Virus record (IMG/VR): IMGVR_UViG_3300046171_000385
Location: 1 to 38,266 of that record
Origin: a virus
Reading direction: 5' to 3' (one strand)
Length of the DNA stretch: 38,266 bases
Below are positions 1-38,266 of the stretch, one piece after another. The notes below the pieces were generated by a model. The model was given only the letters and a program-made list of their open reading frames with translations, searched no databases and had not been told where the DNA came from. Position 1 is the first letter of the stretch, and every line of letters begins with the position of its first letter. Made by a program: the position numbers and the translations under genes.

Positions 1-1056
1 TTAGCGCCATGCACTCATACTAGTTTTGTTGCTGCGTTCGCTGACTGAGAACCCGTCTAACGCATCTCTCAGATCGCTGGTTACTACGTGCGCATATCGG
101 CTGGTCGTCTCGATGTTGGTGTGACCCAACAACTTCGACACCAAGCTGATGTTCTGGGTCTTGCGCAACATTCTGGTGGCAAACGTGTGACGCAGATCGT
201 GAAATCGAAAGTTCTCGATCTCGGCATCACGAAGTGCTTTGCGCCAGACTGTGCCAAACACTCCGCCACTGGCGACGATCTGGATCCGCTCGGCCGAGTG
301 GCCGTCGACGCGGGTGAATACGTAACGGCGGCTCTCAATAACGTTTGACTTGGGCAGGGCGGAAAGCAGCGCCGCCAGCTCGCTATTGATCGGGAAGATC
401 ATCAGCTCGTCACCTTTAAGCCGGAAAGTAATCTCACGGTTGGGCATGTCGACGTCGCGCCAGAGCAAGCCGGTGATCGTGCTGATCCGCGCGCCGGTCA
501 TGAGCGCGAAGGCAACCATCGGGTGAAACTCTTGGGGCAGGGCGGCGAATAGCCTGGTCTGCTCGTCGGTGGTCAGTTCGCGCACGCGTTCCCGCGGTTC
601 TTTCGTCTCGGCCGCCTTCAGATCGATGTCGGGTATTTCGGTTTTGTAGATCTTGCCCATATGCCGGAGCGCACGGCCCAGCATCTGCAAGTGACGGTTC
701 ACTGTGCTGTTGGCGCATGTGGCGCGGTGCTTGGCCGCGTACTGGGTGATGTCGGCATCAGTCAGCTTAGAGATCCGCTTCTTGCCGTCCATGTGGGAGA
801 GGATCACGCGCGCCTGGCTCTTTGTGGTGCCCTCTGAGGGGCGTCCGGCGATCTTGTCGTTGATGTAAGTTCCAAGGGCCTCAGATAGCGTATAATCGGA
901 GCCTCTGGCGGCATTGCGCTTGGCGTTAGCCCGGATGTCTGCCTCTACCGCTTTCGCGGCTTCGAAGTCCTCCGTCCCGCAAGATCCTCGAAAGCGATGA
1001 CCCCCGACGACGATGTCGTATTGATAGACGCGGGTTTTCTTGGTTCGGAATGGCAT
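1..1056 (-). CDS. int: Tyrosine-family site-specific integrase
   Basis: A 351-residue tyrosine recombinase that would integrate and excise the prophage at att sites. The catalytic set is visible: R190 (in TGARIST), a candidate K214, H286 and R289 (HDLRHT), H312 (LLGHTN) and the nucleophile Y321 (SRYAH). Residues 1 to about 150 look like an arm-binding plus SAM-like core-binding region. I chose the ATG at 1056, with GAGG 11 bases upstream, over the upstream in-frame ATG at 1152, because the extra 32 residues are low-complexity and lie inside the upstream gene. It is the last gene of the leftward operon and its 5' end overlaps the excisionase-like ORF by 112 bases. The stop codon is the first three bases of the window, so the attachment site should lie immediately to the left. 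Confidence 0.95.
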   Translation of the reverse strand: MPFRTKKTRVYQYDIVVGGHRFRGSCGTEDFEAAKAVEADIRANAKRNAARGSDYTLSEALGTYINDKIAGRPSEGTTKSQARVILSHMDGKKRISKLTDADITQYAAKHRATCANSTVNRHLQMLGRALRHMGKIYKTEIPDIDLKAAETKEPRERVRELTTDEQTRLFAALPQEFHPMVAFALMTGARISTITGLLWRDVDMPNREITFRLKGDELMIFPINSELAALLSALPKSNVIESRRYVFTRVDGHSAERIQIVASGGVFGTVWRKALRDAEIENFRFHDLRHTFATRMLRKTQNISLVSKLLGHTNIETTSRYAHVVTSDLRDALDGFSVSERSNKTSMSAWR

Positions 1057-1223
1057 AGTGTCTGAGCCTCGATGTAATCCTGAATGTCGTCCGCGCGGTA
1101 CCTGATCGCGCCTCTGGCGACCTTCACATACTTTAGCCCGCGACGGCGGCATTCTTGCAAGGTCTTTGTGCAGATACCCAGAACGTCTGCAGCGTCTGTA
1201 GGTTTAAGCAGGGGCTGGGTCAT
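945..1223 (-). CDS. Excisionase-like MerR-type HTH protein
   Basis: A 92-residue protein whose first 57 residues form a MerR/HTH_17-type DNA-binding domain: KPTDAADVLGI, then CTKTLQECRRRGLKYVKV, then RYRADDIQDYIEA. Such domains are typical of phage excisionases, and the position directly upstream of the integrase supports that role. The start ATG at 1223 overlaps the preceding 44-codon ORF by ATGA, so translation is probably coupled. The last 36 residues are rich in Ser, Thr and Arg, look unstructured and are encoded across the integrase start. Calling it Xis is inference; it could also regulate integrase expression. Confidence 0.75.
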   Translation of the reverse strand: MTQPLLKPTDAADVLGICTKTLQECRRRGLKYVKVARGAIRYRADDIQDYIEAQTLCHSEPRKPASINTTSSSGVIAFEDLAGRRTSKPRKR

Positions 1224-1354
1224 TTGTGAATTACCTGGGAAGCGTTCTCGTTCCGCCCTGATTGGAGGCCGCGCATATGGTCTTGCTTGATGCCAGCGCA
1301 AGGGTCGCCGCCACCCGAAAAACTGTCGACGATCAAGGGAAGTGCTTCGTTCAT
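1220..1354 (-). CDS. 44-residue ORF resembling the N-terminus of a C5-cytosine methylase (remnant or leader)
   Basis: A 44-codon ORF joined by ATGA overlaps on both sides, to the upstream ATPase stop and to the excisionase-like start. It begins MNEALPLIVDSFSGGGDPCAGIK. In phage and bacterial C5-cytosine methyltransferases the SAM-binding motif I at the extreme N-terminus reads like (L/V)DSFAGGGGASxGI, so this looks like that motif with the rest of the enzyme missing. No catalytic PC or ENV motif follows; the ORF ends 20 codons later. I read it as the stub left by a deletion that fused the 5' end of a methylase gene to the excisionase region, now serving at most as a coupling leader. A short unrelated peptide gene cannot be excluded. 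Confidence 0.5.
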   Translation of the reverse strand: MNEALPLIVDSFSGGGDPCAGIKQDHMRGLQSGRNENASQVIHK

Positions 1355-2457
1355 GATCCTGACAATTCCTGCTGATTGCGTTCCTCAATCTCGCGGCGTA
1401 TCTCCTCTTCCTGCTCGGGCGTGAGGCGGGGACTGTCGTCAGATGGCAGCCCGAAAGGGTCATCGCTCAGATCATTGTCCGCCTCGGCATCAGCCTCCTT
1501 CGCCATGCGCTGGCAGTCATCGATGATCGTTTTGACCAAAGGCCGCACGTCGGGGTTCGCCTGCCACCATTCGGTAAAAGCTTTGGTGCCCTTCCGAGCT
1601 TCGGCGCGGGCAGCATCAAGTGTCTCTTTGTCTTTCTGGCGATCCCCTTGGCTCATGGCCCAGTCAGCCATCGCACGGCCTGTGTCCTTTCCCATGGGGT
1701 GGCGCACGTCCAGCAGACCTTTGAATTGGTCAGCCACCTTGATCTGGTGGACGGGGCAACCCGGTGCCGATGGATCGAGAATGATCATCGTGGTCATCTC
1801 GAACATCAGATCGCCGTCGCTGGCTGGATCCCATGGCACATCTGCGCGCCGCGTCTTGGTCGCGCGGGCGTTGGTTTCTTTCCAGCCGGTCTTTGCCGAC
1901 TTTTCCTGCATCACGGGCTTCGCTCTGGTGCAGATGATGATGTTGCACTTGGCGCGCACGATGCGGTCGATCAGGCGGCGGTAACGCGGCTTGACCTCGG
2001 CCCAGGCAAGTTGGCTGCGCTGGTTCTTCTTGCTGTCGTCGCCACCCGTCAGCCGGTCCAGAACCTGAGCCTGCAGATCGAGGACACCGCCAACGCCTTC
2101 CCAAGCGTGGCTAAAGCTGTCGAGGATCACAACCGGCAGCTTTGCCTCTTCGGCAGCGTCAATTACCTGGATCCAGCGCTCGGGACCGAAGCCGATCATG
2201 TTACCGTCATCGTCGACTGCTTTCATGTCGTAGTGCACCATCTGAGGGAACGCGGCCTTGTAGTGCAGGGCGCGACGGTTCTCGGTGTCGACGTACCCGA
2301 TAGGGGCATCGGCTTTGCCGGTGACGCGTTCAGCGATGCCGACGGCCATGAGCAGCGCGGTGTATGTCTTCCCGGTGCCTGAGCCACCAGACAGGCCGAT
2401 CGCCAGTGTCAGGGGGGCGTTGAGTTCGGAAACGGGGGTAAATCTGATCATGCCCAT
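1351..2457 (-). CDS. Sak4-like AAA/RecA-fold ATPase (phage recombination protein)
   Basis: A 368-residue P-loop ATPase with Walker A GGSGTGKT at residues 24-31 and Walker B LPVVILDS at about 107-114. Residues 125-260 hold the rest of the RecA-like core, and from about 300 there is an acidic, Glu-rich tail. The fold and size fit the AAA_24/Sak4 group of phage single-strand annealing or recombination-mediator proteins. Its position beside a PD-(D/E)XK exonuclease supports that, since phages pair an exonuclease with an annealing protein. The start ATG at 2457 is chosen because AGGAG lies 9 bases upstream; a second ATG at 2451 is possible. The gene starts four bases beyond the exonuclease stop. 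Confidence 0.8.
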   Translation of the reverse strand: MGMIRFTPVSELNAPLTLAIGLSGGSGTGKTYTALLMAVGIAERVTGKADAPIGYVDTENRRALHYKAAFPQMVHYDMKAVDDDGNMIGFGPERWIQVIDAAEEAKLPVVILDSFSHAWEGVGGVLDLQAQVLDRLTGGDDSKKNQRSQLAWAEVKPRYRRLIDRIVRAKCNIIICTRAKPVMQEKSAKTGWKETNARATKTRRADVPWDPASDGDLMFEMTTMIILDPSAPGCPVHQIKVADQFKGLLDVRHPMGKDTGRAMADWAMSQGDRQKDKETLDAARAEARKGTKAFTEWWQANPDVRPLVKTIIDDCQRMAKEADAEADNDLSDDPFGLPSDDSPRLTPEQEEEIRREIEERNQQELSGS

Positions 2458-2461
2458 CGGG

Positions 2462-3424
2462 TCATTCTCCTGCGTGTCTGAAGGGTTCGGGGGATTGCCA
2501 CTGGCGCGCCATCTCAAGCACGTCTTTGCCGGTGCGATTTTTGTGTTCCGCCTCAAGGCTTTCGCGCTCAAGCCAACGGGTATGGAAGAATTCAGGGAGT
2601 TCGATGCGGTGAACGCCCAGAGGATAGCCCGGCCAGTCGTCTACACTGAGGCAGTTCGCCCACATTGCACGGGCCCGGGCGATCTTTTTGCGGGCCATCA
2701 TCATCGAGTCCGGCCCGACCTCAATCACTGCAACCTCGTAAGGGGCAGTCTTTTCCTGGAAGATGAAGCGGAATAGCCGATCCTCACCGGTCGCGGCTTT
2801 CCAAGTGTCGAGATAGTGCGCGGCCTGCACGTCGTAGCCGTAGTTCATCACCGCCCGCATAGCGGCGTCGGGGCTAGCGTCGGTTGTGGTTTTGAAGTCG
2901 TACAGAGGTTGGCGCGCATCGCCGGGGGCGTTGTCGACCATGGCGCGACACCAAACGCCGTCGATCTGCGCAATCGCTGCTACCTCAGAATGTGCCGGAT
3001 CCAGATCGATATTTAGCGCGGCCAGCTTTTCCGAGATCTTGGCCTGCATGGCCTCAATCTGCAGAACCTCCTCGGATTTCAGCGGTGTCAGGCCAGCATC
3101 GCGGGCGCTCTCGATGAACTCCTTTGCCGCCTTGGTGGATGCCGCCCCATTGCTCGCGAGAATATCGTCAGGGATGGCGCAGAAGTCAGAGCCAGCGCCG
3201 AGGGTGGCCCGGTGGGCAGCGCGGCCAATGTCAAACGTCTTGCTGTCCTTTGGCTCCCAATCAGGGTTCAGGCGAGGTGACGTTGTCCAAGCATGTAGCG
3301 GTGACTGCGCCAGCAAGATCTTTGCGATAGTGCTGGACAGGGACGGGACAGGTGCAGGATCAGCGTGATAGACGTCAGCGTCCAGCTGATAGATGCCGGA
3401 TTGGAGTGGGGCGTGCGCGTTCAT
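2462..3424 (-). CDS. PD-(D/E)XK exonuclease, RecE-C-terminal/DUF3799-like
   Basis: A 320-residue nuclease resembling the C-terminal domain of RecE and related phage exonucleases. Recognisable elements in order are GRAAH at 67-71, E147 (AHSEVAA), D164 (CRAMVDN), D176-x-K178 (LYDFKTT) and the downstream YDVQAAHY at 197-204. This is the usual exonuclease order: H, E, D, DxK, then a Q..Y helix. It would resect double-stranded ends to generate single strands for the neighbouring Sak4-like ATPase. The start overlaps the upstream stop as ATGA, implying translational coupling. Family membership is well supported; the direction of digestion cannot be read from the sequence. Confidence 0.85.
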   Translation of the reverse strand: MNAHAPLQSGIYQLDADVYHADPAPVPSLSSTIAKILLAQSPLHAWTTSPRLNPDWEPKDSKTFDIGRAAHRATLGAGSDFCAIPDDILASNGAASTKAAKEFIESARDAGLTPLKSEEVLQIEAMQAKISEKLAALNIDLDPAHSEVAAIAQIDGVWCRAMVDNAPGDARQPLYDFKTTTDASPDAAMRAVMNYGYDVQAAHYLDTWKAATGEDRLFRFIFQEKTAPYEVAVIEVGPDSMMMARKKIARARAMWANCLSVDDWPGYPLGVHRIELPEFFHTRWLERESLEAEHKNRTGKDVLEMARQWQSPEPFRHAGE

Positions 3425-4536
3425 AACCGAACCTCCACGTGACCGATCTGACCGGCCATAATCGCATCGGCGATCTGCCCAGCGGAAACCTCATCTGTGA
3501 AGCCATTCATGCTGCTGGCAATATCGTCGCGGACTCGCGCACGGTGCGCCTGATCAGCCTCGCGTTTGGCGCGGGCTTGGGCTGCTTGGCGCTGTTCCTC
3601 GGCGATCCGATCGCGCTCGCGTTGCGCGGCGGCCTCTTCGCGCACCTTCGCGTCGGCGATTTCTTTGGCGTGACGCTCCTCTGCCGCCTTGCGGTCAGCT
3701 ACCGCCTTGGCTTCGGCTTCCTTTCGCGCCTGATCTGCCGCTGCGGCACGGTCACGCTCCGCCTGTTCACGTTGTACGGACGCGACCCTATCGGCTTCTA
3801 CCCGGCGGGCCTCGGCCTGTTCGGCCTCAATCCGGTCGGCCTCGGCTTTTTCTGCAGCAAGGCGTTCCGCCTCACGGCGTGCCGCTTCCTCGGCGTCCTT
3901 GCGGGCGCGTTCTTCTGCTTCGGCCCGCAGTCGGGCCAGCTCTGCAGCGTCCGCCTCGCGCTGCTCGGCTGCGGCGAGCAAGCTGCGATAGTGATTCAGC
4001 GCCTGTTCGCGCTTTGCCGCGGCGATGGGCTGAAATTCTTCCCATTCGCCGCCGACGGACATATTTTCAATATCGTGCAAGACGTGGCGAACCTGCTCGG
4101 AGGTCGAACCTGCGTCGGCGCGGTCCAGGTTTAAGCGATCCAACGCCTGCTTATGGTGCGCAACACGTGCTTCCTCTGCAGCCTCCCAGTCCTCAGCTGG
4201 TTTCTTTATCTCATCACGCAGCGCGGCAAGCCGGTCCTCGGCCAGCTTTCGACCGGCATTCACCGCGGCAATCTCTTTGCGCTGTTCTTCAGTCAGCGCC
4301 TTGCCCTGGCGGTCAAGCTCAGCCTTTTTGCTGCTGACCGTATTTGCCAGAGACCGTAGAGCCTTGCGGCCTTTTGCCGTGCTTGGATCGTGGGTCAGCG
4401 CCTCAGCTCGAGCAGCCGCTTCCAGCTTCGCGATGATAGGGTCCAGCGCGTTCTCGCCCTTGAACAGTCCGATAAGATCATTCTGTGAGGGCAGAGCGAG
4501 GGCAGTGCCCGTTTCCATGGGGGATTGGTCGTTCAT
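3421..4536 (-). CDS. Long coiled-coil protein of the recombination operon (TolA-like in composition)
   Basis: A 371-residue protein. Residues 1-190 look folded (LDPIIAKLEAAARAEALT, then STAKGRKALRSLANTVSSKKAELD). Residues 195-330 are an almost uninterrupted Ala/Glu/Arg/Lys coiled coil, followed by a short C-terminal domain of about 35 residues. Proteins of this architecture are common next to exonuclease/annealing genes in prophages and are often labelled TolA or cell-envelope proteins purely from composition. No signal peptide or membrane segment is present, so it is probably cytoplasmic. The N-terminal half may be the functional domain of a recombination accessory factor; no function is established. 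ATGA overlaps tie it to the genes on both sides. Confidence 0.8.
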   Translation of the reverse strand: MNDQSPMETGTALALPSQNDLIGLFKGENALDPIIAKLEAAARAEALTHDPSTAKGRKALRSLANTVSSKKAELDRQGKALTEEQRKEIAAVNAGRKLAEDRLAALRDEIKKPAEDWEAAEEARVAHHKQALDRLNLDRADAGSTSEQVRHVLHDIENMSVGGEWEEFQPIAAAKREQALNHYRSLLAAAEQREADAAELARLRAEAEERARKDAEEAARREAERLAAEKAEADRIEAEQAEARRVEADRVASVQREQAERDRAAAADQARKEAEAKAVADRKAAEERHAKEIADAKVREEAAAQRERDRIAEEQRQAAQARAKREADQAHRARVRDDIASSMNGFTDEVSAGQIADAIMAGQIGHVEVRL

Positions 4537-4715
4537 GCTGTGGTCCTTTCGGGAAGATGCAATGGGGTTGGCCGATCAATCAGCCGATCAGTTTCGCCAC
4601 ACATGCGGCGCAAGGCGGCCCGGTCTTCCGGCGCTACGCTTGGATCACGCATCGCTGCTTTGCAGACGGCGTAGATGTCGCTGTTGAGCTTGCGGAGTGC
4701 GGTTGCGTAATCCAT
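4533..4715 (-). CDS. Small hypothetical protein (60 aa)
   Basis: A 60-residue protein starting MDYATALRKLNSDIYAVCK, probably helical, with no recognised family. I prefer the ATG at 4715 to the longer in-frame start at 4805. It overlaps the stop of the 58-codon ORF upstream as TGATG, and its stop overlaps the next start as ATGA, so the short version fits the operon's overlap pattern exactly. A weak purine-rich GGGG lies upstream, and coupling probably drives its translation. Confidence 0.65.
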   Translation of the reverse strand: MDYATALRKLNSDIYAVCKAAMRDPSVAPEDRAALRRMCGETDRLIDRPTPLHLPERTTA

Positions 4716-4891
4716 CAGCACGCCCCGCAGGAGTGGGTGCGGTCCAAGCGGTAAGCGATGTGATTGGCAGCCGTTGTGTTGGCAAAGCTTGCAAATGCGA
4801 GGCACGCCAGAAACGCCACAAGCAAGATGATGCCAGCACGCGCGCGGTATTCACGCCGTATTTGGCGAGGATTGCGAAGATCGGGGTTCAT
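4715..4891 (-). CDS. Small single-span membrane protein (58 aa)
   Basis: A 58-residue ORF with a basic N-terminus (MNPDLRNPRQIRREYRARAG), one hydrophobic segment at residues 20-37 (GIILLVAFLACLAFASFA) and a short tail ending CGAC. GGAG lies 8 bases before the ATG at 4891, a good ribosome site, and the stop overlaps the next start as TGATG. Topology by the positive-inside rule is N-terminus in the cytoplasm. The family is not recognised. A small inner-membrane protein in an early leftward operon could act in host takeover or superinfection exclusion, but that is speculation. Confidence 0.65.
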   Translation of the reverse strand: MNPDLRNPRQIRREYRARAGIILLVAFLACLAFASFANTTAANHIAYRLDRTHSCGAC

Positions 4892-4892
4892 T

Positions 4893-5039
4893 TCAGGTCT
4901 CCAAATCGAATTCTGCGCGACGGGCGAGATCGGCCAGGTGCTCGCGCTCGATGCGTTCGAGGAGCAAGTCGTCCAGTACGCCGTTTGGTTCTGGAAAGGC
5001 GCGGGGCGGGAAAAGAAACGCCAGTATCTTGCGGATCAC
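4893..5039 (-). CDS. Very small hypothetical protein (48 aa), GTG start
   Basis: A 48-codon ORF beginning with GTG at 5039, which overlaps the upstream stop as GTGA. It ends one base before the start of the membrane-protein ORF. The product begins MIRKILAFLFPPRAFPEP and continues with an acidic helix (LDDLLLERIEREHLADLA). It has no recognised family. Support comes from the coupling overlap, the exact fit between neighbours and a plausible amphipathic C-terminal helix. It is small enough to be missed by most gene callers. Confidence 0.55.
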   Translation of the reverse strand: MIRKILAFLFPPRAFPEPNGVLDDLLLERIEREHLADLARRAEFDLET

Positions 5040-5398
5040 AGTCCCGCCTCCCGATCAGCGCGCTCATTGTCGGCCCGATACTGAGCGGCTTGCTGGGCCG
5101 GGCTCGCGGTCTGGCACCTGTCGCACCAATGATCGCCGTCATTGTCGATCGCAGCGTCTTCAAGCGGCACCGCGACATCACAGCCCGCGCATTGAACGTG
5201 CGCATCTGTACAGCCGTTGCAGCATGGACCGAGATAGCGCGCACTCAATGCCTCATTGTGTGCCTTCCAATAGCCTGAGACATCCATGTCGGAGGGGAAC
5301 AGGGTGTCGTCATTACAGCACGCGCAAGTGCAGCAGCCATCGATCGGCATGATGCGGCGAGAGATAAGCGCGGCGTTGATTATGCTGTGGGCTGTCAT
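5036..5398 (-). CDS. Cysteine-rich zinc-ribbon-like protein, first gene of the leftward operon
   Basis: A 120-residue protein with several Cys clusters: CCTCACC near residues 21-27, CCNGC at about 59-63, CAGC at about 70-73 and CDRC at about 92-95. These look like two or more zinc knuckles. A GGAG site lies 7 bases before the ATG at 5398. It is the promoter-proximal gene of the leftward operon, the position of the antiterminator N in lambda, but nothing in the sequence shows RNA binding (no Arg-rich N-terminus), so that role is not claimed. A zinc-binding protein of unknown function is the safe reading. Confidence 0.7.
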   Translation of the reverse strand: MTAHSIINAALISRRIMPIDGCCTCACCNDDTLFPSDMDVSGYWKAHNEALSARYLGPCCNGCTDAHVQCAGCDVAVPLEDAAIDNDGDHWCDRCQTASPAQQAAQYRADNERADREAGL

Positions 5399-5435
5399 TG
5401 GTTCTCTCCGTTGCAGGGGGATGCATTGGAGATCA

Positions 5436-5464
5436 CTTTAACTACGCAAAATGCGTATCGTCAA
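5436..5464 (-). promoter_or_regulatory. Leftward early promoter (PL-like)
   Basis: On the minus strand, TTGACG (5464-5459), a 17-base spacer and TTAAAG (5441-5436) form a sigma70-type promoter about 40 bases upstream of the first leftward gene. The spacer contains the palindrome TACGCA-TTT-TGCGTA, so a bound repressor would sit directly between the two promoter boxes. This is visible in sequence; activity is inferred. Confidence 0.75.
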
Positions 5465-5514
5465 CACTTAAAATAAACAATACGCGTAGTTTTCAGATTA
5501 GCAGTTTGCGACTC
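5441..5514. promoter_or_regulatory. Left operator region (OL-like): one full and two partial repressor sites
   Basis: The main site at 5441-5459 has arms TACGCA and TGCGTA around AAA. A second match, TACGCGTAGT, lies at 5481-5490, with half-site ACTACGC on the opposite strand. A degenerate third match, AGCAGTTTGCGACT, at 5500-5513 shares its core with the right operator (CGCAGTTTGCG). The same arms recur next to the repressor gene about 2 kb away, which is why these are called operators for that repressor. Confidence 0.7.
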
Positions 5515-5551
5515 ATCTGCCTGCTTGGGGTATGTGGTGGCGATACTACAC

Positions 5552-5574
5552 AAAAAAACCCGCCGGAGCGGGTT
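5552..5574 (-). terminator. Rho-independent terminator of the repressor/accessory operon
   Basis: Read on the minus strand, AACCCGC, loop TCCG and GCGGGTT are followed by an uninterrupted T run. The stem is 7 bp with a 4-base loop (5574-5557) and the T run is the complement of 5558-5552. It lies 33 bases past the stop of the 244-residue gene and before the leftward promoter, so it separates lysogenic from lytic leftward transcription, as t-imm does in lambda. Confidence 0.85.
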
Positions 5575-5606
5575 CTGTCGTTCGATCCACAATACGGATG
5601 GTTTTG

Positions 5607-6341
5607 TTAGGCTGCAGCGAGTTTGAAGACCTCTATATCGTCTTCCTCTCCAATCACTCTCGCTACTTCTCGGATCATCTGGGCTTTTGGGTCGAGATTT
5701 TTGGTGTTGGGGAAGACGGCATGCAGCGCGACGTCAGATCGACGTCCCAAGTCGGAAAACATGAGGAACTTTGCCGACACCGAGCCTGAGTGATTTGCAA
5801 CCGGCTCGAAAATCAGTTTCCGGTTGTTATGGAGGTCCACGACATTGTGAACTTCCCAGTCAGCTCGTTCTCCGTGAATTGAGATTTCTCGATGCACAGT
5901 TGCGTCTGGGAACGCCATTCTAACCCTATTGTAGACAAACTCTTTCCGTTTACCCTCTCGGCGTCCAGCATCACTTAGAATTGCCGATGCGGCTGACTTT
6001 GCGGAGGCGTTCGCAACAGCGATGAGGCCGGCGGCGAGTGATCCGATTGGCAATTCAATCGCAAGAACTGCGTGGCCATCGAATTTGAGGCCGTGTCGAC
6101 GCGCCTCTAACTCAGCAATCTTCCGGTAGCCTGTATCTGGGCAAAGCTGCTCTGACTCCCAAAGCCCCATGCCCATATCAGAAATCAATGCTTCGCGCTT
6201 GCCAATCGAAACCTCCATGGTTGTCAGCGCGCCGCTTGGGTACTGCACTGGAAGAGATACAAGCTGACGTTCCCCTTCTGCCCAAGTGAAGGTGATGCCC
6301 TTAAGCGCTTCATTTGCAATTTGCTCAATCCTGCTGGTCAC
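5607..6341 (-). CDS. DUF1828/DUF1829-like protein, second gene of the immunity-region cassette
   Basis: A 244-residue protein. Residues 25-65 (SLPVQYPSGALTTMEVSIG, then LISDMGMG) match my memory of DUF1828, a short beta-rich domain ending in an LSDxG turn. The C-terminal part from about 130 (EFVYNRVRMAFPDATVHREI through ISIHGERADWEV and FEPVANHSG) resembles DUF1829. A short hydrophobic stretch (SLAAGLIAVANASA) joins them. Its start overlaps the upstream gene as ATGA, and a terminator follows the stop. It lies between the repressor and the leftward promoter, so it is probably expressed from the prophage. In lambda this place is held by rexA-rexB. An exclusion or defence role is inference; family assignment is moderate. 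Confidence 0.75.
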   Translation of the reverse strand: MTSRIEQIANEALKGITFTWAEGERQLVSLPVQYPSGALTTMEVSIGKREALISDMGMGLWESEQLCPDTGYRKIAELEARRHGLKFDGHAVLAIELPIGSLAAGLIAVANASAKSAASAILSDAGRREGKRKEFVYNRVRMAFPDATVHREISIHGERADWEVHNVVDLHNNRKLIFEPVANHSGSVSAKFLMFSDLGRRSDVALHAVFPNTKNLDPKAQMIREVARVIGEEDDIEVFKLAAA

Positions 6342-6835
6342 AGAAGCATTCCTTGTTCCGGCATCGGTGGTAATTCCGGCGGTCGTTCGATGTTGGTCTT
6401 ATCACAGAAATAATCAAGTGCGTCATGAAATCCTGAAAGGCTGGTAGCCAAGGGTCTGGCAAACTTTGACGGGTCCCTGTCATCAATTCGATCCCGAAAA
6501 TCGTGTTCATGACTTTCTCCGGGGCGAAACAATCGTCCGCTGTCTGGGTCGCCGTTTTTAAGTGGGTTGGCGTGTGGTCCAGTTGGGTTTAGGTCGAGCG
6601 CATAAATTCGGTCTCTTTGTCTGATGCCTGGCCTGCCGAGCAGAAGCGTGTATGAAATTTTATCATGTGATCCTGAGGATGCCCTAATGCACATGGTCAG
6701 AAGGTTTATTTTCGCGTGCATGGCATCGAAGCTGCACGTTATCAAGCGAGCGCCGTTATCTTCTCCCCACTCTCCTATGGCTATTGTTTTTCGAGTTCCA
6801 AATAGCGCTGTTGCAAGTTCCTCGTTGAAAATCAC
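6338..6835 (-). CDS. DUF6978-like protein, first gene of the immunity-region cassette
   Basis: A 165-residue protein whose central motif RIYALDLNPTGPHANP, followed by GESHEHDFRDRIDD, resembles the (D/N)xNxxxHxNPDG...HxH pattern I associate with DUF6978, a family found beside DUF1828 proteins. The His/Asp-rich motif could bind metal. The gene starts with GTG at 6835 and has no strong ribosome site, so the true start may lie elsewhere. It is coupled to the next gene by ATGA. Together the two genes form a cassette between repressor and terminator. Function unknown; toxin-antitoxin or superinfection exclusion are the likeliest guesses from position. Confidence 0.7.
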   Translation of the reverse strand: MIFNEELATALFGTRKTIAIGEWGEDNGARLITCSFDAMHAKINLLTMCIRASSGSHDKISYTLLLGRPGIRQRDRIYALDLNPTGPHANPLKNGDPDSGRLFRPGESHEHDFRDRIDDRDPSKFARPLATSLSGFHDALDYFCDKTNIERPPELPPMPEQGMLL

Positions 6836-7086
6836 ACTCGGCCCGCCGCTTCTCTAGTCGCGGGGGGCTGAGCTCGAGAGATGTGGTTCAACCAGGGGTT
6901 TGAGATACCGCACTCGCTACCTTGACCCGACTCAACCCTTCCGACAGTGTGAACGGATCGTGAACATAAGGGTGGGTTATGGTCTGGGACGAGGACGCTG
7001 AAGTATTGAGGTTGCTCAAGAGTGCGCGCAGAAAGTCCGGACTGCCGCTCGACTTCTGGGCGGATCTTACGGAGGGATTGCCTCAT
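6832..7086 (-). CDS. Doubtful 84-aa ORF between repressor and cassette
   Basis: An ORF starting at an ATG that overlaps the repressor stop (ATGA) and ending in a stop that overlaps the GTG of the next gene (GTGA). The spacing is what an operon gene would show, but the predicted protein (rich in Pro, Ser, Arg and Cys) does not look folded and matches nothing I know. The opposite strand carries a more protein-like 59-codon ORF at 6979-7158. The stretch may simply be a leader or spacer. Confidence 0.3.
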   Translation of the reverse strand: MRQSLRKIRPEVERQSGLSARTLEQPQYFSVLVPDHNPPLCSRSVHTVGRVESGQGSECGISNPWLNHISRAQPPATREAAGRV

Positions 7087-7358
7087 AGCTCTATCGCTAT
7101 CCTGTGTGGAAGGTCAGATTTAATCCCGAAGTACGTAAACTCCAATGGTATCGAGTAGGTCTTTCGTAACTGTTTGGCTACGGACAGGGGTAGATCTCGC
7201 CTGCCGTTCTCGTACTCACCCCACGATTGAGGCGACATGTCGAGCCTGGAAGAAAAGTCCTTCTTATTCAGGCCGGAAATTTCCCTGATGCGCTGAAGGC
7301 GAGCGCTTACTGCCTCGCGTGCATCCTCCTGATCTTCAAGCACAACAACCTCCATCAT
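7083..7358 (-). CDS. XRE-family HTH repressor (CI/C2-like)
   Basis: A small repressor of about 91 residues with a canonical XRE helix-turn-helix: ARLQRIREISGLNKKDFSSR, then LDMSPQSWGEYENGRRDLPLSVAKQL. It has no C-terminal peptidase domain, so induction cannot rely on LexA-type self-cleavage. The start is uncertain. Tandem ATGs at 7358 and 7355 leave almost no leader after a -10 box (TAATAT, 7374-7369), while an in-frame GTG at 7343 has GGAGG five bases upstream. It is transcribed away from the Cro-like gene, with operator sites between. It is inferred to bind the TACGCA/TGCGTA palindromes and hold both early promoters off. Confidence 0.85.
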   Translation of the reverse strand: MMEVVVLEDQEDAREAVSARLQRIREISGLNKKDFSSRLDMSPQSWGEYENGRRDLPLSVAKQLRKTYSIPLEFTYFGIKSDLPHRIAIEL

Positions 7359-7368
7359 GGTTGTAGCG

Positions 7369-7374
7369 ATATTA
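7369..7374 (-). promoter_or_regulatory. -10 box of the repressor promoter (PRM-like)
   Basis: TAATAT on the minus strand, 10 bases before the repressor's ATGATG. The -35 region is weak (ATGCAG, 17 bases upstream) and abuts the degenerate operator at 7397-7414. This is the arrangement expected if bound repressor activates its own weak promoter. Predicted, not shown. Confidence 0.5.
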
Positions 7375-7396
7375 GATAAACAGGTTGAAAACTGCA

Positions 7397-7439
7397 TTCA
7401 GTGAAATGCGTATTGACCAAACTACGCAGTTTGCGTAGT
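7397..7439. promoter_or_regulatory. Right operator region (OR-like)
   Basis: A perfect palindrome ACTACGCA-GTT-TGCGTAGT (8-bp arms, 3-base centre) occupies 7421-7439. A second, half-conserved site ending AAATGCGTAT lies at 7397-7414, with a degenerate left arm. The strong site fills the spacer of the rightward promoter and the weak one faces the repressor promoter, so the two could switch between states as in lambda. The arms match the left operator. Confidence 0.8.
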
Positions 7440-7441
7440 AG
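7413..7441 (+). promoter_or_regulatory. Rightward early promoter (PR-like)
   Basis: TTGACC (7413-7418), a 17-base spacer and TAGTAG (7436-7441). The predicted start of transcription, about seven bases past the -10, coincides with the ATG at 7448, so the Cro-like message may be leaderless. The strong operator overlaps the spacer and -10. Confidence 0.65.
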
Positions 7442-7447
7442 TGTGAT

Positions 7448-7669
7448 ATGGAACATATTTCGCATATCTGGCCTACGATGGCCGACCTGGCGGCTGACTT
7501 AGGTAAGCCATATCCAACTGTCGCAGCTTGGAAGCAGAGAGGGCGTATCCCTGCGGATTACGACTTCGACCTGATTGAAGCAGCATCAGCAAGGGGAAAG
7601 ATCCTTACCCTTGAGGATTTGGCGCGGGCTCGCCGCACCCCTACGTCGGCTCCCTCGGACGCCGCCTGA
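7448..7669 (+). CDS. Cro-like carph-isopro-type HTH regulator
   Basis: A 73-residue helix-turn-helix protein: IWPTMADLAADLGKPYPTVA followed by AWKQRGRIPADYDFDLIEAA. The last part is the WxxRGxIPxxYD signature of the carph-isopro/YdaS-like domain common in alphaproteobacterial prophages. Divergent from the repressor and first on the rightward transcript, it holds the place of lambda cro and probably binds the same palindromes. No Shine-Dalgarno sequence precedes its ATG, in keeping with the leaderless promoter geometry. The C-terminal dozen residues are disordered. Confidence 0.8.
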   Translation: MEHISHIWPTMADLAADLGKPYPTVAAWKQRGRIPADYDFDLIEAASARGKILTLEDLARARRTPTSAPSDAA

Positions 7670-7756
7670 TGTCATTACCGCCATTTTCAAAAACACAAGT
7701 TCCATTCTCGGAACCTGCTCTGGCTAGCCCCGTGCAGCAAGAAAACAGGGTTTCTC

Positions 7757-8167
7757 ATGCGTAAGGTTTACGAAGGCGCAGCCATCCGGTCACTCTATCG
7801 CCAGCTGGTCGAGGACTTCGGCGGCTTCGATGCGGCGGCGGCGTTCTTGGGTCATTCCAAGGGTACGATTTCAAAGCAGTGTTCCGGTGATGCTGCAATC
7901 GGCTGTGACAGTTACGGCCCGCTCGAGGATGCTGTGGGGCGCTGGTCGATCACGCTGCTCATGTCCGGACGTCTCAAAGATACCGACAGGGCGGGGCAGA
8001 TCAGCAAACAAGCTGATCAAGCGCTGCGTGAGGCTTCTGACTTGGCTCCGGCGATCTTTGCTCTCCTCATCGATGGCGATGCAGAGCCGTTACGGAAAGA
8101 GGGGCCCGAGTTGCAGGCCGCGCTGGCTGAGTTGTTGCGGTCGGTTGATGCCGGGGGCTCAGCATGA
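7757..8167 (+). CDS. CII/CP76-type phage regulatory protein
   Basis: A 136-residue protein. Residues 9-75 (IRSLYRQLVEDFGGFDAAAA, LGHSKGTISKQCSGD, PLEDAVGRWS) resemble the Phage_CP76/CII family: a helix-turn-helix that scans like FGGxxxAAxxLGxSKxTxS, then a conserved PL(D/E) helix. The rest is helical and acidic. AGGG lies 8 bases before the ATG at 7757. Its place directly after the Cro-like gene agrees with a role in the lysis-lysogeny decision, though no target promoter is identifiable. The stop overlaps the next start as ATGA. Confidence 0.65.
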   Translation: MRKVYEGAAIRSLYRQLVEDFGGFDAAAAFLGHSKGTISKQCSGDAAIGCDSYGPLEDAVGRWSITLLMSGRLKDTDRAGQISKQADQALREASDLAPAIFALLIDGDAEPLRKEGPELQAALAELLRSVDAGGSA

Positions 8168-8406
8168 CCACCCGAGCAGATGCCTTTGTAGTTTGGCGCG
8201 CCGGCAACTCCGTTCAATGGGACTGCACCGTAGCCGAGATCTCCAACGAGACGGGGCTTTCAATTCCGAAAGTCCGATCAATCTTGAAGCGCCGAGGCTG
8301 GGTGTGCCTAGCCGATAACCGCAACATGGATCCCTATGCATATCTCCATCTGGGCAACCAGCATGGACAGGGTCGGGCGCTGGAAAATCAGAGGGGCGAT
8401 GTATGA
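8164..8406 (+). CDS. Small winged-helix-like DNA-binding protein
   Basis: An 80-residue protein with an apparent HTH (WDCTVAEISNETGLSIPKVR followed by SILKRRGW) spanning residues 19-46. It is probably a small transcription factor or replication accessory protein. ATGA overlaps join it to both neighbours, so it belongs to the rightward early operon. The family is not recognised. Confidence 0.65.
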   Translation: MTTRADAFVVWRAGNSVQWDCTVAEISNETGLSIPKVRSILKRRGWVCLADNRNMDPYAYLHLGNQHGQGRALENQRGDV

Positions 8407-9233
8407 CTTTTCGGACAATCGATGTAGCAGGATTTGATGCCTGTCAGCTTATCGAACAGCCCGCACCGATGCTACAATGGGTGCCAATCGCTGACCTAGT
8501 AATCGATGGCGCATATCAGCGCGACCTTGGGCGGCAGAACCTGGCAGCAATCCGCAAGATCGCGTCAGATTTTCGCTGGTCAAGGTTTGCTCCAGTTCTA
8601 GTAGCACCAGTCGACGGTGGCAGGTTTGCGATCATAGACGGTCAGCACCGGACCCATGCCGCGAAGGTGTGCGGGATCAAGTCCGTACCCGCCATGATCG
8701 TGCAAATCGACCCTGCGGAGCAGGCGAGCGCGTTTGCGTTCGTCAATTCGGCGACCACCAAGATCACGCCGCATCATATCTATAAAGCTGGGCTCGCGGC
8801 AAAAGAGCCTTGGGCTGTGAACATGAAGTCGGCTGTCGAGGCAGGCGGGTGTGATCTGCGCATGTCGAATGCGTCCACGGCCAATAAGAAGCCCCGCCAA
8901 ATTTACTGCATTGGCCTGATAAGGGATATCGAGAAGCGTGGATATCTCAATGCGTTGACAGCAGTTCTAAAGGGCTTGGTTGAATATGACACGTCGGGTC
9001 GTGTGCCGCTCTACTCTGATTTCATCATTAGACCGATGGTCTTCGCATACGCCGAAAGTCACGAATTCAAGCGTCTCGATGTAGCTGCCTTCTTAAACGA
9101 GAACGATCCCTTCAGAGTGATCAACTTCGTTGATCGGGCAATGGCTGACGAGCAGCTGCAGGGGTCGCGGCAGGTCAACTACCGGAACGCATTCAAGGTG
9201 CATTTTCAGCAGTATCTTAAGGGCCAGATATGA
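8403..9233 (+). CDS. ParB/sulfiredoxin-fold nuclease-like protein
   Basis: A 276-residue protein. Residues 25-115 form a ParB N-terminal-type domain: LVIDGAYQR at 32-40, a helix to F62, then the signature IIDGQHRTHAA at 77-87 with DGQHR matching the (D/E)GxHR nucleotide-binding motif. The C-terminal 160 residues match nothing I recognise and lack an obvious HTH, so this is unlikely to be a partitioning protein. Similar proteins are frequent in temperate phage early regions, where the fold is used for NTP hydrolysis, nicking or modification. The exact reaction is unknown. Confidence 0.75.
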   Translation: MTFRTIDVAGFDACQLIEQPAPMLQWVPIADLVIDGAYQRDLGRQNLAAIRKIASDFRWSRFAPVLVAPVDGGRFAIIDGQHRTHAAKVCGIKSVPAMIVQIDPAEQASAFAFVNSATTKITPHHIYKAGLAAKEPWAVNMKSAVEAGGCDLRMSNASTANKKPRQIYCIGLIRDIEKRGYLNALTAVLKGLVEYDTSGRVPLYSDFIIRPMVFAYAESHEFKRLDVAAFLNENDPFRVINFVDRAMADEQLQGSRQVNYRNAFKVHFQQYLKGQI

Positions 9234-9427
9234 GCACCGCGCGCCGTGAGGGCGACACCATCATTATCACCGTGCCTATCGAGGAAGCGCAAAGCCTTCG
9301 GGTCGCGCTGCAGCCCTGTCTCTGCGGGCACACCAAGAGCGCAGCCACCGCTAAGATCCGCGCGCGGTTCGTACGCGGGATTGGCATGGCAATGGACCAT
9401 CGGAAACCAAAGGCCGCTGCTGAGTAG
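9230..9427 (+). CDS. Small hypothetical protein (65 aa)
   Basis: A 65-residue protein starting MSTARREGDTIIITVPIEEA, probably a beta hairpin followed by a basic helix (KIRARFVRGIGMAM). It contains CLCGH, too few Cys residues for a complete zinc site on its own. Joined to the ParB-like gene by ATGA. No family recognised. Confidence 0.55.
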   Translation: MSTARREGDTIIITVPIEEAQSLRVALQPCLCGHTKSAATAKIRARFVRGIGMAMDHRKPKAAAE

Positions 9428-9461
9428 CGGGGCCTCGATAACTGTCTGAATGGAGGCGGTG

Positions 9462-9785
9462 ATGTTAGATCAACAAGACTACAAATTAGGCGAAGTGTGT
9501 TCAACGCTTGCCGTTGCACAAGTTGTGCGATCTAACCCCAAGCCTTTGACCGCGAAAGACTGGTTCAAGGTGATCGGGCCGAGGGTCGCGGACGCGATCA
9601 AGCCGTTTCAGTGCGGTGCGCCTTGGACGGCATTCGCTAAAGATTCCGAACTGCGCCGTCTCGCTAGGCTGCAAGCCCGGATCGACCGTAAACAGCAGGC
9701 ATTGGCCGAGCTTAAAGCTAACCGTCGGCAGATAATGGTCCGCTGCGTTCGGCGCATGCGGCGTGAGCGGGGTTTGCAATCGTGA
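9462..9785 (+). CDS. Hypothetical basic protein with C-terminal coiled coil (107 aa)
   Basis: The start at 9462 is preferred over 9450 because GGAGG lies five bases upstream of it. The N-terminal half (LGEVCSTLAVAQVVRSNPKP, then WFKVIGPRVADAIKPFQ) is globular-looking. The second half (LRRLARLQARIDRKQQALAE, then basic KANRRQIMVRCVRRMRRERG) is a strongly basic coiled coil that could bind nucleic acid. It ends with a GTGA overlap onto the RusA gene. Function unknown; no family recognised. Confidence 0.65.
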   Translation: MLDQQDYKLGEVCSTLAVAQVVRSNPKPLTAKDWFKVIGPRVADAIKPFQCGAPWTAFAKDSELRRLARLQARIDRKQQALAELKANRRQIMVRCVRRMRRERGLQS

Positions 9786-10216
9786 CGGATCTCCCGAAAC
9801 ACGCCCGCATTGCCATGCCGTCGCCTATAAGCACCAATGGCCTGTACAGGAATGTGCGGGGCGTCGGGCGCGTGGCCACGACCAAGTACACTGCGTGGAA
9901 GCGGCTCGCCGCGCGATACCTCTCCGCGCAAGCGCCGCTGCCGCGCTTTGAAGCGCCTGTGACAGTGCTGATCTACTTCGGTGAGCAGGGCGTGGGCGGC
10001 ATGGACGCAGACAACACCGAGAAAGCCTATCTGGACGCACTGAAGCGGGCTGGCATCATCGTGGATGACAGCCGGAAGTGGGTGCGTGGCGTCGCTGCAC
10101 ACTGGACACCGGGACTGTGTGGGGCCGTCGTGGTGATCGAGACTGCAGGCGATCAAATCAGTCTCGATCTGGCGTTCTGCGGGCTGTCCACGAATGCGAG
10201 GGAGCTGCTGACGTGA
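9782..10216 (+). CDS. rusA: RusA-family Holliday-junction resolvase
   Basis: A 144-residue protein with the RusA signature MDADNTEKAYLDAL at 74-87, corresponding to DxDNxxKxxLDAL. D75, D77, K81 and D85 are candidate active-site residues, followed by IIVDDS at 92-97. The N-terminus (AMPSPISTNGLYR) also fits the family's opening PPS(x)N. RusA-type enzymes are dimeric, metal-dependent endonucleases that cut four-way junctions during phage recombination or before packaging. The start is GTG at 9782, overlapping the previous stop. Length is near the usual 120-140 residues. Confidence 0.88.
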   Translation: MTDLPKHARIAMPSPISTNGLYRNVRGVGRVATTKYTAWKRLAARYLSAQAPLPRFEAPVTVLIYFGEQGVGGMDADNTEKAYLDALKRAGIIVDDSRKWVRGVAAHWTPGLCGAVVVIETAGDQISLDLAFCGLSTNARELLT

Positions 10217-10716
10217 AGCACGGATCCGATTGGTACAAGCGCGAGCCAGCTGCGTATTTGGGCGGCGTTCAGGGCCTGACCGCCAAGGAACACGCCGTCT
10301 ATGCCGTGACCCTGGACCTGATTTATGCGCATGGCGGAGCGATCAATAACGATCCCAGTTGGATAGCTGGATGGATCAGCGATATGGGTTCTGCGGCGGT
10401 CAGAAAGGCGCTCGCTATGCTCTGTAAACGGGGCAAACTTTCCATCGTCGGCAATCACATAGAAGCAATATTACCCCCAGAATACTCTGGCCCAGATCGC
10501 CTACCTATATCTCTGGAAACTCGAAGACATGTGACTGAGCGCGATGGCAAGCGCTGCGGTTACTGCGGTGATGAAACTGGCCCATTCGAGATTGATCACA
10601 TTTTGCCGGTTTGCCTTGGCGGGGGAAACGATTTCGAAAATCTAAAGATGTCGTGCCGGACATGTAATCGGAGCAAAGGCGGCAAGACTTTGTCGGAATG
10701 GAGGGGGTTGCAATGA
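10213..10716 (+). CDS. DUF1376-HNH fusion endonuclease
   Basis: A 167-residue protein with two parts. Residues 1-90 (WYKREPAAYLGGVQGLTAKE, AVYAVTLDLIYAHGGAINND, RKALAMLCKRGKL) match the DUF1376 winged-helix domain of phage replication proteins. Residues 103-160 form an HNH nuclease: RDGKRCGYC with C115 and C118, EIDHILPVCLGGGNDFENL with D128, H129 and N143, then CRTCNRSKGG with C148 and C151. Start is GTG at 10213, overlapping the RusA stop; an ATGA overlap joins it to a second DUF1376 gene. The nuclease was possibly inserted into, or fused onto, a duplicated DUF1376 domain. Most HNH enzymes of tailed phages sit beside the terminase instead. Confidence 0.85.
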   Translation: MKHGSDWYKREPAAYLGGVQGLTAKEHAVYAVTLDLIYAHGGAINNDPSWIAGWISDMGSAAVRKALAMLCKRGKLSIVGNHIEAILPPEYSGPDRLPISLETRRHVTERDGKRCGYCGDETGPFEIDHILPVCLGGGNDFENLKMSCRTCNRSKGGKTLSEWRGLQ

Positions 10717-11570
10717 GCCAAGCTCCCTCAATGCCGATGTATTGGGACGCCTACTTGGCGGACACCACGCACCTGACCACCGAGGAACACGGGGCCTACC
10801 TGTTGCTGCTTGCGGCTATGTGGCGGCGGAATGGTTCTGTGCCTGACGACGACAAGGACAACGCTCGGATACTCGGATTGACGCCCGCCAAATGGCGCAA
10901 GATCAAGGCGCGGCTCACCGCGACAATTTCAGGCTTTAGCGTTGTGGACGGAGAAATCACGCAAGAAAAACTGCGAAAAACCTGGGAAAATACGCAAGAA
11001 AAAATCGTTAGGAACCGCGCAAATGGTTCGAAAGGTGGACGACCCAAAGCAAATAAAAACAAAGGCTTAGTGAAAGCGGGCGGTTCTGTTTCGGATAACC
11101 CAAACGAAAGCATACCAGAGCCAGAACCAGAGCCATATAAAGAAGAAGATAAATCTTCTTCTTCTCAAGAGGCGGAAGATTATCAGAAATATTTGAAGGC
11201 TCACCCTAGGCCTGTCGACAGCGATGCTGGCGAGGTGCTATTTTCTGATCTGGTCGCAAGTGGTGTCGATCCTGAGCGTATTATCGCCTCAGCTCGATCA
11301 TATGCCGACACCGTCCGGAGCTGGTCGTCCGCGGGCAAGGTGCAGCAGTCCGACAACTTTCTCGATCCAGAGCGGGGCAAGTGGGAGACCTACACGGGCA
11401 AGGCCGTTGAGCGCCCGAGCGAAGCGGCCGTCTTGGCGTTCTACGCGGATGTTGTCCTCAGCAAGAAGCGGACTGCCCCGTCGACGGTCAACAGCAGCAT
11501 GGCCGGAAAGCTCTTGGCGGCTGGTTTGGTGACCGAAGGGGACCTTAGGGCCGCAGGGGTGGCAGCATGA
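10713..11570 (+). CDS. DUF1376 replication protein
   Basis: A 285-residue protein. Residues 1-90 (MYWDAYLADTTHLTTEEHGA, LLLLAAMWRRNGSVPDD, LGLTPAKWRKIKARL) are a full DUF1376 domain, found in phage replication proteins of the YdaU type. A basic region with a GSKGGRPKANK-type motif follows, then a low-complexity PEPEPEP and Ser/Glu-rich linker, and a helical C-terminal domain from about 155 (FSDLVASGVDPERIIASARS). The start at 10713 has GGAGGGGG upstream. The linker-coding DNA is AT-rich and repeat-bearing, a candidate origin. It would bind the origin and recruit host helicase, a role inferred from family and from the absence of any DnaB/DnaC gene. Confidence 0.82.
   Translation: MSQAPSMPMYWDAYLADTTHLTTEEHGAYLLLLAAMWRRNGSVPDDDKDNARILGLTPAKWRKIKARLTATISGFSVVDGEITQEKLRKTWENTQEKIVRNRANGSKGGRPKANKNKGLVKAGGSVSDNPNESIPEPEPEPYKEEDKSSSSQEAEDYQKYLKAHPRPVDSDAGEVLFSDLVASGVDPERIIASARSYADTVRSWSSAGKVQQSDNFLDPERGKWETYTGKAVERPSEAAVLAFYADVVLSKKRTAPSTVNSSMAGKLLAAGLVTEGDLRAAGVAA
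10959..11163. other. Candidate replication origin within the DUF1376 gene
   Basis: Two 12-base direct repeats, ACGCAAGAAAAA, start at 10959 and 10992, 33 bases (about three helical turns) apart. They are followed by an A-rich stretch and then an 11-bp perfect inverted repeat (AAGAAGAAGAT/ATCTTCTTCTT with AA between) at 11140-11163. The surroundings are conspicuously AT-rich for this genome. Lambda's origin likewise sits inside its initiator gene O. No DnaA box was confirmed. The repeats also encode TQEK twice and a Ser-rich linker, so coding constraint is the alternative explanation. Confidence 0.4.
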
Positions 11571-11896
11571 AACCGACTGTCCTCGAAATCGTTTCATGTG
11601 CCGCTCAGGCGTTCAAGATCGAAGCCCACCAGATACTGAAAGGCGATCGCAGCGATCTGCACTGCCGGCCCCGATTTGCCGTCTGCCTGATCGCCCATGA
11701 TCTCGGGTATTCGCACTCGCATATTGGTCGGACGCTCGGCGGACGTGACCACACTTCGATCATCAACGCCCGCAAGCGTGCGCGCGCATTCGCGGCGCAG
11801 GATCCTGAATATTTGGACTTAATTGAGGAGGTCAGGGCGGCAGCATGCCGTGACCGGATGCCAGTATTTAAATCACAACGGGGCAGTGCCGTATGA
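11567..11896 (+). CDS. Stand-alone DnaA domain IV-like protein
   Basis: A 109-residue protein that is little more than the C-terminal DNA-binding domain of DnaA: RPRFAVCLIAHDLGYSHSHI followed by the signature GRTLGGRDHTSIINARKRA. In host DnaA the GGRDHTTV segment reads the DnaA box. The ATPase domain is absent, so it cannot open an origin alone. It may mark the phage origin, compete with host DnaA or act as a regulator. It follows the DUF1376 gene with an ATGA overlap. Family assignment is strong; role is inference. Confidence 0.85.
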   Translation: MKPTVLEIVSCAAQAFKIEAHQILKGDRSDLHCRPRFAVCLIAHDLGYSHSHIGRTLGGRDHTSIINARKRARAFAAQDPEYLDLIEEVRAAACRDRMPVFKSQRGSAV

Positions 11897-12357
11897 GAAC
11901 CGATCCGAGACCACTGAAATCGCTTAATCGCGAAGACCTAGAGCCGCTGTGGTCCCGTCGAGATATTCCGCTAGAGCGCATTGCGTCTGCCTTGGGTGTC
12001 TCCCGGCAATCGGTCAGCTCGAAGGCCAAGTCTCTAGGTTTGCCATCGCGCCAGGGCAACAGGAAGCCTGCCGCGAGATTAGATGACACCGTCTTCGAGC
12101 GCATGTGGCTTGCGGGCGTCAATTCGAGGGAGATGGCTGCATATTTCGGTTATGCCGACGCCTCTTCCGTAAGCCATCGGCGCATCAACATGGGTTTGCC
12201 CCCAAGGAACCGAGGGGCGGGCGGGGTCACTAGTGTTCGCTACGGATGGGCCGAGACGATCAGTTTGGCGCAGTTCCGTGAGTTGCAATTTGCGAATGCG
12301 TGCCAACGCGTTGACGGCGAAACCAAACAATCGAAATTAAGAAGGCAGGGTTTATGA
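11893..12357 (+). CDS. Tandem GcrA-like helix-turn-helix protein
   Basis: A 154-residue protein with two related HTH units. The first is LEPLWSRRDIPLERIASALG followed by VSRQSVSSKAKSLGLPSR (residues about 16-54). The second is FERMWLAGVNSREMAAYFG followed by DASSVSHRRINMGLPPR (about 68-104). Each resembles the GcrA/SANT-like pattern LW..G.S...IA..LG.....V..K...LGLP. GcrA is an alphaproteobacterial cell-cycle regulator that works with sigma70 at methylated promoters; here only the HTH pattern is shared. It may redirect host RNA polymerase or control phage late genes. Joined to both neighbours by ATGA. Confidence 0.7.
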   Translation: MRTDPRPLKSLNREDLEPLWSRRDIPLERIASALGVSRQSVSSKAKSLGLPSRQGNRKPAARLDDTVFERMWLAGVNSREMAAYFGYADASSVSHRRINMGLPPRNRGAGGVTSVRYGWAETISLAQFRELQFANACQRVDGETKQSKLRRQGL

Positions 12358-12980
12358 AGAACTACTCGAAAGGCGCAAAACTTCGCGCCAAAAAGGCAAT
12401 GACACCGCTGGCTCAGTTGGCAGAAACACCCAAGCGTAAGTCACGGGGCTCAAAGCGAATGCAGGAAATCGCGAAAAACCCAGATGCGGAACGGACAGTT
12501 CTTGAAGCGCGCGCGCGTCATTGCGGAATCGTTCCTGCCGACAGAACTCAGATGAGGGATCCAGCGCTCGGCGAGCCAGCGGGAAGGGCTATCTACGCGG
12601 CGCACTCTGGCGACCATGCCAGACGGATGTGGGATACCTATGCAAGCCTGACCAAGGCAGAGGCGATCTACATCAAGACGAACCTTGGTCTCTCTACCCA
12701 CGCCAAAACAGCGAAGGTTGAATATCTAATCGAGACCTTCGAGGCGAGATCCGATGATAATCCGGACATGCGAAACGAAGATGAACGCGCCCGAGACGCA
12801 TCAAACAGATGGATGCGCTGGCGTGGCTATATCGGGCACCTTGGTGCACACGAACAGGGTGCCATTTTCGACGTTGCATACGGCCGGATCGAGCCGATGG
12901 ACGCCGGATCATTGACCTCTCAAGGCAGAAGGTTTGTAGCTGCAATTGAGCGGTTGGCTGATGTTGTGAATACGCATTGA
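12354..12980 (+). CDS. Q-position protein, candidate late antiterminator (208 aa)
   Basis: A 208-residue protein of unrecognised family. The first 40 residues are very basic (KGAKLRAKKAM, TPKRKSRGSKRMQ). The remainder is helical (RRMWDTYASLTKAEAIYIK) with a Trp/Arg motif SNRWMRWRGYIG. It is the last gene of the rightward early operon and lies immediately before a promoter followed by a terminator within about 50 bases, then the terminase genes. That is where lambda-like phages place Q, which is of similar length (207 aa in lambda). No sequence similarity to known Q proteins is claimed; the role is inferred purely from position and the downstream DNA. Confidence 0.65.
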   Translation: MKNYSKGAKLRAKKAMTPLAQLAETPKRKSRGSKRMQEIAKNPDAERTVLEARARHCGIVPADRTQMRDPALGEPAGRAIYAAHSGDHARRMWDTYASLTKAEAIYIKTNLGLSTHAKTAKVEYLIETFEARSDDNPDMRNEDERARDASNRWMRWRGYIGHLGAHEQGAIFDVAYGRIEPMDAGSLTSQGRRFVAAIERLADVVNTH

Positions 12981-13006
12981 CCAATCAGAAGGGAACGCGC
13001 TAGTAT
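12977..13006 (+). promoter_or_regulatory. Candidate late promoter (PR'-like)
   Basis: TTGACC (12977-12982), an 18-base spacer and TAGTAT (13001-13006). The -35 box is identical to that of the rightward early promoter and is preceded by a repressor half-site, TACGCA (12971-12976). A second -10-like hexamer, TATGTT, lies at 13021-13026, a few bases inside the predicted transcript. That would suit a sigma-dependent pause of the kind Q proteins use. Confidence 0.55.
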
Positions 13007-13029
13007 ATTGCGAAGCAAGCTATGTTCAG

Positions 13030-13059
13030 AGCCGCCAGGGAAACCTGTGCGGCTTTTTT
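13030..13059 (+). terminator. Rho-independent terminator just after the late promoter (tR'-like)
   Basis: AGCCGC-CAGG, loop GAAA, CCTG-T-GCGGCT, then TTTTTT. The stem is 10 bp with one bulged T, and the 3' side runs straight into the T run. It lies about 20 bases past the predicted transcription start, giving an untranslated transcript of roughly 45 bases unless RNA polymerase is modified. The next 135 bases, up to the small terminase gene, hold no gene I can support. Confidence 0.8.
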
Positions 13060-13195
13060 CCTGTCCCACGGCGATCGCTCCATCTGATCTGCGCCAACCA
13101 AGCCGCGGTTAAACTGCATTGCCACAGCCAATGCACTAGGTGCGGGATTTAAGTCGGGAAAATACGGAATGAAGGGCGGGCGAGAGGAGAACGGC

Positions 13196-13681
13196 ATGTC
13201 TGCGCGTGAGTTGACACCAAAGCAGGAAGCCTTCGCGCTTGCATACTTCGAGACTGGTAACGCGGCTGAAGCTTACCGGCGGGCATATGATGTCGCTGAG
13301 GGAGCGAAGGATCACTGGCTTTATGTTGAGGCCAGCCAGCTTCTAGATCACCCTGAGATTTCCCTAAGGCTGAAATCGCTTGAAGTGCAGGCTGCCGAGC
13401 TTTCGATCTACACACGCCACAAGGCAATGGAGGAGCTTGAAGAGGCGCGGCAGGAAGCCAAGAAAAACGCTCAAGCTTCCGCAATGGTCGGCGCGACTTC
13501 GGCAAAAATAAAACTGTTGGGACTCGACAAACCAAGCCGCGTTGAGGTGACCAGCCCTGACGGAAGCATGACGCCCGCCCCGGCCATCACGCTCACGAAC
13601 CTGTCGGACGAGGAGCTAACCCAGCTTGAACGCCTTACCGACAAAGCAAGACATCCAGAGGGAGTGGGCGAGACGGAGTAA
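13196..13681 (+). CDS. Terminase small subunit
   Basis: A 161-residue protein starting MSARELTPKQEAFALAYFET. This TPKQ(E/R)xFxxxYxxxGNAxxAYRxAY opening is diagnostic for the Terminase_2 small-subunit family, which recognises phage DNA ends and loads the large subunit. The HTH part covers residues 8-60, an oligomerisation helix about 75-105 (KAMEELEEARQEAKKNAQ), and a C-terminal tail binds the large subunit. The start at 13196 has GAGGAG six bases upstream; the ATG at 13169 lacks one. The 3' end overlaps the large-subunit gene by 56 bases. Confidence 0.9.
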   Translation: MSARELTPKQEAFALAYFETGNAAEAYRRAYDVAEGAKDHWLYVEASQLLDHPEISLRLKSLEVQAAELSIYTRHKAMEELEEARQEAKKNAQASAMVGATSAKIKLLGLDKPSRVEVTSPDGSMTPAPAITLTNLSDEELTQLERLTDKARHPEGVGETE

Positions 13682-15095
13682 CCTCGGCTTTGCGCGCTAC
13701 CATTTCCCGGCGCGCGAAGGGATGCCGTTCATTGAGGGTCCTCACCACCGTGCCATTGGCCAAACCCTTGACCGGGTGCATAGCGGCGAGATTAGCCGGC
13801 TGATCATAACGCTGCCACCGGGCTACACTAAGACCGAGATGGCGGTGGTCAATTTCATCGCGCGGGGCTTCATGATCAACCCTGCAGCGCGGTTCATCCA
13901 TGCTACATTTTCGGACGACCTGGCACGCGAAAACAGTGACAAGATCAAAAGCCTGATTGAGCTTCCAGAGTTCGGAGAGCTTGCTGCCGTTTCGGTCAAG
14001 TCAGACACGAGGGCCAAGGATCGCTGGAAGACAGTGCAGGGTGGCGGGATGCTGGCCAAGGCAGCGGGTGGCCCGATCACGGGTTTCCGAGCTGGCTACA
14101 TGGACAAGGAAAAGTTCACTGGCGCACTGGTGGTAGATGACCCACTAAAGCCGGATGATGCGTTCAGCCCGACAAAGCGGGCATCAGTTAACAAAAGGGC
14201 AACTAACACCTTCCGCAGCCGTCTGGCGCATGATCGCGTACCAATCGTGGTCATCATGCAGAGGTTGCACAGCGACGACTTCGTGGGACACCTACTGACC
14301 GGAGGGACCGGCGAAGTCTGGGATCACCTCGACCTACCGGTGATCATCGACCAGTCGACGGAATATCCCAGAGATTGGACGCACGGTCGCCCGGTGCCTC
14401 ACGACCTGCCAGACGGGCCGCTCTGGACGGAAAAGCACAGCGTCGAAGAGATCGAGGTCATCAAGGCGGACGCCTACACCTTCGCCAGCCAGTACATGCA
14501 GCGCCCGGTCTCTGCGGAGGGTGCGCTCTTCGATATGAGCGGATTGCATTGGTACAAGCCCGGGGAAGAACCTGAGATCGACTACTACCGCATGTACGCG
14601 GACACTGCCCAAAAGACAGGCGAGCGGAACGATTACTCGGTCATCGAGCTATGGGGAAAAGCCAAGAGCGGCCCCGCGGTACTAGTCGATCTGGTGCGAG
14701 GCAAATGGGAAGCGCCTGACCTAGAAAAGAACGCACTAGCTTTTTGGGCCAAGCACAAAGGCAAAATCGTCCGCGGCCTTCGGGTCGAGGACAAGGTGTC
14801 AGGGACCGGCCTGATCCAGTCGCTTAAGCGCAAGGGGATCCCAGTTGATGGTATTCAGCGCGATCGGGACAAATACACGCGCGGCCTTGACGCTGCTCCC
14901 TGGGTCGCGACAGGCCAAGTATGGCTGCCCAAAGATGCGTCGTTCACGGAAAGCCTGAGGTATGAAATGCAAACATTTGACGGCCTCGGCACAGGGTTCG
15001 ATGACCAGATTGACCCGATGATGGACGCGATAGCGGATATGCTGGGCGGTTATGGTTCGTTTGTCGGCTTTGGCATCCCGAAAGGGCGTCGCTGA
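13626..15095 (+). CDS. Terminase large subunit
   Basis: A 489-residue packaging motor. The ATPase part carries a Walker A-like LPPGYTKTE at 63-71, unusual in reading GYTKT rather than GxGKS, and Walker B ALVVDD at 167-172. The nuclease part has acidic clusters YADTAQK, GLRVEDKVSG and a final DDQIDPMMDAIAD, as expected for an RNase H-like domain. The start is TTG at 13626, inside the small-subunit gene, with GGAG ten bases upstream. The first in-frame ATG would remove the conserved lead-in WARRSNLGFARYHFP. A cos or pac strategy cannot be told by eye. Confidence 0.93.
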   Translation: MNALPTKQDIQREWARRSNLGFARYHFPAREGMPFIEGPHHRAIGQTLDRVHSGEISRLIITLPPGYTKTEMAVVNFIARGFMINPAARFIHATFSDDLARENSDKIKSLIELPEFGELAAVSVKSDTRAKDRWKTVQGGGMLAKAAGGPITGFRAGYMDKEKFTGALVVDDPLKPDDAFSPTKRASVNKRATNTFRSRLAHDRVPIVVIMQRLHSDDFVGHLLTGGTGEVWDHLDLPVIIDQSTEYPRDWTHGRPVPHDLPDGPLWTEKHSVEEIEVIKADAYTFASQYMQRPVSAEGALFDMSGLHWYKPGEEPEIDYYRMYADTAQKTGERNDYSVIELWGKAKSGPAVLVDLVRGKWEAPDLEKNALAFWAKHKGKIVRGLRVEDKVSGTGLIQSLKRKGIPVDGIQRDRDKYTRGLDAAPWVATGQVWLPKDASFTESLRYEMQTFDGLGTGFDDQIDPMMDAIADMLGGYGSFVGFGIPKGRR

Positions 15096-16387
15096 TGGCC
15101 CGGCGGACATTAGCTGGGATGTTCCCTGAACACTTCGCAACGGTATCAAACGTCAAGCGGGTGCATGCCGACGAGTACGGATGGCCCGATCGGCTGACGT
15201 TCCCGGATCTTCTGCATATGTATCGTCGAAACGGATTGGCAGCCGCCGCAGTCAATGCGTTCAAGTCCAAGACGTGGCAAACTGTGCCGGTCCTTCGCAT
15301 AACCGGTAAAGACGACGACTTGACCAGCACCGAGAAGGCGGTCGCGGCACACCTAGCACGCGTTCGCTTCTGGCAGCAGTTTGCAGAGGCCGATGCACGG
15401 TCCATCGTAGGGGACTATGGCGGGCTTGTCCTACGGTTCTCTGACGATAAAAATATGAACGAGCCGGTAAATAAAGCGGTGGGCATCACCAAGCTGTTCG
15501 CGGCAATTCCCTGCTGGCAGCACCAGCTACGTCCGAGCGAGTTCGACACTGACACCACGTCAGAAACCTACGGCGAACCCACAATGTGGGAATATGCCGA
15601 AAACGCCACGGGTAGCGACGGGATATCAGCAGGCCCGCGCCGCCGTTTCAAGGTTCACCCAGACCGAGTGGTGATCCTGTCGCGGGATGGGACTATCAAC
15701 GACCGCTCACAACTCGAAGCGGGCTACAACGCCATGCTCGACGCAGAAAAGATCAGCGGAGCTGGGGCAGAAGGGTTCTTCAAGACCGCCAAGAACGCGC
15801 CTGTTATTTCGATGGAAGACGGAAACGGTTTCGAAGAAATGGCTCGTGGCATGGGGATCGACCCTTCCGAGCTTACCGACAAGCTGAACGAGGTGGTGAA
15901 GGCTTGGGCGTCTGGCTTTGACGCTTCCCTGTTGCTCTCCAAGATGAAAACCGAGTTCCCCAACATCACGCTGCCGCAACCGGAGGAATTCTGGAATATT
16001 TGCGTGATGACCTTCGCTGCGTCGATGCGCATTCCATTCAAGGTGTTGATTGGCATGATCACCGGCGAGAGGGCCAGCACTGAGGACGCGAAGGACTGGG
16101 CGCGCACAAATGAGGCTCGCCGATCCGGCGAGATTGTTCCCGCAATTATGACACTGATCGAGCGGTTTCAGGAGACTGACACGCTGCCAGCTGGTGAATG
16201 GCGGGTCGAATGGGAATCCCTGCTGGATGACGGTCCAGACGCAATGATGGCGCGGGCAAAAACCATGTCAGAAATCAACACGTCTGAAGCGGGCGAAGTA
16301 TTTGACGTGACTGAGATCAGGCGCGCTGCCGGGCATCCTGCTGGGCTGACGGCCGGCGATGATGAAGAGGATGATGATGATGAATAA
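15095..16387 (+). CDS. Portal protein (DUF1073-like)
   Basis: A 430-residue protein of DUF1073 type, the dodecameric portal at the capsid vertex through which DNA enters. Recognisable parts are LLHMYRRNGLAAAAVNAFKS near the N-terminus, the core VHPDRVVILSRDG, the helical DPSELTDKLNEVVKAWASG and the C-terminal LIGMITGERASTEDAKDWAR. It ends in an Asp/Glu run. Directly after the terminase, overlapping its stop as TGATG. Automated pipelines sometimes label this family as an anti-CBASS nuclease (Acb1); size and position make portal the right reading here. Confidence 0.88.
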   Translation: MARRTLAGMFPEHFATVSNVKRVHADEYGWPDRLTFPDLLHMYRRNGLAAAAVNAFKSKTWQTVPVLRITGKDDDLTSTEKAVAAHLARVRFWQQFAEADARSIVGDYGGLVLRFSDDKNMNEPVNKAVGITKLFAAIPCWQHQLRPSEFDTDTTSETYGEPTMWEYAENATGSDGISAGPRRRFKVHPDRVVILSRDGTINDRSQLEAGYNAMLDAEKISGAGAEGFFKTAKNAPVISMEDGNGFEEMARGMGIDPSELTDKLNEVVKAWASGFDASLLLSKMKTEFPNITLPQPEEFWNICVMTFAASMRIPFKVLIGMITGERASTEDAKDWARTNEARRSGEIVPAIMTLIERFQETDTLPAGEWRVEWESLLDDGPDAMMARAKTMSEINTSEAGEVFDVTEIRRAAGHPAGLTAGDDEEDDDDE

Positions 16388-17480
16388 GGCACTGGTTCAC
16401 GCTCGCAGCAACGCTGTCGGGCCAATTCGGCACGAGGTCCGCAACGGCCACAACGTGATGATCATCCCGTCCTATGTGATCAAGGATGATACCGTCCTGA
16501 ATGGAATTTTCTATGGCAAGGATGAGATCGACAAGTCGTTTGAAGGGCTGAACGGCACCCACGCGCCGCTTGGTCATCCGCAGAAAGACGGCATGTTTCT
16601 CAACGCCGCCGACCCGGTGGCGGTAGCAGAAAACGGCGTCTTTGCGTTCAACGAGAACGCCCGTCGGGTGGACGACCGGATCGCGATCGACGTGGTGATC
16701 TACAAGGATCGCGCCGCAGAGAATGCGAACGGCAAGCGCCTACTCGAAGCGATCAATGAGGGCGAGCCGATCCACACCTCAACCGGCCTCTACATGAACA
16801 TCGAAGACGCCCCGAAAGGGCATGCCGCTGAGAAGATCGGACGTAACTTCGTGTGGGACCATAACGCCCTGTTGCTGGATGAGCCAGGCGCGATCACGCC
16901 AGACGAAGGCGTCGGGCTGATGGTCAACAAATCAGGACTTACCGTCATCAACTCGCGCGTCGATTGGGCTGAGGATGACCTTGCATGGGCTGCTGAGCAT
17001 TTGCTCGACAGCGCCGAGCGACTGGACAAGGCGAAGGCGCGTGAAGCGTTGCTGCCGCGTCTGGTTGAAGCCCTTCGGGGCATCATGTCCGGCGGCTCCG
17101 CCGAGGCGAATGAAGATGTCCAAAAGGAGGATCCCATGGACAAAGAAACCAAGGCCGCACTTGATGCGGTGAACACCAAAATTGACACGCTGGCAGATAC
17201 CCTGACCAACGGTCTGAAAACTCTCACCGACGCTCAGGAGGCGCAGGCCAACGCGGTGAAAGAGGCCGAAGAGGCTGAACGCGAAAGCCTGACGAATACC
17301 ATCGTAAAAGCGGCGATCCTCGACGAGGACGACTGCAACGCTCTGCCAGTTGCCAACCTACGCAAGCTGGCCGCAAACGCCAAGCCCGGCAAAGCGGCGG
17401 CGGTGGGCAATGGCGCAGCCGACCCCGACACCGGCAACACCATCAAGTTCCGCGTTCCCGGCGCAGCAAAGGAGGCCTAG
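16380..17480 (+). CDS. DUF2213 head protein, putative prohead protease with C-terminal scaffold
   Basis: A 366-residue protein of DUF2213 type. The N-terminal domain (about 1-200) contains GTHAPLGHP, IHTSTGLYMNI and VWDHNALLLDEPGAITPDEG. The conserved Ser in STG and the His in DHNA are plausible catalytic residues of a herpesvirus-type prohead protease, an inference. Residues 253-366 form a separate helical, coiled-coil-like part (DKETKAALDAVNTKIDTLAD) with scaffold character. Four tandem ATGs follow the AGAGG site; I use 16380, though 16377 is equally good. An internal ribosome site and ATG at 17136 suggest that the scaffold is also made on its own. Confidence 0.8.
   Translation: MNKALVHARSNAVGPIRHEVRNGHNVMIIPSYVIKDDTVLNGIFYGKDEIDKSFEGLNGTHAPLGHPQKDGMFLNAADPVAVAENGVFAFNENARRVDDRIAIDVVIYKDRAAENANGKRLLEAINEGEPIHTSTGLYMNIEDAPKGHAAEKIGRNFVWDHNALLLDEPGAITPDEGVGLMVNKSGLTVINSRVDWAEDDLAWAAEHLLDSAERLDKAKAREALLPRLVEALRGIMSGGSAEANEDVQKEDPMDKETKAALDAVNTKIDTLADTLTNGLKTLTDAQEAQANAVKEAEEAERESLTNTIVKAAILDEDDCNALPVANLRKLAANAKPGKAAAVGNGAADPDTGNTIKFRVPGAAKEA
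17136..17480 (+). CDS. Nested in-frame scaffold protein (internal start)
   Basis: A perfect AAGGAGG (17124-17130) stands five bases before an in-frame ATG at 17136 inside the DUF2213 gene. Initiation there would give a 114-residue helical protein equal to the C-terminal third of the larger product. Lambda C/Nu3 and Mu I/Z use this arrangement: a protease and, from the same frame, a more abundant scaffold. The site is stronger than that of the full-length gene, which suits scaffold excess. Expression is predicted, not shown. Confidence 0.65.
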   Translation: MDKETKAALDAVNTKIDTLADTLTNGLKTLTDAQEAQANAVKEAEEAERESLTNTIVKAAILDEDDCNALPVANLRKLAANAKPGKAAAVGNGAADPDTGNTIKFRVPGAAKEA

Positions 17481-17483
17481 TCA

Positions 17484-17939
17484 ATGGCACGCTACAACAC
17501 GATCTATGCGGGTCCGGTGAGCAACCCGACCCCTCACGCTATGGAAGCGCTGACAAGTGTGGCGCTGACGCCCGGTTCGCTGGTGACCTTCGATGCGGCA
17601 AATGGCTTTACGCCGGCCACCGCAGCCACCACGGCCAAGGTATGGCTGGTGCAAGATAACTACCTGACCGGCCGCGGCATCGACACCAGCTGGGCAGCCG
17701 GCAGCCGTGCTGTTGCGCTCGATATGGTCGACGGTCAGTTGTTCAACGCGCTGGTCGCGACGGGTAACGACCTGACTGAGGGTGACGCGCTCACACCGGG
17801 CGCTGGCGGCGTTCTAGTGAAGGCTGCGCTGTCCGACAAGGTGGTCGCGGTCGCCAACGAGACCTTCAACAACAATACTGGCTCAGCTCAGCTTGTCAGC
17901 GTTCGCGCTGCGACCGGCTACCTGACCGCAGCGACATAA
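17484..17939 (+). CDS. Capsid decoration-like protein
   Basis: A 151-residue, beta-rich protein (LTSVALTPGSLVTFDAANG, then ALTPGAGGVLVKAALSDKVV). Its size and placement between the protease/scaffold gene and the major capsid gene fit head decoration (cement) proteins. AAGGAGG stands eight bases before the ATG, so it should be well expressed. The family is not identified with certainty; a minor structural protein is the alternative. Confidence 0.65.
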   Translation: MARYNTIYAGPVSNPTPHAMEALTSVALTPGSLVTFDAANGFTPATAATTAKVWLVQDNYLTGRGIDTSWAAGSRAVALDMVDGQLFNALVATGNDLTEGDALTPGAGGVLVKAALSDKVVAVANETFNNNTGSAQLVSVRAATGYLTAAT

Positions 17940-17951
17940 GGGGATCACCAG

Positions 17952-18992
17952 ATGCGCTATTTCGATAACGACTTGATCACCAATTCCCGCCCGCACCAGG
18001 CGTGGTGGAATGAAGTGTCCGGCATCCGCAATCACTGGTATTCGGCTGATCCCGTTGCCAACGCACAGACCGTCCTGCCGCCTGACTTCTGGTTTGATCT
18101 GGATGAACAGACCGTTCGCATCATGCGGGATGATGGCGGCGAGGAGTTCATGTCCGACCTGATGGGGCTGGCTCGTCCAGTTAATATCGGCAAGATGGTC
18201 TCCATCGCCCGCACATCCAGCGACATGAGCGACAAGGTGGTTCGCTCGGTCTCCGGTCAGGTGCCGGTGCCAGTCGACAAGGTCGAGTACGGCTTCGACG
18301 GTGCACCCATCACCATTTTCGCGAAGGGTTATGGCCGCTCCTGGCGCGAGGTGATGAAGTTCCAAAGCGAGGGCTATGACGCTCTGGCTGACGACAACGA
18401 AGCCGCGCTGGACAAGATCGACCGCGACATGGTCGACTACGCGCTCGACGGTGACGCGACCATCAACATCGAGGGCTTCGGAGCCTACGGGATCCGCACC
18501 GCGCCCAACTCGAAGGCGATCAACCTCGGCTCCGGCGCTGGCGGTGCGAGTATCGACCTGACCGCGCCGGCCACCACACCGGATGCGATCGACGCTTTCT
18601 TCGTCGGCCCGTTCGGCGCGATGCTCGATGCCAACTTCATCTCGGCACCGGTAAACCTCTATATCTCGCCCGAGATCGCCCGCAACTGGGATCGCGCCTA
18701 CTCCGGTGCTGCTGGCCTCAAGCCGGGGTCCATCATGGATCACGTCGCGAAGAACCGCCGCATCAAGAAGGTCGTCGTCACCCACAAACTGTCGGGCAAC
18801 GAGTTCTTCGGTTTCGTGCCGAGCGCTCGCTTCATTCGTCCGCTGATCGGCATGGCGGTCAACACCACGCCACGCGTTCGCCTGAACCCCACCGATGACC
18901 ATCAGTTCCTCTGCATGGGCGCGATGGGCATTCAGGTGCGCGGTGACGGCAATGGTCGCTCAGGCGTGTTCTTTTCGGAGGTCGTGAACTGA
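17952..18992 (+). CDS. Major capsid protein
   Basis: A 346-residue protein placed right after the protease/scaffold and decoration genes, where the major capsid gene belongs. Features consistent with an HK97-type coat protein are the long N-terminal arm (residues 1-100), the central helix SWREVMKFQSEGYDALADDN and repeated beta segments to the C-terminus (LNPTDDHQFLCMGAMGIQVR). I recognise it as a capsid-type protein from size, order and composition, without a specific family match. Codon use is strongly biased, as expected of an abundant product. Confidence 0.82.
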   Translation: MRYFDNDLITNSRPHQAWWNEVSGIRNHWYSADPVANAQTVLPPDFWFDLDEQTVRIMRDDGGEEFMSDLMGLARPVNIGKMVSIARTSSDMSDKVVRSVSGQVPVPVDKVEYGFDGAPITIFAKGYGRSWREVMKFQSEGYDALADDNEAALDKIDRDMVDYALDGDATINIEGFGAYGIRTAPNSKAINLGSGAGGASIDLTAPATTPDAIDAFFVGPFGAMLDANFISAPVNLYISPEIARNWDRAYSGAAGLKPGSIMDHVAKNRRIKKVVVTHKLSGNEFFGFVPSARFIRPLIGMAVNTTPRVRLNPTDDHQFLCMGAMGIQVRGDGNGRSGVFFSEVVN

Positions 18993-19330
18993 TGGCTTAT
19001 CGCATTCGCATCACAAAAGGGGGGCTCTTCGGTAACACCGGGGAGCTTCCCATCGGCCAAGAGTTCACGCTCAAGGGCAAGCCGCCCGCGGGCTGGGCTG
19101 GGCGTTACGAGACCATCTCGCAGACCGACGACAAAGAGCCTGTCACAGCCACTGGCGGCATGAGCGAAGATCGCAAGGCGGCGATCCTTGAAGCCATCGG
19201 CGGCCTGGACCGCGAGAAGGACTACACCAAGGGTGGCAAGCCGGACGTCGACGCGATCAACGCTCTGATGCCCGAGGACGCTGAAACCGTCACCGCCGCT
19301 GAGCGTGACGAAGTGGTCAAGGACGACTGA
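18992..19330 (+). CDS. Small head-region protein (112 aa)
   Basis: Begins MAYRIRITKGGLFGNTGELP, a beta-rich domain of about 45 residues, followed by a helical acidic tail (EDRKAAILEAIGGLDREKD). The start overlaps the capsid stop as TGATG. Proteins here in related phages are minor capsid or head-fibre components. No family recognised. Confidence 0.65.
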   Translation: MAYRIRITKGGLFGNTGELPIGQEFTLKGKPPAGWAGRYETISQTDDKEPVTATGGMSEDRKAAILEAIGGLDREKDYTKGGKPDVDAINALMPEDAETVTAAERDEVVKDD

Positions 19331-19332
19331 TC

Positions 19333-19722
19333 ATGGCTGCCACGGTGGAGGGTTGGATTGCATATGCGGCACTGCGCGGTGATGCCGTGGCAAACGATCA
19401 AGCCAGCGCTGCGGCGCTGGTTCGCGGGCACGACTATATCGACTTCCACTATTGTAACCGGTTCGGGTCCGCAGTGAGAGTTGATGAAGAGATCGTTAAC
19501 AAGGCGGTTTATGAAGCCGCCAAGCTAGAGCTCGCCACATCAGGCTTTTGGTCAAAGACCTATACACCCGATCAGCAGAAGGTTTTGACCGCGGTGGGCG
19601 AGATCAAATGGACTGTGCGCGGTGACGCAAGTGGTCCGGACGCGGCCACGCCGGTCAGCACGAAGATCGACAGCATGCTGCGACCCTATATGGCGAAGCT
19701 GACCGGGATTTTTGTAGTATGA
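19333..19722 (+). CDS. Head-tail connector/adaptor (DnaT-like)
   Basis: A 129-residue protein. YAALRGDAVANDQASAAALV, RGHDYIDFHY and AVYEAAKLELATSG fit the head-tail adaptor family often labelled DnaT-like single-stranded DNA-binding protein in prophages. Alternating helices and the position after the capsid gene support the connector role: a ring between portal and tail. The start lies three bases after the previous stop, and the 3' end overlaps the next gene by ATGA. The DnaT label should not be taken as a replication function. Confidence 0.7.
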   Translation: MAATVEGWIAYAALRGDAVANDQASAAALVRGHDYIDFHYCNRFGSAVRVDEEIVNKAVYEAAKLELATSGFWSKTYTPDQQKVLTAVGEIKWTVRGDASGPDAATPVSTKIDSMLRPYMAKLTGIFVV

Positions 19723-20147
19723 GCGCTGGAAGCGATATCGCCGCCGAAGTGCTGGCAGGGCTGGCAGAGGCAGGCGAGGCGACCGGCAACGGGCCGATGA
19801 TCTGCACCCTGCGCCGACCTGCCGCAGACGGGCCAATTGATCCTTGGGGCGGTGGCGGAAGCGGGCCGACCTATCACGAGGTGACAGCGGTTCAGACGCG
19901 AAAGCACATCCGCGATGCGACCGGCACCCTGATCGGCGAGACGCGGACGGTGCTTCTTCTCGATGCTACGGGCGTTGTACCTGGCAAGGCGGATCATGTC
20001 GCGGTGAACGTGCGGCGGGCTGACGTTGTGGAGAAGTCAGACGAACCCGGAGCGCTCCCAGCCACGCCGTTTCACGAGATCGCGGATGTTGACACAGTCG
20101 CGCCCGGCGGAGTGGCGGTTCTGCATAAAGTGACGCTAGGAAACTGA
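19719..20147 (+). CDS. Head-closure/neck-like protein (142 aa)
   Basis: A 142-residue protein opening with an Ala/Glu helix, then beta-rich segments (TYHEVTAVQTRKHIRDATG, RTVLLLDATGVVPGKADHV, VAPGGVAVLHKVTLGN). Size, composition and position after the connector gene suit a head-closure or stopper protein. No specific family match; function inferred from gene order only. Confidence 0.65.
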   Translation: MSAGSDIAAEVLAGLAEAGEATGNGPMICTLRRPAADGPIDPWGGGGSGPTYHEVTAVQTRKHIRDATGTLIGETRTVLLLDATGVVPGKADHVAVNVRRADVVEKSDEPGALPATPFHEIADVDTVAPGGVAVLHKVTLGN

Positions 20148-20171
20148 GGAAAGCATGCGTATATTGGCCCA

Positions 20172-20360
20172 GTGTCAATCAACCCGCCCTCAGACTTGGA
20201 AATAGCTGCTCTGGCTGCGATCCTGCCCCGCTGGTGGGCTGAGTGCCAGAGCACCCCGGTAGACGCCCTGCTAGCCTTTACGGAGCCGAGGGATTGGGAG
20301 CGTGACGCGGGGCTGATCCTCTGGGCGTATTGGCTGGGGCAGATGAACGCACGGGGTTAA
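20172..20360 (+). CDS. Small Trp-rich hypothetical protein (62 aa), GTG start
   Basis: Starts at GTG 20172; no good ribosome site is seen and no other start exists in frame. The product has six Trp residues in 62 (ILPRWWAEC, EPRDWERDAGLILWAYWLG), an amphipathic helical pattern. A 16-codon ORF at 20156 with a better site (GAGGAAAGC) could deliver ribosomes to it. Family unknown. Confidence 0.5.
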   Translation: MSINPPSDLEIAALAAILPRWWAECQSTPVDALLAFTEPRDWERDAGLILWAYWLGQMNARG

Positions 20361-20429
20361 CCCGTAAACTCTCACAATTAGACGAACCTGCCCCGTTGAG
20401 CGGGACTTTAACGCATGGAAGGGACCACC

Positions 20430-20600
20430 ATGACCGTAGTTGCAAACCTCACAGTCAAGATGCCTCGTATGCGCCTCAGAATGGCCCGCTTGGCTATCTT
20501 TGCTCTTGCGCCGTTCATCCGCAGCGAAGCTAAAGGCCAGCGCATCGGAGTCGCCCTCATTGCATGGGTGCAGCGCGGCTTGCGGGTTTCTGTCACCTAA
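20430..20600 (+). CDS. Small basic hydrophobic protein (56 aa)
   Basis: A 56-residue protein (MTVVANLTVKMPRMRLRMAR, then LAIFALAPFI) with a short hydrophobic stretch. AAGGGA stands upstream of the ATG at 20430, preferred to the in-frame ATG at 20415. Its stop is directly followed by the ATG of the next gene. It could be a small membrane-active peptide; family unknown. Confidence 0.45.
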   Translation: MTVVANLTVKMPRMRLRMARLAIFALAPFIRSEAKGQRIGVALIAWVQRGLRVSVT

Positions 20601-21623
20601 ATGGCCCCCAAGAGCCTACAGCAGCGCCGTATCGAGGCTTTGCTACAGCGCCAATCGGTTGCCGTTCGCAAAGCCTTCCTTGAGGCGATGCAAAAGGCCA
20701 CTAACGCTGTGGACCGCGCTGCGCTGATCCGGTTCCTTGAGGCTGGCGACATTGAAAGGGCGGCAGCGCTGTTCCGCATCGAGCGCGGCACGATGTTCCC
20801 GCTATCCGAGGCCATCCGCGATGCCTTCATAGGCGGCGGTTTGGCGGTAGCAGATGAACTGCCCAAGGGCTTGTCGGGCGTGTTTGGCTTCGACGGGCGG
20901 CACGATAGGGCGGTGGCCCTGGCCGAAGCACAGGCGGCGGAACTGGTGACGAACATCAGCGACGACGCAATTGCAAACGCCCGCAAGGTGATCGTTGACG
21001 GGTTGGACACAAACCGCAGCCTGAACAGCGTTGCCCGCGATCTGGTGGGACGCAAGGTGGGGAGGCAGCGAGTAGGGGGCATCATCGGCCTGACAGAGCC
21101 TCAGTCCGACCGTATGATTAACCTGCGCTCTATGTTGGCTGATCCTGACCGCATCGGGGAATATTTCAAAGACGCGGATATGAAGATACCGCGCTACAAA
21201 GAGAGCGACCGGCGTTTCGACGCAATGGTCCGCAAGGCGATCAAGAGCAGCAAGGCGCTGCCCGCTGCTGACATTGACCGCATCGGGGAGGCATACAAGG
21301 CCAAGGCCAGCGGCAATCGGGCGAAGATCGTGGCGCGAAACGAGGCTTTCACGGCGCAAGCATCGGGCCGAGATGAAGCGTATCAGCAGTTGCTTGATAG
21401 CGGTACGGTCGAAAGCGTGTCTGTCCGGTGGCAGCACAACCTTTCTGAGCATCCCCGCGAGGATCACGTTGCCATGAATGGAACGGTTATCCAGCTGGGC
21501 AAGACGTTCGAATTTCCCGGCGGGGTTCAGATGAAACATCCCCATGACCCCGCGGGTGGTCCTGCCCATTCTATTGGGTGCCGGTGCATTGCGATCTATC
21601 GCACGAAGATAGCGAAGGACTGA
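20601..21623 (+). CDS. Minor head protein, Mu F/SPP1 gp7-like
   Basis: A 340-residue protein. The C-terminal region from about 240 (KIVARNEAFTAQASGRDEAY, VSVRWQHNLSEHPREDHVAM, MKHPHDPAGGPAHSIGCRC) is the Mu F-type domain with its usual His-rich segment and final GCRC motif. The N-terminal 240 residues are helical. Members of this family bind the portal and are packaged in small numbers. The gene normally follows the portal directly; here it lies after the connectors, a rearranged order. Starts immediately after the preceding stop. Confidence 0.85.
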   Translation: MAPKSLQQRRIEALLQRQSVAVRKAFLEAMQKATNAVDRAALIRFLEAGDIERAAALFRIERGTMFPLSEAIRDAFIGGGLAVADELPKGLSGVFGFDGRHDRAVALAEAQAAELVTNISDDAIANARKVIVDGLDTNRSLNSVARDLVGRKVGRQRVGGIIGLTEPQSDRMINLRSMLADPDRIGEYFKDADMKIPRYKESDRRFDAMVRKAIKSSKALPAADIDRIGEAYKAKASGNRAKIVARNEAFTAQASGRDEAYQQLLDSGTVESVSVRWQHNLSEHPREDHVAMNGTVIQLGKTFEFPGGVQMKHPHDPAGGPAHSIGCRCIAIYRTKIAKD

Positions 21624-21625
21624 GC

Positions 21626-22060
21626 ATGGCGGGAAAGAGTTTCACAGCACAGCTTGAGGACTTCGAGCGGTTGACCGCGCAGAACCTCAAATACATCGCA
21701 TCCGAGGCTATTCAGGACGTTCTAGAGGCCGCCCAGACACCGCAGCGGGGTCTTACAAAGGGCGCAACATCTTTCGTAGAGGGTAAAATACCCGTCGCCG
21801 AAAGTGACCTCATCAACAGTCTGACTACGAATGGGACAGAGGGCGCAACAAGCTACACCGTCGCAATCTCAGGGTATGAGCTCGGCGATAGTATTGAGTT
21901 CGCCTGGACGGCCCCCTACGCCCTCAGAATGGAAGCCGGATTTAGTGGGACAGACAGCATGGGCCGGAAGTATGAGCATCCCGGTCGCCACTTCGTCGGG
22001 GCCAATGCACGGCGCTTTCCTGAGTTTGTCGAGGCCCGCGCTAAAGAGGTTCGCGGATGA
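21626..22060 (+). CDS. HK97 gp10-like tail-completion protein
   Basis: A 144-residue protein with the head of an HK97-gp10-type domain (FTAQLEDFERLTAQNLKYIA) and the characteristic end (APYALRMEAGFSG, HPGRHFVGANARRFPEFVEA). Such proteins join head and tail. The start ATG at 21626 has AAGGA seven bases upstream and lies three bases past the previous stop; the in-frame ATG at 21578 would overlap the minor head gene. ATGA overlap to the next gene. Confidence 0.78.
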   Translation: MAGKSFTAQLEDFERLTAQNLKYIASEAIQDVLEAAQTPQRGLTKGATSFVEGKIPVAESDLINSLTTNGTEGATSYTVAISGYELGDSIEFAWTAPYALRMEAGFSGTDSMGRKYEHPGRHFVGANARRFPEFVEARAKEVRG

Positions 22061-22449
22061 ACGAAAACGACATCGCCGAAGCGCTTGGCCGACAGTTGAA
22101 AACCTTAACCGATGCCCCACCCATCTATTGGGATAACCAGAACGTGCCAGGGTCGCAGGCGCGGCCGTATCTGGTGGTACAGATGGTTCCTGGCCAATCT
22201 CCGGCGCGCATCTCGGGCGGGCGGGTGCATGTCGGATTTATGCAGGTCACTGTGGTTTCAGAGGTAGGAAAATTCGCCACCCACGCCAACGAGGTCGCGG
22301 CCAAAATTGCAGCGCTTTTCCCGTATGAGATGACGCTTCCGTGCGGCGGCGGCAGGCTGACAATCACCAACGACACGCAGCCTGGTCCCGGCTTCAGAGA
22401 CGGCAGCAATTGGCGCAATACCGTCCAAGCTGAGTATTTCGCAACCTAA
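22057..22449 (+). CDS. Tail terminator-like protein (DUF4128-like)
   Basis: A 130-residue protein: AEALGRQLKTLTDAPPIYWD, then RPYLVVQMVPGQSPA, then GFMQVTVVSEVGKFATHANE. This matches the general pattern of lambda gpU/DUF4128 tail-terminator proteins, which form the hexameric ring capping the tail tube. Gene order (gp10-like, terminator, tail tube) is standard for siphophages. Coupled to the gp10-like gene by ATGA. Confidence 0.75.
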   Translation: MNENDIAEALGRQLKTLTDAPPIYWDNQNVPGSQARPYLVVQMVPGQSPARISGGRVHVGFMQVTVVSEVGKFATHANEVAAKIAALFPYEMTLPCGGGRLTITNDTQPGPGFRDGSNWRNTVQAEYFAT

Positions 22450-22461
22450 AGGATACCCAAC

Positions 22462-22719
22462 ATGACAAAGCGCAAAACCGCCACGGCGGAACAATCCCCC
22501 ATGGAAAACGACAACGCCATTACCGGCATCCTGCGGCCGGTCAAGCGCGGTGACATCACTGCGCCCAACCTGTTCACTAAGGGCGACGCGCCAAAGAAGG
22601 GCAGCCGCATCACCTTCAAAGTGAAAGGTAAGGCCTACAGCGCAATCGTTGCAGAGACGTTTGAAGCTAATGGGGAAACCGCGATCAGTTTCAAGGGCGG
22701 CATTACCGCCCAGAAATAG
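22462..22719 (+). CDS. Small tail-region protein (85 aa)
   Basis: Starts MTKRKTATAEQSPMENDNAI; about 25 disordered residues precede a small beta-rich domain (GDAPKKGSRITFKVKGKAYS, then EANGETAISFKGG). Located between the tail terminator and tail tube genes. No family recognised. Confidence 0.6.
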   Translation: MTKRKTATAEQSPMENDNAITGILRPVKRGDITAPNLFTKGDAPKKGSRITFKVKGKAYSAIVAETFEANGETAISFKGGITAQK

Positions 22720-22725
22720 CGGCCT

Positions 22726-22763
22726 TCCCGGCGGGTCGCTCCCTGATTGGGGTTTTGCCGGGA
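22726..22763 (+). terminator. Inverted repeat before the tail-tube gene (possible weak terminator or attenuator)
   Basis: TCCCGGC (22726-22732) and GCCGGGA (22757-22763) form a 7-bp stem around a 24-base loop that contains GGGGTTTT. The loop itself can form a small CCC/GGG hairpin followed by TTTT. It separates the small 85-residue gene from the tail-tube gene, whose own strong AAGGAG site follows. A partial terminator or mRNA-stability element is plausible. Confidence 0.35.
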
Positions 22764-22792
22764 TTAATCCCAAAATCTGAAGGAGACCTATC

Positions 22793-23257
22793 ATGGGTTT
22801 GCAATCTTCTATCGGCATTGCGGTTGCTATTTCCGCAGCACTGCCCACGACACACGACGCTGAAGCCGCAACAGGCTTTCCATCGCTGACTTATACTGCG
22901 GGCGGCAAGCTAAACGCGGCTCCGCCGATGAATGGTACCCGAGACATCGCTACGTTCGATAACCTCACCACTGGCGAAGAAGAGAAGCTTCCCGACATGT
23001 TCCGGGCGGGCAATGGTGAACTTTCGTTTGGATATGACGAAGATGACGCGGGCCAGGCTATTCTTGAAGCGGCCTATAGCGCGACTGACTCCGCCGGATC
23101 TACGGTCGCACTTGAGTTCACTCTGAACAACGGGACCAAGTTCTACCGCCTCGCAATCATCACATCTTACGAGCCGTCGGGTTCCGTCGGCAACGTTTTG
23201 ATGGCCACCGTCGGCTGCGAATTTAGCCGGAAGACGGTCAAGGTCGCCGCGGCCTAA
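22793..23257 (+). CDS. Major tail (tube) protein
   Basis: A 154-residue beta-rich protein: GFPSLTYTAGGKLNAAPPMN, DEDDAGQAILEAAYSATDSA, FYRLAIITSYEPSGSVGNVL and CEFSRKTVKV. The layout matches small siphophage tail-tube proteins that stack as hexamers. The strong AAGGAG site eight bases before the ATG and the hairpins on both sides fit a highly expressed gene. Position before the frameshifted chaperone confirms the assignment. Confidence 0.82.
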   Translation: MGLQSSIGIAVAISAALPTTHDAEAATGFPSLTYTAGGKLNAAPPMNGTRDIATFDNLTTGEEEKLPDMFRAGNGELSFGYDEDDAGQAILEAAYSATDSAGSTVALEFTLNNGTKFYRLAIITSYEPSGSVGNVLMATVGCEFSRKTVKVAAA

Positions 23258-23276
23258 TCGAATTCTGCGCAGAACC

Positions 23277-23307
23277 GGGGCGGCGGAACTGGTTCATCCG
23301 CTGCCCC
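23277..23307 (+). other. 11-bp RNA hairpin between tail-tube and chaperone genes
   Basis: GGGGCGGCGGA (23277-23287), a 9-base loop and TCCGCTGCCCC (23297-23307) pair with a single G-T wobble. No T run follows, so it is not a standard terminator. It would stabilise the 3' end of the tail-tube message or restrain transcription into the chaperone gene. Confidence 0.55.
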
Positions 23308-23339
23308 ACCCTGAACTCCGAACCACAAGGATCTAATTG

Positions 23340-23780
23340 ATGGATTTTGCTAAACTCACCGGCCAACCGGCTGTGATTGATGAAGGCCTTGAAGCGTTTG
23401 ACCTCAAACCCAAATGTTATGAAAATGGCGCGGGTGATCCCCTCGTGTTGACCATGCACCCCGCAGGTGGCACCCGCTTCAAGAAAGCCGTGCGCAAGAT
23501 GCACATTAAGGTGTCGCGCTCCGAAAAGGAGGCCGAGGAAGCGTCCGGCGAAATGACCGAAGACGAACTCGAATCGGAGATCCGCACCCAGGACAGCCGC
23601 ACAAGCGAGTTGCTGGCCCGGTGCTGCGATGGCTGGAACATGACGGACGGCAAGGAGCCCATCCCCTTCACCGTTGAGAACTGCACCGAACTGTTTAAGC
23701 AGATCGAACCCCTTCGTGCTGAAGTGGATGGGGCAATGACCGCGCGGGGAAAGTCAACGAAGGCGAAAAAGACCGCCTAA
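23340..23780 (+). CDS. Tail assembly chaperone, lambda gpG-like
   Basis: A 146-residue, acidic, soluble-looking protein (MDFAKLTGQPAVIDEGLEAF, FKKAVRKMHIKVSRSEKEAE, EEASGEMTEDELESE) between tail-tube and tape-measure genes, the place of lambda G. Near its end the sequence G GGA AAG (23747-23753) is in exactly the right frame for -1 slippage into the next ORF. The start ATG at 23340 has AAGGA upstream. It is expected to bind the tape measure and recruit tail-tube subunits. Confidence 0.82.
   Translation: MDFAKLTGQPAVIDEGLEAFDLKPKCYENGAGDPLVLTMHPAGGTRFKKAVRKMHIKVSRSEKEAEEASGEMTEDELESEIRTQDSRTSELLARCCDGWNMTDGKEPIPFTVENCTELFKQIEPLRAEVDGAMTARGKSTKAKKTA
23747..23753 (+). other. Programmed -1 frameshift site GGGAAAG
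   Basis: Zero-frame codons are CGG GGA AAG, so the heptamer reads X XXY YYZ, the same slippery sequence that lambda uses between G and T. The zero frame stops 27 bases later at 23780, whereas the -1 frame stays open for another 143 codons. An A run (GCGAAAAAG, 23762-23770) eight bases downstream is a weaker alternative. Confidence 0.82.
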
Positions 23781-24184
23781 TCCTGTGGGCGCGTCAACTG
23801 GCTTGGCTCCAGTGCTCCGACACCGAAAAGGGGCCGGATCGCTGGGACCAGCTGGAGCGCGGGTCGCACATCTTGCCCAATTGGGGCGAATTAATCGACG
23901 CGCAGCAAATCCTTAGTCGCGTGGGGCTTTACGGGCCGCAGGGCATGGATATTGGCCCGATACAGGCAGGGCCGGTCATGGACTACTTGACCGCTACGGG
24001 CGGCATTTCATCGCCCTATGAGCTGGACGTCGCATTGATGGCCTCAGCGGCTTACGTGGCCGAATACCGGCGATCTAATAGCACGAGTACAGACGCCCCG
24101 TGGGACTGGCCTAAGACTGAGTGCGACCTCGCTATATTCGACAGGCAGCAAGAGCGGGCGATGCGGTCAATGATGGGGGATTAG
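23753..24184 (+). CDS. Frameshift extension of the tail chaperone (lambda gpGT-like)
   Basis: This ORF has no good start codon of its own. In the -1 frame the sequence reads on as VNEGEKDRLILWARQLAWLQ, then DTEKGPDRWDQLERGSHILP, and on to a stop at 24184. Fused to the upstream protein it gives about 281 residues. In lambda the analogous GT product, made in a minority of translations, bridges tape measure and tail tube. The sequence NWGELIDAQQILSRVGLYG suggests a folded T-like domain. Annotating it alone from the TTG at 23873 would lose its first 40 residues. Confidence 0.78.
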   Translation, partial: VNEGEKDRLILWARQLAWLQCSDTEKGPDRWDQLERGSHILPNWGELIDAQQILSRVGLYGPQGMDIGPIQAGPVMDYLTATGGISSPYELDVALMASAAYVAEYRRSNSTSTDAPWDWPKTECDLAIFDRQQERAMRSMMGD

Positions 24185-24185
24185 G

Positions 24186-24821
24186 CTAGCCGGTCTTTTC
24201 ATTGGGAAGTGCAGACGCAATTCGCGCGGGGAGCTCATAGGAATATACCAAAAACAAGCGTGTGAAATCGCGGCCGCGCTCAACGTCGTCAATAGATGGA
24301 GCCTCTTCGTCGTGAGCCCCTTCGTTACCAAGGAATTTTACTGTATCTAATAGCTTGATTAACGTGTCTGGGACCGCTTCTGCCTTCTGAAGTGCGCGTA
24401 TGCGCGCATTAAGCATACCTTTTCCTTCAGGGTTAAGATCGCGAACCGTAAGTTCCACAGTTTTTCGGAACATGATCGCGGAGCTCATCAATCGGCCGTC
24501 CGCGAAGTTTGCCTCAGCTTCAGAGAAAGCCTGCTGAATTTGACGGGGTAAATTATCGACGACTTCGACAGGTGGCACCGAAGGCGCGGAACTGAGTATC
24601 CTAAAATTATCGAAAAATGTTTCACCCGATCGGCCAGCTGCATTACCAACGGCGTCGTTACCTCTCTTTTCGATATATAAAATAATTCCGCGATCACACA
24701 CTGGACAAGTGGCGAATAAATTTCCTGTTCCGCCGTCTATTGAGACGACTGAATGGGTTGTGAAACCGACATTTTTGGTTAAGCAGCCCACATGCGGGCA
24801 ATTGAAAGGGACGGTACCCAT
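24186..24821 (-). CDS. Zinc-ribbon plus DUF4145 (HEPN-like) protein in the tail island
   Basis: A 211-residue protein on the strand opposite the tail genes. Residues 1-50 hold a zinc ribbon (C8, C13, C39, C42). Residues 90-205 are helical and match DUF4145: QIQQAFSEAEANFADGRLMS, SAIMFRKTVELTVRDLN, then the hallmark FLGNEGAHDEE at 163-173. DUF4145 is related to HEPN folds and often sits in restriction or other defence loci. It meets the chaperone gene tail to tail with one base between stops and no terminator. GAGGA lies about ten bases before the ATG. Carried by the phage but not needed for tails, it looks like a lysogenic-conversion or anti-phage gene. The DUF call is strong; the function is not known. 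Confidence 0.82.
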   Translation of the reverse strand: MGTVPFNCPHVGCLTKNVGFTTHSVVSIDGGTGNLFATCPVCDRGIILYIEKRGNDAVGNAAGRSGETFFDNFRILSSAPSVPPVEVVDNLPRQIQQAFSEAEANFADGRLMSSAIMFRKTVELTVRDLNPEGKGMLNARIRALQKAEAVPDTLIKLLDTVKFLGNEGAHDEEAPSIDDVERGRDFTRLFLVYSYELPARIASALPNEKTG

Positions 24822-25226
24822 GCCTCATAATCCTCAAATTGCAGTACTGAATTCGACAGTTCCAATATCCAGCGATTCCGCAAATCTAACACGCCTACTG
24901 TTGTCGCACTACGGTTACCTCGGATCCGCTGAGAAGGGCCAATTTACCACAGTGCTGATCATGGAGATTGGAGCTCGCGACGCAAAAGCGAGAACAGCTT
25001 AACCTCACCTTGATCTTCTGGATAAGTGTGGTCCCTAGCAGCCTTGAGCATATCCGAGGTAGGGCCGCTCAACTCAAACTGAAACAACTTCACCCACTGC
25101 ATCTTGTGCTCACTGATGATCACAAGCAGTATCTTGTGGATTCCATCAGCGCCGATCACAACGTCACATTTAAATGTGCGCCACCGTTGACAGAAGTAAA
25201 CACAATATTAGATAAGAGCGCATAGG
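24822..25226. other. Ambiguous 405-base stretch inside the tail island
   Basis: No gene here can be supported. Three competing ORFs exist: a 61-codon plus-strand ORF from 24820 to 25002, an 86-codon plus-strand ORF ending at 25225, and a minus-strand ORF (25159-24959, GTG start) with a plausible hydrophobic core (KILLVIISEHKMQWVKLFQF). None has a clear ribosome site or a known family. The DNA is less GC-rich than the phage average. Promoters for the divergent DUF4145 and toxin genes must lie here; I see no convincing boxes. Confidence 0.4.
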
Positions 25227-25472
25227 ATGAGTCGACGAAGACACCCAAACAAGGAAATCGAAGCGGCAGTCGCCTACGCGGAAAGTAAAGGCTGGCGGTA
25301 CGTTAAAGCAGGAAAAAGCGCTCATGTTTGGTGCCGACTTTACTGCGAGTTCGCTGATCGAGAGGGGTGTCGTGTGTCGGTGAATTCTACACCGAGAAGT
25401 CCGCATAATCACGCATCAAAGATCGTGAAGGCAGTGGATGGATGCACACACATAGCTGATGAAGGAGGCTGA
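25227..25472 (+). CDS. HicA-like toxin
   Basis: An 81-residue protein (RRRHPNKEIEAAVAYAESKG, WRYVKAGKSAHVWCRLYC, VNSTPRSPHNHASKIVKAVD). It fits a HicA-like dsRBD fold: helix, three strands with a central Gly/His (GKSAHVW, catalytic His candidate), helix. HicA toxins are mRNA interferases. Its partner starts three bases after its stop with a strong AAGGAGG, so the pair is a toxin-antitoxin operon, toxin first as in hicAB. The sequence differs from classical HicA in lacking the GSHH motif. Assignment rests on pattern recognition. Confidence 0.7.
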   Translation: MSRRRHPNKEIEAAVAYAESKGWRYVKAGKSAHVWCRLYCEFADREGCRVSVNSTPRSPHNHASKIVKAVDGCTHIADEGG

Positions 25473-25474
25473 AA

Positions 25475-25996
25475 ATGACTGTGTATGACTTTACTTTTGT
25501 GGTTGATGCCGACCCTGATGATGAGGCTTTCGAGGATCGCTTCATTGAGGCTGGTTGTGATGATGCAACGTTTGTTCTGATGCGAGGCAACGCGCTGCTC
25601 AGCTTCGACCGAGAAGGCGACTCCTATAAGGAGGCAGTCCTATCAGCATATGAGCAAATTCTGCAGGCTGGTGCGGGTATCGTTCGGTTTGAGCCAGATT
25701 TTTTGGTAAGCGCTGCGGAGATTGCGGCTCGAACAAATATGACGAAACAGGCGATTGGCATGTTCATCAAGGGTGAGCGACGCGACGGTTTCCCCGCACC
25801 GAACACTCGTGTGAATTCCGCAAGCCCCCTATGGGACTGGGTGGAAGTTTCGCGATGGATGGTTGATCACGGTAAGCTGAACGCTGATGTGTATCGTGAT
25901 GCGCTAGTATCGCGGATCATTAACGTCGGAACTCAAGTCAACAATTTGACCGGGGAACGCAGCGTTAATATACGTGAGATGCTGGCAGCAGCTTGA
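25475..25996 (+). CDS. HicB-like antitoxin/HTH regulator
   Basis: A 173-residue protein. The N-terminal 75 residues (YDFTFVVDADPDDEAFEDRF, AGCDDATFVLMRGNALLSFD) look like a ferredoxin-type fold that could block the toxin. Residues about 78-105 form a helix-turn-helix (SAAEIAARTNMTKQAIGMFI, then KGERRDGFPAP). Antitoxin plus DNA-binding autorepressor is the usual arrangement. AAGGAGG precedes the ATG by six bases, a stronger site than the toxin's, as expected for antitoxin excess. Followed by a terminator hairpin. Confidence 0.72.
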   Translation: MTVYDFTFVVDADPDDEAFEDRFIEAGCDDATFVLMRGNALLSFDREGDSYKEAVLSAYEQILQAGAGIVRFEPDFLVSAAEIAARTNMTKQAIGMFIKGERRDGFPAPNTRVNSASPLWDWVEVSRWMVDHGKLNADVYRDALVSRIINVGTQVNNLTGERSVNIREMLAAA

Positions 25997-26004
25997 TATT
26001 TTGA

Positions 26005-26024
26005 GGCATTCCTTCGGGAGTGCC
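26005..26024. terminator. Bidirectional hairpin between convergent genes
   Basis: GGCATTCC, TTCG loop, GGAGTGCC: an 8-bp stem with one T-G wobble and a UUCG tetraloop, placed between the converging antitoxin and secreted-protein genes. The T run is poor on both sides, so termination may be partial. Confidence 0.65.
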
Positions 26025-26455
26025 TATTGCTTGATTGTATACTTGATCTGCATCTCGGCAAGTTCAGGAATTGCCGCGTAAGCCTGAAATCCAAATCCTT
26101 CAATATAGGTAAATCCTGACGTTAGAAAAGTTTCGCCACTATACAGGCGATAGTTGAGCTTTCCGCTTTCGCAAGTCGCGGCCCCAACGATATAAGCATT
26201 GCTGCCTCTACGCGAATACGACCAGTCTTCGATTTTGCATTCACCAGTTAAATTGCTGGTGACTGCAAGTGTAACGGCCTCAATCTGAGGCGGCAGGGCG
26301 TCATAGCATTTGAGTCGAGCCTTTTCGTCAGTCTGCATCGCAAAGCAGGCGCGATATGCCTTCGACAATTTCAGCGTTGCCTCTGCCACATCAGCGGATA
26401 ACTGGGCAGGGATAAGGCTGATAGCCGGCCCCGCAAGCGCAATAATTTTAAGCAA
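26024..26455 (-). CDS. Secreted VasI-like protein (143 aa), TTG start
   Basis: A 143-residue protein with an N-terminal export signal (MLKIIALAGPAISLIPAQLS, cleavage likely after ADVA) and a mature part containing YRACFAMQTDEKARLKCYDA. This Cys-x(n)-D-x-x-x-R-L-x-C-Y-D pattern resembles VasI/TagQ-type and related periplasmic proteins. Two more Cys residues (GECKIED, ATCES) could form a second disulphide. The start is TTG at 26455 with GGGAG eight bases upstream. Encoded against the tail genes and dispensable for particles, it is probably a lysogenic-conversion (moron) gene acting in the periplasm. Confidence 0.68.
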   Translation of the reverse strand: MLKIIALAGPAISLIPAQLSADVAEATLKLSKAYRACFAMQTDEKARLKCYDALPPQIEAVTLAVTSNLTGECKIEDWSYSRRGSNAYIVGAATCESGKLNYRLYSGETFLTSGFTYIEGFGFQAYAAIPELAEMQIKYTIKQ

Positions 26456-26523
26456 TTTAAATCTCCCAATGAACCGCTGCCAAGCTAGGTCAGCGGCCTT
26501 TGGCGTTCAAGAAAGCATCCCAT

Positions 26524-29500
26524 ATGAGCATCAATTACGCCGAACTTGTCCTTGGTGCAGAAACCTCTGGACTGCTAAGGGCAAAAGCTGACCTTTCGTC
26601 GGTCACGCGTGCCGGGACGCAAACCGAGCAGGGCGTCAAAAGAGCAATGTCTGGCGTGGAGACCGCGGTCAAAAAGGTGCCAATGGCGGCGGAAGAGGCT
26701 GCCAGAGGCTTTGACGATCTGCGCACTTCGCTAGACCCCCTCTACGCTGCATCCAAGCGTTATGAGGCGGCTTCGATGCAGGCTGCCGCTGCGGTAAAAT
26801 CAGGCGCTGCAACACAGGCGCAGGCGAACAGTGTACTTGATCTCGCAGAGGCCCGATATCTTGGGGTTGGCAAGGCTGCGAATACATCGAACGCAGCGGT
26901 GAAAGCTGCGACTGGCGGCATGAGTTCATTTGCCTTCCAGAGCCGTATGGCAGCAATGCAGCTTAGCCAAGTTGCGCAGCAAACGGCAGCGGGTGGCGGC
27001 TTTATTAGAGCTTTGGCGATCCAGTTGCCTGATCTCGCATTGGGATTTGGTGCGGTTGGTATTGCCGCTGGTGTCGCGGCTGGCGTCCTTCTCCCGATGG
27101 CGGCGAATTTTATCACGGGTGCGGACAATGCCGAGGAATTGGACGACGCGCTCGACAGCTTGGCGCAAACGTCTCGTGAGTACATTGAGATCAACAAAAC
27201 GACCAAGCAGTCAGTCAGTGCACTGGCTTTGGAATTTGGCGGTTTTTCCGCCGAGATCCAGCGCACCTATGAAATTCTGCAAGGCGTCGCGTTTGAGCGG
27301 ACGTTAGACAGCTTGGGTGTTGCAATCGCGGCGCTTGACGTTTCTCGGCTTGAATTTTTGGTTGGGGTTTTCCAGCAAGGGCAGGGCGAAATCGAAGCGT
27401 TCAACCAGAACTACAATGATGCCCTCGCGGAAATTAAAGAAAGTTTCGGGCTGACTGGCTCCCAAGCTGAGGAGTTTCTCGGTCAGTTAAACGCTCTAAA
27501 AACCGCCGACGGGCCAGATGAGATCGTAAGAGCCGCAGATCAGCTTAACGCCTTTCTGATCGAGTCCTATGGCAGCGCACGCAAGATCCCGCCTGAACTT
27601 CGCGACATGGTTCAGCGACTTGGCGAGGCCCAGACTGTTGCGGCGCGTGTTGCCGCGAATGTGGATGGGTCAGCCGATAGCGCGAACGCGGCAGCAACGG
27701 CGGCAGCTAACCTGTCCGGTCAGCTATCTGTTGCTGCGCAGTACGCCGGGCAGCTCGCAGCAAACTTGGCAATGGCTCCCGCAGGTATCCAGGCCTTCCA
27801 AGATCAAGCGGCGCAGCTTACAGCTCAAATCAGCGCGCTAGATGCTGGCTACAGTCAAATCACAGCTAGCGCGGCTGGTTACCGCAAAGAGCTCGAACAG
27901 AAGTACGGTCTTGCTGATGCAGCCAACGCAGCCGAAGAGGCGTATATTTCCGGCGTTATTAATCGACAGGTCAAAGAATATACCAACGTTCAAGAGTTGA
28001 GCAAAGCTTACAGTGATAAGGTTACGGCGCTTAACAAGGTCCGAACATCGGGCGCGGCGGCGGGGGCTTCGACGGCAAAAGGTATGAAAGCGGCCGCGAA
28101 GGAAGCTGAAAAACTTGCCGATGAAATCGAGCGCCTAGAGTTGGACGCTGATCCTCTCAAGAAGTACAACGCCGAGCTTGCAAACCTGGACGCCTTGGTA
28201 GCAAACGGCTTGAGCGATGGCGCTTACCGAAAGGCGGTTGCTGAACTTAATGACGAGTTTGCAAACAGCGATCCGATGATCTCGAAAGCTGGTGATGCGA
28301 TTGGCGACTTTGTGGCCGGTGGTATGCGCGACTTTGGCGACCTGCTTGGCGCGTTCAAGGACATGCTTAAGGAAATGATTGCCACGGCGATCGCCAACCC
28401 GATCAAGCTGGCACTATTGGGCGCAGGCGGTGGCTTGGCGGGCACCGCGGCGCAGGCGGCAGGAATTGGCCCCGGCGGCGGTATCATCGGCAGCTTGGGT
28501 AGCGGCGGCGGGTTGCTGGGCAGTATCGGTGGCTCCATCGGCGCTCTGACAAGCGGTCTTGGCGCGGGATTCAACATGGCGCTGGGTGGAATGACCTCAG
28601 GCGGCCTGACTGGTCTCGGTAGCGTTCTTAGCACACAACTTGGCGCGGCTACCGCGTCTGTGGGGGCATTTGGCGCGGCATTGGGTGCGATTGCGCTTCC
28701 ATTGGCCGGCGTGGCGGCAGTGTTCTCGTTTTTCAAGAAATCAGTCAAGGAATTGGACTCCGGTCTGCGGATCACCGTGGAGGGCATGGACGCCCTGGTA
28801 GAGTCATTCCGCAAGACGGAAACCAAGCGTTTCTGGGGCCTGTCTAAAAGGGTGCGCACCAGCTACACTGCGCTTGAAGCCGAAGCCGCTGCTCCGATCA
28901 TCTCGACAATTGAGGGGCTGGCCAACAGCGTCGTTGAAATGGGGGATGTGTTCGGCTTCGCAGCAAGCAATATCGATCGTGCGAGCGTAAGCCTCAAGAT
29001 TTCTACCAAGGGTCTTTCAGATGCAGAAATAGAAGAGGCCATTTCCGGAGAAATGAACCGTCTTGCTGATGTGTTTGCGGATTCTATCGTGGGGACGTTC
29101 GACGAGGTTGTGACCGAAATGGTGTCGCACCAGACACCCATCATGAAGCTGTTCAATATTTCGGGGCTGATCACAGAAGTCACGTCCACCGTCGAGCGGG
29201 TGAACGAAGAGTTCGAAGCTCTGAAAAAAGAGGGTGAAGGGTCATATGATGCCCTTAGCCGTCTGGTGAACAGCTTGAACGGCATGAACGCCATTTTCGA
29301 CACACTAGGCCTGACTATGTATCAGGTCACGCTTGCAGGGGCGGATATGGCGAGTTCGCTTGTCGACCTGTTCGGGGATCTGGAAACGGCCAACACGGCG
29401 ACGACAGCCTACTATCAGGCATTCTATTCGGAGGGCGAACGGATCTCGACCCTGACGCGGCAGCTCACGACCGCATTCGAGGGGTTGGGCGAAACCATGC

Positions 29501-31638
29501 CTGAAACTCGCGGTCAATTCCGGGCATTGGTTGAGGCACAAGATCTGACGACACAGGCGGGCCGTCGTATGTTCGCTTCATTGGTTGGCATGTCGGCCCA
29601 GCTCGACGCTGTGTTACCCGCCATCGATAGCTTGGCGAACAAGATGGGCGCGCTGGTGGCGGGGGCAGTGAATGACGCGCTGGCACCGATTGACGCCCAG
29701 ATCGAGTCTTCAAACAGCGCGGCAACCCAAGCCCGCCAGTCCGCTGCCGAGTTCTATCGTTTGGCTGACAGCCTACGCAGCGCGGCAGGGGGCATCACCG
29801 GAGTGTCCACCGCAACGGACCTCATGAGTGCACAGCAGGCGTTCTCGCAGACGTTCGCCAAGGCCATCAAGGGCGACGTAGACTCGCTGGGTGCGCTGGG
29901 CGGTAGCGGGCAGGCCCTGGCACGCGATAGCGCCGATTTCGCATCGTCGGCCGTTGAGCTTCGCAAGGTTCAATCCGGCATCAGCAAACAGCTAAACCAA
30001 GCGGCTGCGGTGTCTGAAGCTCTGGGTTTGGGGGCCGACTATCAGGCGCTCTTGTTTGACGTCCAGACGGCGGCACTTGAGGAAACGCGCGCGTTGCTTG
30101 AGCAGGGCGACTTCACCCAAGAGTTGCTCCGACAGCAAACGGTGGTTCTCGAAAATATTGGCATCTTGATTTCGAACAGCGCAAGCATGCAAATCGCAGC
30201 GGGTAAGAACGCAGCCGGGAATACTGTGGCTGCGCTGGTCGATAACGCCGGCACAGTGATTGGGGCCCTTTCTAGTGAAGGTTCAAGGCACATCACGGCG
30301 CTGCAGGCGCAAACCACCGTATTGCAGGCCGCGGCTATCACGCAATCGGCTGACATTACCCGAGCACTCGACGCGAATGCTGACGGCATCGTGACGTCTC
30401 AGGAGGCAACCCGCGCCGCAACGCTGAGTACTTATCAGAGCACGGTCATTTCGCTCGCCAGTGCGATCGATAGAAACGGGTCCATGACGACAGCCCAAAT
30501 CCGGGCATCGCTGGCTGGTAAAGCATCTGACAGCGCGATTAGCGCTGTGATCAATGCCGTCGACCAGAACCGCAACGGGGTGGTGACCGCCCAAGAGATT
30601 GCAGCGGCCAAAACCCTTTCGGGCATCAATCACGGTTCGCTGCAACAAGTGCAGGCGCTCTTGAACCAAAATGCCGCGTTCTCCAATGCCATCACCGGGC
30701 AGACTGGCAGCATCACAGGTTCGCAATCCTTGACTAACGCCGAGCTCGGCAAGATGCAGGATCTACAAGGCGAAACGGTGAGCATCACCGAGCTTGTCGA
30801 GCGCGCGGTTGCTGGCAATGAAAATCTGACATCGGCCTTGCTTAACCGGATGGCGGCGGGGATCTCGGTCGCGGGCGTGCCCTCGATGGTGTCGGGTCTT
30901 AACTCGATCGGATCCTTGATCGGACGGATCGTCTCGGTGCAAGAGGCATCGCTCGCAGCCGCCGAGGCCGAGGCGGCGCGCCAGGCGGCGCTAACCAATG
31001 CGCAGCGCGAGCTAGAGGCGACGGCGCTCGCGCAGGGATCCGCGATCGAGCAGGTTTCGGCCGCTTCGGCCGAGATCCTTTCGCTCGCCTCGCGCTTTGG
31101 TGTTTATCTGAACGCGCAATCGGGCGCGGTGCAGATGTCGCAGACGGCAAAGTTTGGCGTCAATGCCCAGGGCCTTTTCGATGCCCAATATAACCAGATC
31201 AGCTATTCGGGTAGCGCGAGCAAGGCGACTAACTTCAAGAGTGAATTTTACGGTGACGGCGGGCTTTATGGCCAAACCTACGGCCGCGCCGCCGAGCTCA
31301 AGAGCCTTGCCGAACAACTGCAGGCGCAGCGCCAGGCGGTGATTGATCTTGGCGGGATCCCACAATTTGCGCGCGGCGGACTGCATTATGGTGGCGCGCG
31401 GATCGTAGGAGAGAATGGCCCTGAGCTTGAGCTGACTGGGCCATCCAGGATCTTCAACGCCAACCAAACGAAAAACATTCTGGGAAGCGGCGCGGATCAG
31501 TCCAGTGAAATACGCGAGTTGCAAAAGGAATTCGCTGAGCTCCGCCGGCTACTGCTCGAGGTAGTCAAAAACACAAAACGCACCAGCGACATTGCACGCA
31601 AACATGATGTCGATGGCATGCCGCCGGTGAGGGCTTAA
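26524..31638 (+). CDS. Tail tape-measure protein with EF-hand motifs
   Basis: A 1704-residue protein that should set tail length and exit with the DNA. Residues 1-165 are helical; 171-200 is a hydrophobic segment (LALGFGAVGIAAGVAAGVLL); 618-738 is Gly-rich and hydrophobic (LALLGAGGGLAGTAAQAAGI onward), probably membrane-inserting at injection. Two EF-hand loops follow in a long helical region: DANADGIVTSQE at 1283-1294 and DQNRNGVVTAQE at 1347-1358, each with ligands at positions 1, 3, 5 and 12. The C-terminus has a conserved-looking PQFARGGLHYGGARIVGENG. I start at ATG 26524; a TTG at 26500 would add eight residues. Size implies a tail of roughly a quarter of a micrometre at 0.15 nm per residue. 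Confidence 0.92.
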   Translation: MSINYAELVLGAETSGLLRAKADLSSVTRAGTQTEQGVKRAMSGVETAVKKVPMAAEEAARGFDDLRTSLDPLYAASKRYEAASMQAAAAVKSGAATQAQANSVLDLAEARYLGVGKAANTSNAAVKAATGGMSSFAFQSRMAAMQLSQVAQQTAAGGGFIRALAIQLPDLALGFGAVGIAAGVAAGVLLPMAANFITGADNAEELDDALDSLAQTSREYIEINKTTKQSVSALALEFGGFSAEIQRTYEILQGVAFERTLDSLGVAIAALDVSRLEFLVGVFQQGQGEIEAFNQNYNDALAEIKESFGLTGSQAEEFLGQLNALKTADGPDEIVRAADQLNAFLIESYGSARKIPPELRDMVQRLGEAQTVAARVAANVDGSADSANAAATAAANLSGQLSVAAQYAGQLAANLAMAPAGIQAFQDQAAQLTAQISALDAGYSQITASAAGYRKELEQKYGLADAANAAEEAYISGVINRQVKEYTNVQELSKAYSDKVTALNKVRTSGAAAGASTAKGMKAAAKEAEKLADEIERLELDADPLKKYNAELANLDALVANGLSDGAYRKAVAELNDEFANSDPMISKAGDAIGDFVAGGMRDFGDLLGAFKDMLKEMIATAIANPIKLALLGAGGGLAGTAAQAAGIGPGGGIIGSLGSGGGLLGSIGGSIGALTSGLGAGFNMALGGMTSGGLTGLGSVLSTQLGAATASVGAFGAALGAIALPLAGVAAVFSFFKKSVKELDSGLRITVEGMDALVESFRKTETKRFWGLSKRVRTSYTALEAEAAAPIISTIEGLANSVVEMGDVFGFAASNIDRASVSLKISTKGLSDAEIEEAISGEMNRLADVFADSIVGTFDEVVTEMVSHQTPIMKLFNISGLITEVTSTVERVNEEFEALKKEGEGSYDALSRLVNSLNGMNAIFDTLGLTMYQVTLAGADMASSLVDLFGDLETANTATTAYYQAFYSEGERISTLTRQLTTAFEGLGETMPETRGQFRALVEAQDLTTQAGRRMFASLVGMSAQLDAVLPAIDSLANKMGALVAGAVNDALAPIDAQIESSNSAATQARQSAAEFYRLADSLRSAAGGITGVSTATDLMSAQQAFSQTFAKAIKGDVDSLGALGGSGQALARDSADFASSAVELRKVQSGISKQLNQAAAVSEALGLGADYQALLFDVQTAALEETRALLEQGDFTQELLRQQTVVLENIGILISNSASMQIAAGKNAAGNTVAALVDNAGTVIGALSSEGSRHITALQAQTTVLQAAAITQSADITRALDANADGIVTSQEATRAATLSTYQSTVISLASAIDRNGSMTTAQIRASLAGKASDSAISAVINAVDQNRNGVVTAQEIAAAKTLSGINHGSLQQVQALLNQNAAFSNAITGQTGSITGSQSLTNAELGKMQDLQGETVSITELVERAVAGNENLTSALLNRMAAGISVAGVPSMVSGLNSIGSLIGRIVSVQEASLAAAEAEAARQAALTNAQRELEATALAQGSAIEQVSAASAEILSLASRFGVYLNAQSGAVQMSQTAKFGVNAQGLFDAQYNQISYSGSASKATNFKSEFYGDGGLYGQTYGRAAELKSLAEQLQAQRQAVIDLGGIPQFARGGLHYGGARIVGENGPELELTGPSRIFNANQTKNILGSGADQSSEIRELQKEFAELRRLLLEVVKNTKRTSDIARKHDVDGMPPVRA

Positions 31639-31641
31639 TAT

Positions 31642-32538
31642 ATGAAAATTATCACGCCGATCGAGATCTCGGAAAGCAATTTGTTTTCGAGCAATATCCC
31701 CGAGAATGACGCGCCGCTTTGGGATCTCGAGACGGAATACGCCGACAAAGCGCAGGTGATTTTTGCGCATGTGCTCTATGAAAGCCTAGAGGCCGGAAAT
31801 CTCGGCAATCAGCCCGACCAGGATAGCGCCCGCTGGCTACGCCTGGGGGCAACCAACCGATACAAGGCGTTCGACAAGCGGATCAGTGATCGTGCTGCGA
31901 TGGCGGATCAGGTGACCTATACGATCTCGCATGGCGGCGCTTTCGTGAGCGGGGTGGCTGTCTTTGGCATCGCCGGGGGCACGCTCGAAATCGAGGTTAC
32001 AGATCCGATCGACGGGGTGGTTTTCTCGAAAACCTACAGCCTGTTTGACGACACCGGCGTTGTCGATTGGTACACCTACTTTTTCTCGCCCGTTGGGGTG
32101 CAGCGGCAGGAAGTGATCGAGATCGAGATCCCGCCTTATTTGAACGCCTCGACGCGGATCACGGTCACCAATACCGGCGGGATCGCCGAGGTGGGGCAGA
32201 TCGCGATCGGCCGGGTGCTGGATCTCGGCGTGACGGCTTACGGCACCAATATTTCGATCGAGGATTACAGCCGCAAGGAACGCGATGCCTTTGGCAATGC
32301 AATCATTGTCGAGCGCGCTTTTGCGCAGCTCATCGACTACTCGCTCAAAGTCACCACCCAAACCGCGCGCCGGCTGCAAAGCACCTTGGCCGACTATCGC
32401 ACGATCCCTGTCGTGTGGATCGGCTCAACGACCGAGGAGCTCGGCACGCTGGTTTATGGATATTATCGCAGGTTCGACATCGTGCTCGCAGGGCCGACCG
32501 TTTCGGATGCCTCAATCGAAGTAGAAGGATTAATCTAA
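31642..32538 (+). CDS. Distal tail/baseplate-like protein
   Basis: A 298-residue protein following the tape measure. The N-terminal part (PLWDLETEYADKAQVIFAHV, YESLEAGNLGNQPDQDSARW, LGATNRYKAFDKRISD) matches a recurring phage tail motif: a chitin-binding-like W..YxxGDxVI...YES...NxGxxP...W...G.TNR. The rest is beta-rich (FVSGVAVFGIAGGTLEIEVT, RITVTNTGGIAEVGQIAIGR) and looks like a distal tail or hub component. Its codon use and frequent GATC sites resemble those of the flanking right-hand module. No enzymatic motif is visible. Confidence 0.72.
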   Translation: MKIITPIEISESNLFSSNIPENDAPLWDLETEYADKAQVIFAHVLYESLEAGNLGNQPDQDSARWLRLGATNRYKAFDKRISDRAAMADQVTYTISHGGAFVSGVAVFGIAGGTLEIEVTDPIDGVVFSKTYSLFDDTGVVDWYTYFFSPVGVQRQEVIEIEIPPYLNASTRITVTNTGGIAEVGQIAIGRVLDLGVTAYGTNISIEDYSRKERDAFGNAIIVERAFAQLIDYSLKVTTQTARRLQSTLADYRTIPVVWIGSTTEELGTLVYGYYRRFDIVLAGPTVSDASIEVEGLI

Positions 32539-35100
32539 ATGGCTACTGCTCCAAAAATCAGCAATTTGCCGGCCGCGCCAAACCGTCAACAGCCGGCTAA
32601 CTTCTCAGCCAAGGGTGACGCGCTTTTGTCTTCTCTGCAGGGGTTTGCGACAGAGGCGAACGCCTTGGGGGATTTTGTCGAGGAAAAGGCCGGGCAGGTT
32701 GCGATCGACAAGGCGGCTGTCGATGCGAATGTGCCGTTGCTGAACGATGCCAAAGCCGCTGCGCCGCTCGCGTTTTCTTACCGCGACACGGCCAAGACCT
32801 ACCGGGATGCCGCCGCCACGTCAGAGGCAAAGGCGCTGCAGTATAAGAACGACTTGGCAAGCGCGGTGGTCTATCAAGATCTAGCGTCTATCGCTCTTTT
32901 TAAAAATATCACAATGATCGACGGGTGCATCGACACGTCGCCGAACCCGCCGCTTGCGGTACAACGCCGGACCAGCTGGTATAATGAAGCACTTGGCACA
33001 GCCACGCGGGGCACGCGCCGCGAACTTCCGGCCAAGCGCATCATCATTGTCGAGGCAAACTTCTTCGGTATCTATGACGGCGACGATCCCACGTTTCCCC
33101 TTTGGTGGGGAAGGCAAGGATCAACCCTTAATTCCGGCAGTAATTTTTTCTACCCGAATTATAACGACGGTTCTTCTGTAAAAGCCTGCGGCGAGGGGAA
33201 GATTTTGTTTGGCTTAAGCAAGTCCAACACAAATGGCGGTATCCGCGTTCTTGATTTTGGTGCTGATCGAATAATGCGTTCTACGGCGAGTGCAAACGCC
33301 ACGGGATACATCCAACCACTCGCCAGCGCGCAAACCGAAAAAGTAACGGCTGACCCGTCTGTCCCCACACTAAGAAATAACGCAGTATATGCTGTAACCT
33401 CTGTTGTTTTGGATGATGCGCCTATTGATACCGCAAGCGGTATGCGTGTGCCTACCTACATTCTGGGTTCAACGGGAATCGAGGTATTGAGGCACGATGG
33501 TACGCGCATCAACAGTGCCAATGCTGCCAACCCCTCGGACGGAATTATTGTTTTGGATAACAAGGCGATCCACCACCGCTATGGTGCCAGCCTTTCCAGC
33601 TTTATCCCATTTCCCGAATGGCTAGAGGACCAGTTTCCTTACACGCTCAAGGTGGACAATGTGGGGCACAGTTCGACAAATATACCCGTTTTGAGCAGCC
33701 CCCAGCCCAATATGTGCGCAGATGGTTCCGATGTTCTTTCGCAGATCGCGTCCTTGGGCATTGCTCGCATTAGACCAAACTACCATGATTATGCACGGTC
33801 AATGGTCGCCTGCACAGCCTCCGAATACGCGACGGGTTGGATGGTTGGCGATGCTAAGGGTGCTTGGCTTTCATCCGTTGACACGACAGAATTGGTAGGC
33901 TCCGGCGAGTTAGTCACGAATGGCACGTTTGACGTTGATGTAAACGGGTGGGGATCGCCTGCCGACGGCAGAAGCACGCCTACTTGGGCAGCGGGAAAAA
34001 TCCGTGTTAAGTCAGAATCTGATAGAGCCTACGCCTACACCTTCCAGACGATCACGGGGTTAGTGGTCGGTGCGGCCTATACCGTGCAATGGACGGTTTC
34101 TGCAATTGATGCCACGTATGCCACACGCATAACAGTCAGCACAAATGAGGGCGGTTCTAACGTATCGGTATCGCAAGCCGCCAGTGTTGTAGGACCGCAG
34201 ACGCACACCTTTGTTGCAACCACGTCATCGGTGTTTCTCACTCTTTCGGTCTTCACCGCTGCCAACGGAGTTGGGATGGATTTCGACAACGTGTCTCTCA
34301 AGCTAGCCGATCCAGACCGTTCCGTGAAAAACAAGGGTCTGATAGTCAATGGCACGATAACCCGAACGCCTGTTGCGACAGGGGCCGAATTGGTTGGTTA
34401 TAGTGGGTTCAGCGCGTCGAACTACCTTGAACAGCCTTACAACCCAGACTTAGATTTTGGTACGGGCGATTTCTGTGTGATGGGCTGGGTGGCACCGAAC
34501 TTAGGGACACAGCGCATCGTGCAAAGAAGCGACGGAGGTTCTGGCGTTGGCGACAACGGGTCGTGGGCTGTATTGGTAACCAATTCCGGATGGGCTTTTC
34601 AAACCCCCTTAGGTCTTGATTCCACCGGAGTTGACTACAGCCTTGATATTTTTTCGTTTTTCGCTGTCGTCATACAAGAGGGTGTAATGAGCTTTTATGT
34701 TAACGGGAAACTCATTTACACTAAGTCTAGGCTGTACGATTTAAATGGGGTGGGTGCGCCTGTTTTGCGTGTGGGTTCCGGCTTTTTCGGGGGTGCCACT
34801 GACAGCCCCCTAAAAGGCCCCCTCTCCCTTCTGCGTATCGGTGCAACCGCACCAACGCCGGAACAGATTGATGAGGTTTACCACGGCGAGCGACCCATGT
34901 TTCAACCAAACGCCAAGGTTACGCTACACGGTACTTCCAATCTAATATCTTCGCTGGCCCACGACAAATCCACGGGGTTGATCCACGCGGGCACTTCAGC
35001 CGGCCGCTCTGATTTCTCCGGCCTGGTTCGCGTTGGCGAAACCAATACCCCAATCACCACAAAGATCGTCGCGCATGACGGCATGATTTTGGAGCAATAA
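32539..35100 (+). CDS. Tail fibre/receptor-binding protein with CBM-like and LamG-like domains
   Basis: An 853-residue fibre. Residues 1-115 are helical, probably the tail-attaching stalk (LNDAKAAAPLAFSYRDTAKT). Residues 120-440 are beta-rich, possibly a propeller. Residues 455-590 (GELVTNGTFDVDVNGWGSPA) resemble CBM4/9- or CBM22-type carbohydrate-binding modules. Residues 625-770 (YLEQPYNPDLDFGTGDFCVM through YVNGKLIYTK and RIGATAPTPEQIDEVYHGE) are a LamG/concanavalin-like domain. The segment 770-853 returns to phage-like sequence. DNA for about 110-800 is visibly less GC-rich than either end, suggesting that the receptor-binding part was swapped in. Binds a cell-surface glycan by inference. 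Confidence 0.82.
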   Translation: MATAPKISNLPAAPNRQQPANFSAKGDALLSSLQGFATEANALGDFVEEKAGQVAIDKAAVDANVPLLNDAKAAAPLAFSYRDTAKTYRDAAATSEAKALQYKNDLASAVVYQDLASIALFKNITMIDGCIDTSPNPPLAVQRRTSWYNEALGTATRGTRRELPAKRIIIVEANFFGIYDGDDPTFPLWWGRQGSTLNSGSNFFYPNYNDGSSVKACGEGKILFGLSKSNTNGGIRVLDFGADRIMRSTASANATGYIQPLASAQTEKVTADPSVPTLRNNAVYAVTSVVLDDAPIDTASGMRVPTYILGSTGIEVLRHDGTRINSANAANPSDGIIVLDNKAIHHRYGASLSSFIPFPEWLEDQFPYTLKVDNVGHSSTNIPVLSSPQPNMCADGSDVLSQIASLGIARIRPNYHDYARSMVACTASEYATGWMVGDAKGAWLSSVDTTELVGSGELVTNGTFDVDVNGWGSPADGRSTPTWAAGKIRVKSESDRAYAYTFQTITGLVVGAAYTVQWTVSAIDATYATRITVSTNEGGSNVSVSQAASVVGPQTHTFVATTSSVFLTLSVFTAANGVGMDFDNVSLKLADPDRSVKNKGLIVNGTITRTPVATGAELVGYSGFSASNYLEQPYNPDLDFGTGDFCVMGWVAPNLGTQRIVQRSDGGSGVGDNGSWAVLVTNSGWAFQTPLGLDSTGVDYSLDIFSFFAVVIQEGVMSFYVNGKLIYTKSRLYDLNGVGAPVLRVGSGFFGGATDSPLKGPLSLLRIGATAPTPEQIDEVYHGERPMFQPNAKVTLHGTSNLISSLAHDKSTGLIHAGTSAGRSDFSGLVRVGETNTPITTKIVAHDGMILEQ

Positions 35101-35101
35101 G

Positions 35102-35398
35102 ATGGTCGCACGCATTACGCAGCCCGCAATCAATTTGCGCGAGATCCTCACGAAACTTGCGCAACCGCCAAAACCTTTCCTGGCTCCGCGCAAACAATAT
35201 CCCGCCGATGGGGTGCAAACAGATTTCAAGCTGCCTTTCGGGTTCAAGGCGTATGCCGTCGATTCCGCTGGGCTAATCCGGGTAGAGGGTGAGCTCGAGG
35301 AATTTACCCAGAAATTTGACGGTTTCCACTGGATCGTTTCGTTTGCACAAGCGCCGGCCAATGGCGCGATCGTCGGCGTCTGGCCGGTGGGGGTTTGA
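35102..35398 (+). CDS. Tail-fibre-associated small protein (98 aa)
   Basis: Starts MVARITQPAINLREILTKLA; ends with beta segments (SAGLIRVEGELEEFTQKFDG, FAQAPANGAIVGVW). It begins one base after the fibre stop. Size and composition suggest a fibre chaperone or a small baseplate component. No family recognised. Confidence 0.6.
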   Translation: MVARITQPAINLREILTKLAQPPKPFLAPRKQYPADGVQTDFKLPFGFKAYAVDSAGLIRVEGELEEFTQKFDGFHWIVSFAQAPANGAIVGVWPVGV

Positions 35399-35400
35399 TC

Positions 35401-35910
35401 ATGGGTATTCTCGAGGATCTCAAGCTCGACAAAGGGCAGCCGCCCATGAATGCCGGTCAGTTTCAGCGCCGCGTGCTGGCCTATAACGAAAACATCTGGC
35501 CGCAGGCTTTGCGCGAGCAATACACCGATGCTTTCGAGCTCTGGAAAGATGAAATGCGCCCGGTTCTGGCCGAGGCCGAGGCGAACTATGCTTTCAATCA
35601 CAAGCTCGCAGCCTACAGGATAGCACGTGCGCGCCTAGCGCGGTATCGCCTCGCCGATGGCCGTCCTGAAATTACCGATATGATCGACACGGGCAGAATC
35701 AATCCCGATGGCTCGCCCTATCTCGAAAGTGTCGTGATGCAGCCGGCGATCGAGCCGCTGCCGGCAACGATCGAGACGATCAACGAAGCGGGTCAAATCG
35801 TTGTGTCGCCCAATCCTGCGATCGTGCAAGACGACGTCGAGCGCGCCGAGGCGCAAATCGTGATCGACGCCACGGCGGCCGATGTCGTGGAATTCTACGA
35901 GGGCTTGTAA
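35401..35910 (+). CDS. Tail-region hypothetical protein (169 aa)
   Basis: A 169-residue protein; residues 1-80 are helical (QFQRRVLAYNENIWPQALRE, FELWKDEMRPVLAEAEANYA), then a short IRLADGRPEITD-like linker and beta segments. The start at 35401 is used in place of the in-frame TTG at 35395, and the stop overlaps the next start as TAATG. May be a fibre assembly factor. Family not recognised. Confidence 0.6.
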   Translation: MGILEDLKLDKGQPPMNAGQFQRRVLAYNENIWPQALREQYTDAFELWKDEMRPVLAEAEANYAFNHKLAAYRIARARLARYRLADGRPEITDMIDTGRINPDGSPYLESVVMQPAIEPLPATIETINEAGQIVVSPNPAIVQDDVERAEAQIVIDATAADVVEFYEGL

Positions 35911-36260
35911 TGAACGCTTATACCTCTGCCTCGGATTGGTACGCCCATGACACGGGGATCTTGCACCGCGTCACCAAGCCGCTTGCCTGGTGGGTTGGCA
36001 GTCCGATCACCGGCGCGCTCTATGTTGTGCCGATCGGGGCTCAATTCGATGTCTCTGTGCCTCGGGGGCTGCGGTGGATCTGCAACCCATTAGATCCGCG
36101 GTACTTCAAAGCGGCCGCGTTGCATGATCACTTTCTTTCGATCGGCTGGGATCGGTTCACGGCCGGCGCGCAGTTTCACCAGGCGTTGAAAGCTGACGGC
36201 GTTCCAAAGTTGCGGCGGGCTCTTATGGCCCTGGCCGTGCTGTTTTTCAAATATCAATAA
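35910..36260 (+). CDS. DUF1353 phage protein
   Basis: A 116-residue protein with the DUF1353 signature: IGAQFDVSVPRGLRWICNPL, then YFKAAALHDHFLSIGWD, with the conserved AAxLHDxL motif. It has no signal peptide. DUF1353 proteins lie near the lysis or tail-fibre genes of many phages; some are predicted to act on cell-wall or surface polymers, but no reaction is established. The start overlaps the previous stop. Confidence 0.78.
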   Translation: MNAYTSASDWYAHDTGILHRVTKPLAWWVGSPITGALYVVPIGAQFDVSVPRGLRWICNPLDPRYFKAAALHDHFLSIGWDRFTAGAQFHQALKADGVPKLRRALMALAVLFFKYQ

Positions 36261-36293
36261 AGGCGGCGCTTTCGGGCGGTCGAATGGTGAGCA

Positions 36294-36563
36294 GTGAGCG
36301 AGCAAAAGCCCGCATCAAGCCTTGATGCGTATCGAATTAGTCAGCTCGAGCATTCCGTCTCGAGCTTGCGCCAAGCCAACACAAAACTTGCGGCCGAGTG
36401 GCGCGAAGAAAGCCGCGCGCTGCACCAAGAAATCACCGATATGAAATCCGCCGAGGCCGCGAAAGAGCGGCAACTGCTTCTGGTGGGTATCACTACTTTG
36501 GGCGGCATTGTGACGACGCTTTTCGGGGTTCTTTGGGCTTACAGATCGGTGATCTTTAAATGA
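36294..36563 (+). CDS. XhlA-like coiled-coil protein with C-terminal membrane anchor
   Basis: An 89-residue protein: residues 10-55 coiled coil (RISQLEHSVSSLRQANTKLA, EWREESRALHQEI), residues 61-85 one membrane segment (LLLVGITTLGGIVTTLFGVL). The architecture equals the XhlA/haemolysin family of lysis accessory proteins. Start is GTG at 36294. The stop overlaps the next start as ATGA. Probably a holin partner or membrane anchor in lysis; inferred from structure and position. Confidence 0.7.
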   Translation: MSEQKPASSLDAYRISQLEHSVSSLRQANTKLAAEWREESRALHQEITDMKSAEAAKERQLLLVGITTLGGIVTTLFGVLWAYRSVIFK

Positions 36564-36994
36564 AAAAATTGTTCTACTTGCTCGCTCTGGTTTGCCTGAT
36601 CCTTTCAGGCGTCTTGGGGTTTTTGGCTATCAAATACGAGCGCCTTGATCGGACGCAGCCGATCTCGAATTTCAAGCGGGTCGAGACGCTCAATAGCCCG
36701 GTAAAGGCTGGCGAGCCGCTACGCCTGCGGATCTGGCGAGACAAAGAGCGTGACGATTGCCCGGTGCAATCCGAGCGCACGGGGATCAATCAAGATGGCG
36801 TTGTGTTTGATATGCCGGATGCCGAATGGGCGGGCGGTCCAGCGCATACGGATTTTCTCGATCTCAACTATCCGACGCTGCCCTATATGCCGGCCGGCGA
36901 GTACGAGCTGCGCGTCGAGCTGACCTACACATGCCCTGGTGGGCTTGAGTTCAACTATACGCAGCCCTCGGCGCTGTTCCGGATCGCCAGCTAG
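36560..36994 (+). CDS. Membrane-anchored periplasmic protein (144 aa)
   Basis: A 144-residue protein with an N-terminal anchor at 4-24 (LFYLLALVCLILSGVLGFLA) and a beta-rich periplasmic part with two Cys residues (DDCPVQ, TYTCPG) that could pair. Coupled by ATGA to the XhlA-like gene and followed by a terminator. Spanin-like roles are conceivable, but no lipobox or proline-rich stretch is visible. Family not recognised. Confidence 0.62.
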   Translation: MKKLFYLLALVCLILSGVLGFLAIKYERLDRTQPISNFKRVETLNSPVKAGEPLRLRIWRDKERDDCPVQSERTGINQDGVVFDMPDAEWAGGPAHTDFLDLNYPTLPYMPAGEYELRVELTYTCPGGLEFNYTQPSALFRIAS

Positions 36995-37019
36995 TCACTT
37001 TCAATTTTTAAACCTCAAT

Positions 37020-37042
37020 GGATCGCCTTGGCGGTCCTTTTT
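37020..37042 (+). terminator. Rho-independent terminator upstream of the endolysin gene
   Basis: GGATCGCC/GGCGGTCC form a stem of 7-8 bp with a T-G wobble and a 4-base loop CTTG, followed at once by TTTTT (37038-37042). It lies between the 144-residue gene and the endolysin's GGAG site, so the last two genes need readthrough, antitermination or their own promoter. Confidence 0.75.
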
Positions 37043-37058
37043 GCATTGGAGAACGCAA

Positions 37059-37958
37059 ATGAAATTCGTGCCGGATGTCTGGGGGGTGCTCGGGCGCTCC
37101 TACTCTATGTGGTCGATCTATCTCGGGCTGATCTGCCTGATCTTGCCTAATGTGCTTTGGGGGCTTTGGCAAATCGAGGCGGATCCGTACCCGATCGGAT
37201 GGGCGGCGCTGGTGTTTTTGATCGCTGGCCTGTTCGGCCGGATCATCGACCAAAAGCGCAGCGGGGCGATCGCGCGGCTTGTGTTCCTGGGGGCGTTTGG
37301 CTTTGGCGCGCTGATGCTGGGGCTATCCTTGGGCGGGGCCGTGGCCGAGGATCTCTATCTCCCCGAGCAGACATCGACGGCGATCGAGCCTGACGAACAG
37401 GCGCAAGCGCGCCAGGGCGGGCTGATCTGGGGGCAGGCGTCGATCGTGCCGGTGATGGCCGAGCGGCTGGATCCGCAGCCCGTGGCGTCGGGTCTGGCAT
37501 CGGCGGCGGCCTTTCTCGAGGTGGCGGTGCCTTATGTTGGCAAATGGGAAGGGCTGCGGCTGGCCGCATACCGCGATATCGTCGGGGTCTGGACGGTCTG
37601 TTATGGCGAGACAAAGGGGGTCAAGCCGGGCGATCGCTATACCAAGGCTCAATGCGACGCCATGCTCACGCGCGAGCTGATCAGCTATCGCACGCGGTTG
37701 CACCGCTATTTCACGCGCGAGACGCTGGCCGGCCGGCTGCCGGTGCATCGAGATACGGCTTACACAAGCCTTGCCTACAACGTCGGCGTCGGGGGCGCTG
37801 GTCAATCGACGGCGGTGCGCCGGTTGAATGGCGGGGATATCGCAGGCGGATGCAAGGCAATCACCTGGTGGGATAAGGCCGGCAATCGGGTGGTGCGCGG
37901 GCTGACTTTGCGCCGGGGTGAGGATTACGCGCTTTGCATGTTCGGGGTGGTCACATGA
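37059..37958 (+). CDS. Membrane-tethered GH24 lysozyme (three-span fusion endolysin)
   Basis: A 299-residue protein. Three membrane segments lie at about 15-37, 45-61 and 72-95, with basic GRIIDQKRSGAIAR between the second and third, predicting N-terminus in and C-terminus out. A linker of 65 residues leads to a T4-type lysozyme: KWEGLRLAAYRDIVGVWTVC with E164, D173 and T179 at the exact E-(8)-D-(5)-T spacing, then TKAQCDAML and the SLAYNVGVGGAGQSTA core. It would cut the peptidoglycan glycan strand. Endolysins usually have no more than one span (SAR); three suggest a holin-like or tethering domain. GGAG precedes the ATG at 37059. Confidence 0.88.
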   Translation: MKFVPDVWGVLGRSYSMWSIYLGLICLILPNVLWGLWQIEADPYPIGWAALVFLIAGLFGRIIDQKRSGAIARLVFLGAFGFGALMLGLSLGGAVAEDLYLPEQTSTAIEPDEQAQARQGGLIWGQASIVPVMAERLDPQPVASGLASAAAFLEVAVPYVGKWEGLRLAAYRDIVGVWTVCYGETKGVKPGDRYTKAQCDAMLTRELISYRTRLHRYFTRETLAGRLPVHRDTAYTSLAYNVGVGGAGQSTAVRRLNGGDIAGGCKAITWWDKAGNRVVRGLTLRRGEDYALCMFGVVT

Positions 37959-38266
37959 TGGGCGGGCTTAGCGCGGTCGAGATCCTGATTTTCGGGCTGT
38001 TTGTCCTCGCGCAGCTCGCCGATGTGTACACGACGCAGCGCGCCCTGAAGCTTAAAGGCGCTGTCGAGGGCAACGGCTTTATCGCGGTGTTGATGGACAA
38101 GCTCGGCCGGGGGTGGATCCTGGTCAAGCTCGGGATCAGTTGCGGGGCCGCCTATGTGATTTGGTCGGAGGGCAGCTTATGGCTTCTGGTGCTGCTCGCG
38201 GCCGGCGTGTTTGCGGTGGCCGCATCAAACTACCGGATCATAAAAAAGCTCGAGGGGCGGCACTGA
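37955..38266 (+). CDS. Small membrane protein, DUF5658-like (holin candidate)
   Basis: A 103-residue protein with three hydrophobic segments (AVEILIFGLFVLAQLADVYT; WILVKLGISCGAAYVIW; LWLLVLLAAGVFAVAAS) and a motif ADVYTTQRALKLKGAVEGNG that resembles DUF5658. The small size and the position after the endolysin, overlapping its stop as ATGA, make it a holin or pinholin candidate. The basic C-terminus (YRIIKKLEGRH) would be cytoplasmic. Its stop is the last codon of the window. Confidence 0.68.
   Translation: MMGGLSAVEILIFGLFVLAQLADVYTTQRALKLKGAVEGNGFIAVLMDKLGRGWILVKLGISCGAAYVIWSEGSLWLLVLLAAGVFAVAASNYRIIKKLEGRH

Follow-up and report, generated by a model that had tools for sequence, protein, structure and literature searches.

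Does the two-gene cassette between the repressor gene and the leftward terminator of a temperate phage encode an undescribed defence against other phages? The window, IMG/VR virus record IMGVR_UViG_3300046171_000385 at its full 38 266 nt, belongs to a temperate phage of alphaproteobacterial type, with the host inferred from relatives. An original prediction, made from the letters alone, saw here a DUF6978-like and a DUF1828/DUF1829-like gene in the place where lambda keeps rexA and rexB, and proposed them as a candidate anti-phage pair. We examined the locus, its relatives and their neighbourhoods.

Two coupled genes are indeed present. Gene A (6338..6835, minus strand; ORF of 165 aa, GTG start) carries an HxN...HxH motif and lies upstream of gene B (5607..6341, minus strand; ORF of 244 aa, GTG start), which it overlaps by 4 nt. 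Beyond B, a hairpin with a T-run (5555..5576, minus strand) forms an intrinsic terminator that closes the repressor-side unit. The repressor gene itself, in a CI-like position (7083..7397, minus strand), encodes a 104-aa HTH protein without an S24 peptidase domain. On the minus strand the order is therefore repressor, a 250-bp gap, A, B and the terminator at 5576..5555. The span originally cited, 5552-6835, holds both ORFs where they were said to be but omits the gap, where there is a LexA box as well as a small ORF in antisense orientation.

Palindromes of the form CTACGCA-N3-TGCGTA occur in the window at two places only, with up to two mismatches allowed and a chance expectation of 0.67. The first, the OL-like operator CTACGCAAAATGCGTA at 5442..5457, overlaps a predicted leftward promoter (5464..5435); the second, the OR-like operator CTACGCAGTTTGCGTA at 7422..7437, lies between the repressor and a cro-like gene (7448-7669). 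The operator pair brackets the cassette and repressor block as OL and OR do in lambda, whose layout is cI-rexA-rexB-timm-OL. The rexAB-like position was thus called correctly, the cassette being co-oriented with the repressor and its terminator falling just before the OL-like operator and leftward promoter; the lambda-type layout is one of positional analogy only.

A sister phage, IMGVR_UViG_3300032081_000786 (L002), has both genes (68% identity to the window in A, 91% in B) and keeps the terminator. Since dN/dS between the two phages is 0.07 for A and 0.03 for B, with synonymous change near-saturated, A and B are real genes under strong purifying selection. The same figures, together with intact coupling, terminator and reading frames, make it very improbable that the cassette is a remnant or selfish passenger with no current function in the window phage, even though degraded copies exist elsewhere (L042 and L028). 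By blastn, homology between window and L002 runs from 5549 to 6967, covering the terminator, B, A and the stretch up to the LexA box; none was found at 5434-5548, which holds the left operator, nor at 6968-7656, which holds the small ORF, the repressor, the right operator and cro. L002 has its own operator, GTACAT-N4-CATGTAC, in both operator places. Immunity specificity has been exchanged on both flanks of a kept cassette, and the comparison amounts to a natural experiment in which repressor, cro and both operators were swapped and the cassette was retained.

Family membership required profile comparison. As a single sequence in hmmscan, A matches DUF6978 (PF22398) with E=0.016 and 15.9 bits, under the gathering cut-off of 29.6 bits, and B has no Pfam match, the cut-offs of DUF1828 and DUF1829 (PF08861/PF08862) not being reached. 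The best relative of A reaches E=4.5e-5 against DUF6978, and the best values in the B family are E=0.0035 for DUF1828 and E=0.01 for DUF1829. Family profiles built from alphaproteobacterial A-B loci, aligned by hhalign, match the canonical families well: A to DUF6978 over 137 columns (probability 87.6, E=3.5e-6) and B to the two-domain DUF1828-DUF1829 over 236 columns (probability 98.6, E=8.9e-16), with control pairings at E 0.05 or worse. Because of these profile matches the family guesses hold as remote relationships, although neither protein would be assigned on its own: the comparison confirms A as a remote relative of DUF6978 and B as one of DUF1828-DUF1829.

No PADLOC 2023 model matched A or B, profile searches of the PDB returned nothing credible for either, no nuclease or methylase domain was detected in the two proteins, and B has no recognised HTH. 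B has one hydrophobic stretch (KD 2.07) that contains Glu and Pro. AlphaFold models computed from two-sequence alignments had pLDDT of 35 and 36 and were unusable for fold searches. We considered A as a TumE-type toxin (PF20126) and dropped this reading at hhalign E=0.057 and 0.067 with probability about 1%; a single weak lead to TumE came from one haloviral DUF6978 protein (E=0.0028). A simple catalytic motif in A is argued against because the DUF6978 proteins of two Streptococcus phages, Javan197 and Javan642, lack the HxH, their GNHIHIY having become GNRINIF. These two proteins (L060 and L061), with RIN in place of the otherwise conserved HIH, are possibly inactive or diverged effectors. 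On a Staphylococcus delphini plasmid, the annotation gives a 79-aa piece of DUF6978 at a locus (L066, 4482-4976) where a longer open frame fits the family.

In the library of papers searched, three name DUF1828 or DUF6978, none of them in its title or abstract. The claim that neither family has an established function needs updating as regards DUF1829: in DS-6/HipAD, a validated system against phages (PMC13092281), the antitoxin-like half has the architecture DUF3037-DUF1829. Its partner is a HipA-like kinase and not a DUF6978 protein.

Whether A and B travel together was examined in genomes. A first scan with query A1 found no relative, and tblastn of the window proteins against phages and plasmids found only one distant plasmid prophage, of Pseudochrobactrum, in which the A-B pair adjoins the S24 repressor. 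An Asticcacaulis MAG provided the route into a search of 385 alphaproteobacterial genomes, 11 of which had B relatives. Three were set aside (a false match, a locus truncated where its contig stops, and a remnant close to such an end), and in all eight that remain an A gene lies directly upstream of B and overlaps it. The reverse search with A returned the same eight of 385 genomes, plus one marginal match judged false; these positives match by construction, while the absence of credible A elsewhere in the 385 genomes does not. Two hits of the profile searches were taken as false positives, G012 and G301, the latter an AAA ATPase as judged by eye from its sequence. Among 398 Pseudomonadota genomes, DUF1828 exceeds its cut-off in 10. 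At 9 of the 10 loci it is preceded by an A-like gene, and six of these nine had supplied seeds for the profile; at the tenth, an in-frame stop follows the start of the candidate A gene. Co-occurrence of the two families, on which the original prediction had staked itself beforehand, was found, A and intact B sharing one set of eight genomes among the 385.

Canonical pairs show the same arrangement. In each of the nine phage regions that were opened, DUF6978 immediately precedes DUF1828/1829: Lactobacillus phage Lj965, Staphylococcus phages phiSP119-3 and 37, Latilactobacillus phage P3, Streptococcus phages MissF, Javan197 and Javan642, the satellite Javan357 (unannotated in that record) and Halorubrum virus Humcor1; plasmid pRSB223 has it too. 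Six of these (Lj965, phiSP119-3, 37, MissF, Javan197 and Javan642) share the order repressor, zero to four genes, DUF6978, DUF1828, zero to two genes, integrase. This position is the lysogeny module, which bears out the expectation that the pair would recur in immunity or lysogeny regions of other prophages, here of Lactobacillus, Staphylococcus and Streptococcus.

The pair also moves outside phages. In G380, A, B and an IS1595-family transposase lie between terminal inverted repeats in two copies of ~2.43 kb that are 99.8% identical over 2451 bp and are flanked by 8-bp target duplications, TTTCTCGA and TAACTCTA. A similar IS1595-family element in G061 has repeats flanking A-B-transposase, and in G026 an IS1595-family transposase adjoins A-B. 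That A and B form a genuine two-gene module, and a mobile one, we regard as close to certain. Of the two G380 copies (L021, 8969-11402, and L022), one is inserted upstream of a gene whose protein has a DGQQR motif, DUF262-like by eye, and probably splits that gene.

Two small coupled genes with strict co-occurrence, co-transcribed as far as their overlap indicates, would fit a type II toxin-antitoxin (TA) system, and pure addiction is an explanation that we weighed: A would be a toxin and B its antitoxin, kept because they stabilise a prophage, transposon or restriction-modification (R-M) island and giving no protection against phages. Transposons, for instance those of the Tn3 family (PMC7157771), are known to carry TA modules as passengers, and plasmid and R-M contexts would suit one. 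The decay also leans toward loss of A before B, broken A with intact B having been seen at 2 loci and broken B with intact A at 0 of 24. The effector-first order and the 244-aa partner are, however, unusual for type II TA. The repeated slot between repressor and integrase favours defence: lysogens of the S. aureus phage 80alpha transcribe the lysogeny module from the cI promoter, and this transcript includes tha, a gene with a proven role in defence (PMC11087260). So does a location inside R-M operons, and on balance we think pure addiction unlikely.

These R-M contexts were found for three loci. The pair is nested in hsdS-DUF6978-DUF1828-Abi_C-hsdR (L077, in G357); a canonical pair is embedded in an operon that also encodes HsdM, HsdR and a fusion of HsdS with a nucleotidyltransferase (L079, in G613); and another canonical pair is beside an MmeI-like enzyme (L078, in G441). 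The few kb read around chromosomal copies L020, L024, L025, L026 and L006 contained no evident defence genes. From context, A-B is likely a defence module; the pair stands as an anti-phage candidate on its R-M operons, Abi_C neighbour and transposon cargo, but with no detected homology to RexA or RexB. The three R-M loci are composite defence operons worth cataloguing in their own right.

Nesting in type I R-M operons and the neighbouring MmeI could also point to a non-abortive system, in which A-B would attack incoming DNA itself, or assist or neutralise restriction, and leave the host alive; metal binding by the HxN/HxH motif is conceivable. R-M genes are missing beside most of the alphaproteobacterial and phage copies, though, and the searches described above detected no nuclease or methylase domain, so that we give this alternative a low probability, a shade under that of addiction.

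The 250-bp gap holds a second layer. A LexA motif of alphaproteobacteria, GTTC-N7-GTTC (PMC8565304), is found at 6951..6965 (minus strand) within a block conserved in L002 and L074. The motif occurs in the repressor-to-A gap of the window, L002 and L001, with a chance of about 0.6-0.7% per gap, the window and L002 boxes not being independent. A match to the pattern at L076 consists of just the 21-bp motif within an apparent methyltransferase gene and was taken as chance. The promoter-like block CTTGACC...GTGTGAACGGATCGTGAACAT (6921..6967, plus strand) points away from the cassette, and L002 homology stops exactly at 6967. Beyond it begins a small divergent ORF of 59 aa (6979..7158, plus strand), antisense to the 3′ end of the repressor gene and without a Pfam or PHROG match. 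The corresponding regions are 6921-7158 in the window, 7202-7391 in L002, 445-621 in L074 and 4990-5302 in L001. Spacing from box through SD to the ATG start, 11 nt in both the window and L002, is 15 nt in a third phage, L074. The small ORF of L074 resembles that of L002.

We had considered the LexA box as a switch of the cassette itself and downgraded this idea, since conservation of the block in two sister phages breaks off at the box and its direction is toward the small ORF antisense to the repressor; upstream of most chromosomal A-B copies the box is absent. The predicted box most likely drives the small antisense gene. ORF and promoter block, both predicted, are conserved in the sister phages, which suggests that phages whose repressors are short and of non-S24 type have an undescribed antirepressor induced by the SOS response; the gene may also, or instead, be an off-switch for the cassette. 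SOS-induced antirepressors are a known phage strategy (PMC9437464). An antirepressor matched to its repressor would fit because the window and L002 differ in their small proteins as they do in their repressors. From the ORF and promoter block, the arrangement repressor-[antisense gene]-A-B would fit a noncontiguous operon like cI-ith-tha.

The box raises a further alternative, that A-B is a regulator of lysogeny, aiding the repressor, superinfection immunity or integration, or serving as an SOS-induced antirepressor itself. The pair adjoins repressor and integrase genes, and a LexA box is upstream of it in three phage-type loci. Yet A-B was kept while repressor, cro and operators were swapped, the conserved LexA promoter block points away from A, and the pair is also transposon cargo and part of R-M operons, far from phage switches; at L001, the neighbouring gene is annotated as an S24 repressor, of the self-cleaving type, which would need no antirepressor. 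We consider this regulatory role improbable.

Our preferred reading, which we hold with somewhat better than even confidence, is that A-B works as a self-contained two-component module of TA or abortive-infection type, spread horizontally, aimed at mobile genetic elements and carried by the prophage as an accessory defence. In the mechanism we infer, A, DUF6978-like with its HxN...HxH, would be the effector, and B, with its DUF1828-DUF1829 architecture, would bind A, silence it and couple it to an infection cue. This assignment of effector and controller or antitoxin is a working guess from the thin decay bias and the DUF1829 domain in HipAD, and the reading of A as a toxin is a weak one. The lysogen would make A and B on the repressor-side transcript ending at 5555; infection by another phage would free A, which would stop the cell or the incoming phage. 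At the prophage's own induction, LexA cleavage would unblock the 6921-6967 promoter and let the small gene be read antisense to the repressor, and transcription of repressor, A and B would fall, as proposed here by likeness to cI, ith-1 and tha-1 of 80alpha.

A wider proposal is more tentative, and we put it at somewhat less than an even chance: that DUF6978-DUF1828/1829 is an undescribed two-protein anti-phage family, spread over Proteobacteria, Firmicutes and haloarchaeal viruses in phages, IS1595 transposons and R-M operons, and that here it is wired to the SOS response by a LexA-controlled antisense gene through which the prophage silences its own immunity at induction. If A-B protects lysogens, unannotated families in phages from Staphylococcus to Halorubrum gain a function, and PADLOC 2023 misses the pair. 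The antisense gene with its LexA box offers a clean test of a prophage evading its own immune system at induction.

Several known systems are comparable. Like lambda rexA-rexB, A-B is downstream of and co-oriented with the repressor and ends at a terminator just before OL/PL; B, however, is unlike the multi-pass membrane protein RexB, and no Rex family appears among the Pfam and PHROG matches of A and B at E<=1, a comparison at the level of family matches. TumE-TumA (PMC10584680) is also a small two-gene module, with a superficially similar D...H.H signature, but the profile-profile E of about 0.06 gives no support and its partner protein is unrelated to B. DS-6/HipAD (PMC13092281) shares with A-B the two genes and a DUF1829 domain in the second protein of the system; it joins a HipA-like kinase to DUF3037-DUF1829, whereas A-B joins DUF6978 to DUF1828-DUF1829. 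Tha/Ith of 80alpha (PMC11087260) has an accessory gene on the cI transcript and a small antisense gene within the unit, a layout that the window may share. Tha, however, is of HEPN type and Pith-1 fires constitutively, where the window has a pair of unrelated proteins and a promoter with a LexA box. The canonical pair of Firmicutes phages has the same order, coupling and lysogeny-module position as A-B, and both proteins are detectably homologous; the window pair differs in falling under Pfam thresholds and forms a distinct alphaproteobacterial branch.
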